Shown here one piece after another: positions 1-48,155 of a DNA stretch of 48,155 nucleotides (its first letter is position 1; every line of letters begins with the position of its first letter). The position numbers and the translations under genes were made by a program. This DNA is from Oscillospiraceae bacterium (lineage in GTDB: Bacteria > Bacillota > Clostridia > Oscillospirales > JAAYXM01), in the NCBI GenBank assembly GCA_017409405.1, contig JAFQSU010000071.1, positions 1-48,155 of the forward strand, in the 5' to 3' direction. The notes under the pieces are model-generated. The model was given only the letters and a program-made list of their open reading frames with translations. It had not been told where the DNA came from and searched no databases.

Positions 1-118
1 ATTTTACATATATTCTCTCATCAGCAAGTCAACAACGAACAAGCAGCCGCCTAACGACGACTGCCTGCTTAATCACTTTTTCATTTTAACTCTTTACCCC
101 AACTATTGACAAAGAGCC
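1..118. mobile_element. Possible insertion-sequence end (ISL3-like), truncated by window edge
   Basis: No gene is readable here. Read on the minus strand, the block begins at 118 with GGCTCTTTGTCAATAGTTGG, which resembles the terminal inverted repeats I remember for ISL3-family elements. The outer CTCTTT recurs inverted as AAAGAG about 20 bases further in. An imperfect inverted repeat (about 41-70) lies inside. If this is an element end, the element extends left out of the window and its junction is at 118/119. No transposase and no second end can be seen, so this is a weak call from memory of IS ends. Confidence 0.25.
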
Positions 119-120
119 AT

Positions 121-162
121 AAAAAACCGAATAATCTAGACTGTCATCTAAATCATTCGGTT
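121..162 (-). terminator. Rho-independent terminator after tRNA-Ser
   Basis: On the minus strand two 16-base arms (147-162 and 125-140, two G-U pairs) close a six-base loop. A run of six T follows. It lies directly downstream of the tRNA 3' end and ends its transcript. Confidence 0.8.
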
Positions 163-166
163 ACTA

Positions 167-258
167 TGGCGGAGAGTCGGGGATTCGAACCCCGGATACC
201 TTTATAGGGTATACACGATTTCCAATCGTGCGCCTTCGACCAGCTCAGCCAACTCTCC
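167..258 (-). tRNA. tRNA-Ser (anticodon GGA)
   Basis: The 92-nt minus-strand cloverleaf has acceptor arm GGAGAGT pairing with ACTCTCC, discriminator G and an encoded CCA at 169-167. The anticodon arm is CACGA-TTGGAAA-TCGTG, giving anticodon GGA (serine codons UCC/UCU). The T arm contains GGTTCGAATCC. A long variable arm typical of class II tRNA-Ser lies between the anticodon and T arms. It sits between the rplL terminator and its own terminator, so it may have its own promoter or arise from read-through. Confidence 0.95.
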
Positions 259-332
259 ATCTCTATTCATTTTTAAGCCTTATATATTATAGCGAGTTTA
301 AACCCAATAGTCAAGCTATTTTTGAAATTTTA

Positions 333-369
333 TCCGCAAAGGGTAAGACTTAAACTCACCCTTTGCGGA
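333..369 (-). terminator. Terminator of the rplJ-rplL transcript
   Basis: A perfect 12-bp stem (TCCGCAAAGGGT with its complement) and a 13-base loop lie just downstream of the rplL stop on the minus strand. The following tract is T-rich but interrupted (ATAAAATTTC), so termination may be partial. Confidence 0.7.
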
Positions 370-391
370 AATGCTTTTAAGTAGACTTAAA

Positions 392-772
392 TTACTTAAG
401 TTCAACCTTTGCGCCAGCTTCTTCGAGCTTCTTCTGAATTTCTTCAGCTTCGTCCTTGCTTGCGCCTTCCTTGATAGCCTTCGGTGCGCTCTCAACGAGC
501 TCCTTAGCTTCCTTAAGGCCGAGACCTGTGATTTCGCGAACAACCTTGATAACGTTGAGCTTTGCGCCACCAACGTCAGCAAGAACTACGTCGAAGGAAT
601 CCTTCTCTGCAGCAGCACCTGCATCAGCGCCACCTGCAGCCGGAGCTGCAACTGCAACAGCAGCTGTTGCGGATACGCCGAACTCTTCCTCGAGTGCCTT
701 TACGAGCTCGTTGAGCTCAAGAACTGTTAAGCTTTTTACTTCTTCAATGAAATTTGTGATTTTCTCAGACAT
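392..772 (-). CDS. rplL: 50S ribosomal protein L7/L12
   Basis: This is the multicopy stalk protein that recruits translation GTPases (IF2, EF-Tu, EF-G) to the large subunit. The 126-residue length is normal for the family. An N-terminal dimerisation and L10-binding domain (about 1-35) is followed by an Ala/Gly-rich hinge (about 36-57). The C-terminal factor-binding domain follows, with the conserved block around [12 protein letters not shown]. The start ATG at 772 is preceded by AGGAGGT at good spacing. It is the last gene of the cluster and lies 37 bases after rplJ; a hairpin terminator follows. In most Firmicutes rpoB comes next, but here the next feature is a tRNA. Confidence 0.97.
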
Positions 773-809
773 TTTTGTTACCTCCTAAAAATTATATATT
801 ATTCTTAAA

Positions 810-1433
810 TTATTCTGCTGCGGGAGCATCTTCAGCCGGGGCAGCTTCTGAAGCCGGAGCCTCGACCTCTGCAGGAGCAGCCTCCTCTGCAGGTGCTGCT
901 TCTGTTGCGGGAGCGGAAGAATCAACCGAACCTTCCTTCTCAACCTTTTCAGCGATTGCTTTAAGCACAAGAGCAAGACCGAATATCGGGCCCTGCAAGC
1001 CGCCGAGGAGCTTTCCGAGAAGAACTTCCTTGCTCGGGAGATTTGCAAGAGCCATAATCTCCTCAACACTGACAACCTTACCGTCCATAAAGCCGGCTTT
1101 GATGTTATAGATGTCTTCGTTCTTCTTAGCAAATTCAGCAACGACCTTAGCAGGAGCGATGACGTCGTCTGCGCTTATTGCGAGAGCTGTTGTGCCTTCG
1201 AGAACGCCGTCAAGACCCTCAAGACCTGCTTCCTTCGCTGCGAAGCGGATAAGCGTGTTCTTGATAACCTTATAATCGACGTTGTTCTTACGCATTTCTG
1301 CACGAAGCTGTGTGTCGTCGGCGACATTGATACCCTTATAGTCAACGAGAACACCGCTGCTTGCATTCTTCATCTTTTCAGCAAGCTCTGCAACCAACTG
1401 CTTCTTTTGTTCCAAAACCTTTGCACTTGGCAT
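810..1433 (-). CDS. rplJ: 50S ribosomal protein L10
   Basis: L10 forms the base of the L7/L12 stalk and binds 23S rRNA next to L11. The 207-residue protein starts MPSAKVLEQKK. I chose ATG at 1433 because the longer GTG start at 1442 lies inside the GGAGGTG ribosome binding site. Residues 1-165 are the usual L10 fold and its L12-binding helix. The last 35-40 residues form an extra low-complexity Ala/Pro/Glu tail, making the protein longer than the usual 165-175 residues. Synthesis is probably autoregulated through the L10 leader immediately upstream. The tail resembles the acidic end of the IspH-S1 fusion at 8889. Confidence 0.96.
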   Translation of the reverse strand: MPSAKVLEQKKQLVAELAEKMKNASSGVLVDYKGINVADDTQLRAEMRKNNVDYKVIKNTLIRFAAKEAGLEGLDGVLEGTTALAISADDVIAPAKVVAEFAKKNEDIYNIKAGFMDGKVVSVEEIMALANLPSKEVLLGKLLGGLQGPIFGLALVLKAIAEKVEKEGSVDSSAPATEAAPAEEAAPAEVEAPASEAAPAEDAPAAE

Positions 1434-1464
1434 GTGTTTCACCTCCGTCTGTATTTAAATGGAA

Positions 1465-1590
1465 AACCCATGCGTTTTAAGACGCATGGGTTACAAATTA
1501 CAAATCACACAAAAGTGCCTATAACTTGCTCCTCGGCAGGCTCGTAAACGATTACGCCGGAAGCGGCACCTGCTGTCTTAAGACGCATAA
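1465..1590 (-). ncRNA. L10 leader (autoregulatory attenuator of rplJ-rplL)
   Basis: The 5' leader of rplJ contains the block GTTATAGGCACTTTTGTG and AAGACAGCAGGTGCC, which match the conserved core I know from Firmicute L10 leaders. Downstream, at 1492-1465, an 11-bp hairpin (AACCCATGCGT/ACGCATGGGTT) with a short T run can act as a terminator. An 11-mer, ATGCGTCTTAA, occurs both at the start of the leader (1588-1578) and in the 5' arm of that terminator. The first copy could therefore pair with the terminator's 3' arm and form an antiterminator. L10 binding would favour termination. Confidence 0.8.
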
Positions 1591-1630
1591 AGAATTATAC
1601 CAGATGTTGACTTGAAAGTCAAGAAAAATT

Positions 1631-2326
1631 TTAGCCGAGCATCTTTGCGACGCTGACCTTGATTCCGGGACCCATCGTCGATGTTACGACGCAGGAACGG
1701 ATGTAGGTACCCTTTGCAGCTGCAGGCTTTGCCTTGATAACAGCTCCAACGAGTGTGTTGAAGTTTTCGCAAAGCTTTTCTTTGCCGAAGGAAACCTTAC
1801 CGATCGGGCAGTGGATGATGTTTGTCTTATCAAGACGGTATTCAATCTTACCTGCCTTAAGGTCAGAGATTGCCTTAGCAACATCCATAGTAACTGTGCC
1901 TGCCTTCGGGTTCGGCATGAGACCCTTAGGACCGAGAACCTTACCGAGACGGCCGACAACGCCCATCATATCGGGAGTTGCAACAACGACGTCAAAGTCA
2001 AAGAAGTTCTCACCCTGGATACGTGCGAGAAGATCCTCTGCACCTACAACATCTGCACCTGCCTCTTCAGCTTCCTTTGCCTTATCGCCCTTAGCGAAAA
2101 CAGCAACGCGGACAGTTTTACCTGTACCGTGCGGAAGAACAACAGCACCGCGAACCTGCTGGTCTGCATGACGAGAGTCAACACCGAGCTTAATGTGAAG
2201 CTCAACTGTTTCATCAAACTTTGCTTTGCCAAACTTGGACATAAGCTCAAATGCATCTTCAACTTCGTACTGTACTGCACGGTCGATGAGCTTTGCGCTT
2301 TCAATATACTTTTTACCTCTACGCAT
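1631..2326 (-). CDS. rplA: 50S ribosomal protein L1
   Basis: L1 forms the mobile L1 stalk at the E site and in many bacteria represses its own rplK-rplA transcript. The 231 residues match the family length. The family signature is visible around [20 protein letters not shown], with [12 protein letters not shown] following. The ATG at 2326 has an AAGGAGG site upstream. A short stem-loop with a GTGGGAGG...CCACA frame sits immediately before the ribosome binding site (2341-2382) and may be the binding site for its own product. The gene lies between rplK and the L10 leader of rplJ. Confidence 0.97.
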
Positions 2327-2340
2327 TCTAATAACCTCCT

Positions 2341-2382
2341 TGTGGTAGTTTTTTCGGGCTTTTCTTTCAAAGCCCTCCCACG
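2341..2382 (-). promoter_or_regulatory. Candidate L1-binding stem-loop before rplA
   Basis: The minus strand reads CGTGGGAGG, a GGGCTTT...AAAGCCC-type hairpin, then CTACCACA directly against the AAGGAGG site of rplA. GTGG pairs with CCAC around an asymmetric internal loop. The same frame recurs before rplK (2868-2942). L1 is known to bind such loop-flanked helices in its own mRNA in several bacteria; its use here is an inference. Confidence 0.5.
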
Positions 2383-2418
2383 TAAGTAAACGGCTCAGAG
2401 CCGTAACTGCCGGTCGAA

Positions 2419-2844
2419 TTACTCTTCAACCGTGATTCCCATGCTTCTGCATGTACCTGCAATCATGCTCATTGCAGTTTCGACTGTTGCCGCATTAAGG
2501 TCGGGAGCTTTGAGCTCTGCAATCTTTCTGAGGTCTTCCTTGCTGATTGTAGCAACCTTAGTCTTGTTCGGGACACCGGAACCGCTTTCAATCTTGCAAG
2601 CCTTTTTAATAAGCACGGATGCCGGCGGTGTCTTTGTGATAAATGAGAACGAACGGTCTGCATAAACCGTAATAACAACCGGAATAACAAGTCCGATGTC
2701 GTTCTTTGTGCGCTCGTTGAATTCTTTTGTGAACTGAACGATATTAACACCGTGCTGACCGAGTGCCGGACCAACAGGCGGCGCCGGAGTTGCCTTACCT
2801 GCCGGAATCTGGAGCTTAATAAATCCTACTACTTTCTGTGCCAT
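2419..2844 (-). CDS. rplK: 50S ribosomal protein L11
   Basis: L11 binds the GTPase-associated centre of 23S rRNA and takes part in factor binding and the stringent response. The 141-residue protein starts [18 protein letters not shown], with the conserved [14 protein letters not shown] block near residue 20. ATG at 2844 was chosen over the upstream in-frame start at 2919. It has AAGGAGGT seven to eight bases before it, and the upstream extension is not family-like and runs through the leader structure. The next gene downstream is rplA. Confidence 0.97.
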
Positions 2845-2867
2845 GATATCGCACCTCCTTAATAAAA

Positions 2868-2942
2868 TGTGGTAAATGGCGGTATGCCTGCGCTTGCAGA
2901 ACACAAAAGGTTCTGACAAACAGTGCGCGGATACCTCCCACG
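2868..2942 (-). promoter_or_regulatory. Candidate L1-binding structure in the rplK leader
   Basis: The minus strand has CGTGGGAGGT at 2942-2933 and TACCACA at 2874-2868. They enclose a nested hairpin (GCGC...GCGC around CAGAAC...GTTCTG). The outer elements are the same as before rplA, with a larger insert. Upstream, towards nusG, two further small hairpins fill the intergenic gap. The repeat of the motif at both L1-controlled genes supports a regulatory role, but this has not been tested. Confidence 0.5.
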
Positions 2943-2994
2943 TCGGGCAAAGCCCGAAGTTATGCTAAAGCGCTTTTGCGCTTGCATGCAAAAA

Positions 2995-3522
2995 TCAGCC
3001 TTCTGTAACAGGCTCTACCTGGTCGGGCTCAAGCTCGACCGGAGTTTCTCTGCCAAACATTGAAACGATAACGCGAATCTTGTTTTTGTCAAGAGCAATC
3101 TCGTCAACAACGCCGACAAAGTCTTCAAGGGCACCGTCAATAATCTTGACGCTGTCACCGACTGCATAGTCGATGATAAGCTCATGCTTTTCGACACCGA
3201 GGTTTGCAACCTCTTCATCGGAAAGCGGAACGGGCTTACTCGCAGGACCGACAAAACCGGTAACGCCGCGAGTGTTGCGCACAACGTGCCAGCTTTCGTC
3301 AGTCATGACCATTTTCACGAGGACATATCCCGGAAAAATCTTGCGTTCTACTTCCTTGCGCTTGCCGTCGCGAACCTCGACAACGGTTTCGACAGGAACG
3401 TTTACCGCACAGATAAGGTCATGCAATTTTCTGTTTTCAACTGCTTTTTCTATTGTTGCGGCTACTTTGTTTTCATAGCCCGAGTATGTGTGAATTACAT
3501 ACCATTTAGCGTTTCCTGCCAT
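2995..3522 (-). CDS. nusG: Transcription termination/antitermination protein NusG
   Basis: NusG binds the RNA polymerase clamp to modulate pausing and links transcription with translation or Rho. The 175 residues begin MAGNAKWYVIHTYSGYENKV, the classic NGN-domain opening. The NGN domain ends near residue 110 (block around RNTRGVTGFVG). A KOW domain follows at about 125-165, with VKIIDGALEDFVGVV. It lies 15 bases downstream of secE. The secE-nusG-rplK-rplA order is conserved across bacteria. Confidence 0.97.
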   Translation of the reverse strand: MAGNAKWYVIHTYSGYENKVAATIEKAVENRKLHDLICAVNVPVETVVEVRDGKRKEVERKIFPGYVLVKMVMTDESWHVVRNTRGVTGFVGPASKPVPLSDEEVANLGVEKHELIIDYAVGDSVKIIDGALEDFVGVVDEIALDKNKIRVIVSMFGRETPVELEPDQVEPVTEG

Positions 3523-3537
3523 CAGTCTTATCCCCCG

Positions 3538-3738
3538 TTAAATTTTGTGGAGGAATGAAACCCCGAGTTTGAGCACGAGATCCATAAGACCTGTGATGAC
3601 GGCGAAAACAGCACAAACAACAAGAACGATAACAGTGTTCTTGTATACCTGAGTGAGCGACGGCCATACAACCTTTTTAAGTTCACTCTTCATCTCGCGG
3701 AACCATGTGGCAATACCGCGTCTTTTCTTCTCCGACAT
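3538..3738 (-). CDS. secE: Preprotein translocase subunit SecE
   Basis: SecE is the small clamp subunit of the SecYEG protein-export channel. The 66-residue protein is the short Gram-positive form. It has a basic amphipathic N-terminal part with WFREMKSELKKVVWPS, the signature of the family, then one transmembrane segment (about residues 33-55). It lies between rpmG and nusG in the standard order. SecY, its partner, is encoded at 45728-47032. Confidence 0.95.
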   Translation of the reverse strand: MSEKKRRGIATWFREMKSELKKVVWPSLTQVYKNTVIVLVVCAVFAVITGLMDLVLKLGVSFLHKI

Positions 3739-3785
3739 TTAGCAGCACACCCTTTCGTTTGTAATTGACAAAAGAAAAACCTTAA

Positions 3786-3935
3786 TTACTTCGATTCTCT
3801 GTGAAGAGTATGCTTGCGACAGAACGGGCAATGCTTGTTGAGCTCGAGTCTGTCCGGAGTGTTTTTCTTTTCCTTCATTGTGTCGTAGTTTCTGCGCTTA
3901 CATTCTGTGCAAACGAGTGTAATTTTTGTTCTCAT
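3786..3935 (-). CDS. rpmG: 50S ribosomal protein L33 (zinc-ribbon type)
   Basis: L33 is a small large-subunit protein near the E site. The 49 residues start [17 protein letters not shown]. Two CxxC pairs (CTEC and CPFC) indicate the zinc-binding C+ form rather than the zinc-free paralogue used under zinc limitation. ATG at 3935 follows a GGAGG site nine bases away. A longer in-frame start at 4031 would add 32 residues that no L33 has. It is the first gene of the promoter-proximal cluster. The 5' leader of about 130 bases shows no obvious riboswitch. Confidence 0.96.
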
Positions 3936-4071
3936 AATTTTCGGCCTCCAAAGAATAATTTGCCTCCCTGACAGCCTTACGGCTTCGCGGAAACGTTTGT
4001 TTCTCCCGCGTAGGTCTAAACACACATTCAAAAAAAGGGCATAAGAAATAGACCTTTCACAGGTAATTTAG

Positions 4072-4126
4072 ATTGTACCACAAAACATGGTATAAGGTCA
4101 AGCCTTTTTTTATATTTTTTTGTTTT
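4072..4126 (-). promoter_or_regulatory. Sigma-A promoter with UP element for rpmG-secE-nusG-rplKA
   Basis: The minus strand has -35 TTGACC (4101-4096), an 18-base spacer and -10 TACAAT (4077-4072). Directly upstream of the -35 are phased A-rich tracts (4126-4102), as in UP elements of strong ribosomal promoters. The A/T block abuts the stop codon of the ABC exporter gene, leaving no room for a separate terminator of that operon. Confidence 0.75.
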
Positions 4127-6028
4127 TTATTCCAATTCGAACATTCCGGTATACAGTTGATAGTATTTTCCTCTTTGTTCTAAAAGGTCATCATGCGTTC
4201 CGCGCTCTATTATCTTTCCGTGTTCAAGAACCATTATTGCTTTTGAATTTTTGACTGTGGACAGGCGATGAGCAATGACAAATACCGTTCTTCCCTCCAT
4301 AAGGGTGTCCATCCCCTTTTCTATGAGAGCCTCCGTTCTTGTATCTATGGAGCTTGTCGCTTCATCAAGAATGAGAACGGGCGGATCTGCAACCGCGGCA
4401 CGGGCAATGGCTATGAGCTGACGCTGTCCCTGACTGAGATTGACTCCGTCAGAGGTAAGCACGGTATCATAACCCTCGGGGAGATGGGAAATAAACGAAT
4501 GGGCATTTGCAAGCTTTGCCGCGCGGATTATTTCTTCGTCTGTCGCATCAAGCTTTCCGTAGCGGATATTGTCTGCAACGGTTCCGGTAAACAGGTGTGT
4601 ATCCTGAAGCACCATTCCGAGTGAGCGGCGAAGGTCGCTCTTTCTTATCTTATTTATATTTATTCCGTCATAGGTTATCTTCCCGTCCGGCACATCGTAA
4701 AATCGGTTTATAAGGTTTGTTATCGTTGTCTTCCCCGCTCCTGTAGAACCTACAAACGCAATTTTCTGCCCGGGTTTTGCATAAAGCGATATTCCGTCAA
4801 GTACAATCTTATTCTCATCATAGCCGAACACAACATCCTCAAACCTTACATCACCGCGGACCTCTGTATAAGTTACCGTACCGTCGTCCTGCGGACACTT
4901 CCATGCCCATACGCCGGTTCTCGCATCCGTTTCGGACAAGGTTCCGCGAGCGTCCTTTGTTGCATACACAAGAGTAACCGTGCCGCTGTCGTGTTCAGGT
5001 TCTTCATCCATGAGTTCAAATATACGCTCAGCCCCTGCCAGTGCATTTATTATGGAATTGAATTGCTGGGATATCTGCGTTATCGGCTGAAAGAACGAGC
5101 GAGTTGACTGCAGAAACGATGCAACGGTACCTATATCCAGAACTCCCGTTACGGCAAGTGCAGCTCCGATAGTTGCTGTGAGCGCATAATTTATATAAGA
5201 GAAATTATTTGTTATCGGACCGAGAACACTTGCAAATGTATTTGCATTCGATGCCGCATCAAAAAGCTCTTCATTTATCAGAGCAAACTTTTCCTTCGAC
5301 TCGTTCTCACGGCAGAAAACCTTTACAACCTTCTGCCCTTCTATCATTTCTTCTATATAGCCGTTAACAGAACCTATAGCCTTTTGTTGTCTCTTGAAAT
5401 ACTTTGCGCTTTGTCCGCCAATTTTTTTCACGACAAATGTTATCACGAAAACCATCGCCACTATCAGCGTCGTAAGCATGGGGCTCAATATGCACATAAG
5501 AACGAATACGCCTATAATCGTAACCGATGATGAAAACATCTGCGGTATCCCCTGGCTAAGCATTTCACGCAGTGTATCCGTATCATTCGTAAAACGGCTC
5601 ATGATTTCTCCATGCGCATGAGTATCATAATACCGTATCGGAAGGCTTTGAAGCTTTGTAAACATATCAACACGTATTCTCCGCATTGTTTCGGTTGATA
5701 TGTTCATCATCAGTCTGCTGTACATGTAAGAGCCAACAACACCGAGTGCGTAAAAGCCTGCCATAACCGCAAGCTTCATAATAAAAGCTCTGACATCAAA
5801 ATAGCCTGTAGCTACCCCTTCTTCTATCGAATTGATTACGGGCTTTAAAAAATACGTTCCTACAACGCCTGCAAGGGAGCTTAGCAAAATCCCTATAACA
5901 ACAAGAACAAGCATATACTTTTTGCCGCTCATATATCCGAGAAGGCGTGCTATGGTGCGTCCGGCATTTTTAGGTTTTCTCGTGCCGCGCATACCACGCG
6001 GACCTCCCACAGGTCTTCCGTTTGCCAT
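4127..6028 (-). CDS. ABC exporter half-transporter, catalytically competent subunit
   Basis: This is a fused transmembrane plus nucleotide-binding protein of the type I (MsbA/BmrCD-like) exporter class, 633 residues. Six membrane helices span about 35-340. A linker insert of about 40 residues (about 355-395, rich in D, G and T) precedes the ATPase. The ATPase has Walker A GSTGAGKTT, signature LSQGQRQ, Walker B VLILDEATSS and switch His in IAHRL, all intact. It starts three bases after the stop of the upstream gene, whose ATPase is degenerate, so the two should form an asymmetric heterodimer. The substrate cannot be told from sequence; drugs, lipids or peptides are all possible. Confidence 0.9.
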   Translation of the reverse strand: MANGRPVGGPRGMRGTRKPKNAGRTIARLLGYMSGKKYMLVLVVIGILLSSLAGVVGTYFLKPVINSIEEGVATGYFDVRAFIMKLAVMAGFYALGVVGSYMYSRLMMNISTETMRRIRVDMFTKLQSLPIRYYDTHAHGEIMSRFTNDTDTLREMLSQGIPQMFSSSVTIIGVFVLMCILSPMLTTLIVAMVFVITFVVKKIGGQSAKYFKRQQKAIGSVNGYIEEMIEGQKVVKVFCRENESKEKFALINEELFDAASNANTFASVLGPITNNFSYINYALTATIGAALAVTGVLDIGTVASFLQSTRSFFQPITQISQQFNSIINALAGAERIFELMDEEPEHDSGTVTLVYATKDARGTLSETDARTGVWAWKCPQDDGTVTYTEVRGDVRFEDVVFGYDENKIVLDGISLYAKPGQKIAFVGSTGAGKTTITNLINRFYDVPDGKITYDGININKIRKSDLRRSLGMVLQDTHLFTGTVADNIRYGKLDATDEEIIRAAKLANAHSFISHLPEGYDTVLTSDGVNLSQGQRQLIAIARAAVADPPVLILDEATSSIDTRTEALIEKGMDTLMEGRTVFVIAHRLSTVKNSKAIMVLEHGKIIERGTHDDLLEQRGKYYQLYTGMFELE

Positions 6029-6031
6029 AAT

Positions 6032-7759
6032 CTACTCCACCACCCTCTGCTGAGACTCATAAACCTCGCGGTAAATTTCATTGTTTTCAAGAAGCGCATC
6101 ATGTGTGCCTATGGCATTAACCGTGCCATCATCGAGCACTATTATTCTGTCGGCATCGCTGATTGATGTCACACGTTGAGCAATAATTATTTTTGTAGCA
6201 TCAGAAAGCTCATCTTTGAATGCATCGCGTATCTTCTTTTCCGTCGCAGTGTCTACAGCACTTGTACTGTCATCCAGGATTATTATTTTCGGTCGTTTTA
6301 AAAGCGCACGTGCAATACATACACGCTGCTTCTGTCCGCCCGACAGATTGACTCCGCCCTGTCCGAGATACGTATTGTATCCGTCGGGGAATGATGAAAT
6401 AAAATCATGTGCGGCTGCTGCACTACACGCCTTTTCGATCTCTTCCTGCGTTGCTTCTTCGTTTCCCCACTTGAGGTTTTCAAGAATTGTGCCGGAGAAA
6501 AGAACGTTATTCTGAAGCACCATCGCAACCGCATTCCGAAGCTCTGAAAGAGCGTACTCTCTTACATCGTGACCCGAAACCGAGACAGAGCCGTCGCATA
6601 CATCGTACAGTCTCGGTATGAGTGATACGAGCGATGTCTTTCCCGAGCCTGTACCGCCGATAATTCCGACCGTTTCGCCCGAGTTGATTCTGAAGCTCAA
6701 ATCCGACAGTGCGCACTTCGACTTATTCTTTGAGTATGAGAACGTGACATTTTTAAATTCAATTTCACCGTTATCAACAGTCAATTCACTTGATACGTTA
6801 TCCTCTATATCAATATCCTCGTCTAAAACCTCACATATTCTTACGACGGATGCCCTTGACATAATAATGCTTACAAAGCACATTGAAAGACCCATAAGCG
6901 ACATAAGAATCTGTGTTATATAGCTGATAAAGCTTATAAGCTCACCTGTCTCCATACCTCCAACGGAAATAAGGTTTCCGCCAAGCCAGAGAACTGCTAT
7001 TATGCAGCTGTACATAACTATCTGCATAATAGGCATGTTCATTATCAGCACACGCTCTGCCCTGCGCTGTGAGTTCTGAAGCTCTAACGCCGCTGTTTCA
7101 AACTTATCATTTTCATATTCACCGCGGACGAAAGCTTTGACTGCGCGGATAGCAACAAGGTTTTCCTGAACCGTGGAGTTCATGTTGTCATACCTTGTAA
7201 ACATCTGCTTAAAACGCGGAAAAGCCTTTGTTGAAATGAATACAAGCGCAACGGCAAGCACCGGAATTGCAACGAAGAACACACGCGCAAGCTCTGCATT
7301 TATCGAAACGGCAAGAACGGTTGCGCTTACAAGCATTACCGGAGAGCGCACCATCATACGGATAACCATCATAAACGCATGCTGAACAAACGTTACGTCG
7401 GTTGTAAGGCGAGTGACAAGTGATGCTGTACTGAACTTATCTACATTTGCAAACGAAAAGTCCTGTATTTTATCAAACATCTTCTTGCGGACATTCTTCG
7501 CAAAGCCGGTCGATGCAATTGACGCATATTTACCGGACAGAACACCGAACATGAGCGACATGAGCGACATGAGCACCATAAGGCCTCCGACCTTTACGAT
7601 ATATCCAACACCTCCGCCGCCTTTTATTCCGATGTCTATAATCTTCGACATGAGAAGCGGAATAAAAATTTCCATAACTACCTCAAGCGATATGAAAACG
7701 GGAGAAAGAATCGCCGGAAGCTTATACTTCCCGACACACCCAAGCAATTTTTTAAGCAT
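6032..7759 (-). CDS. ABC exporter half-transporter, subunit with degenerate ATP site
   Basis: This is the partner of the downstream exporter gene: 575 residues from ATG 7759, which has GGAGG five bases before it. The upstream in-frame start at 7801 is rejected. Six membrane helices lie in the first 300 residues. The ATPase has Walker A GGTGSGKTS and signature LSGGQKQR, but Walker B is LDDSTSAVD (Asp in place of the catalytic Glu). The switch His is Gln (IIAQRV). This pairing of one consensus and one degenerate composite site is known for heterodimeric exporters such as BmrCD and TM287/288. No linked regulator is visible. The promoter is at 7817-7845. Confidence 0.9.
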   Translation of the reverse strand: MLKKLLGCVGKYKLPAILSPVFISLEVVMEIFIPLLMSKIIDIGIKGGGGVGYIVKVGGLMVLMSLMSLMFGVLSGKYASIASTGFAKNVRKKMFDKIQDFSFANVDKFSTASLVTRLTTDVTFVQHAFMMVIRMMVRSPVMLVSATVLAVSINAELARVFFVAIPVLAVALVFISTKAFPRFKQMFTRYDNMNSTVQENLVAIRAVKAFVRGEYENDKFETAALELQNSQRRAERVLIMNMPIMQIVMYSCIIAVLWLGGNLISVGGMETGELISFISYITQILMSLMGLSMCFVSIIMSRASVVRICEVLDEDIDIEDNVSSELTVDNGEIEFKNVTFSYSKNKSKCALSDLSFRINSGETVGIIGGTGSGKTSLVSLIPRLYDVCDGSVSVSGHDVREYALSELRNAVAMVLQNNVLFSGTILENLKWGNEEATQEEIEKACSAAAAHDFISSFPDGYNTYLGQGGVNLSGGQKQRVCIARALLKRPKIIILDDSTSAVDTATEKKIRDAFKDELSDATKIIIAQRVTSISDADRIIVLDDGTVNAIGTHDALLENNEIYREVYESQQRVVE

Positions 7760-7816
7760 TTTGACCTCCAAAGGTGATATTGATAATCTTATTATACACA
7801 CAAATTCATACTAATT

Positions 7817-7845
7817 ATTTTATTACCTTAATTTTGCAAAGTCAA
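7817..7845 (-). promoter_or_regulatory. Sigma-A promoter of the ABC exporter pair
   Basis: The minus strand has -35 TTGACT (7845-7840), a 17-base spacer and -10 TAAAAT (7822-7817). It sits about 60 bases upstream of the ATG at 7759, in the AT-rich gap after the previous gene's terminator. Confidence 0.65.
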
Positions 7846-7884
7846 CCAAACCGGAACAAATTTACAGATTGTTTCATTTTATAC

Positions 7885-7916
7885 AAAAAAACCGCCTGCG
7901 TTTCGCAAACGGTTTT
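7885..7916 (-). terminator. Rho-independent terminator after the ferritin/VIT gene
   Basis: The stem AAACCG...CGGTTT extends through TTGCG/CGCAG around a short loop. A run of seven T follows on the minus strand. It separates the gene at 7936-8817 from the exporter promoter. Confidence 0.8.
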
Positions 7917-7935
7917 GGGTTATATGTATATCTTT

Positions 7936-8817
7936 TTATAAATCAACGCCGAGGAACTGCTTTGCGAGTATTCCGACTACAAACGAAATAACGGCAACAC
8001 TTATACTTATAAACGACATTTCCAGAAATCTCGGTCTGAACTTTTCGCCCTGTGCCACGGAAATGTAGTATGTAAATCCTGCAATTATCAGAATAACCGC
8101 GGCTATCATCATAAACAGTGCCGTAAGGTAACGGCTGTTGTCCATAAGCAAATACGGGGTTATCAGCACCGCTACGGTTATCAGATATGCAATCCCCGTA
8201 TAGCAGCAGGATTTAAAAGCATCACTTCTTCCCTCACTCTTTGCGGCAAGAAATTCACTTGATGCCATTGAAAACGTCGCTGAAATACCCATAATAAGTC
8301 CGGAGAGAGCAATGAGTCTCGTATTCTGCATAGCAAAGGTAAAGCCCGCAAGCGAGCCGGTAAGCTCGACTAACGCATCGTTCATTCCGAGAACCATACT
8401 GCCTACATAGTGCAAGCTTTCTTCGTCAAGCATTGAAAGCAGAGCCTCCTCGTGCTCTTTTTCCTGCTCTCTTATGAGTATGCTCTCCTCGATTTCTCCG
8501 GCTATAATGTCGTATTCCTTCTGTGCGGCTTCTTCACCGTTTTCCATAAGCTTAACGGCAAAGGTGAAGCCTAAAATTCTCGCTATCAGCTTGTATTTGA
8601 AAACCTTCAGGCGTTCGGGCTTCATTTCCGTATCGGTATACTTTTTCCATATTTCATAGTGAGCATGCTCCTCTGCGGAAAGACGGAGCAAGGTCGCTTT
8701 ATTCTCCTCACCTTTTGCAAAGCGAGCTATTTCTTTATAAATAACACTTTCCGTCAGCTCATTTTGCTGCATTTTTTTGATTATACTCAAAGCTTTGTCG
8801 GATATTTTGGGGGTCAT
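7936..8817 (-). CDS. Ferritin-like (rubrerythrin) domain fused to VIT1/CCC1-type membrane transporter
   Basis: The 293-residue protein starts at ATG 8817; the in-frame start at 8871 precedes the AGAGGTGAT site. The N-terminal 135 residues form a four-helix ferritin-like domain. Carboxylate and His ligands are seen around ELTES/KEIARF and AEEHAHY, and again in EKEHEEAL and EESLHY. From about 140 on there are five hydrophobic helices. The first carries the VIT1/CCC1 signature GMNDALVELTGSLAGF. The plan matches MbfA-type membrane ferritins, which export iron or manganese. The family link is clear, but metal and direction are inferred. It follows ispH-rpsA by 71 bases and is followed by a strong terminator. 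Confidence 0.85.
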   Translation of the reverse strand: MTPKISDKALSIIKKMQQNELTESVIYKEIARFAKGEENKATLLRLSAEEHAHYEIWKKYTDTEMKPERLKVFKYKLIARILGFTFAVKLMENGEEAAQKEYDIIAGEIEESILIREQEKEHEEALLSMLDEESLHYVGSMVLGMNDALVELTGSLAGFTFAMQNTRLIALSGLIMGISATFSMASSEFLAAKSEGRSDAFKSCCYTGIAYLITVAVLITPYLLMDNSRYLTALFMMIAAVILIIAGFTYYISVAQGEKFRPRFLEMSFISISVAVISFVVGILAKQFLGVDL

Positions 8818-8845
8818 ATGTATCACCTCTGAAATGAAATAGCAC

Positions 8846-8878
8846 AACAGCCCTGCTCGTTTTACAAGCAAGGCTGTT
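8846..8878 (-). terminator. Hairpin after ispH-rpsA, possible weak terminator
   Basis: The seven-base arms AACAGCC/GGCTGTT extend with G-U pairs towards a short loop. No T run follows on either strand, so it may stabilise the mRNA 3' end or terminate only partly. Confidence 0.4.
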
Positions 8879-8888
8879 ATTGTTCGGA

Positions 8889-10922
8889 TTATTCAGCAGC
8901 TTCTTCTGCAGACTCTTCCGGGAGAATGTCAACTTCTTCGCCGGATGTTGCTACAACTGCATCTGCCTCGTCAGCCGGAGCTTCTTCTGCGTCCTCTGCC
9001 GGAGCTTCTTCTCCGGGGATGAGAGCACGAATGGAAAGAGAAACCTTCTTGTTCTCTTCGTCTACGGCAGTAATCTTTGCTTCAACCTCGTCGCCCTCTT
9101 TAAGAACATCAGCAGGCTTTGCAATGTGTGTATTTGTGATCTGGGAAATATGGATAAGACCGTCAACGCCCGGGACAATCTCTGCAAATGCACCAAACGG
9201 CATAAGCTTTACGATTTTGACCTTAGCTGTATCGTCTACACTGTAAGCAGACATAAACTTTGTCCACGGGTTGTCTTCTTCTTTTCTGTAGCCGAGGGAG
9301 ATTTTCTTCTTCTCTGCATCGAGTGCGAGAACGAAAACATCAACCTCCTGGCCTTCCTTGAACATTTCGGACGGATGACCGATGCGTGTCCATGACATTT
9401 CGGAAATGTGAACCATACCGTCAACACCGCCGATGTCAACAAATGCGCCGTAGGAAGTAAGTGAACGGACAACACCCTTATATGCCTTACCGACCTCAAT
9501 GTCAGCCCAGACACGCTCAGAAGCTGCGCGACGTGCCTCAAACTCTACCTCACGGATAGAGCCGACAATGCGACGGCGAGCGCGGTTGACCTCTTTAATC
9601 TTAAGCTGAACCTTCTTCTTGAGAAGCTCAGACATCTCTGCATTTCTCGGGAGACCTGTCTGTGATGCCGGAACAAATACATGAAGACCGCGAACCGAGA
9701 CGATAACGCCGCCTGCATTTACATCAATAACAGTACCTTCAACTGTTGTCTTGTCCTGACGGGCAAGCTCAACATCGTCCCAACCCTTTATAGCGTCAAG
9801 GCGCTTCTTGGAAAGAGTGATAATACCCTCTACGTCGTTTACGCGGATAACAGAGCATTCGATTTCATCGCCGACCTTGTACTTGTCAGCAGCATCTGCA
9901 TCGTCGCCGATTTCTGAATACGGAATATATCCGGCGTATTTTGCGCCAAGGTCTACCTGTACATCAGACGGTGTAATAGCTGTTATTACGCCGACAACCT
10001 TATCTCCATTATTAAAAGTTTTGAGAGAACCAAGCAGCATTTCCTCAAAAGATTCTCCCTCAAAGTTCTTGATTTCTTCGCTCATCTTGCCTTTTACCTC
10101 CTTAATTATCCAATCAGGTGTAGATGCACCTGCCGTAATTCCTATGTTTTCAGCACCTGAAATGCTTTCAAGATCAATCTCGTCTGCATTCTCGACACGG
10201 ATAACCTTCGGACATACGGAACGGCATATCTCAACAAGCTCCTGAGTATTTGAGCTTGTCCTGTCCCCGATTACAACCATAACGTCTGACATCGAAGCAA
10301 GGCGTGCAGCCTCGGTCTGTCGTTTATCGGTTGCGAGACATATTGTATCAAATATTTCGCAATTTGTACACACTTTTTTTAAATTTTTTACGCAACTTTC
10401 CCAAATTTTTCTTCCGACGGTAGTTTGGGAAACGGCGCAAACACGCATCGTTGCAAGCTCTGCGCGGTTTTTCAGAAGCTCTGACATTTCTTCTTCCGAA
10501 CCGACAATTTCTGCTTTTTCACACTGTCCGGCAATGCCGAGCACCTCGGGATGCGACCTTTTTCCGACAATTATCACCTGATAACCCTGCTCGGATTTTT
10601 CACGGACAATTTTGTGAATACGCATAACATACGGGCATGTCGCATCTGAATATTTTATTCCGCGCATGTCAAGCTCGTCATACACGCTTCTGGCAACTCC
10701 GTGCGAGCGTATGACCGCAAGTGAGCCCACCGGCACATCTGCCGCGGTATTGACACTCGGCACACCGAGCCTTTTCAGGTGGTCAACAACATGAGCATTG
10801 TGGATTATCGGACCTATCGTGCATGCGCGCACTCCGTCACGGCCGAGCTTTTCGGCAATATCAACAGCCCTGCGTACACCAAAGCAAAAGCCTGCGGTTT
10901 CTGCAACCGTAATCTTTGCCAC
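8889..10922 (-). CDS. ispH: IspH - ribosomal protein S1 fusion
   Basis: This single 677-residue frame joins two functions. Residues 1-280 are 4-hydroxy-3-methylbut-2-enyl diphosphate reductase, the last MEP-pathway step. Its three [4Fe-4S] cysteines are visible in AGFCFGV, DATCPYV and DTICLAT. Residues 285-640 contain four S1 RNA-binding repeats (for example GVVRSLTSYGAFVDIGGVDG), followed by an acidic Ala/Glu tail. Such fusions are known in Clostridia. The start is GTG at 10922, sharing one base with the plsC stop (TAGTG), so translation is probably coupled. It is the last gene of the trmB-to-rpsA operon. The fusion is in frame with no sign of a sequencing error. Confidence 0.95.
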   Translation of the reverse strand: MAKITVAETAGFCFGVRRAVDIAEKLGRDGVRACTIGPIIHNAHVVDHLKRLGVPSVNTAADVPVGSLAVIRSHGVARSVYDELDMRGIKYSDATCPYVMRIHKIVREKSEQGYQVIIVGKRSHPEVLGIAGQCEKAEIVGSEEEMSELLKNRAELATMRVCAVSQTTVGRKIWESCVKNLKKVCTNCEIFDTICLATDKRQTEAARLASMSDVMVVIGDRTSSNTQELVEICRSVCPKVIRVENADEIDLESISGAENIGITAGASTPDWIIKEVKGKMSEEIKNFEGESFEEMLLGSLKTFNNGDKVVGVITAITPSDVQVDLGAKYAGYIPYSEIGDDADAADKYKVGDEIECSVIRVNDVEGIITLSKKRLDAIKGWDDVELARQDKTTVEGTVIDVNAGGVIVSVRGLHVFVPASQTGLPRNAEMSELLKKKVQLKIKEVNRARRRIVGSIREVEFEARRAASERVWADIEVGKAYKGVVRSLTSYGAFVDIGGVDGMVHISEMSWTRIGHPSEMFKEGQEVDVFVLALDAEKKKISLGYRKEEDNPWTKFMSAYSVDDTAKVKIVKLMPFGAFAEIVPGVDGLIHISQITNTHIAKPADVLKEGDEVEAKITAVDEENKKVSLSIRALIPGEEAPAEDAEEAPADEADAVVATSGEEVDILPEESAEEAAE

Positions 10923-11515
10923 TAAGCTTCACCGCCGTTTCCGAGTCTCAGAATCTCACCGAACACCGTTTCTACAACAGTTTTATACTTTGCGCTGCCG
11001 CTGCCCTCAAAGGAAGCTGTTTCAATCGGTTTTCCTATAATAATTTCAACCTTGCCGAAAAGACGTTTTTTATCCGATATATAAACCGGAAGCATTGAGA
11101 CTTTTGCACGGCAGGCTATCATCGCCGCACCCGTCTTTGCCGCCGATGCATCCGCATCTGTATGCACGCGCGTTCCCTCAGGGAAAATCATCACCTTTTT
11201 GCCGTCCGAAAGTCTTGAGATGGCATCGCGGAGAGTTGATATATCCGTAGAGCCGCGATTGACAGGTATTGCACCGAGAGCCCGAAGCACAGCGCCTATA
11301 ACCGGAACACGGAAAAGCTCTGCCTTTGCCATAAAAGACATAAGCTCTTTTTTACCAAAGGTTATACACAAAAAGATGGGGTCAAGAAGTGATGTGTGGT
11401 TTGCACACACGACGGTCGCACCGTCGGGGATGTTTTCTTTCCCCGTCACCTTTATTCTGTACACCAGCTTAAAAAGCGGAGCGAGAACTGTGTATAAAAT
11501 TTTATAAATCCGCAT
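10922..11515 (-). CDS. plsC: 1-acyl-sn-glycerol-3-phosphate acyltransferase
   Basis: It transfers an acyl chain to lysophosphatidic acid to make phosphatidic acid at the membrane. The protein has 197 residues. The NHX4D motif (NHTSLLDP, about residue 40) and the FPEGTR motif are both present, with a basic/hydrophobic N-terminus that anchors it at the membrane. I chose ATG at 11515; a GTG six bases upstream is possible but leaves only four bases after AAAGG. It overlaps the 3' end of cmk by 14 bases and the start of ispH by one. The cmk-plsC-ispH order recurs in Clostridia. Confidence 0.92.
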   Translation of the reverse strand: MRIYKILYTVLAPLFKLVYRIKVTGKENIPDGATVVCANHTSLLDPIFLCITFGKKELMSFMAKAELFRVPVIGAVLRALGAIPVNRGSTDISTLRDAISRLSDGKKVMIFPEGTRVHTDADASAAKTGAAMIACRAKVSMLPVYISDKKRLFGKVEIIIGKPIETASFEGSGSAKYKTVVETVFGEILRLGNGGEA

Positions 11516-12188
11516 ATGCACTCAACCTTTCAGAGATAATGTCTTTTATGATTTTTACGCTTTCCTCAAGTGTGTTTCCCGTGGTGTCAACCTTTATTGC
11601 ATCAGGTGCCGGAACAAGCGGAGCAACAGCACGGCTTGAATCCTGCCTGTCACGTTCACGCATGTCGGCCAAAACTTTTTCAAAGCCAACGTCCTGTCCC
11701 TTTAACATGAGCTCTTCATATCTGCGACGGGCACGGTCCTCATCGGTTGCAGTAAGAAATATTTTGATCTGTGCATCAGGCAGAACAACCGTACCGATAT
11801 CACGTCCGTCCATAATAACACTTCCGCGCATAGCAAACTCACGTTGCATATCAAGCAGAAAAGCACGTACTGCAGGAATTGCCGATACATCAGAAGCATA
11901 CTTTGATATAATGTGCTCACGAATAGCGCCCGTAACATCCTCTCCGTTAAGATAAAGACACTGAATGCCGTTTTCGTGCCGGATTTCTATGTTTATGTTT
12001 TTAAGTGCATCACTTACAGAATCCGCATCACAAGGGTTAATACCGTTGCGGAAGGCATATACGCCCACGGTTCTGTATATTGCGCCGGTATCGACATATG
12101 TAAAGCCAAACTCCTTTGCAACCATTTTGGATATGGTACTCTTCCCCGCTCCGCTCGGTCCGTCAATTGCCACTGCAACTTTCTTCAT
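11502..12188 (-). CDS. cmk: Cytidylate kinase
   Basis: It phosphorylates CMP and dCMP with ATP. The 228 residues from ATG 12188 open with MKKVAVAIDGPSGAGKST, containing the P-loop. The conserved DGRDIGTVVLPDA block lies near residue 100, and an RRYEE...RDRQDS lid follows. The GTG at 12197 lies in the ribosome binding site (AAGAGGTG) and is rejected. The gene lies 12 bases downstream of the flavoprotein gene and overlaps plsC. Confidence 0.96.
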   Translation of the reverse strand: MKKVAVAIDGPSGAGKSTISKMVAKEFGFTYVDTGAIYRTVGVYAFRNGINPCDADSVSDALKNINIEIRHENGIQCLYLNGEDVTGAIREHIISKYASDVSAIPAVRAFLLDMQREFAMRGSVIMDGRDIGTVVLPDAQIKIFLTATDEDRARRRYEELMLKGQDVGFEKVLADMRERDRQDSSRAVAPLVPAPDAIKVDTTGNTLEESVKIIKDIISERLSAYADL

Positions 12189-12200
12189 ATATTCCACCTC

Positions 12201-13436
12201 TTATATTTCCTGTGCCGCATACATACCTGCCGAGTATGCGCTTGACCATGCTATCTGGAGGTTAAAGCCTCCGGTATACGCATCAACATCAAGCACTTCT
12301 CCTGCAAAATACAGTCCATGCACAATTTTGGATTCCATTGTTTTGGGGTTTATCTCTTTGACATTTACTCCGCCGGAAGTTATTATTGCCTCCGAAACAG
12401 GGCGTTTCCCGTCAATGTCAATTCTTAGCTCTTTCAGTGTGTCACGAAGACATCTGCGCATTTCTCGGGTCATTGCATTAGCTTTCGTTTCTCCGTCAAT
12501 ACCTGCCTTTTTGAGCACAATATTTATCATTCTTGCCGGCAAAAGACCTCGCAAGAGATTTTGAATATCTTTGTTTTTCTTTTCTTCAACGTCACGCAAA
12601 ATCCGTTCTTCGAGCTTCTCGTGAAGAAGCCCCGGCTTTAAGTCGAGACATACATGATATCTTTCGTTTTCAAAATCACGCATATGGGCACTCGCCGACA
12701 AAGCAAGCGGACCGCTTATGCCGAAATGGGTAAAAAGCATTTCCCCAAGCTCTGAAAAAAGGACCTTTCCCTGAGCATTTTTCGCTGTGAGCGTTATGTT
12801 TTTCAGCGTAAGGCCCTGTGCACTTTTGCACAAGTCCGTTTCTCCGACAAGCGGCACGAGTGATCCTTGCGGCTCCGTAACCGTATGTCCGCACTCACGG
12901 GCAAAGGCATATCCGTCACCTGTTGAACCCGTAAGCGGATACGAAACGCCGCCGGTTGCGACAATAACCGAATCGCAGCTAAATTCTCCGGAAACAGTCT
13001 TTACGCCGCATACGTTTCCGTTTTCTGTCTTGATTTGAACCACGGTATCATGAATGATTTTTGCACCGTTCATTTTGGCAAAGCGTACAAGGGCGTCCGT
13101 TATATCATGGGCATTGTCGGACTCGGGAAAAACCCGATATCCGCGCTCTGTCTTCAGCATTACCCCAAGATTTTCAAAAAATGCCATTGTATCCTGCGGT
13201 GAAAAGGCCGAAAAGGCACTGTACATGAAGCGCGAATTTTTCGGAATGTTTTTCATAAGCTCATCTGCATCACAGTTGTTCGTGACGTTACATCTTCCCT
13301 TGCCTGTTATATTCAGTTTTTTGCCCGGCTGAGGATTCTTTTCTATCAGAACAACTTCAGCACCTAACTTCCCGGCAACGCCTGCAGCCATAAGCCCTGC
13401 CGCACCTGCGCCTATTATTATAACCTTTTTACTCAT
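12201..13436 (-). CDS. HI0933/YhiN-family FAD-dependent oxidoreductase (BaiN-like)
   Basis: This is a flavoprotein of unknown physiological substrate, 411 residues. The dinucleotide-binding motif GAGAAGLMAAG is at the N-terminus. The family hallmark GKGRCNVTN follows at about residue 45, and a second FAD block ending in GGFNLQIAWSSAYSAG is near the C-terminus. Translation probably starts at the ATG at 13436, whose first eight bases overlap the stop of the upstream regulator gene (ATGAGTAA). There is no good separate ribosome binding site, so the two should be coupled. The HI0933-cmk neighbourhood recurs in Clostridia. Confidence 0.9.
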   Translation of the reverse strand: MSKKVIIIGAGAAGLMAAGVAGKLGAEVVLIEKNPQPGKKLNITGKGRCNVTNNCDADELMKNIPKNSRFMYSAFSAFSPQDTMAFFENLGVMLKTERGYRVFPESDNAHDITDALVRFAKMNGAKIIHDTVVQIKTENGNVCGVKTVSGEFSCDSVIVATGGVSYPLTGSTGDGYAFARECGHTVTEPQGSLVPLVGETDLCKSAQGLTLKNITLTAKNAQGKVLFSELGEMLFTHFGISGPLALSASAHMRDFENERYHVCLDLKPGLLHEKLEERILRDVEEKKNKDIQNLLRGLLPARMINIVLKKAGIDGETKANAMTREMRRCLRDTLKELRIDIDGKRPVSEAIITSGGVNVKEINPKTMESKIVHGLYFAGEVLDVDAYTGGFNLQIAWSSAYSAGMYAAQEI

Positions 13437-14289
13437 TGTCCGATTTTTCGTACACGTTGTACTCATCCCAGATTGCTTCAAGGCTTGACAACGTATTTAC
13501 GACCTCATTTTCTTTTTTTATACTCAGAGCTGCAATAATTGCATTTATCAGTGAAAGCGGTGCTACAAGAGAGTCCGCAAACGAGACCATGCCGCTTCGT
13601 GCAGTCATCTTATAGTCTGCATATTGGCAGAGCGGAGAACTTTCCGTATCTGTAATGGCAATTACCTTTGCACCCTTGCTGTGTGCATACTTCATCGCCT
13701 TAAGCGTGCGCTTTGAATATCTCGGAAAGCTTACCCCGATGAACGCATCTTCCCCGGAAACTCTCAGAATCTGTTCAAATACCTCACTGCCGCTTATCGT
13801 GCTTATTACATGAACATTTGGAACAATATGATTTAAATAGAACCCCAAAAACTGCGCAAGAGCACTTGATGCACGTATCCCTATGATGTAAATATTGTGT
13901 GCGGACAATATGCATTCTATGACCTTATTAAACTCATCACGGTCTATTGTATCTATTGTAGCAAGTATGTTCTCTGCATCGGCACGAAGAACCGAATCAA
14001 CAACATCTGCGCGGATTTTATCTCCGGTAATTTCAATCCGCTGTGTTGCCGTGAGCTTGTTTTTTATAACATTCTGCAGTTCTCTCTGCATTGCAGGATA
14101 TCCGTCATATCCAAGCTCAGCGGCAAAGCGCACAACCGTGGATTCGCTTGCCCCGGTCTTTGCCGAGAGCTTTGCCGCGGTCATAAATGCCGCTTTATCA
14201 TAGTTTTTGAGGATATACTCCGCTATCAGTCTTTGCGTTTTGGAGTACGTTGAAAGGTCATCCTCCAAGCGCTTCAGTATGTTTTTCAC
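13429..14289 (-). CDS. MurR/RpiR-family transcriptional regulator
   Basis: The 286-residue protein has an N-terminal RpiR-type helix-turn-helix (about 1-77; recognition segment around GASESTVVRFAAELGY) and a C-terminal SIS phosphosugar-binding domain (about 105-240; IYIIGIRASSALAQF and IGVSFPRYSKRT). Members usually sense phosphosugars. No sugar genes are adjacent, so its ligand is unknown. I chose GTG at 14289, eight bases after GAGG; the GTG at 14298 lies inside that site. It sits ten bases after trmB and overlaps the flavoprotein gene, so it is part of a housekeeping operon. Confidence 0.9.
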   Translation of the reverse strand: MKNILKRLEDDLSTYSKTQRLIAEYILKNYDKAAFMTAAKLSAKTGASESTVVRFAAELGYDGYPAMQRELQNVIKNKLTATQRIEITGDKIRADVVDSVLRADAENILATIDTIDRDEFNKVIECILSAHNIYIIGIRASSALAQFLGFYLNHIVPNVHVISTISGSEVFEQILRVSGEDAFIGVSFPRYSKRTLKAMKYAHSKGAKVIAITDTESSPLCQYADYKMTARSGMVSFADSLVAPLSLINAIIAALSIKKENEVVNTLSSLEAIWDEYNVYEKSDNE

Positions 14290-14299
14290 GCAACGCACC

Positions 14300-14929
14300 T
14301 CACTTATAGGCTTCTACTCTGTATATGTTCATTCCCTGCTCCATAAACCTTGCCTCATATTCCGTAACCACATTGTCTATGCCGCTTGACGCAAGGTCAA
14401 AGGTTATGTTGCGAAGCTTCAGTCCGTATTCTGCCATGGAGTTTAAGGAAAACTCAAAAAGACCCGAATTGTCAGTCTTGAAGAATATGAACCCGTCATC
14501 TGAGAGAACCTCGTCATAAAGAGCAAGGAAATCGCCGTGAGTAAGTCTTCTCTTCGCCTGCTTCTTCTTCGGCCACGGGTCACTGAAGTTTAAATATATT
14601 CCGTCTATTTCGTTTTTGTCAAAGACCTCACAAAGAAGGGCGGCATCAATGTCTGAAAACTGAATGTTTTCAATCCCCTGCTCCATGGTCTTTTCCGCCG
14701 CCATGACAAGGGCACCCTGCTCACGCTCTATACCTACAAAAAGCGTATCCGGTGCTTTTTTTGCACTTTCGGTAATAAAGCGACCCTTGCCGCACCCTAT
14801 TTCGATATATATTTTATCAAATCCGAATCTTTGCTTCCACTCACCCTTTAACTGTCTTGGGTCTGACGGCATAACAGCGCCGCATTTTGCAAGGCGTTTA
14901 TCAAGATTCGGTTTTTTTCTCATTCGCAA
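14300..14929 (-). CDS. trmB: tRNA (guanine-N7-)-methyltransferase
   Basis: It methylates G46 in the variable loop of tRNAs with SAM. The 209-residue form starts with TTG at 14929 to give MRMRKKPNLDKRL, the usual family N-terminus. ATG at 14923 is the alternative. The longer in-frame start at 14995 would overlap the promoter -35. The SAM motif IEIGCGKGRFI and the signature FSDPWPKKKQAKRRL (NFPDPWPKK in most homologues) are present. It is the first gene of the operon running to ispH-rpsA. Confidence 0.94.
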   Translation of the reverse strand: MRMRKKPNLDKRLAKCGAVMPSDPRQLKGEWKQRFGFDKIYIEIGCGKGRFITESAKKAPDTLFVGIEREQGALVMAAEKTMEQGIENIQFSDIDAALLCEVFDKNEIDGIYLNFSDPWPKKKQAKRRLTHGDFLALYDEVLSDDGFIFFKTDNSGLFEFSLNSMAEYGLKLRNITFDLASSGIDNVVTEYEARFMEQGMNIYRVEAYK

Positions 14930-14966
14930 GTTGCCACACTCTCCCACACTAATATATAACACACGT

Positions 14967-14995
14967 ATTTTATCACATTTTCGTTTCCGTTTCAA
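14967..14995 (-). promoter_or_regulatory. Sigma-A promoter of the trmB operon
   Basis: The minus strand has -35 TTGAAA (14995-14990), a 17-base spacer and -10 TAAAAT (14972-14967), about 40 bases upstream of the chosen trmB start. It is the only good promoter seen before ispH-rpsA, which suggests one transcript of six genes. Confidence 0.7.
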
Positions 14996-15014
14996 TATTT
15001 TTATATAAACAAAA

Positions 15015-15044
15015 GGACTGCAGAAAAATAACCTTTCTGCAGCC
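15015..15044 (-). terminator. Rho-independent terminator after the heparinase-like gene
   Basis: GGCTGCAGAAA pairs with TTTCTGCAGTCC around a seven-base loop. TTTTGTTT follows on the minus strand. It lies seven bases after the stop at 15051. Confidence 0.8.
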
Positions 15045-15050
15045 CCTTAT

Positions 15051-17960
15051 TTACAGTGTGATTGTAAGACTTGCACCGTTTTCAACGGAGTATGTATATC
15101 CCTTTTCTTTGTTATCACGATCGACAAAGCCCGTTATGAATGTACGGTCTCCCACACACAACCGCATCTTTCCGTCGCAGTTTTCCGCATCAATTATCTC
15201 ATAAAATGCATTTGGCTCATAATCTGTTTTTATATCAACAAATCTACCGCGAAGTGATGCGGCATCAACAGCTTCATCAAGCTCTGCCATGATATAATTC
15301 TCTGCGCCGAGCTCCTGCGTGAAGGTGCACACCCTGCCTGTAACTGTTCGGCTTCCGTAGTTTGCGCTGTATATCTGCTGACCGTTTTTATTAAAGCTTC
15401 GTACATTCAAAAATCCGTAAAGCTTTTCTCCGCAGAGTTCAAAGGCAGCTTCGCTTCGGTTGACAACCACATAGTCGCACCTTCCGTTCTTATGCTTTAT
15501 GCACAGTGCGCTCACAATGTCGTCAGCCCGTACAAGCTCACACCCAAGGATAAAACTCTCATCCTCATACGGTTCGATAACAGATACAAAGTCCCCTGCG
15601 ACTCCACTTTTTTTCGCAACAAGATATGTCATTTCACGAGGATTTCCTGCATGCGCCTGTGGCGGAACGCCTTTACAGAGTGCCGCTCCGTCAATCTCCG
15701 ACAGCATGTGAATTTTAAGGTGTACGTTTCTCTCATTTTTCCATACATTCCAATTATCCACACACTTCCAGTCAACCGTAAAGCCATCCGCTTTTCCGCA
15801 TCTCCTTACATCGGTGAGGTAGTTGAATCCGTCGTACCATTTTTTAGTGTATTCCGCATCGGCATAAGGAACGTCCTCGCCGGCATATGTACCGCCGCTT
15901 TGCGGAATGAATCGGGCGCCTTCCGCAACAACTTCGTTTCCTATCGCATGATAGCTTATGTGACGTTCTCCCTCTCCTACTCGGAACAAATCAACAAGAT
16001 ACCTGCTTTTCCCGTCGATATCAACCGTTATTACAGTACGTCTGAAATCACGGTTGTAGAGTCTCGGAGCCTCTGCCTCTATCACCGATACCTTGCCGTC
16101 GGTGTAGTAATGATTTGCCCGTCCCCCTGCTATAGCATTGATACAATCAGGAAAATCCTGATAGTCTATTTCTTTTTCAAATGGCTTTTCCTGTCGCACC
16201 GTTACCGTATTATGTGACAACGCATTTGATGACCAACGGTAGCGTTCCGGATTTTTATCCTTAAAGCTCGGCTCTCCAAGGTCGGGCATAAGGTCAATCC
16301 CAAAGCCGTGGAGATAGAGATTCATCGTATCACGGTGTCCGTGACCACGGTTTGAGCCAAAGTATATTCCGTTGCTTTCTGCCTCCTTCCCCTCCGGATG
16401 CGATTCAATCATTGAAAGTCCAAAGCAGGGAAAGCATCTGCTTTCAGAGCGAAACTCTCTTTTTGCAGTTTTTCGGATAAGCGCATCTGCCGTGCCGCAG
16501 TCAAGATACCAATCGGTACAAATAGGGGCGTCGCCGCACACCTTGACAAGAAGCTCTGCTATGCGCGGAGAACGTGTTGCAAGGAAAAACTTCACCTGCT
16601 CATCAGGAGTTATCCGTATTTCCGGTTTTCCGCAACCTGAAATATCCGCAAGGCGTAAGGTGAAATTATCTGCAGTTATGTAATTTACTACCATATTGCC
16701 GAGCTTTCTGAAGTTTATATGCTCGTACAGGTCATATTTCGGATGACCCTTGAGTATCTCTGCAACCTGAATAAAGCCAAGTGTCCACATGGCGTTGTAG
16801 CTCGGCGAAACCTCGCCTGCAAAGCCGTCACGGTTCATCTCCGAAAGCATCATTGTTTCAAGGTCATAATGCAGAGGATGGTCTCGCACGCGGTCAATAT
16901 ACTTAAACAAGAATTCGGCGTATTCATCAAACAAGTCATCACGCCCGAGCACCTTCGCCGTTTTTAAAAGCATCTCATGCGGAAAACCCGGGTTGCAATG
17001 AAGCGTGTAGTTGCGAAGGTCCGGATATACCTGCAAAAGCATTTTTTCTTCTATCTCTCTGCATATCTCCTCTCCGCTTTGCGGAGCTTCTCCGATATAT
17101 CTTACAGTTTCTTCTCTCAGATATGCCGCAAAATCATCATCAAGGCAGGGCTTTAACATATCGTACCACTCAACAGCCTCATTCATCAGCTCAACATCCC
17201 AGATGCAGCCTCCCATCCGTCCGAGCTTTGTATGTCCGTGAGCCAGCTTATACCCGTCCTCCCAACGGCATTCACGCGCATCAAGGGTAGGATATATAAG
17301 CGCCATACGATAATACATTGCAGCAGCAGGATAACCGTATTTCTTATCACCCGTTATCATATATGCCTCGGCAAGTGTTTTTATCGCCATTGTTCCCAAA
17401 GCACTCGACTCCGGCTTCTCTATCGGCCAGAGGCAGTGCAGTACATAATACGGAATAAAGGTATAGCGGAAAGTCTGAGGGTCACTCGCATCAGCAAGCC
17501 AGCCGTGACCGTCATCGACGGCATATCCCTCTCCCTTTTCCGGGTACAGTTCATTTACAAGAAGTGAACGGTCTGCCCTCTCATAGGAAAACAAGCCATG
17601 CTCGTCAAGTCCGCTTTCATAGAACTTGCCGAAATCGTTTGACGGATATATATTCCCGCAGTTCGGACATTTCACCTTCCACGGTGCATTCTTATAATCC
17701 ATTATCCAGCTCCAACGTCCGTGCCGCATTGTTTCCGGTCCGCAGTTCGGACATCCGTGCTCCTGATTAACATCAAAGCTACGCAAAATCTCCTGTGGCG
17801 TTATGCTTGCAACAAGCTGTCTTGTGCCGATGCTGAGATAATTATCGGCTGCAGAGATAATCCTTTCACTCTTTTCCCTTGCCCATTTGAAATTTTCTAT
17901 GTTCCTTTTAACATTTCCGAGCTTGTCTTCAGTGAAAAATGTTCTCTCACTCATATCCAT
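15051..17960 (-). CDS. Heparinase II/III-family protein (putative polysaccharide lyase)
   Basis: The 969-residue protein has no signal peptide that I can see. An N-terminal zinc-ribbon-like segment carries C70/C73 and C98/C101 (two CPNC motifs). An all-alpha toroid follows at about 150-500. The heparinase II/III beta-sandwich motif comes next, with GHGHRDTMN near residue 540 and SHNTVTV near 585, where the family has its catalytic His. These lyases cleave uronic-acid polysaccharides; substrate and even activity are unproven here. The missing signal peptide points to an intracellular role on imported oligosaccharides. Its ATG shares a base with the stop of the upstream gene (TAATG). No transporter or glycosidase is nearby. 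Confidence 0.8.
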   Translation of the reverse strand: MDMSERTFFTEDKLGNVKRNIENFKWAREKSERIISAADNYLSIGTRQLVASITPQEILRSFDVNQEHGCPNCGPETMRHGRWSWIMDYKNAPWKVKCPNCGNIYPSNDFGKFYESGLDEHGLFSYERADRSLLVNELYPEKGEGYAVDDGHGWLADASDPQTFRYTFIPYYVLHCLWPIEKPESSALGTMAIKTLAEAYMITGDKKYGYPAAAMYYRMALIYPTLDARECRWEDGYKLAHGHTKLGRMGGCIWDVELMNEAVEWYDMLKPCLDDDFAAYLREETVRYIGEAPQSGEEICREIEEKMLLQVYPDLRNYTLHCNPGFPHEMLLKTAKVLGRDDLFDEYAEFLFKYIDRVRDHPLHYDLETMMLSEMNRDGFAGEVSPSYNAMWTLGFIQVAEILKGHPKYDLYEHINFRKLGNMVVNYITADNFTLRLADISGCGKPEIRITPDEQVKFFLATRSPRIAELLVKVCGDAPICTDWYLDCGTADALIRKTAKREFRSESRCFPCFGLSMIESHPEGKEAESNGIYFGSNRGHGHRDTMNLYLHGFGIDLMPDLGEPSFKDKNPERYRWSSNALSHNTVTVRQEKPFEKEIDYQDFPDCINAIAGGRANHYYTDGKVSVIEAEAPRLYNRDFRRTVITVDIDGKSRYLVDLFRVGEGERHISYHAIGNEVVAEGARFIPQSGGTYAGEDVPYADAEYTKKWYDGFNYLTDVRRCGKADGFTVDWKCVDNWNVWKNERNVHLKIHMLSEIDGAALCKGVPPQAHAGNPREMTYLVAKKSGVAGDFVSVIEPYEDESFILGCELVRADDIVSALCIKHKNGRCDYVVVNRSEAAFELCGEKLYGFLNVRSFNKNGQQIYSANYGSRTVTGRVCTFTQELGAENYIMAELDEAVDAASLRGRFVDIKTDYEPNAFYEIIDAENCDGKMRLCVGDRTFITGFVDRDNKEKGYTYSVENGASLTITL

Positions 17961-18475
17961 TACCCTTTCTTTACTGCCATGAAGAAATTTATGTTCCGAA
18001 TCGGTTCAAATTCAATGTCGCATGTGTTGTAGCGCTGAAGAAACCGGGCCTGTATTTCGTCTGCCATTATATATTCGTAAATAAGAAAACCGCAGTCTGA
18101 CAAAATCTTTTCCATCTGTTCAAACGGAGTTGCATCCGGAAGGTCGAAAACCATACAGCTTCCCTCTTTGAATATTCTTGCGAAGGCAGATATAATGCCC
18201 TGAAGCTTAAGTATCGGCATATAATACGAAATACCGAGCATATTGCAGAAGCAAACCTCGTCTTTTGCAAAGCCTCGCACCTCAAGCTGGGATATCTGAG
18301 CATTTGTTGACAAAAACACTTTGGAATGGCGCATACCCTCTGCATCGGAAAGCTTAAAAGGCGCAAGGTGGGTATCAAAATCAACGTATTGCCTTGCGCC
18401 AAGCTGTTTTGCATTGCGAAGTGCGGGGTCTGCAAAGTCTGCACGCGCAAGTGTTTCCATAAGAATATTCGACAT
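17960..18475 (-). CDS. Methyltransferase-like remnant (leucine carboxyl methyltransferase-like)
   Basis: The 171 residues start at ATG 18475; GTG at 18484 is in the AGGTGA site. The segment LGARQYVDFDTHLAPFKL resembles the region before and over motif I of the LCM/PPM1 family, where GAGLDTR is expected. The glycines are absent. The region around SCMVFDLPDA resembles the later strand motif. About 80 N-terminal residues of a normal family member are missing. It may be a short non-catalytic relative or a binding partner of the coupled heparinase-like protein. I am unsure of the family. The pair probably forms one transcript. Confidence 0.5.
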   Translation of the reverse strand: MSNILMETLARADFADPALRNAKQLGARQYVDFDTHLAPFKLSDAEGMRHSKVFLSTNAQISQLEVRGFAKDEVCFCNMLGISYYMPILKLQGIISAFARIFKEGSCMVFDLPDATPFEQMEKILSDCGFLIYEYIMADEIQARFLQRYNTCDIEFEPIRNINFFMAVKKG

Positions 18476-18533
18476 AATTATCACCTATTATCTAATACCA
18501 CAATTTACTGCAAATTACAAGACTTGACATTTT

Positions 18534-18560
18534 AAAAGCAGTCCTTATCAGACTGCTTTT
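18534..18560 (-). terminator. Rho-independent terminator after gltX
   Basis: The perfect ten-base arms AAAAGCAGTC/GACTGCTTTT enclose a seven-base loop. It starts a few bases after the gltX stop. The tail is AT-rich on both strands. Confidence 0.75.
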
Positions 18561-18563
18561 AAA

Positions 18564-20042
18564 TTATTTCGATAATTTTTTTATTGCCGCATCAATTCTT
18601 GCAAGGCTTTCTTCCTTGCCTAAAATGTGACAGAACTCAACACCGCCGCCCGGAGTAACCTGTTTTCCGGAAAGAGCTGTGCGAAGCGGCCAGAGAACAA
18701 AACCGTTTTTGAGTTCACGGTCGGCAATGTAAGAGAACAGTGCATCGTGGATATTGTCAAATGTCCAGTCATTTATGCCTTCAATAACCGGACGGAGCTC
18801 CGTAAGCGTTACAAGCGCAGTTTCGGCGTTTGTCTTCATTTTCTTGTGGAAGTACATCTCGCTGTCATATTCCGGAACTGCATCAAAGAAATCAACCTGC
18901 TCCGGTATATCGGCAAGACGCTCACAGCGCTGTTGGAGAAGCGGAGCAATAAGGTCGGGGTTGATATCCGGATTTTTTACACCCTGTCTGATGTACGGAC
19001 GTGCAACCTCTGCAAATGCTTCGGGAGTCATCGCTCTGATATACTCTGCGTTTATATACTTTAGCTTTGCAACGTCAAATATGGCAGGAGATTTTGAAAT
19101 GCCTCGGAGTTCAAAAATATCCACAAGCTCGGAGAGTGAAAAGATTTCCTGCTCTCCGCCCGGACTCCAGCCGAGAAGGGTAACGTAGTTAACTACTGCA
19201 TCCTTGAGATATCCTTCGTTTATAAGATCCTCATATGACGGGTCTCCGTTACGCTTGGAAAGCTTCTGAGTTGCATTCTTCATAACGGGAGAGCAGTGAA
19301 CATATGTAGGAATCTCCCAACCGAAAGCCTCATACAGAAGATTGTATTTCGGTGCAGATGAAAGATACTCTGAGCCGCGGACAACGTGAGTTATACCCAT
19401 GAGGTGGTCGTCAATGACATTTGCAAAGTTATATGTCGGAAAACCGTCTGACTTTATAAGCACCTGATCGTCGAGATCCTCATTCGGAACGGTGATATCA
19501 CCGTAAACCACATCAGAAAATGTTGTTTCTCCGCTTTCGGGCATCTTCTGGCGAATGACATACGGAACGCCTGCATCAAGACGTGCCTGAATTTCTTCAG
19601 GCGAAAGTCTTGAGCATCTTCCGTCATATTTTGTCGGTGATTCTCCGTCCTTTTCCTCATGGTCTGTCTTTTCGCAGAAGCAACGGTATGCAGCGCCACG
19701 TTCTATCAGAAGCTCCGCATACTGCTTGTACATACCCATGCGCTCGCTCTGGATATACGGACCTACCGGACCGCCTATATCAGGGCCTTCATCGTAGTTA
19801 AGTCCTGTTTCACGGAGCGTACGGTAGATAAGGTCTGTAGCCCCCTCAACAAGGCGCCCCTGATCGGTATCTTCGATTCGAAGAATAAAATCACCGCCAT
19901 GATGCTTTGCAATCATATAGGTATAAAGAGCCGTACGAAGGTTTCCTATATGCATGTATCCCGTGGGACTCGGTGCAAAACGGGTTCTTACCCTTCCCTT
20001 CGGGATGCGTGCCTCTGCCTCCTCAAAAAATTTCATATCCAT
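18564..20042 (-). CDS. gltX: Glutamate--tRNA ligase
   Basis: It charges tRNA-Glu (492 residues). The class I motifs are HIGN at 31-34 and KLSKR at 260-264. The N-terminal Rossmann catalytic domain contains [13 protein letters not shown]; an all-helical anticodon domain occupies the last third. I chose ATG at 20042, eight bases after GAGG. The in-frame ATG at 20078 lies inside the end of glnS and lacks a site. The gap to glnS is 17 bases, so the two synthetases are one operon. With glnS present, this enzyme need not misacylate tRNA-Gln, though that cannot be decided here. Confidence 0.95.
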
Positions 20043-20059
20043 TTTCTTTACCTCAGTCT

Positions 20060-21733
20060 TTATTTTTTCTTTGCCCATGAATCCTTAAGCGAAACCGTTC
20101 TGTTGAATACCGGCAAGGCATCTGTCGAAAGCTTCTTGTCACGGCAGAAATATCCGTTTCGGAGGAACTGATAGTGTCCGTCGCCGATATTGTCGTTTAT
20201 CGCAGCTTCACACTTACAGCCCGTAAGAATCTCAAGAGAATCGGGGTTTATATTGTCGGTAAACGCACCACCCTCGGGGAACTCTCCCGGATTTTCCGCA
20301 TTGAAGAGGTTTTCGTAAAGGCGAACCTCTGCATCGACAGCATCGCTTGCCGATACCCAGTGGATAGTACCCTTAACCTTACGCTTGTCCGGAGTGTCTC
20401 CTCCACGGGATTCGGGGTCGTATTCTGCATGAATAACCGTGACGTTTCCGTCAGCATCCGTTTCAAAGCTCTTGCAGGTTACATAGTATGCGTATTTAAG
20501 ACGAACCTCATTGCCGGGGAACATTCTGAAATATCCCTTAACAGGCTCTTCCATGAAGTCTTCACGTTCAATATAAAGCTCACGGGAGAATGTAACCTTG
20601 TGCGTTCCGCTATTCTCGTCAGTCGGGTTGTTCTGAGCATCAAAGGTTTCAGTCTGCCCTTCCGGATAGTTGTCAATAACGAGCTTTATCGGACGAAGAA
20701 CCACCATCATACGCATTGCGTTTTCGTTGAGGTCTTCTCTTATACAATGTTCAAGAAAGCCGTAGTCAACAGTGTTATACGCCTTGGAAACGCCTATTCT
20801 TTCGCAGAAGTTGCGAATTGAGCGAGGCGTGTAGCCGCGGCGACGAAGCCCCGAAAGCGTCGGCATACGCGGATCATCCCATCCGTCAACATACTTTTCC
20901 TCAACAAGCTGACGGAGATAGCGTTTTGACATAACGGTGTTTGTAACGTTCAGACGTGAAAACTCTATCTGACGCGGAGGATTTTCAAAGCCAATTTCGC
21001 GTACTACCCAATCATAAAGCGGTCTGTGGTTTTCAAACTCTATTGAGCAGAGTGAGTGGGTAATTCCCTCAAGAGCATCCTGAATCGGATGTGCATAGTC
21101 ATAGAGAGGATAAATACACCATTTATTCCCCTGTCTGTGATGCTCTGTGTGCAATATTCTGTAAATGGCAGGGTCACGCATGTTCATATTCGGAGATGCC
21201 ATGTCGATCTTGGCACGAAGAGTATGGCTTCCATCTTCAAATTCTCCGTTTTTCATGCGCTCGAAAAGGTCGAGATTTTCTTCAACCGAGCGGTCGCGGT
21301 AAGGGCTGTTCTTTCCGGGTTCGGTAAGCGTGCCGCGATATTCACGCATCTCATCTGCAGAAAGGTCGCAGACATATGCTTTTCCCTTTTTGATAAGCTC
21401 TACCGCAAACTCGTAGCACTTATCGAAATAATCTGAGCCGTAAAAAATGCCGCCGTTGGGCTCGGCACCGAGCCAGCGAAGATCCTCTTCTATCGAGCGA
21501 ACATACTCATCATCCTCACGGACGGGGTTTGTGTCGTCATAGCGAAGATTGAAAAGCCCGTCGTATTTCTGAGCAACGCCTGCACTTATCCATATAGCCT
21601 TTGCGCTTCCTATATGCAAATACCCATTCGGTTCAGGCGGAAAGCGCGTGTGTATTTTCTTTATCCCCTTTTCGGCAATATCTTCATTTATTGCCTCATG
21701 AATAAAATTGGTGGGGTTTGTGTTGACATCCAT
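20060..21733 (-). CDS. glnS: Glutamine--tRNA ligase
   Basis: It charges tRNA-Gln directly (557 residues). It has HIGS at 40-43 within [17 protein letters not shown], and the KMSKS-equivalent [10 protein letters not shown] near residue 270. The C-terminal half has the beta-barrel anticodon-binding domains, with [10 protein letters not shown] near residue 455. The ATG at 21733 is preceded by GGAGGT. Direct glutaminylation is not universal in Firmicutes, many of which use GatCAB, so the gene was probably acquired by an ancestor of this lineage. Confidence 0.95.
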
Positions 21734-21787
21734 CTTGTGAAACTACCTCCGATTATGCTTTTATTTAAAATGCTTATTATTTACTAT

Positions 21788-21815
21788 GTTATATTCTACC
21801 ACACATCGGGTTCAA
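21788..21815 (-). promoter_or_regulatory. Sigma-A promoter of glnS-gltX
   Basis: The minus strand has -35 TTGAAC (21815-21810), a 16-base spacer and -10 TATAAC (21793-21788), about 50 bases before glnS. No T-box specifier structure is seen in the short leader. Confidence 0.55.
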
Positions 21816-21918
21816 TACTCAATAGTTTACTTGAAAATATATAAAAGTTTTTTGTACTTGCCGATATGCAAATCTACACACACTCTCTCATAAGATGTTT
21901 TGTAAAGGGGCGATGCTT

Positions 21919-22359
21919 ATGCCGTTTTCTGACAGAGAGCTTCTTGCAAGGCTTATAGAATGCGAAGCCGGCGGTGAGGGTGATACAGGCATGCAGGCGG
22001 TTGCGAGCGTAGTTATGAACAGGGTCTATGCACCGGACGGAGAATATGCAAGGGTCGGACAGCAGAACATCCGCAATATTATATTTCAACCCGGACAGTT
22101 TGAATGTGCAACCGACTATTATAACAACAGATATAATCCGCAAAACATATACAACATGAATCCTGAGCAAATACATTATGATATAGCAGACTGGGCAATA
22201 GCCGGAAACCGTCTTCCTCCTCTCGGTACGGCACTCTGGTTTTTTAATCCGTTTTCCGAGAATTGCCGTCAGAATTTCCCAAGTGATGTCGGCGTTTTTG
22301 CAGTCAGAATAGGCAAGCATTGTTTTTACAATCCGACAGAGCTGTATTCCGAAACTTAA
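21919..22359 (+). CDS. cwlJ: CwlJ/SleB-type cell wall hydrolase (spore germination)
   Basis: The 146-residue protein consists of one Hydrolase_2 domain. The catalytic Glu is in LIECEAGGEG near the start, followed by MQAVASVVMNRV and, later, GTALWFFNP. It has no signal peptide and no SleB-type peptidoglycan-binding repeat, as in CwlJ, which is made in the mother cell and held in the coat. The start ATG at 21919 is eight bases after AAAGGGG; an ATG at 21913 is too close to it. It is followed after 13 bases by a gerQ-like gene, and GerQ is the protein CwlJ needs for coat retention. The family is clear; the CwlJ assignment rests on architecture and neighbour. Confidence 0.85.
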   Translation: MPFSDRELLARLIECEAGGEGDTGMQAVASVVMNRVYAPDGEYARVGQQNIRNIIFQPGQFECATDYYNNRYNPQNIYNMNPEQIHYDIADWAIAGNRLPPLGTALWFFNPFSENCRQNFPSDVGVFAVRIGKHCFYNPTELYSET

Positions 22360-22372
22360 AAGGAGTGTTTTT

Positions 22373-22681
22373 ATGGATTCACCAAACAGATTCAACTTCT
22401 CAGCGCCGATACCGCGCAACGATTTTCACGAACAGGGCATCGTTGAGACACAGGCGATGATGCTTTCCGAGCAGCTGCAAACCTCAATCGGATATTATGT
22501 GAGCTGTGATTTTCTTATAGGTACTCAGATTATTGAAACGCGCGACGGAATTCTCGCCAAGGTCGGCACAAACTTTCTCACGCTTTATCAGCCGAATCTT
22601 GAGCGCTACATCGTCTGTGACCTTTATGCACTTAAATTCATCACAATCTATAACAGCACAAGTGTTCCGAGTCTGAGATAA
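22373..22681 (+). CDS. gerQ: GerQ-like spore coat protein
   Basis: The 102 residues include a C-terminal region (about 38-96) with GYYVSCDFLIGTQ, TRDGILAKVGTNFLTLY and CDLYALKFIT. These match the conserved GerQ/YwdL core as I recall it. The B. subtilis protein is about 180 residues, and the Gln/Pro-rich N-terminal half used there for coat cross-linking is short here. It has an AGGAG site eight bases before ATG. It is in a two-gene operon with cwlJ; both are needed for lysis of the spore cortex when germination is triggered by calcium dipicolinate. Confidence 0.8.
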   Translation: MDSPNRFNFSAPIPRNDFHEQGIVETQAMMLSEQLQTSIGYYVSCDFLIGTQIIETRDGILAKVGTNFLTLYQPNLERYIVCDLYALKFITIYNSTSVPSLR

Positions 22682-22719
22682 AAAATCAGCTGCGACTAAA
22701 AAGTCGCAGCTGATTTTTT
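22681..22719. terminator. Bidirectional terminator between gerQ and the Na/Pi cotransporter
   Basis: A perfect palindrome of about 17-bp stem and AAAA loop is flanked by A and T runs on both sides. It overlaps the stop codons of both convergent genes. Confidence 0.9.
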
Positions 22720-24475
22720 ATCTGGGCAATACATATTTTTCGTTGTATTTGTTGAAATCGACCGCAAAGTCTCCGCTCATGGAAGTTTTTACCTCGTTAA
22801 GATATCCGTGAGTATCAAGCTGGTCTTTGCGAATCTGTATTATGCAGACAGCTATATTTGAGCAGTGGTCAGAAACCCTTTCACAGTTGGTAAGAACATC
22901 AGAAAGGATAAAGCCGAGTTCTATCGTACAGTTGCCGTCCTTAAGCCTTTCTATGTGACGTGCCTTTATTTCGCTTCCAAGACTGTCTATAACCTGTTCA
23001 AGCGGTTCAACGTGAGCTGCGAGAGCTTTGTCATCATTCTTGAATGCATCCATTGATATATCAAGAATTTCCTCGACCGCCTTTGCAAGAACATTTATAT
23101 CCTTCTTTGCTTCATCAGAGAAGCTGACGCCCTTTTCTTCCATCTCGCGTGCAGTTTTTAAAAGGTTTACCGCATGGTCACCTATACGCTCAAAGTCCCC
23201 TATCGTATAAAGAAGTCTTGAAATTTCACGGCTCTCATCCTCAGAAATGCCAAGTCCCGAAAGCTTTACAAGGTATGTGCCGAGCTTGTCCTCATATGTG
23301 TCTATAAGACCTTCGGCATCCTCAAGCTCAGAAGCTCGCTTTTCCGAGAAATCCCACAGAAGCTCGCAAGCTTCGCAGAATGTCTTTTTCGAAAGCTGTG
23401 CCATTTCTGCCGCAATTCCCTTACAGCGCTCAATAGCAAAGCTCGGTGTGTTGAGCAGTCGCTCGTCAAGGAAGTTTGTAGTATCCTCGCTGACTGTATC
23501 CGGAACGGAAATAGTTGCAAGATGCCCGAGCTGTTTTGAGAACGGAAGAAGAATGAAGGTCGAGAAAATATTGAACGCCGAATGGAGAATCGCAATGTCC
23601 ACAACATTCATTGACATGTTTTTGAATTCAAACTTGAATATGAGATCAAGTCCGTAGAATAAAATGAAGACGATAATAACGCCGATTACGTTAAAGTAGA
23701 GGTGAACAAGAGCTGCACGGCGTGCATTTTTCTTTGCACCGATGCACGAAATAAGGGTAGTCGTACAGGAGCCGATGTTCTGACCGAGAATCATGGGTAC
23801 CGCAAATCCGTATGTAATATTTCCTGCAACCGACATCGCCTGCATGATACCCATTGAAGCGGACGAGCTTTGCAAAAGTGTTGTGAGAAGAAAGCCAACG
23901 AGCATGCCGAGAAACGGATTGGTAAACATCAGAAGAAACTCTTCAAAGCCCGGAAGACTTGTAATGGGCTCCATCGCATCAATCATTGTATTCATGCCGA
24001 CCATAAGAATGCCAAACCCGACAAGAATAGAACCGACATCACGCTTCTTGCTTCGTTTTGACAGCATAATCATTGCAATTCCAACAAAAGCAAAGAGCGG
24101 TGCAAAGTTTGAGGGCTTGAGCATCTGAACAAAAAAGCTGTCGCCCTGAATACCGGTAAGGCTCAGAATCCATGCAGTAGCCGTGGTACCGATGTTGGCA
24201 CCCATAATAATGCCAATCGCCTGAGCAAGCTTCATAATGCCGGAATTTACAAAACCGACAACCATTACGGTAGTAGCCGCCGAAGACTGGATAATCGCAG
24301 TGACAACCGCTCCCAAAAGAACCCCTTTTATTGTCTTGTCAGACAGTCTCTCGAGAATGCCTTCAAGCTTTGAGCCGGAAACTCGTTCAAGCCCGGAACC
24401 CATAACCTTCATTCCGTACAGAAACAGGGCAATGCCACCCATAAGCTCAAAAATCGTAAAAATGTTAATACCCAA
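22718..24475 (-). CDS. Na+/phosphate cotransporter family protein with PhoU-like domain
   Basis: The 585-residue protein belongs to the NptA/YjbB (SLC34-related) family. Its membrane part (about 1-320) has two inverted repeats, each with the QSS motif (QSSAATT near residue 64; QSSSASM near 200). The cytoplasmic C-terminal part (about 340-560) is helical and PhoU-like, with RLLYTIGDFERIGDHAVNL. The start codon is TTG at 24475, seven bases after GAGGAG. It probably moves phosphate with sodium; some relatives work mainly in export. It is a single-gene transcript with its own promoter and terminator. Confidence 0.9.
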   Translation of the reverse strand: MGINIFTIFELMGGIALFLYGMKVMGSGLERVSGSKLEGILERLSDKTIKGVLLGAVVTAIIQSSAATTVMVVGFVNSGIMKLAQAIGIIMGANIGTTATAWILSLTGIQGDSFFVQMLKPSNFAPLFAFVGIAMIMLSKRSKKRDVGSILVGFGILMVGMNTMIDAMEPITSLPGFEEFLLMFTNPFLGMLVGFLLTTLLQSSSASMGIMQAMSVAGNITYGFAVPMILGQNIGSCTTTLISCIGAKKNARRAALVHLYFNVIGVIIVFILFYGLDLIFKFEFKNMSMNVVDIAILHSAFNIFSTFILLPFSKQLGHLATISVPDTVSEDTTNFLDERLLNTPSFAIERCKGIAAEMAQLSKKTFCEACELLWDFSEKRASELEDAEGLIDTYEDKLGTYLVKLSGLGISEDESREISRLLYTIGDFERIGDHAVNLLKTAREMEEKGVSFSDEAKKDINVLAKAVEEILDISMDAFKNDDKALAAHVEPLEQVIDSLGSEIKARHIERLKDGNCTIELGFILSDVLTNCERVSDHCSNIAVCIIQIRKDQLDTHGYLNEVKTSMSGDFAVDFNKYNEKYVLPR

Positions 24476-24550
24476 TTTAATTCTCCTCTCTCTCCATAAG
24501 GGTATGCGGACACTCGTCCTTTCGTGTCAATATCAAACTTCAGCAATTAT

Positions 24551-24579
24551 ATCATATCACATTTTACGACATTCTTCAA
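24551..24579 (-). promoter_or_regulatory. Probable sigma-A promoter of the Na/Pi cotransporter gene
   Basis: The minus strand has -35 TTGAAG (24579-24574), a 17-base spacer and -10 TATGAT (24556-24551); a TATAAT follows five bases later. A small hairpin GACAC...GTGTC lies in the leader. No convincing promoter was found on the plus strand for the gene at 24664. Confidence 0.5.
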
Positions 24580-24663
24580 TGCTTTGTTCTGTTTCTTTTT
24601 TGTTTATTTTTTAAAAAAACTGTGCATAATCCGTATATCAGTTTAAATTGCGGAGGAATACTT

Positions 24664-25902
24664 ATGCGAACCGATGTATTTCACAAAAACCCCGATATCC
24701 CGCTCGACGGAATCTCTTATCCTTCTTTATTCAATGAGCTTGTTGCGATAAGCGGCGGAAATGCGGAAATCACTCCTGAATTTATGATAAAGCTCGGGTG
24801 TGCTTCTGCATGCTGTGCCTCCCGGATTGCCGTCGGATATTCCGAACAAAGCATATGCAAGCTTCTTGCGAATGCCTTTATCGCAGGTGCAGGCTCGGGA
24901 GGTGCTCAGGTAACCGAATTTGATGCCGGATTTTCTGCAGTCGCATCATATGTTGCCCGCAATTATCTTTTTAATCTTACTGTTTTTATCGAAAACGACA
25001 AGGGAAGACTCCGCATAAAAATGATTGACAAATTCGGTCTTCCCATCGACCGTGAATTTCAGCGAAAAATAGAAGCCTTCACACATGCGGAAAATTTTTC
25101 TCACACCGTAACCTCTGATATTCTGATGCCAAAAAGCATAACGGGAACCCGTGAAGCCTTTGCCATTGACTGTGCAAACACCGATGTAATGGAGGGGTTT
25201 CGTGTTTCCGTCACCGGAAAGGGAATAGCCTGCGACTGTCTAAAATACGTTCTGAGTCTCTCCGGCTGTATAATTGATAACGAGGAGCCCGGCATCCCCG
25301 GGCTTGCGCTTTCCGATGACGGAGAAAGCCTTTATATACGTGATGAAGTAGGCTTCTGGTATGACAACGGTCACATCGATGCACTTCTTACTCTCGTATA
25401 TTTTTTAAGCGGAGAGCGTGAGCTTGCCGTTTCTGCAGCTGCGCCGAGTGTAATAGAGCAGATATCCGCAGAATTTGACGGACGTATTCTGCGCATAGGG
25501 CGCGACTACGGTGCACGCGAAATTTTTCTCACTCAGAAGGTTCTCACGGACGCTTTTTCAAGCGCTGTGTTTTTATGCTCATATCTGCATTCCTCAAAAG
25601 CGAGTGTCACGGACCTTGTGAAAAGGCTGCCCGAATTCATTCTCGTCTCCCGTGAAGTGTCCGTCCACAGTGACAGGCAACGTATTCTTTCAAGGCTTAC
25701 GCAGTCTGCCGACGGACTTCATAAGGAAAACACAGGTCAGCTCCGAGTCTGTGCTGACGGCGGATGGGTAAACATCTCCCCAGCACGTTCGAAAAGTGCA
25801 CTCCGAATAACGGGTGAGGGTATGAACGAGGAAATAGCGTCCGAGCTTTGCAACCTTTTTATAGAGCGAACAAAGCTCATCGACAGTGAGGAATCAAAAT
25901 AA
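24664..25902 (+). CDS. Degenerate phosphohexomutase-like protein (probable pseudoenzyme)
   Basis: The 412-residue protein has the outline of the alpha-D-phosphohexomutase (PMM/PGM/GlmM) fold. RIAVGYSEQS occupies the place of the RIavGyD.R segment near residue 54. Where the catalytic TASHNP loop is expected there is FIENDKG (108-114). The metal loop DGDADR is DDGESLYIRD (218-227). The phosphate-binding RPSGTEP is replaced by ISPARSKSA near 375. All three functional loops are therefore lost, while the frame is intact and the ribosome binding site (GGAGGAATACTTATG) is strong. It probably has a structural or regulatory role. It ends five bases before the -35 of the next promoter. Confidence 0.65.
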   Translation: MRTDVFHKNPDIPLDGISYPSLFNELVAISGGNAEITPEFMIKLGCASACCASRIAVGYSEQSICKLLANAFIAGAGSGGAQVTEFDAGFSAVASYVARNYLFNLTVFIENDKGRLRIKMIDKFGLPIDREFQRKIEAFTHAENFSHTVTSDILMPKSITGTREAFAIDCANTDVMEGFRVSVTGKGIACDCLKYVLSLSGCIIDNEEPGIPGLALSDDGESLYIRDEVGFWYDNGHIDALLTLVYFLSGERELAVSAAAPSVIEQISAEFDGRILRIGRDYGAREIFLTQKVLTDAFSSAVFLCSYLHSSKASVTDLVKRLPEFILVSREVSVHSDRQRILSRLTQSADGLHKENTGQLRVCADGGWVNISPARSKSALRITGEGMNEEIASELCNLFIERTKLIDSEESK

Positions 25903-25906
25903 GCAC

Positions 25907-25935
25907 TGGACAAATTTTCCAATTGATGGTATAAT
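25907..25935 (+). promoter_or_regulatory. Sigma-A promoter of rnjA
   Basis: It has -35 TGGACA (25907-25912), a 17-base spacer and a perfect -10 TATAAT (25930-25935). Transcription would start near 25942, giving a leader of almost 300 bases before RNase J. Confidence 0.75.
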
Positions 25936-25941
25936 TTTTAT

Positions 25942-26239
25942 ACACTTAATTTTGTATGTATTTTTCGGAATTACTATATAATAATTTAAGAGCAGAAGTT
26001 GCATTTTCAGAGTAGCAGCTTTGCATGGCGCTTCCTTTCATCAGTATAGTCGGGTATGCTGATCAGCGGCAGTTTCCGTGTAAAGTCTATACGCATTACA
26101 CATGAAAAGGCTTTGTTTTTGTGTGCATTTCTGTTCTTCACCGTAAAAACGCAGGCTTATTTCGCATGTGTTTTTACGGCAATACATAGTGTTTCGTTTT
26201 ATATTATCTATTATAAAAGACTGGAGAAGTGATAATTTA
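25942..26239 (+). promoter_or_regulatory. Long structured 5' leader of rnjA
   Basis: This gene-free stretch of about 300 bases contains two clear hairpins. One is at 26040-26063 (nine-base arms ATCAGTATA/TATGCTGAT, six-base loop). The other is at 26141-26179 (13-bp stem starting CCGTAAAAACGCA, 13-base loop), about 60 bases before the start codon. The second is not followed by a T run, so it is not a standard terminator. I do not recognise a riboswitch class. RNase J, or a protein sensing RNA decay, could use it for autoregulation. Confidence 0.45.
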
Positions 26240-27898
26240 ATGGCACAAAAATTAAAGGTATTTTCCCTCGGCGGACTGAACGAAATAGGTAAAAACATGT
26301 ATGTATACGAATACGCCGGAGAGATAATCATTGTTGACTGCGGCGTTGCCTTTCCCGATGACGATATGTTGGGCATCGACCTCGTCATTCCCGATATAAG
26401 CTATCTTAAAAAGCACAAAAACAGAATCCGCGCAATCCTCATCACCCACGGTCACGAGGACCACATAGGTGCTTTGCCGTATGTATTAAAAGAAATCAAC
26501 GCTCCTATTTATGCGACAAAGCTGACTGTCGGCGTTATCAAGAAGAAGCTTGAAGAACATAATCTTCTTTCAAAAACAAAAATTAAAATCGCATCCCCCG
26601 GTGACAGAATCAAAATCGGAAGCTTTGAAATTGAAATGATTCATGTCAACCATTCAATAGCCGATGCAGTTGCACTTGCGATAAAAACTCCGCTCGGCAC
26701 GGTTATCCATACCGGCGACTACAAGCTTGACCTGACTCCCATTCAGGGCGAAATGATGGACATCACAAGGCTCGGAGAGCTTGGCAAAAAAGGTGTCCTT
26801 GCCCTTCTCGGAGAGTCCACCAACATTGAACGTCCCGGATACACACTATCCGAATCAACAGTCGGCGATACCTTTGAATCACTGTTTAAAGACTGCAAAC
26901 AAAGGATTATCGTAACAACCTTTGCCTCTAACGTACACCGAGTACAGCAAATTATCCACACTGCCGCGAAATACGGCAGAAAGGTTGCTATAAGCGGCAG
27001 AAGTATGGAAAACATTATTGAGGTTGCAAAAAACCTCGGATACCTTGATATCCCGAACGATATACTTGTTGACCTTAACACGATTAACAGACATCCGAAA
27101 AACAAAACCTGCATAATCACAACCGGAAGTCAGGGAGAGGCTATGTCAGGTCTTTACCGAATTGCTTTCTCGGCGCACAAAAAGGTTGAAATCATGCCGA
27201 ATGACAGAGTTATAATTTCGGCAAGTCCCATTCCCGGCAACGAAAAAGCCATAAGCAACGTCATAAACGAGCTGTACCGTAAGGGCGCTGAGGTTATATA
27301 TGATAAATATGCCGAGGTTCACGTTTCGGGGCACGCCTGTCAGGAAGAAATCAAGCTTATGCTTGCACTCACAAAGCCGAAATATGTCATACCCATTCAC
27401 GGCGAGCACCGTCATCTCAAGGCGCACGAAGCTCTCGCAGTCAAAATGGGCGTTAACCCCAAAAACATATTTGTCTGTGACATCGGCCGTGTTGTTGAAT
27501 TTACGGAAAAGGGTGCAAAGCTTGGAGCTACGGTACCGAGCGGTAAGGTTCTCGTTGACGGCACGGGTGTCGGAGATGTCGGCTCGGTTGTTCTCCGCGA
27601 CAGAAAGCACCTTGCGGAAGACGGTATAATAACCGTTGTTGTAACACTCAGCAGCGAGACCGGCAAAATTTTAGCAGGACCCGATATCATAAGCCGAGGC
27701 TTTGTTTACGTTAAAGAAGCCGAAGATATGATGGACGACCTCAAGGCCTTTGCAACAGAAACTCTTCTCGCATGTATGAGAAGCAAGCACACCGACTGGG
27801 CATCCATAAAGAACAATCTTAAAAACAGAATGTCGGACTATCTCTATCAGAAAACCAAGCGCACACCGATGATTCTGCCGATAATTATGGAAGTATAA
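26240..27898 (+). CDS. rnjA: Ribonuclease J
   Basis: It is a 5'-3' exoribonuclease and endonuclease, central to mRNA decay and rRNA maturation in Firmicutes. The 552-residue protein is a metallo-beta-lactamase/beta-CASP enzyme. The zinc motif HGHEDH is at 70-75, HTGDYKLD near residue 160, and beta-CASP motifs lie around TFASNVHRVQQI and SGHACQEE; a C-terminal domain follows. ATG at 26240 (MAQKLKVFSLGGLNEIGKN) is the family start; the upstream in-frame start at 26168 is in the leader. A GGAG lies 13 bases upstream, so initiation may be modest or structure-dependent. It ends at a strong terminator. Confidence 0.95.
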   Translation: MAQKLKVFSLGGLNEIGKNMYVYEYAGEIIIVDCGVAFPDDDMLGIDLVIPDISYLKKHKNRIRAILITHGHEDHIGALPYVLKEINAPIYATKLTVGVIKKKLEEHNLLSKTKIKIASPGDRIKIGSFEIEMIHVNHSIADAVALAIKTPLGTVIHTGDYKLDLTPIQGEMMDITRLGELGKKGVLALLGESTNIERPGYTLSESTVGDTFESLFKDCKQRIIVTTFASNVHRVQQIIHTAAKYGRKVAISGRSMENIIEVAKNLGYLDIPNDILVDLNTINRHPKNKTCIITTGSQGEAMSGLYRIAFSAHKKVEIMPNDRVIISASPIPGNEKAISNVINELYRKGAEVIYDKYAEVHVSGHACQEEIKLMLALTKPKYVIPIHGEHRHLKAHEALAVKMGVNPKNIFVCDIGRVVEFTEKGAKLGATVPSGKVLVDGTGVGDVGSVVLRDRKHLAEDGIITVVVTLSSETGKILAGPDIISRGFVYVKEAEDMMDDLKAFATETLLACMRSKHTDWASIKNNLKNRMSDYLYQKTKRTPMILPIIMEV

Positions 27899-27901
27899 AT
27901 C

Positions 27902-27939
27902 AAAAACCATCGTACAGAGATTTCTGCACGATGGTTTTT
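27902..27939. terminator. Bidirectional terminator, rnjA / DUF896
   Basis: The 12-base arms AAAAACCATCGT/ACGATGGTTTTT extend inwards with CAGA/TCTG. T-rich flanks lie on both strands between convergent genes. Confidence 0.85.
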
Positions 27940-27948
27940 GTTAACTTC

Positions 27949-28149
27949 TTATCTTTTTTTCTCTATCTTCTTTTTGTTACCATTTTCATCCACTATATAG
28001 ACATTGCTGAGCGTATTTTCCATTCCCTGACGAAACTTCATTATATACTGCTGTCGAAGCTCTGCCTGTTCGGCTTTTTCGGTCTCGGTGAGACCTTCCT
28101 CTCTTGACTTTTTGGCAAGCTCATTTATTCTTTTTACGAGTTTCTCCAA
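27949..28149 (-). CDS. DUF896 family protein (YnzC-like)
   Basis: The 66-residue protein is almost all helix, with RINELAKKSREEGLTETEK and RQQYIMKFRQGM, the DUF896 signature. B. subtilis YnzC is in this family and is linked to SOS-induced genes there; its function is not settled. The start codon is TTG at 28149, seven bases after AGGAGG. It is the last gene of the minus-strand group and lies 26 bases after the radical SAM gene. Confidence 0.85.
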   Translation of the reverse strand: MEKLVKRINELAKKSREEGLTETEKAEQAELRQQYIMKFRQGMENTLSNVYIVDENGNKKKIEKKR

Positions 28150-28175
28150 AGTCTTCCCTCCTTTTTATCTGTTTT

Positions 28176-29102
28176 TTAACAATACCTTGCACCTTGATAT
28201 GTGTTTCTCTGATTCATTTCCTTATCTATTCCGCCGAGTACTGAAATTTTATCAAGACTCCACAGCGGAGCAATCAGTGTATCTTTTCCGCCATCGCCCG
28301 TAATGCGCTCTATGACCGTTTGTGCCGGTAAGTATTCAAGCTGTGCGCACACTGTTTCAATATAGTCAGCCTTACTCATCGGGGTAATTTCGCCTTTTTC
28401 ATAAAGTGCGGCATAACGAGTCCCCCGAACAATGTGCAGAAGATGAATTTTGACTGCATCCGGGCACAATTCGCCAACTGCCCTTGCCGTTTCAAGCATA
28501 TCCTCTTTTGTTTCGCCTTGCAGCCCGTTTATGATGTGTACACAAATTCGGATATTGCGCCGACGAAGAAGCTTATATGCCTCCAAAAACGTTTCATAGT
28601 TATAACCGCGGTTGAATTCACAGGCTGTTTTATCGTGTACTGTCTGCAATCCAAGCTCAATGGTGAGATATGTTTTTTCAGAAAATTCAGCTAACAAATC
28701 TGCTATTTTACCGTCAATACAATCAGCCCGGGTAGCTATACTCATACCCACAACATCAGGAAACGAAAAAGCCTCGTTATACTTCTTGCGCAAAACCTCA
28801 ACAGGTGCATATGTATTTGTATGTGCCTGAAAATATGCAATCAACTTGGGGTTTTCGTGTTTTCCTGCAATGCGCTCCCGCTCTTTCTGCAATTGCTCTG
28901 TTACGGAAAGCTTTGAACCGTGCGTGAACTCGCCCGAACCGTCAGAGCAATACGCACATCCGCCACGGCCGCACCGACCGTCAATGTTCGGGCATGTAAA
29001 CCCTGCATCTATTACCGCCTTGTAAACCTTCTCACCGAATTTGTTGATAAGGTGGTAGTTCAAGGTATGATATCTTTTATTGTCCAAAGTGTACTTAAAC
29101 AT
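28176..29102 (-). CDS. Radical SAM protein, TIGR01212/YtqA family
   Basis: The 308-residue protein has N-terminal cysteines C37, C44, C49 and C52 in CPNIDGRCGRGGCAYCSDG, the cluster-binding pattern of this family. A radical SAM barrel follows, with TIELGLQTVHDKT and CVHIINGLQGETKEDM. The family is related to Elp3-like enzymes; some members have been linked to tRNA modification, and the substrate of this one is unknown. The ribosome binding site is weak: GGAG is 17 bases before ATG. Confidence 0.88.
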   Translation of the reverse strand: MFKYTLDNKRYHTLNYHLINKFGEKVYKAVIDAGFTCPNIDGRCGRGGCAYCSDGSGEFTHGSKLSVTEQLQKERERIAGKHENPKLIAYFQAHTNTYAPVEVLRKKYNEAFSFPDVVGMSIATRADCIDGKIADLLAEFSEKTYLTIELGLQTVHDKTACEFNRGYNYETFLEAYKLLRRRNIRICVHIINGLQGETKEDMLETARAVGELCPDAVKIHLLHIVRGTRYAALYEKGEITPMSKADYIETVCAQLEYLPAQTVIERITGDGGKDTLIAPLWSLDKISVLGGIDKEMNQRNTYQGARYC

Positions 29103-29153
29103 ATATTTTCTTTGTTTGCTCCTGAGCTTTAACGTTTACTTTATGATAGATAT

Positions 29154-29726
29154 CTATTCATTATCAATCTTCACATTATAAAATCTATTGATATCCTCAC
29201 ATCCGGTAATTCCTATATATACCTCTTCAGGCAGATTTTCAATTCTTAAAGTCATAGTTTTATCACCTATAACTACTTTGACAGCCTTCTTCTCCAGTTC
29301 TATGTACATTTCATGCTTGATTCCTGCTGCCAAAGGAAATTCTGCCGCCAAAAGTTTGTGCCACTTTATTTCTCCGCTTTCCTCAAAAAGGTTCCATACA
29401 TTTATTCCTTTTTCCCAAAGAACAACCTCATGACATGTGCCATAACAGAGATCACCTTCTTCGTCCCTTTTCAATTTGTCCGTCAGGGTGATAAGAGGAG
29501 CACCAAACTTTTCAAAGGAACAGGTAACCCACATCCGGGTACCAATGCCGTATTTTTCTTTTGTCATAATGGTGGTGTAGTCAAACCCATCCTGCATTCC
29601 GGGATTTCTTGAATTTGCTATACATTCCTGTTCCTGCACAAATTCCGGTTTAAAGGGAAAACGCTGTGTGTATGCATGCTCAAAATATTTTTCCCAGTTT
29701 CCTTTGGTAAACTTAATTTCTTTCAT
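29154..29726 (-). CDS. Hypothetical beta-rich protein, possibly concanavalin-like fold
   Basis: I do not recognise a named family. The 190-residue form starts at ATG 29726 (MKEIKFTKGNWEKYFEHAY) after GGAAGG. Longer in-frame starts up to 29861 run into the preceding gene and look unlikely. Alternating beta strands, many aromatic residues (W, Y, F) and the run VVLWEKGINVWNLFEE are compatible with a jelly-roll carbohydrate-binding or glucanase-like fold, but no catalytic motif is seen. There is no signal peptide. It follows the GTPase-nuclease gene by 85 bases on the same strand. Confidence 0.5.
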   Translation of the reverse strand: MKEIKFTKGNWEKYFEHAYTQRFPFKPEFVQEQECIANSRNPGMQDGFDYTTIMTKEKYGIGTRMWVTCSFEKFGAPLITLTDKLKRDEEGDLCYGTCHEVVLWEKGINVWNLFEESGEIKWHKLLAAEFPLAAGIKHEMYIELEKKAVKVVIGDKTMTLRIENLPEEVYIGITGCEDINRFYNVKIDNE

Positions 29727-29811
29727 TGCTGTCTCGCCTTCCAATCTTTTATTCATCCTCATAGCATAATCAGAAAAACAATTCCCGTCGATGCTAAAAT
29801 TGTCTTTTCTG

Positions 29812-32424
29812 TCATTTTTCATTTCTCTTTTGCCACTCAAGAAGCTTTTCGGCAAAATCACCCGAGAAAACTTTACTGTCTGTTTTTAAATTATGCTCTT
29901 CCACTGTTTCTGCTACTGCTCGCTCTACCTTTTCAACCTCTTGCTCAAGCTGGCTTGCAGAGAGGCGGTATGCTCCGCTTCCGAAAATAATAATCTGCTC
30001 AAGACGGTCAGAGGTTGCAACCGTAACCTTATGGTGACCCGAAAGTGAGCGTACAGTTTTTTCAATATACGCGTCTGCTGTCTGCGCCTCCTTAGTGTAA
30101 ACAACAGTTATCCCTTTTTCGCTTTCGACCTCGCCACGGTTTCCCTTTACCTTATATGCATCAAAAACGAGTATAATCTCAGAATCGGTAAATACATTAT
30201 ATACAGAGAGCAAATCTATCAGCTTTACGCGCGCTTCCTCAAGGCTCTTTTCGGCTGTTTTTTTGAGCTCTTCCCATGCAAAAATAATGTTATATCCGTC
30301 AATCAGGAGATAGCTTTTCTCCTGTTTTTCGCCTGTTTTCAGCGTTTTTCGCTGTAAAGGCACTTCCCTTTTTACAGGTGCATCGTGTATCGGAAGCTTC
30401 CGCTTTATTTTTCCGTAGGTCATTTCGAAAATAGCTATAAGCTCATCCTCGGATGCGTGGAAATTTCGTGAGCGAGGCTTCTCATTTACATCTGCTTTCG
30501 GCTTCAGAACACTTTCAAGATGCATGTACTGCTCGACCTCATGCCACTTCACATTGAAGCCTGCGCCATGCGAACAGAAAACGGAGTCTGCGGTATTTTC
30601 CACATCCGCATCTGCATTATATCCGATTTTTTCTATGACCTCCGCAGCATTCTTGCACTTTCCATATCCATCAAACGAACAGTATACATGCCCCTCACCA
30701 CGGGTATAGGCAGTAATCTCCTGCTGATAGTTCCTTATTGCCGCCGCAGGTGCCCTGCCTTCTATCTTCGCCTGCTCTCCGCTATGGCGGTCTATCGAAA
30801 ACTCGGCTCCCAGAAGCTCAAGGTCTGTCATTGCTCGGCCGACATTCAGCGGTGGGAGCTCTATTGAAAAAGCATAATACGGCTCAAGCAGGACAGATTT
30901 CGCCCTCATAAGTCCGTTTCGAACTGCACGGTATGTCGCCTCGCGAAAATCTCCGCCTTCCGTATGCTTTAAATGTGCGGCTCCCGACTTAAGCGTTATT
31001 TTTATATCCGTTATAGGCGAACCCGTGAGCGTCCCCAAATGCTGTTTTTCCATAAGATGTGTAAGGATAAGGCGTTGCCAGTTTTTATCAAGAACGCTCT
31101 CAGGGCAGTCAATCTCAAACTGCATCCCTGCTCCCGACGGAAGAGGTGAAAGCAGAAGATGTACCTCGGCATAATGCCTGAGCGGCTCAAAATGTCCGAC
31201 ACCCTCGACTGTGTTTTCGATAGTCTCTTTATATACAATTCGTCCTTCCTCAAACTCAACCGGCATGCCAAAACGTTTTAAAACAAGTTGTTTTAAAACC
31301 TCAAGCTGAATTTCACCCATGAGGCGAAGCTGAATTTCCTTTAGGTGTTCGTTCCAGCTTACCTTCAGCTGAGTTTCCTCCTGCTCAAGCTCTTTGAATT
31401 TTTCAAGTGCGAAAGACGGCTCAGTTCCCTTCGGGAGAATTACACGATACGTAAATATCGGCTCCGCAGTGAGTGCGAGTGCTCTCTTTTCAAAGCCAAG
31501 CCCCTGTCCCGCAACCGTCCTTTTCGGTCCGGTCACAGCGCATACACACCCGGGGAAAGCCTCGTCCACCGTTTTGTATTTATCGCCGGAATAAATGCGG
31601 ATCTCGTTAATCTTCTCGACTATACCCTTTTCAGGCTCGATTGTACTTCTCACCTTAAGGCTTCCGCCCGTCACCTTCATGAATGTAAGGCGACTTCCCT
31701 TGTCATCATGACTTATCTTGAAAACCTTTGCCCCAAAGTCTTCCATCGCAACTATCGGGGTCGCAAAGGTATCAAACACTTTTAAAAAGCTCTCTACGCC
31801 CTCCATCTTGAGCGCAGACCCGGCAAAGCAAGGAAAAACAGCTCTCTTTTTTATTGTATCGGCTACGCTTTTCTCCGACAGAGAGCCTTCAAGAAACTCC
31901 TCCATAAGAGCTTCGTCGCATACGGCGAGATTTTCAGCAACTGTTTCACGGGCATCTGTAAAATCCACAAAGTTTCCGCCAAATTCAGTCTTTAAATTCT
32001 CAATAACCGCTTCTTTGTCACTCCCTGCAAGGTCCATCTTGTTTATAAAAACGAAAACAGGAGTTTTATGCCTTTCAAGCATTTCCCACAAGGTTTTGGT
32101 ATGGCTTTGTACTCCATCCGTCGCGCTTATAACAAGAATCGCACAGTCAAGCACAGAGAGCGTTCTCTCTGTCTCTGCCGCAAAATCTACATGCCCGGGC
32201 GTGTCAAGAAGAGTTACAACTGAGCTTTTCAAAGTCATAACTGCCTGTTTCGAGAAAATGGTGATACCTCTTTTTCTCTCTATTTCATTTGTATCAAGAA
32301 AGCTATCCCTCGCATCAACTCTGCCGAGCCGCCTTATCTCTCCCGCTGTATATAACAGACCTTCGGAGAGTGTAGTCTTTCCGGCATCAACATGAGCAAG
32401 GATACCTGCCGCAATTTGTTTCAT
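29812..32424 (-). CDS. TetM/EF-G-like translational GTPase fused to a Rae1/YacP NYN nuclease domain
   Basis: The protein has 870 residues. The N-terminal 640 are an EF-G-type factor: P-loop AHVDAGKTT (10-18), switch I RGIT (52-55), DTPGHVD (74-80), NKMD (128-131), then domains II-V. The domain IV tip at 481-492 reads GAAHLKHTEGGD and lacks the YSPVSTP loop by which TetM expels tetracycline. Residues 641-703 are a basic linker. Residues 704-845 match YacP/Rae1: LIDGYN, VFDAYKVKG, QTADAYIEK and ATSD keep every acidic site. Rae1 is a ribosome-associated A-site endoribonuclease in B. subtilis. A surveillance factor that enters the A site by GTP hydrolysis and cuts mRNA there is an inference. It follows parC by 25 bases. 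Confidence 0.88.
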   Translation of the reverse strand: MKQIAAGILAHVDAGKTTLSEGLLYTAGEIRRLGRVDARDSFLDTNEIERKRGITIFSKQAVMTLKSSVVTLLDTPGHVDFAAETERTLSVLDCAILVISATDGVQSHTKTLWEMLERHKTPVFVFINKMDLAGSDKEAVIENLKTEFGGNFVDFTDARETVAENLAVCDEALMEEFLEGSLSEKSVADTIKKRAVFPCFAGSALKMEGVESFLKVFDTFATPIVAMEDFGAKVFKISHDDKGSRLTFMKVTGGSLKVRSTIEPEKGIVEKINEIRIYSGDKYKTVDEAFPGCVCAVTGPKRTVAGQGLGFEKRALALTAEPIFTYRVILPKGTEPSFALEKFKELEQEETQLKVSWNEHLKEIQLRLMGEIQLEVLKQLVLKRFGMPVEFEEGRIVYKETIENTVEGVGHFEPLRHYAEVHLLLSPLPSGAGMQFEIDCPESVLDKNWQRLILTHLMEKQHLGTLTGSPITDIKITLKSGAAHLKHTEGGDFREATYRAVRNGLMRAKSVLLEPYYAFSIELPPLNVGRAMTDLELLGAEFSIDRHSGEQAKIEGRAPAAAIRNYQQEITAYTRGEGHVYCSFDGYGKCKNAAEVIEKIGYNADADVENTADSVFCSHGAGFNVKWHEVEQYMHLESVLKPKADVNEKPRSRNFHASEDELIAIFEMTYGKIKRKLPIHDAPVKREVPLQRKTLKTGEKQEKSYLLIDGYNIIFAWEELKKTAEKSLEEARVKLIDLLSVYNVFTDSEIILVFDAYKVKGNRGEVESEKGITVVYTKEAQTADAYIEKTVRSLSGHHKVTVATSDRLEQIIIFGSGAYRLSASQLEQEVEKVERAVAETVEEHNLKTDSKVFSGDFAEKLLEWQKRNEK

Positions 32425-32449
32425 AATGCTGACCCTTACTTATCCGGAT

Positions 32450-34672
32450 TTAGAAGAGTGATATCTGTTCGTCAAGCCGCTCATCATCGGTAAGTCTTGC
32501 ACCGGCCGCAGGCAGACTGCGAACTCTGTAACGCGACTCATCCTTAATACTTGAACCTTCTGCACGGCATGCAAATTTCACTTTATATTTAGGCTTGAGT
32601 TTCATAACAGCTACGCCCTGCGTACTGCGCGATGTCTTGGGTGTGAGCAAGGCTGTATGGAAGATAAGTGCGCGGTTTTCGGTTGAGTACATGACAAACT
32701 GCTCATCCTCATCAATCTTAAATGCCGCGACAAGCGGGCTCTTATCGGAGTATGCACCCGTCAGGCGCTTTCTGTTTGTCTTGGTCTCATATGATGCAAG
32801 CTCTACCCTTGCAACCTTACCGTTTTCAAAGATAAATACAATATTTCCTTTATAATCAGAGGGGTTGCACATGAATATGACCTGCTCACCCTCGTCAAAA
32901 CCAAGCTTTGACGGCAGATAGTCGCCGAGAACGCTTGCCTTTGTGTCGTTAAAGTCCGAGACGCGCACCTTGTATACCTGACACTTATCGGTAAAGAAGA
33001 GAAGCTCACCTCGGTTTGTCATTTCAAATGTTTCACGGAGGCCGTCATTCTCCTTATACTTCTGCTCACCGCCCATGCGGAGAGACAGCGGAGTTATCTT
33101 TTTGAAATATCCCTCGCGTGAAAGGAATACATGAACAGGATAGTCCTCTACAGACTCTTCTTCGTTGTATTCTTCAATCTCATTTCCGTATACAATCTGC
33201 GTTTTTCTCGGCGCATCATACTTTCTGATAATCTCTTCGAGACCTTTTATTATAACATTTTTGATTCTCGTCTTGCTTGCGAGAATATCTTCAAGGTCTT
33301 CTATTTCACGATTGAGTTCTTCAGTTTCTGCAACACGCTTGATGATATATTCTTTATTGATGTTGCGAAGCTTTATCTCTGCAACAAACTCCGCCTGAAT
33401 CTCATCAATGCCGAAGCCTATCATAAGATTCGGTACAACCTCGCTCTCCTCCTCCGTTTCACGGATTATGGCGATGGCGCGGTCGATATCAAGAAGTATT
33501 TTCTTAAGTCCCTTTAACTTGTGCAGCTTGTCCTTTTTGCGCTTGAGCTCTGCAAAGATTCTTCGCTTTACACACTCGGTTCTCCATGCAGTCCATTCAT
33601 TGAGAAGCTCGCGGACACCTAAAACCATCGGGTTTCCTGCGATAAGAACATTGAAGTTGCAGGCATACGAGTCCATAAGGGGTGTGAGCTTAAAGAGCTT
33701 CTGCATGAGCTTATCCGGGTCTGTTCCGCGTTTGAGCTCAATTGCAAGCTTTAAGCCTTCCTTATCAGACTCATCACGGACATCTGAGACCTCACGGAGC
33801 TTTCCTGCTTTTGCAAGGTCTACGATTTTATCTCTTATAGCCTCTACAGTTGTTGTGTACGGTATCTCAAACACCTCAATGAGATTGTTTGACTTATCGT
33901 ATTTCCAACGTGCGCGAAGCTTGAAGGAGCCGCGTCCGGTGCGGTATATGTTTTCTATTTCTTCTTTTTCGTATACAAGCTCGGCACCTGTCGGAAAATC
34001 AGGTGCGAGAAGTGTGGATTCAATATCGTGCTCAGGGTTTCTGATAAGCTCAATAGTAGTGCGACAGACCTCAGCGAGATTAAAGCCGCAGATGTTTGAA
34101 GCCATACCGACGGCTATACCAGTGTTTGCCGAGACAAGGATGTTCGGAAACTCTGTCGGCAAAAGCGTCGGTTCTTCCAAAGTATTGTCATAGTTTGGCA
34201 CAAAGTCGACCGTATCGCGTATGTCACGGAAAAGCTCTGCGCATATAGGCGCAAGCTTTACCTCTGTATATCGGGATGCGGCGTATGCAGTATCTCTTGA
34301 ATACACCTTACCGAAGTTTCCTTTTGAGTCTACAAACGGGAAGTTGAGTGCCTCGTTACCTCTCGCCAGACGGACCATCGTTTCGTATATTGCGGCATCG
34401 CCGTGGGGGTTGAGCTTCATTGTCTGTCCCACAACGTTTGCAGACTTTGTTCTCGCACCTGTGAGAAGCCCCATTGTGTACATCGTGTAGAGAAGCTTTC
34501 TGTGCGAAGGCTTGAAGCCGTCTATCTCGGGAATCGCACGGGAAATGATGACCGACATAGCATAGGGCATATAGTTTTTTTCAAGCGTTTCGGTAATCTG
34601 CTGTTCTACAACCTCAGCACTGAGACCGAATACCTTACGTTCTTTTTCTTCTGTTTTTTTCTTTCTTGCCAC
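32450..34672 (-). CDS. parC: Type II topoisomerase subunit A (ParC-like)
   Basis: The 740-residue breakage-reunion subunit has catalytic Tyr135 in AASRYTEVKL and the winged-helix block around KPSHRKLLYTMY. The C-terminal part is a degenerate beta-propeller without the GyrA box (QRRGGKG), which argues for topoisomerase IV or another decatenase rather than gyrase. The quinolone-determining positions read HGDAAIYE: Ala93 and Glu97 stand where gyrase has Ser83 and Asp87 (E. coli numbers). It lies 15 bases downstream of parE. The sequence is unlike the usual ParC and belongs to a divergent clostridial group; gyrA and gyrB are expected elsewhere. Confidence 0.85.
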   Translation of the reverse strand: MARKKKTEEKERKVFGLSAEVVEQQITETLEKNYMPYAMSVIISRAIPEIDGFKPSHRKLLYTMYTMGLLTGARTKSANVVGQTMKLNPHGDAAIYETMVRLARGNEALNFPFVDSKGNFGKVYSRDTAYAASRYTEVKLAPICAELFRDIRDTVDFVPNYDNTLEEPTLLPTEFPNILVSANTGIAVGMASNICGFNLAEVCRTTIELIRNPEHDIESTLLAPDFPTGAELVYEKEEIENIYRTGRGSFKLRARWKYDKSNNLIEVFEIPYTTTVEAIRDKIVDLAKAGKLREVSDVRDESDKEGLKLAIELKRGTDPDKLMQKLFKLTPLMDSYACNFNVLIAGNPMVLGVRELLNEWTAWRTECVKRRIFAELKRKKDKLHKLKGLKKILLDIDRAIAIIRETEEESEVVPNLMIGFGIDEIQAEFVAEIKLRNINKEYIIKRVAETEELNREIEDLEDILASKTRIKNVIIKGLEEIIRKYDAPRKTQIVYGNEIEEYNEEESVEDYPVHVFLSREGYFKKITPLSLRMGGEQKYKENDGLRETFEMTNRGELLFFTDKCQVYKVRVSDFNDTKASVLGDYLPSKLGFDEGEQVIFMCNPSDYKGNIVFIFENGKVARVELASYETKTNRKRLTGAYSDKSPLVAAFKIDEDEQFVMYSTENRALIFHTALLTPKTSRSTQGVAVMKLKPKYKVKFACRAEGSSIKDESRYRVRSLPAAGARLTDDERLDEQISLF

Positions 34673-34687
34673 AAGTCTACCCTCCCC

Positions 34688-36682
34688 TTAGGACACATCG
34701 GCTTCGTCGAGATATTTCCAACCGTTTTCTGCAATAAACGTCTTTCTGTCTGCAAGGTTATCGCCGAGAAGAAGGTCAAACATCTCAGCAATCGCAGCTT
34801 CTGCCATATCGGGAACTACCTTGATAAGGCGGCGAGATTCCGGATTCATCGTGGTCTCCCACATCATATCCGGCTCGTTTTCACCGAGACCCTTGCTGCG
34901 CTGGATTGTATATTTGGCTTTCCCTATTTTTTCGATTATCTCGTTCTTCTCCGTATCGGAATATGCAAAATATGTGTCGTTGCCACTGTTTATTTCATAA
35001 AGCGGCGACTCTGCTATATACACATACCCTTCCTTGATAAGCGTCGGCATAAGCCGGTATATCATAGTAAGAATGAGAGTTCTTATCTGGAAACCGTCAA
35101 CGTCGGCATCAGTACAGATTATAACACGCTTCCAGCGAAGACCGGCGAGGTCAAACGAGGAAAGCTCCTTGTTCTTTTTGCTCTGTACCTCAACGCCGCA
35201 ACCGAGAATTTTTATAAGGTCAACGATGATATCGCTGTTAAAGATTTTGCCAAAATCTGCCTTTAAGCAGTTGAGAATTTTACCGCGGACCGGCATAATC
35301 GCCTGAAACTCAGCGCTTCTCCCCTGCTTACATGCACCTGCCGCAGAATCACCCTCAACGATATAAAGCTCACGGCGTTCTCTGTCCTTCGTTCTGCAGT
35401 CGATAAACTTCTGAATGCGGTTTGTCATATCAAGATTGCCCGTAAGCTTTTTCTTGATATTAAGGCGTTCTTTTTCCGCACTTTCACGGCTTCGTTTATT
35501 GATGAGAACCTGGTCGCAGATGCGCATGGCTTCATCTTTGTTCTCTATGAAGTATATTTCGAGCTGTTCACGCAGAAACTCGGTCATAGCCTCCTGAATG
35601 AACTTGTTCGTAACAGCTTTTTTGGTCTGGTTTTCATAAGAAACTATTGTTGAAAAGTTGTTTGAAACAAGAAGCAGGCTGTCAAAAATATCGACAACGC
35701 TTATTTTGCTTTCATTTTTCTGATATTTATTATTCTGCTTCGCAAAGCTGTCTATTGCATAAACGAAAGCGTTTCTGACTGCTTTATCGGGAGCACCGCC
35801 GTATTCAAGCCACGAGGAATTGTGATAATACTCTATCCTCGGTGCAGTGTTCGTAAAGCAGAATGCCGCAGAAATTTTTACCTTATATTCCGGCTTGTCA
35901 TCACGGTCACGACCCTTTCGCTCACATGAAATAAACCTCGGCTTTGTAATCGGAGGAGTCTCACCTGCAAGCTCTTCAACATAGTCGGATATTCCGTTTT
36001 CGTACTTGAACTCGGTGGTTTCAAAGCTTCCGCCACGCTGCTGACGGAACTTAAAGTTTATGCCTGCGTTTACAACCGCCTGACGTTTTAGGACATCGAC
36101 AAAATATTCTGCAGGGATGTTAATATCCGTAAACACCTCTATATCAGGCTTCCACTTTATGCGTGAGCCTGTTTTTTTTCTGTCGGCAGGCTCAGTTTTA
36201 AGTCCACCTATATTTTCACCCTTTTCAAAGTGGAGTGAGTATTTGTTATTGTCGCGCCATACGGTGACATCCATATACTCAGCACTGTACTGTGTAGCAC
36301 AGGCACCGAGACCGTTAAGACCGAGAGAGTACTCATAGTTTGAACCCTCGTTGTTCTTATACTTACCGCCGGCATAAAGCTCACAGAAAACAAGCTCCCA
36401 GTTGTAGCGACCCTCTGCCGCATTATAATCAACAGGACAGCCTCGTCCGAAGTCTTCAACCTCTATTGAATGGTCCTCATACAAGGTGACGATGATGGTA
36501 TCGCCATGACCTTCTCTCGCCTCATCTATCGAGTTTGAAACAATTTCAAATGCAGAATGCTGACAGCCGTCAAGCCCGTCCGAGCCGAAGATGACAGACG
36601 GACGCTTTCGGACACGGTCTGCCCCCTTGAGGGACGATATACTTTCGTTGTCGTATTCTTTTCTTATATCTTTAGTGCTCAA
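34688..36682 (-). CDS. parE: Type II topoisomerase subunit B (ParE-like)
   Basis: The 664-residue ATPase subunit has GHKL motifs EIVSNSIDEA (N box), DFGRGCPVD and GLNGLGACATQYSA, and the transducer Lys in QRSKGLGE near the end. The Toprim domain has EGDSAAG and TDADVDGFQI, with the catalytic acidic residues intact. The segment MPVRGKILN replaces the common PLRGKILN. It is about the length of ParE and lacks the large E. coli-type GyrB insertion. It pairs with the downstream parC gene, and a clear promoter lies upstream. Confidence 0.88.
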   Translation of the reverse strand: MSTKDIRKEYDNESISSLKGADRVRKRPSVIFGSDGLDGCQHSAFEIVSNSIDEAREGHGDTIIVTLYEDHSIEVEDFGRGCPVDYNAAEGRYNWELVFCELYAGGKYKNNEGSNYEYSLGLNGLGACATQYSAEYMDVTVWRDNNKYSLHFEKGENIGGLKTEPADRKKTGSRIKWKPDIEVFTDINIPAEYFVDVLKRQAVVNAGINFKFRQQRGGSFETTEFKYENGISDYVEELAGETPPITKPRFISCERKGRDRDDKPEYKVKISAAFCFTNTAPRIEYYHNSSWLEYGGAPDKAVRNAFVYAIDSFAKQNNKYQKNESKISVVDIFDSLLLVSNNFSTIVSYENQTKKAVTNKFIQEAMTEFLREQLEIYFIENKDEAMRICDQVLINKRSRESAEKERLNIKKKLTGNLDMTNRIQKFIDCRTKDRERRELYIVEGDSAAGACKQGRSAEFQAIMPVRGKILNCLKADFGKIFNSDIIVDLIKILGCGVEVQSKKNKELSSFDLAGLRWKRVIICTDADVDGFQIRTLILTMIYRLMPTLIKEGYVYIAESPLYEINSGNDTYFAYSDTEKNEIIEKIGKAKYTIQRSKGLGENEPDMMWETTMNPESRRLIKVVPDMAEAAIAEMFDLLLGDNLADRKTFIAENGWKYLDEADVS

Positions 36683-36742
36683 TGTAAAACCCCCATGCGA
36701 GCAAATGCCCGCCCAGAATTATCTACGATTAAATATAAAAGT

Positions 36743-36772
36743 ATTTTACCATATTTTGATATATGATGTCAA
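36743..36772 (-). promoter_or_regulatory. Sigma-A promoter of parE-parC
   Basis: The minus strand has a consensus -35 TTGACA (36772-36767), an 18-base spacer and -10 TAAAAT (36748-36743), about 60 bases before parE. No other promoter was seen before the GTPase-nuclease gene, which may therefore be cotranscribed with the topoisomerase. Confidence 0.75.
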
Positions 36773-36921
36773 CTTTTCCACAAGATACACTTTTATTTGC
36801 TTTTTCGGAGATTTTTGGTATGCAATCCGGAATAATTGTCCAAAATAAAAATATATATAGAGTGTGAGAAATTTTGTACAAGATATTCAACGCGATGTAA
36901 AAAAACAAGGAGGTTATCAGT

Positions 36922-37221
36922 ATGGACAAGTCAATAAGAAAAGAAAGTATTCTTTTTGATAAACTGCGCACCCGGATATCCCCGATTTTTCAAAAGAAAA
37001 AAGAGGATACAGTATCCGCCGAGAAAAAACAGCTTCTTTCGGAAATCGAAGCTGCACTTTCTGATTTACGTTATGCCCGAAGCTGCTTTGCAGATGCGCG
37101 TGACCCCGAAATAATAGAAGCATGTATATTTGAGATAAAATCAGCAGAAGCAAGATACAGCTACCTGCTGAGGAAAGCCAAGCTTATGGCGGCATACGAC
37201 AAAAAAATGTCTGTATCATAA
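36922..37221 (+). CDS. DUF2508 family protein (YaaL-like)
   Basis: The 99-residue helical protein has a basic N-terminus and a core (about 35-90) with LLSEIEAALSDLRYARSCF and EARYSYLLRKAKLMAAY, the DUF2508 pattern. In B. subtilis yaaL lies beside bofA; its function is unknown. Here it stands alone with an AGGAGG site and its own terminator. The 5' gap (36773-36921) is AT-rich and shows no clean promoter. Confidence 0.75.
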   Translation: MDKSIRKESILFDKLRTRISPIFQKKKEDTVSAEKKQLLSEIEAALSDLRYARSCFADARDPEIIEACIFEIKSAEARYSYLLRKAKLMAAYDKKMSVS

Positions 37222-37258
37222 AAGAAGGTGGGCTATTGCCCACCTTCTTTTATGATAC
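37213..37258. terminator. Bidirectional terminator, perfect 21-bp palindrome
   Basis: GTATCATAAAAGAAGGTGGGC and its exact complement flank a TATT loop, with A/T runs inside the arms. It overlaps the stop of the DUF2508 gene and also ends the convergent mini-gene at 37266. Confidence 0.85.
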
Positions 37259-37265
37259 TCACTTA

Positions 37266-37391
37266 TTAGCAGCCGCAGCCGTTGTTGCCACAGCCGAAGT
37301 TGTTGCCGCAAAGAGCCCATACTACTACGATAGCAGCAATGATGATGATCCATGAGCAGTTTGTGTTTCCACAGTTGTCGTTACATAACAT
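37266..37391 (-). CDS. 41-residue Cys/Gly/Asn-rich membrane mini-protein
   Basis: This short frame runs from ATG 37391 to TAA 37268-37266, with a perfect AGGAGG nine bases before the start. The N-terminus MLCNDNCGNTNCSW is followed by one hydrophobic helix (residues 14-28) and a tail CGNNFGCGNNGCGC. Seven Cys occur in 41 residues, spaced by Gly and Asn. Similar tiny cysteine-rich proteins occur in Clostridia and are often annotated as high-cysteine or YjcZ-like; function is unknown and a spore-coat or envelope role is a guess. Confidence 0.7.
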   Translation of the reverse strand: MLCNDNCGNTNCSWIIIIAAIVVVWALCGNNFGCGNNGCGC

Positions 37392-37473
37392 AAGGTGTTA
37401 CCTCCTAAAAGTTTTTTCATTACATTCTATTCCCTGTAAAAAAAATGGTTCCAAAAAAATTTCAAAATAACTA

Positions 37474-37502
37474 TTTACATTTTTTGGAAATTATGTTATT
37501 AT
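37474..37502 (+). promoter_or_regulatory. Sigma-A promoter ahead of a short leader or sRNA
   Basis: It has -35 TTTACA (37474-37479), a 17-base spacer and -10 TATTAT (37497-37502). It lies 180 bases before the next start codon at 37678, with a terminator-like hairpin in between. Confidence 0.6.
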
Positions 37503-37508
37503 ATAGTT

Positions 37509-37610
37509 GATGAGCGACAGTAGGTCAAATGCGACACGCTGTCCATTCATATCTTTATCCCCACAACCCACTTCACTGGCACCTGATGCGTAATGCGCGT
37601 CGGGTGCTCT
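37509..37610 (+). ncRNA. Candidate ~100-nt transcript ending in an intrinsic terminator
   Basis: From the predicted start near 37509, a small hairpin is possible (GACAG...CTGTC, about 37517-37544). A 12-bp stem at 37579-37607 follows (GCACCTGATGCG with two G-U pairs, five-base loop), then TCTTTCTATTTG. There is no reading frame with a ribosome binding site. It may be a free-standing small RNA or an attenuated leader of the genes at 37678. I do not recognise the class. Confidence 0.4.
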
Positions 37611-37618
37611 TTCTATTT

Positions 37619-37648
37619 GTATCAAATATGAAATTCCGGGCAATAATA
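37619..37648 (+). promoter_or_regulatory. Possible forespore (sigma-F/G) promoter
   Basis: GTATC and GGCAATAATA are 15 bases apart. This fits the sigma-F pattern GYATA-N15-GGnnAnAnTA, with one mismatch in the -35. It lies 30 bases before the BofC-like/SpoVAF pair, which is expected to be made in the forespore. Short AT-rich patterns match by chance, so confidence is low. Confidence 0.35.
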
Positions 37649-37677
37649 CATATATATACAAAACAGGAAGTGATGAA

Positions 37678-38040
37678 GTGAATTACGCAAAACGAATTAC
37701 CGTTTCTGCATGTGCGCTGTTCATAATGCTCGGATTTATTGCAGGCGGAGTCTCAAAGCTCTGGGACTTTGAGAGTGCCGCGGAACAAAAAAAAGCAGAA
37801 AACACAGCCGCCATAGTCGAGCTCCCTACTCCCGAGGTCATACCCGATACCAAATATGTACTGAAAATTGAGGACGGTATAGTTGTTGTTTTCAACGAAG
37901 CGGATATGACAAGGCCTATAATTGTAACAGACATATACGCAAGCACTCTGCGCCACTTTGACCGAGAACAGCTTACAGGCGGTGTTATTGCAACCGGAGA
38001 TTTTGAGCTTCAGAGCATGTTGGAGGATTATTCAAGCTGA
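37678..38040 (+). CDS. Membrane-anchored protein with BofC-C-like domain
   Basis: The 120-residue protein starts at GTG 37678, after GGAAGTGATGAA. A hydrophobic N-terminal helix (about 8-27) acts as signal or anchor. The C-terminal part (about 58-118) runs YVLKIEDGIVVVFNEAD to LQSMLEDYSS, the layout of the BofC C-terminal domain. BofC in B. subtilis restrains the SpoIVB signalling protease in the intermembrane space of the sporangium. The full BofC N-terminal domain is absent, so the role may differ. Its stop overlaps the spoVAF ATG (TGATG), indicating translational coupling. Confidence 0.6.
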   Translation: MNYAKRITVSACALFIMLGFIAGGVSKLWDFESAAEQKKAENTAAIVELPTPEVIPDTKYVLKIEDGIVVVFNEADMTRPIIVTDIYASTLRHFDREQLTGGVIATGDFELQSMLEDYSS

Positions 38041-39446
38041 TGAGCAGAAAACTATCTGATAACATCCGTGAAAATTCAGAAATCTTTACAAACAAGCTCA
38101 GGCTCGGAAAAAGCTTTGACATTGTCAAGCGCGACATTTGTATATGCAAAAGAAATGCATTCATGCTATTTGTGGACGGATTTATGAAAGATGAAATTTC
38201 AGAAAAGCTCATGGAGTTTTTCTTTAATGTGGATGACCCTGCCTTACTTTCGGATGCCGACACCTTTGCTTCAAGCTGTGTCCCGTATGTCGAGGTGACA
38301 ACGGAAAACGACGTTGACAAGTTGACGACTCAGATGTTATCGGGAGCTCTTATACTCTACATCGACGGGTTTGAAAAATGTATCGCGATAGATCTTCGCA
38401 CATATCCTCAACGCGAAATCTCCGAGCCTGACCGTGATAAGGTTTTTCGCGGTTCACATGACGGATTTGTAGAGATTCTCATTTTCAACACTGCCCTACT
38501 TCGTCGCAGAATACGTGACCCGAAGCTTACCGTTCAGTATCATCAGGTGGGAACTCGCTCTAAGACCGACATTGCCGTAGTATTTATGGACGGAAAGGCG
38601 GATAATAAGCTTGTCGAAAAAATCACTGATAAAATAAACTCAGCTACAATAGAAGCACTTACGATGAATCAGGAAAGTCTTGCTGAAGTCCTGGCTCCCC
38701 GCCGCTGGTATAATCCGTTTCCGAAATTCAAATATTCTGAACGTCCCGATACCGCTGCAGCTCAGATTCTTGAGGGCGATATTATAATTCTTGTAGATAA
38801 TGCCCCAAGTGCGATGATTATTCCGGCAACAGTTTTTGATATTATGGAGGAGGCTAATGACTACTATTTACCTCCCGTCACCGGCACATATCTGCGGCTT
38901 ACGCGTTTTCTCGTAACCTTTCTCACAACCTTCCTGACTCCGACCTGGGTACTTCTTCTGAAAAATCCGGGATGGATACCCGAATGGCTTGGATTTATAA
39001 CAGTAGATGATCCTGTAAATATCCCGATATTCTTGCAGTTGCTCATTCTTGAAATAGCGATAGACGGACTGAAGCTTGCCTCGCTCAATACTCCGAGCAT
39101 GCTCACGACCTCGCTTTCTATGGTGGGTGCGATAATAGTTGGTGATTTTGCAGTTGAAGCCGGATGGTTTTCTGCTCAGTCGCTTTTGTATATGGCGCTC
39201 GTTGCTACCGCAAACTATGCGCAGCCCGGCTTTGAGCTCGGCTATGCGCTCAAATTTATGCGCATGATACTCCTCATTCTTGTAGGGTTGTTTAGCTTTA
39301 CAGGCTTTATATTAGGACTGGCGTTCATATTTATTACTTTAATATGTAACAAAACAATGTCGGGACACTGTTATCTGTATCCTCTCATTCCGTTTAATCT
39401 GAAGGATTTTAAAACAAAAGTACTGCGCATGCGAATAAACAGTTGA
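38040..39446 (+). CDS. spoVAF: GerA-family spore protein, SpoVAF-like
   Basis: The 468-residue protein belongs to the GerA A-subunit family. The N-terminal soluble part (about 1-265) contains KRDICICKRNAFMLFVDGF and ends in RRWYNPFPKFKYSERPDTAAA. The membrane part (about 275-440) has PPVTGTYLRLTRF and LNTPSMLTTSLSMVGAI, typical of the family. SpoVAF sits in the inner spore membrane and assists germination and dipicolinic-acid release with SpoVA. Length and lack of gerB/gerC neighbours favour SpoVAF over a nutrient-receptor A subunit, but no spoVA genes are in the window. Confidence 0.8.
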   Translation: MSRKLSDNIRENSEIFTNKLRLGKSFDIVKRDICICKRNAFMLFVDGFMKDEISEKLMEFFFNVDDPALLSDADTFASSCVPYVEVTTENDVDKLTTQMLSGALILYIDGFEKCIAIDLRTYPQREISEPDRDKVFRGSHDGFVEILIFNTALLRRRIRDPKLTVQYHQVGTRSKTDIAVVFMDGKADNKLVEKITDKINSATIEALTMNQESLAEVLAPRRWYNPFPKFKYSERPDTAAAQILEGDIIILVDNAPSAMIIPATVFDIMEEANDYYLPPVTGTYLRLTRFLVTFLTTFLTPTWVLLLKNPGWIPEWLGFITVDDPVNIPIFLQLLILEIAIDGLKLASLNTPSMLTTSLSMVGAIIVGDFAVEAGWFSAQSLLYMALVATANYAQPGFELGYALKFMRMILLILVGLFSFTGFILGLAFIFITLICNKTMSGHCYLYPLIPFNLKDFKTKVLRMRINS

Positions 39447-39534
39447 ATAAGTCTACGAATTGTACTTGGTGTATGTGACATCGTTCTTTTTCTCTGCATA
39501 CGCTGTAATAAAGTATAATTCGGAGGTTTTTCAT

Positions 39535-40596
39535 ATGCTATCATCATTCTTTTTGGGTGCAAACTCGGGACACGGCTTTCACTCATTATACAAAGAGCTT
39601 ATTGACTTGAAAAAAGCAAAGGCTGTATATATTCTGAAGGGTGGACCCGGAAGCGGAAAATCATCACTTATGAAAAAGGTTGCAAAAAAGGCAGAAAGCC
39701 TCGGATATGCCGTAGAGAGAATATATTGCTCCTCTGACCCGGATTCTCTCGACGGAATAATCATCCCGACTCTCTCAAAAGCAATAGTGGACGGCACGGC
39801 ACCTCACGTTGTGGAGCCGGTATATCCCATCGCGGTAGAACGCTATGTTAATCTCGGTCAGTTTGCAGATTGTGAAAAAATTTCGGAAAAGAAGGATGAG
39901 ATTATAAAAATCAAAGAAAAATATTCCGGTTATTTTCAACATGTATACAGACTTACTGCCTGTGCCGAACATATAGACAACGAGCTTTTTGATATTGCGC
40001 TTGGCGGCATTTCTGTAGAAAAGCTGCATGCAAAGGCGAAAGGGATTATATCACGTGAGATTTCGGGGAAAGGAATTTGCAAAAACACCCGTCACCGCTT
40101 TGCTTCTGCTATTTCTCCCAAGGGATACGTGCATCTGCCATACGACTCTGCACATAAATATTCGCACATTTATGTAATTGAAGATTCCTTCGGGCTTGGA
40201 CATTTTATTTTTACGAAAATAATTGAAGCCTGTGAAAAAAGCCAATTTGAGTGTACGGTCTGCCATAATCCTCTGAAGCCCGAGCGGATTGAGCATTTGA
40301 TTATACCGAAGCTGTCGCTTGCATTTATTACATCAACAAAAGAAAATCCGTTTACCGCCTCGTATTACCGCAAAATACGGCTTGACAACATGATTGATAA
40401 GGAAGTCATACAGAAAAACAAACAGCGGATTACTCTGCTCAGAAAGACGCGTAACTCACTTATTGACGATGCTTGTGACATTCTCCGTGAGGCAAAGCTC
40501 ACTCATGACCGGCTTGAAGACATCTACAACCCTTACATTGATTTTGATACGTTATATAAATATGCAGATGAGTTAGCAGATGAGATTCTGCAATAA
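39535..40596 (+). CDS. P-loop ATPase of the PRK06851 type
   Basis: The 353-residue protein starts at ATG 39535 after TTCGGAGG; the in-frame start at 39460 is rejected. It has the Walker A motif GGPGSGKSS near residue 35, followed by SLMKKVAKKA. The family is a tandem of two P-loop halves. Here the second half, near residue 215, has VIEDSFGLGHFIF in place of a working P-loop, so only the first is likely to bind ATP. Function is unknown; members occur mainly in spore-forming Firmicutes. It follows spoVAF by 88 bases and is followed by a terminator. Confidence 0.7.
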   Translation: MLSSFFLGANSGHGFHSLYKELIDLKKAKAVYILKGGPGSGKSSLMKKVAKKAESLGYAVERIYCSSDPDSLDGIIIPTLSKAIVDGTAPHVVEPVYPIAVERYVNLGQFADCEKISEKKDEIIKIKEKYSGYFQHVYRLTACAEHIDNELFDIALGGISVEKLHAKAKGIISREISGKGICKNTRHRFASAISPKGYVHLPYDSAHKYSHIYVIEDSFGLGHFIFTKIIEACEKSQFECTVCHNPLKPERIEHLIIPKLSLAFITSTKENPFTASYYRKIRLDNMIDKEVIQKNKQRITLLRKTRNSLIDDACDILREAKLTHDRLEDIYNPYIDFDTLYKYADELADEILQ

Positions 40597-40600
40597 AAAG

Positions 40601-40645
40601 AAAAGGATTACTTCAGAGGCTTGAAACTCTGAGGTAATCCTTTTT
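40601..40645. terminator. Bidirectional terminator, ATPase gene / rplQ
   Basis: A stem of about 17 bp (AAAGGATTACTTCAGAG with CTCTGAGGTAATCCTTT, one G-U pair) and an eight-base loop are followed by T runs on both sides. It ends the spc/alpha ribosomal operon on the minus strand. Confidence 0.85.
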
Positions 40646-40656
40646 AGGTCAATATT

Positions 40657-40998
40657 TTAGACCAACTCGATTATTGCCATTTCAGCACAGTCGCCACGAC
40701 GCGGACCGAGCTTTGTGATACGGCAGTAACCACCGTTGCGTTCTGCATACTTCGGCGAAATCTCGTCGAAGAGCTTCTTAACGACATCTTCCTTTGTGAT
40801 GAAAGCAAGTGCCTGACGCTTGTTGTGCAATGTGTTTGTCTTTCCGAGAGTAATCATCTTCTCGGTAAGAGGACGAACTTCCTTAGCACGCATGAGCGTT
40901 GTTTCAATTTTTCCGTTTTCAAGCAAATACGTAACCATTGCGCGAAGCATTGCCATACGGGCATCAGTGGTACGTCCGAGCTTACGTGTTCCGGGCAT
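40657..40998 (-). CDS. rplQ: 50S ribosomal protein L17
   Basis: L17 lies near the exit of the large-subunit tunnel. The 113 residues start [17 protein letters not shown], the family N-terminus. It is the last gene of the alpha operon. In many Firmicutes the energy-coupling-factor genes ecfA/ecfT and truA follow; here a terminator and converging sporulation-type genes follow instead. Confidence 0.97.
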
Positions 40999-41042
40999 TG
41001 TTATACCTCCTTTTATAATGGCTCGTGCCGCAAGCGGGAGAG

Positions 41043-41990
41043 TTAATTCTCCTCGCTTGCAAGTGAGAGCCCCATTGTATCAAGTTTGTTGATAACTTCC
41101 TCAAGGGACTTATGACCAAGGTTACGTACCTTCATCATATCCTCCTGAGTTTTGCTTATAAGATCCTCAACCGTGTTGATTCCTGCACGCTTTAAGCAGT
41201 TGAAGGAACGAACAGAAAGGTCAAGTTCTTCGATAGTCATCTCAAGAACCTTATCACGCTGATTTTCCGGCTTCTCGATAACAATCGAGGTATTTCCGAT
41301 GTCCTCAGACAAATCAATAAAGAGCGAGAGATGATCGTTTAATATTTTTGCGCTGTAAGAAACCGCGTCACGCGCAGAGATTGTCTTATTTGTCCATACT
41401 TCAAGCGTAAGCTTGTCGTAATCTGTCATGTTTCCGACACGTGTGTTTTCAACATGATAGTTTACCTTGTGTACGGGCGTATAAATCGAATCTATCGGAA
41501 GAACACCGATTGCAGACTGAGCCTGCTTATTGCGTTCTGCCGAAACATATCCGCGACCGTGTGCGAATGTAAGCTCCATTGAGAAGGTTGCATTCGGACC
41601 GAGAGTTGCAATGTGGAGATCGGGGTTGAGGATTTCGACCTCTCCCGTTGACTTGATGTCACCTGCACATACCTCTCCCTCTTCAGACACGTCGATGGAT
41701 ACAGTCTGCGGTTCAGCTGTATGAAGCTTCGCTACTATGTTCTTAACATTGAGAACAATCTCAGTAACATCTTCCTTGACGCCCGGAATTGTCGAAAATT
41801 CATGCGAAATTCCTGCAATCTTGATTGATGTGACTGCAATTCCCGGAAGTGATGAAAGAAGAACACGACGGAGTGAGTTACCAAGCGTTGTGCCGTAACC
41901 GCGCTCTAAAGGCTCTACTATGAACTTACCGTAGGAACCGTCCTCAAGCGAATCTATACAGTCTATACGGGGCTTTTCTATTTCTATCAT
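41043..41990 (-). CDS. rpoA: RNA polymerase alpha subunit
   Basis: The 315-residue protein has an N-terminal dimerisation domain (about 1-230; [17 protein letters not shown]) for assembly of core enzyme. The C-terminal domain (about 245-315; [22 protein letters not shown]) binds UP elements and activators. ATG at 41990 is chosen, ten bases after GGAGG; a TTG three bases earlier is possible. It is in the usual place between rpsD and rplQ. Confidence 0.97.
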
Positions 41991-42067
41991 CAATGTTTAC
42001 CCTCCTTCTTTGCGGCAAATCCTGCCGTGCGATATTACACTCGTAGCCTCGAGGGTTATACGAAATC

Positions 42068-42697
42068 TTACTTAGAGTACAACTCGACGATGAGGTGTTC
42101 CTCGATCGGGAAGTCGATATCAGCTCTGTCAGGAAGATTCATGACTTTCGCCTCGAATGTGTTCTTGTTGAAGTCAAGCCACTTCGGTGCAACACGCGAA
42201 GAATTTGCTTCAACAACGTCCTTGAACTTAGCAAGTGAACGGCTCTTCTCGCGAAGTGCAACGATATCACCGGCTTTTACGAGGTAGGACGGGATATTGA
42301 CTCTCTTACCGTTTACAGTAAAGTGGCCATGGTTGATGAGCTGACGTGCTTCAGGACGGCTCATTGCAAAGCCAAGTCTGTAAACAACGTTGTCAAGACG
42401 TGACTCGAGAATGCGGAGAAGGTTTTCACCTGTGATACCCTTCTTTGCAACAGCCATTTCAAAATACTTATTGAACTGGCTCTCGAGTACGCAGTAGTAG
42501 CGTCTTGCCTTCTGCTTCTCACGAAGCTGCAAACCGTATTCGGAAAGCTTCTTGCGGCCCTTGCCGTGCTGACCCGGAGTCTGAGCCGGACGACGGTCAA
42601 TAGCACACTTTCCGGTGTAGCAACGGTCTCCCTTTAAGAAAAGCTTCTGGTTTTCTCTGCGACAAAGTCTGCAGACAGCACCTGTATATCTTGCCAT
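42068..42697 (-). CDS. rpsD: 30S ribosomal protein S4 (zinc-containing type)
   Basis: S4 is a primary 16S rRNA binder that nucleates 30S assembly. Its 209 residues include an N-terminal zinc-binding set C9, C12, C26 and C31 (CRLC...C...C). The S4 RNA-binding domain (about 97-160; [20 protein letters not shown]) follows. The zinc-type S4 matches the zinc-type L33 and L36 in the window. The gap before rpoA (77 bases) holds no clear regulator. Confidence 0.96.
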
Positions 42698-42719
42698 TTG
42701 TTTTTACACCTCCAAAAAA

Positions 42720-43124
42720 CTATACGCGCCTTCTCTTCGGCGGGCGGCAACCATTGTGCGGAATCGGAGTAACGTCTTTGATCATGTTTACTTCAAGACC
42801 TGCTGCCTGAAGAGCACGGATAGCTGCTTCACGGCCTGCGCCCGGACCCTTAACGTAAACTTCAACAGTCTTAAGACCGTGCTCCATAGCAGCCTTTGCT
42901 GCAGTCTCTGCTGCAACCTGTGCTGCGAACGGAGTGGACTTACGGGAACCGCGGAAGCCCATGCCGCCGCTTGATGCCCATGAAAGTGCGTTACCGTTGA
43001 TATCAGTAATAGTTACCATTGTATTGTTGAAGGAGGAACGGATATGTGCCGCGCCGTTTTCAATATTCTTACGCTCGCGACGCTTACGTGATGCGCCCTT
43101 CTTTGCTGTTTTGGGACTAGCCAT
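42720..43124 (-). CDS. rpsK: 30S ribosomal protein S11
   Basis: S11 lies on the 30S platform at the Shine-Dalgarno helix. The 134-residue protein has [33 protein letters not shown] and a C-terminal [15 protein letters not shown], all standard. It lies 14 bases after rpsM and 22 before rpsD. Confidence 0.97.
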
Positions 43125-43138
43125 TTAACATTACCTCC

Positions 43139-43507
43139 TTACTTCTTCTTGTTTGCAATAGTCCTCTTCGGACCCTTGCGTGTTCTTGCGTTTGTCTTAG
43201 AGCGCTGTCCGCGTACCGGAAGGCCCTTTCTGTGTCTCATTCCACGATAAGAACCGATTTCAATAAGACGCTTAATGTCAAGTGCCAATTCGCGGCGGAG
43301 GTCACCCTCAACCGTAAAGGTCTTGCCGATGTAGTCACGAAGCTTTACTTCGTCCTCTTCAGTCAAATCCTTGACGCGTGTGTCGGGATTTACTCCTGTC
43401 GCAGCCAGTATTTCGTTTGAACGCTTTCTTCCGATACCGAAAATGTATGTGAGACCAATCTCAACTCTCTTTTCTCTCGGAAGGTCAACTCCGGCTATAC
43501 GTGCCAT
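43139..43507 (-). CDS. rpsM: 30S ribosomal protein S13
   Basis: S13 bridges the 30S head to the large subunit. The 122 residues begin [21 protein letters not shown] and contain [15 protein letters not shown], with a basic C-terminal tail [12 protein letters not shown]. It lies between rpmJ and rpsK, as in other Firmicutes. Confidence 0.97.
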
Positions 43508-43539
43508 TTAACATACCTCCAATTTTGTATGTGGGTATT

Positions 43540-43952
<413 letters not shown>

Positions 43953-43960
<8 letters not shown>

Positions 43961-44252
43961 GCAAATTACCTCCCTCTGCTTGTAACTGCGCTTTCTGATA
44001 ATCTGAAAGCGATTTGCGCATCTCGCTGTTTAATACCTTTTCACCTGAACGGAGTTTCACGCTTACACGGGTTTCATCATCTGAAACAACTTGTACGTGC
44101 TTGCGTTTTTTCTTCTTACAAGCTTCTATCTTGCGGAGACTTCCGTCAGCAAGGTACACGAAGTTTTCTTCGGTTTTCAATACATAGAACAATCTTTCTT
44201 TGTCCCGACCGGCAAGGGAAATTACGATATGACCAACTTCTGCTTCCATCAT
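43953..44252 (-). CDS. KOW-domain RNA-binding protein (L14e-like)
   Basis: The 99-residue protein has an N-terminal KOW-like region [20 protein letters not shown], then [20 protein letters not shown], with a basic patch. It is the bacterial relative of ribosomal proteins L14e/L6e/L27e seen between map and infA in Firmicutes. Function is not established; ribosome association is an inference from position and fold. Three tandem starts (GTG ATG ATG) lie after GAGG; the first ATG, at 44252, has the best spacing. Confidence 0.8.
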
Positions 44253-44262
44253 CACAATTCCT

Positions 44263-45021
44263 CTATAATTCCGGGCTTGCGAGAGTCAGAATCTCAGGAT
44301 CGCCCTCTGTTATCAATACCGAGTTTTCATAATGGGCTGCGAGCTTGCCGTCCCGTGTTTTTACGGTCCAGCCGTCGCTCAGCTCTTTGACGGTATACAC
44401 TCCCTGATTTACCATTGGTTCTATGGCTATCGTCATGCCACTGACAAGTCTGGGTCCAACACCCGGTTTCCCGTAATTGGGCACCTCAGGTTCTTCGTGA
44501 AGCTTTGAGCCTACGCCGTGACCGACATATTTTCTTACAACCGAAAATCCGTTGCTTTCAACATAGACCTGAATTGCATGAGAAATATCAGAGATTCTGT
44601 TGCCCGTACGAGCATACTTTATACCCTCATAGAAGCATTGCCGGGTTACATCAATTAGTCGTTGTGCCTCTTCACTTATCTTTCCGACAGCAAAGGTGTT
44701 TGCACAGTCACCGATATATCCCTGGTATGTCGCCCCTACATCTATTTTCACCAGATCTCCTTCGCAAAGCTTGCGCGGACCCGGTATACCGTGGATTACC
44801 TCATCGTTTACCGATATACAAGCTGCCCCGGGAAAGCCGGCGTATCCAAGAAAGCTCGGATAAGCGCCGTCTTTCTCTATTGATTTTTTAATCAATTCAT
44901 TGAGCTCGCCTGTTGTAATTCCCGGTACTGCTGCACGACCGGCAGCAGCCAGAGCATTCGCGGCAATGCGCCCGGCACACCGCATCAACTCAATTTCACG
45001 TTGTGACTTAATTTGTATCAA
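44263..45021 (-). CDS. map: Methionine aminopeptidase, type I
   Basis: It removes the initiator methionine from nascent proteins. The 252-residue form starts with TTG at 45021, seven bases after GGAGG, giving MIQIKSQREIELMR, the usual family N-terminus. The ATG at 45045 lacks a site. All five metal ligands are visible: Asp in KIDVGATY and YIGDCANT, His in GHGVGSKLHEEP, and Glu in IAIEPM and HYENSVLI. It lies between adk and the KOW gene, as is standard. Confidence 0.96.
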   Translation of the reverse strand: MIQIKSQREIELMRCAGRIAANALAAAGRAAVPGITTGELNELIKKSIEKDGAYPSFLGYAGFPGAACISVNDEVIHGIPGPRKLCEGDLVKIDVGATYQGYIGDCANTFAVGKISEEAQRLIDVTRQCFYEGIKYARTGNRISDISHAIQVYVESNGFSVVRKYVGHGVGSKLHEEPEVPNYGKPGVGPRLVSGMTIAIEPMVNQGVYTVKELSDGWTVKTRDGKLAAHYENSVLITEGDPEILTLASPEL

Positions 45022-45082
45022 AGCTTTTCCTCCAATCACTGTCATGCAGTGTATATGAAGCGATGATCGCTCTCATACAATT

Positions 45083-45715
45083 CTACACGCCCAGAGCCTC
45101 GAAAACAAGTCGAGATGTGTCGTCAATACCGTCACAGCCCTTAACTGTTTTCAGGATGCCTTTGGATGCGTAGTATGCAACAAGCGGTTCTGTCTGCTCA
45201 TGATACACGCGAAGTCTGTCGCGTACAGTTTCCGGAGCATCGTCTGCACGAAGAACAAGCTTACCTGCACACGAATCACATACTCCGTCTTCCTTCGGCT
45301 TCTTGTGTTCGATATGATACGAAGCACCGCAGCTTTCGCAAACACGGCGTCCTGACATACGACGCTCAATTGCCGAATCTTCTACTTCGATTGAGATTAC
45401 GACATCAATCTGAACACCCATTTTATCAAGTGCCTCAGCCTGAACAACTGTTCTCGGCATGCCGTCAAGAATAAAACCGTTCTTGCAGTCATCCTGTGAA
45501 AGACGTTCTGATACAATGCCAACAATAACATCATCGGGAACGAGCTTTCCTGCGTCCATAAAGGATTTTGCCATGACACCACGTTCAGTTTTGTTCTTTA
45601 TTGCCTCACGAAGTATATTACCCGTCGAAATTGTCGGGATGTTGAGTTTCTTGCAAATAATCTCTGCCTGTGTGCCCTTACCGGCACCCGGCGCACCAAG
45701 GAGAATGAGCTTCAT
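45083..45715 (-). CDS. adk: Adenylate kinase
   Basis: It interconverts ATP plus AMP with two ADP. The 210 residues have the P-loop GAPGAGKGT (7-15), the NMP-binding DGMPRT block, and a long LID with a zinc finger (CESC about 129, CDSC about 150) typical of Gram-positive enzymes. It lies 12 bases after secY. Confidence 0.97.
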   Translation of the reverse strand: MKLILLGAPGAGKGTQAEIICKKLNIPTISTGNILREAIKNKTERGVMAKSFMDAGKLVPDDVIVGIVSERLSQDDCKNGFILDGMPRTVVQAEALDKMGVQIDVVISIEVEDSAIERRMSGRRVCESCGASYHIEHKKPKEDGVCDSCAGKLVLRADDAPETVRDRLRVYHEQTEPLVAYYASKGILKTVKGCDGIDDTSRLVFEALGV

Positions 45716-45727
45716 CGGTCTTCCTCC

Positions 45728-47032
45728 TTATTCAAGAAAACCCTTGTAATTTCTCATCATCATCTGAGATTCGAGCTGCTTTACAGTTTCAAGTGCAACA
45801 CCAACAACAATGAGTATTGAAGTTCCTCCGATGGAGAGGTTGATTGCCGGTGTAAACTTTCCTACGAGAATCGGAAGAACAGCTATAACACCAAGGAAGA
45901 ATGCACCGAAAAGTGTAATCTTGTTTATAACCTTTGCTATAAAATCAGCTGTCGGTCTGCCCGGACGGAAGCCCGGAATGAAGCCGCCATTGTTTTTAAG
46001 GTTATTTGCAATCTCAATGGGGTTGTACTGAATTGCTGTATAGAAGTAGCTGAATGCGATGATAAGAAGAAGATAAATTACTGCATATGCCCAGCTTGAC
46101 GGAGAGAAAACATGCTCCTGCATGAACTTCCAGAATCCGCTTTCCGGAGTCGGGAAGAATGCAGCGATTGTTGCCGGGAAAGTACAAATCGACGAAGCAA
46201 AGATGATAGGCATAACACCTGACATATTTACTTTAATCGGCAGATGAGTACTGCGTCCGCCATACATCTTGCGGCCGACAACGCGCTTTGCATACTGGAT
46301 GGAAAGTCTGCGCTCTGCACCGTCAAAGAAGACAATGAATGCAATAACTGCAAGGAACACAACCAAAATAGCGACAACACCAATCCAGCTGAGACCGCCG
46401 CTCTGGAGGTTACCCCAGATGGAATCTATTGCCGGGAATACACGAGAAATGATGCTGACGAAGAGTATCATTGAGATACCGTTGCCGATGCCGTTTTCTG
46501 TAATCTGCTCACCGAGCCACATTACAAAGGCAGAACCGGCAGTGAACGTTGCAATGATTGAAATTGCAACAAATGTGCTGTTCATGCTGCCTGCATCGAT
46601 AAGGCTTACGCCCTGTACACCGTTTTTAAGCAATGTGTAATATGCAAAGCCCTGAAGAAGAGCAATGGCAATCGTTGCATAACGTGTGATAGATGCAAGC
46701 TTTTTCTTACCTTCTTCGCCACCCTCTTTGACCATACGCTCAAGAGACGGGATAGCTACAGAAAGAAGCTGCATGATAATTGAAGCGTTGATATAGGGCT
46801 GGATTGAAAGAGCGAATATATTCGCCTGTTCAAACGAACCACCAGACATTGCGTTCATGAAGCCAAGGAGAGTGTTTTCATATGCAGAAAACATAGTTGT
46901 AAGAAGAGTACGGTCAATAAACGGAACCGGTACTGCAGAGCCAAGTCTGAAGATAAGGAGACAGAAAAGCGTGAATATTATCTTCTTGCGAAGCTCAGGG
47001 ATTCTCCATGCGTTCTTGATTGTCTCTATCAA
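45728..47032 (-). CDS. secY: Preprotein translocase subunit SecY
   Basis: This is the channel-forming subunit of SecYEG. The 434 residues have ten membrane helices. An SAVPVPFIDR segment lies before helix 2 and GGRSTHLPIKVNMSGVMPIIFA in the central part. The start codon is TTG at 47032, eight bases after GAGG. It immediately follows the rplO stop, so translation is probably coupled to that gene. The partner SecE is at 3538-3738; SecG is outside the window. Confidence 0.97.
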   Translation of the reverse strand: MIETIKNAWRIPELRKKIIFTLFCLLIFRLGSAVPVPFIDRTLLTTMFSAYENTLLGFMNAMSGGSFEQANIFALSIQPYINASIIMQLLSVAIPSLERMVKEGGEEGKKKLASITRYATIAIALLQGFAYYTLLKNGVQGVSLIDAGSMNSTFVAISIIATFTAGSAFVMWLGEQITENGIGNGISMILFVSIISRVFPAIDSIWGNLQSGGLSWIGVVAILVVFLAVIAFIVFFDGAERRLSIQYAKRVVGRKMYGGRSTHLPIKVNMSGVMPIIFASSICTFPATIAAFFPTPESGFWKFMQEHVFSPSSWAYAVIYLLLIIAFSYFYTAIQYNPIEIANNLKNNGGFIPGFRPGRPTADFIAKVINKITLFGAFFLGVIAVLPILVGKFTPAINLSIGGTSILIVVGVALETVKQLESQMMMRNYKGFLE

Positions 47033-47473
47033 CTAAATCACCTCGACCTTCCCTCCGGCGGCTTCAATCTTTGCTTTTGCCGATTCGGAGAAAGCGTTAG
47101 CTTTTACTGTAAGCTTCTTAGTAAGCTCGCCGTTACCGAGAACGCGAAGACCGTCCTCAGCCTTACGGATGATTTTCTTAGCAAGAAGCTCTTCCGCGCT
47201 TACTACCGCGCCGTTATCGAATGCATTAAGAGCATCAACATTGACTATTGCATATGTCTTTGCAAAGATATTGTTAAAACCACGTTTCGGGAGACGTCTG
47301 GTAATAGGCATCTGACCGCCTTCGAATCCAATACGGACACCGCCGCCGGATCTTGCGTTCTGACCCTTATGACCTTTTCCCGCTGTTTTACCATTGCCCG
47401 AGCCGGGACCCCTGCCCTTTCGCTTTACATCGCTGACAGAGCCTGCTGCGGGAGATAATTCGTGCAGTTTCAT
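47033..47473 (-). CDS. rplO: 50S ribosomal protein L15
   Basis: L15 is a late-assembly large-subunit protein. The 146 residues have a Gly/Lys-rich N-terminal extension [19 protein letters not shown] and the [18 protein letters not shown] block. The TAG stop directly precedes the secY TTG. Confidence 0.97.
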
Positions 47474-47488
47474 TCCTACACCTCCCTA

Positions 47489-47668
47489 TTAAACTTCTTC
47501 GACCTTGACAAGATAGGAAATCTGCTTTATCTTGCCGCGAGTCTGCGCATTGTCAGGCTGCACTGTTACGTTATTGACCTTTTTAAGGCCAAGCGATTTG
47601 GCGGTGGCAATGTGCTTTTCTATTCTGCCAACCAAGCTTTTGGTAAGCGTTATTTTAAGTTGAGACAC
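47489..47668 (-). CDS. rpmD: 50S ribosomal protein L30
   Basis: The 59-residue frame starts with GTG at 47668: MSQLKITLTKSLVGRIEKH, the typical L30 opening. VTVQPDNAQTRGKIKQISYL follows. GGAGG lies upstream. It sits between rpsE and rplO in the standard order, with 15-base gaps on both sides. Confidence 0.96.
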   Translation of the reverse strand: MSQLKITLTKSLVGRIEKHIATAKSLGLKKVNNVTVQPDNAQTRGKIKQISYLVKVEEV

Positions 47669-47683
47669 GACTTTGCCCTCCTA

Positions 47684-48155
47684 CTAATCTTGAATTTCCG
47701 CAACCGTCTTGCCGCGAAGGTTTGCAACCTCCTCTGCGCCGCGGAGAGACTTAAGACCCTCCATCGTTGCAGTGACAACATTCTGCGGATTGTTGGAACG
47801 GAGGCACTTCGTACGGATGTCACGAATACCTGCTACTTCCAATACCGCACGGACGGGACCGCCGGCGATAACGCCGGTACCGGGAGCTGCCGGCTTAAGA
47901 AGCACCTTACCTGCACCGAAGGTACCGATGACCTCGTGCGGAATTGTTGTGCCCAAAAGCGCGATTTTTACCAGGTTCTTCTTAGCGTCCTCAATGCCCT
48001 TACGGATTGCGTCCGGAACTTCCGCCGCTTTTCCGAGACCGAAGCCGACGGTGCCTTTACCGTCACCGACAACTACGAGTGCTGCAAACTTAAAGATACG
48101 ACCGCCCTTAACGGTTTTTGATACTCGGTTAAGAGATACGACCTTTTCCTGAAAC
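47684..48155 (-). CDS. rpsE: 30S ribosomal protein S5 (N-terminus cut by window edge)
   Basis: The open frame enters at the right edge as [19 protein letters not shown] and ends at 47684, about 157 codons. The double-stranded RNA-binding fold is seen in [21 protein letters not shown], and the C-terminal domain in [20 protein letters not shown]5 takes part in decoding accuracy and helicase activity at the mRNA entry. About ten N-terminal residues and the start codon are outside the window. Confidence 0.95.

Follow-up and report, generated by a model that had tools for sequence, protein, structure and literature searches.

The window analyzed here, i.e., the whole 48,155-nucleotide stretch of contig JAFQSU010000071.1 from an Oscillospiraceae bacterium, contained a gene encoding an EF-G-like translational GTPase and a YacP/Rae1-type NYN nuclease in a single chain (Table 1). 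The open reading frames of the window bore out the uninterrupted 870-codon frame given in a preliminary description, which had left the strand unstated: the frame was found on the minus strand and had no internal stop, and the plus strand of the same interval had numerous stops. The gene began 25 bp after parE-parC and had the same orientation (gene names from our reading of the sequences). A conserved operon was rejected, as the parE-parC-fusion order was absent at all other fusion loci examined, so that the neighborhood gives no functional clue. An RNase J-like gene was present approximately 2 kb from the fusion (window positions 26168–27898), a pairing absent in most relatives.

Table 1. 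Features of the fusion gene in the window, and yacP remnants in other genomes carrying the fusion.
Feature	Residues	Position	Strand	Basis
Whole fusion gene: EF-G/RPP-like translational GTPase + YacP/Rae1 NYN nuclease	870 aa	29812..32424	-	frame + Pfam
G domain (AHVDAGKT, DTPGH, NKMD)	5-221	31762..32412	-	Pfam GTP_EFTU, E 5.7e-50
Domain II	231-306	31507..31734	-	Pfam EF-G_D2
Domain III	340-392	31249..31407	-	Pfam EFG_III, weak match
Domain IV	394-509	30898..31245	-	Pfam EFG_IV
Domain IV tip loop, GAAHLKHTEGGDFR, clade-specific; replaces TetM YSPVSTPADF	481-494	30943..30984	-	alignment
Domain V	511-593	30646..30894	-	Pfam EFG_C
Clade-specific C-terminal segment, lacking in TetM/TetO and EF-G	594-640	30505..30645	-	alignment
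Linker, mostly predicted disordered	641-703	30316..30504	-	AlphaFold2 + family comparison
Linker motif E-L-x-x-I-F-E-R-T-Y-G (window ELIAIFEMTYG), predicted helix	661-671	30412..30444	-	conservation + model
YacP/Rae1-type NYN domain	706-856	29857..30309	-	Pfam NYN_YacP, E 1e-49
yacP pseudogene remnants (fusion-bearing genomes)		L196 ~2230-2800; L226, L228, L230, L231, rlmB-sigH interval

The GTPase half had the features of the EF-G/EF2 superfamily, namely the G motifs and domains II–V, and the Foldseek matches of its body were EF-G structures; the AlphaFold2 model of the fusion had a mean pLDDT of 81. That the EF-G-type G motifs are complete, as first described, was supported by the Pfam GTP_EFTU match and by conservation in 43 aligned fusions, among which D13, G15, K16, T17, DTPGH, and K129/D131 were invariant and the residues of AHVDAGKT, DTPGH, and NKMD invariant or nearly so. 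Domains II–V had been described as extending to about residue 640; the domains were indeed present, but domain V ended at about residue 593, and residues 594–640 constituted an additional segment unique to this clade. A Cys, a Cys, and a His at residues 590, 617, and 635, near and within this segment, were conserved and could form a metal site; unfused members of the GTPase group had a second Cys in addition to these.

The best NCBIfam match of the GTPase was tet_protect, with 398.9 bits against a cut-off of 775 bits, while TIGR00484 (elongation factor G proper) scored 256 bits against a cut-off of 659.4. Identity to TetM was approximately 29%. In the alignment, the tip of domain IV (AHxKHTEGGDFR in the clade, HLKHTEGGDF in the window) occupied the place of TetM YYSPVSTPADF, in line with the earlier observation that the TetM domain IV loop is absent, and H484 aligned with the EF-G-type tip His, as had also been proposed. 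The window protein thus had no SPxSTPADF loop with the drug-site Pro; in TetM, Pro-509 in the domain IV loop makes contact with the drug-site nucleotide C1054 (PMC8161019). In the tree, EF-G, the Tet proteins (TetM, TetO, TetW, and OtrA), and the fusion-GTPase clade were separate, each with an SH-aLRT of 99. Membership in the Tet proteins was rejected based on the tet_protect score below the cut-off, the different tip, and the position outside the Tet clade; judged from its sequence, the fusion GTPase is a distinct clade, sister to the Tet ribosomal protection proteins and not of the TetM type. It shares with these proteins the EF-G-like domain order and a short first domain IV loop, and differs from them in its own tip, the extra segment 594–640, and the added nuclease. 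With elongation factor G it has in common domains I–V, the GTPase motifs, and the His at the tip position, whereas its first domain IV loop is shorter, its clade is separate, and a nuclease has been added.

Such proteins have previously been placed among the Tet proteins: ten Clostridiales were reported to have Tet proteins with a YacP-like NYN RNAse domain, and RNase-aided tetracycline resistance was proposed (Atkinson 2015; PMC4342817), with the GTPase freeing the drug and the NYN domain cutting RNA. The best NCBIfam match and the position of the clade as sister to the Tet ribosomal protection proteins are consistent with that proposal. However, the match remained under its cut-off, identity to TetM was low, a fixed and wholly different tip stood in place of the Pro-509 loop, and the fusion replaces a housekeeping nuclease (see below). 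Moreover, canonical Tet genes that grouped with tet(M), tet(O), and tet(W) were also present in two fusion-bearing genomes (G041 and G029), and this speaks against a resistance task for the fusion. Resistance is therefore considered an unlikely function. These genes are common in the gut, and their annotation as tetracycline resistance, which is probably mistaken, has consequences for resistome surveys.

The nuclease half was a full-length NYN_YacP domain, scoring 169 bits against a Pfam cut-off of 24.6. The acidic residues, described earlier as all kept, were recovered both in the window protein, in which LIDGYN, VFDAYKVKG, QTAD, and ATSD were each found, and in its homologues: D709, G710, Y711, N712, D755, D784, E788, and T804-S805-D806 were invariant in the 43 aligned fusions, and the acidic positions likewise in 57 fusions checked first. 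The fused domain matched B. subtilis YacP lengthwise (PDB 5mq8/5mq9, E 5e-28); in 141 residues aligned with 5mq8, all catalytic residues were alike, and the C-terminal GxGAxRxSA motif was common to both. Rae1 of B. subtilis is an A-site endoribonuclease cutting mRNA (PMC6613710, PMC12320835). It is a stand-alone protein, whereas the NYN domain of the window is joined to a GTPase and is encoded elsewhere in the genome than the rlmB-sigH site.

A single scan of species genomes returned 180 relatives, the best 80 of which were spread over Clostridia with 45–74% identity and most of the query covered, and included isolates (Pygmaiobacter, Faecalibacterium, and Faecalicatena). The search for the combined EF-G/NYN_YacP architecture suggested at the outset yielded at least 75 full-length frames with this layout, the window included. 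Recurrence of the layout in so many full-length homologues, isolates among them, ruled out that the frame arose by chance or through misassembly. Frame breaks within or between the halves were observed in genomes G235 and G044 and at locus L019, representing either assembly errors or pseudogenes.

The linker between the two halves was 56–120 residues long across the family. Its basic character, noted from the window alone, did not hold as a family trait, since net charge ranged from −6 to +10 over 78 fusions; an ELxxIFERTYG motif was conserved in it across fusions. Residues 643–658 and 668–701 had very low AlphaFold2 confidence and were read as disordered. A largely disordered linker of approximately 60 residues, as modeled, would provide enough reach for a tether. 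Because of this flexibility, the model gave no reliable position for the NYN domain.

The occurrence of fused and free Rae1 was close to mutually exclusive. NYN_YacP was detected in 99 of 146 clostridial genomes, fused in 55 (4 of these truncated where the contig ended or the frame broke), free in 44, and in both forms in none, while approximately 17 genomes with both would be expected under independence if kinship is ignored. Shared ancestry makes this exclusion look in part stronger than it is. In a wider sample, 250 of 393 genomes had NYN_YacP and only five had more than one match. Three of these (G120, G174, and G208) had a weak second match of approximately 21 bits in frames of 163–165 aa, which was also present in G051 and was dismissed as another NYN-like protein; G370 had the fusion and a broken yacP, and G284 had both forms intact. 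The expectation that genomes with the fusion lack a separate yacP was thus upheld, with G284 as the sole exception among the 393. In the genome of the window itself (88% complete), the only NYN_YacP was the fused one. The near-constant loss of stand-alone Rae1 in the presence of the fusion suggests that its job was taken over, and replacement of free Rae1 by the fusion in Clostridia is well supported by these genomic distributions.

Traces of this replacement were found at the native site. Free yacP was located between rlmB and sigH in G051, G106, and G284, and no yacP was found beside rlmB in the genome of the window. G022, which carries the fusion and belongs to the genus of G051, had 71% nucleotide identity to G051 over 574 nt of the rlmB-sigH interval, a match that spans the intact yacP of G051 and its downstream flank; the G022 remnant had stops in all frames. 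G051 lacked a close relative of the fusion GTPase, its matches being at the level of EF-G only. Two yacP pieces were kept in G370, and fragments of 30–40 residues scoring 32–42 bits were detected in G097, G344, and G075 (the best of 1050 shuffled controls scored 26 bits). In ten other genomes with the fusion, the rlmB-sigH interval retained nothing convincing of yacP. Such a series, running from the intact gene through pseudogenes to deletion, would be expected if gain of the fusion had made yacP redundant, and decay in place ties the fusion to the role of Rae1 through independent genomic evidence. An early proposal of an NYN role in rRNA/tRNA maturation, as far as it is cited in PMC4342817, would instead fit a maturation or ribosome-quality factor whose GTPase carries the nuclease to rRNA rather than mRNA. 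Since the characterized YacP/Rae1 cuts A-site mRNA (PMC6613710) and the fused NYN replaces the yacP gene, this is regarded as very improbable.

All fused NYN domains formed one clade (SH-aLRT 100), and the fused members of the GTPase tree formed one group, in which only the L. salivarius protein was without NYN. In the sampled set, the fusion had a single origin. The L. salivarius GTPase (644 residues, megaplasmid locus L118:3530–5920) stops at the extra segment, and its lack of NYN would be explained most simply by later loss; it adjoins a divergent rpsN (S14) and a gene with a putative role in metal homeostasis. Other unfused relatives of 641–724 residues, several of them in Clostridia, had the same tip and also terminated at that segment. 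Within the fused-NYN clade there was one free protein, encoded in G209 (L203, minus strand, approximately 1435–2004 of the reverse complement) with no GTPase beside it. From its place in the tree, it is a fused-type NYN later released from the GTPase; a split gene with both halves retained was rejected, as the G209 GTPase groups with the unfused clade. G106 had two unfused GTPase paralogues (L159 and L161, 78% identical) in addition to its free yacP.

The existence of unfused GTPases and free NYN domains, the release in G209, and the long, mostly disordered linker would also be compatible with two independent jobs in one chain, i.e., an ordinary Rae1 and a translation GTPase with a separate role, for which the fusion mainly provides co-regulation. 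This is rather unlikely, though less so than a role in resistance, because the fusion has persisted in many families, reversals being few, and its linker contains a conserved motif, both of which suggest coupling of GTPase and nuclease.

Proteins of the TetM type bind to the A site, from which they dissociate upon GTP hydrolysis (PMC8161019). On balance, we favor the view that in the fusion the EF-G-like GTPase either brings a tethered Rae1 to the ribosomal A site or gates its action there; the preliminary description had inferred GTP-driven ribosome entry, remodeling, and mRNA cutting. Like EF-G and TetM, the GTPase body would bind to the factor site of a ribosome whose A site is empty, and domain IV with its fixed HxKHTEGGDF tip would probe the decoding center. 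GTP hydrolysis or domain movement would then allow the flexibly linked NYN domain to reach the A-site codon and to cut the mRNA there, before or after the exit of domain IV, so that the job of Rae1 would be done under factor control. The complete proposal, a GTP-gated A-site mRNA nuclease in which the GTPase cycle times the Rae1 cut and which has displaced free Rae1 across many Clostridia, is advanced tentatively, its chances being somewhat short of even. Simultaneous presence of domain IV and NYN in the A site is unlikely; as both are expected there, the action of one would have to follow that of the other, a point absent from the preliminary description, and their competition for one site may count against the mechanism. 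Furthermore, the GTPase occurs without NYN in L. salivarius and several Clostridia and may thus perform its own task without any cutting, and the freed NYN of G209 indicates that the tether is dispensable in that genome.

The architecture itself is already known, having been published in 2015 (PMC4342817), and the proteins described there apparently have the same architecture and belong to the same lineage. They were interpreted as having an acquired domain, with a suggestion of resistance, whereas it is new that the GTPase forms a separate clade with its own tip, that free Rae1 is almost completely excluded, and that yacP shows successive stages of decay at its native locus. A literature search, covering the Rae1 papers in part, returned no functional study of the fusion. 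The fusion is present in many gut Clostridia, and in it the selection of stalled ribosomes seems to be combined with a GTPase in a single chain. A Monoglobus protein with 53% identity (WP_320690501) was named 'translation factor GTPase family protein' at NCBI.
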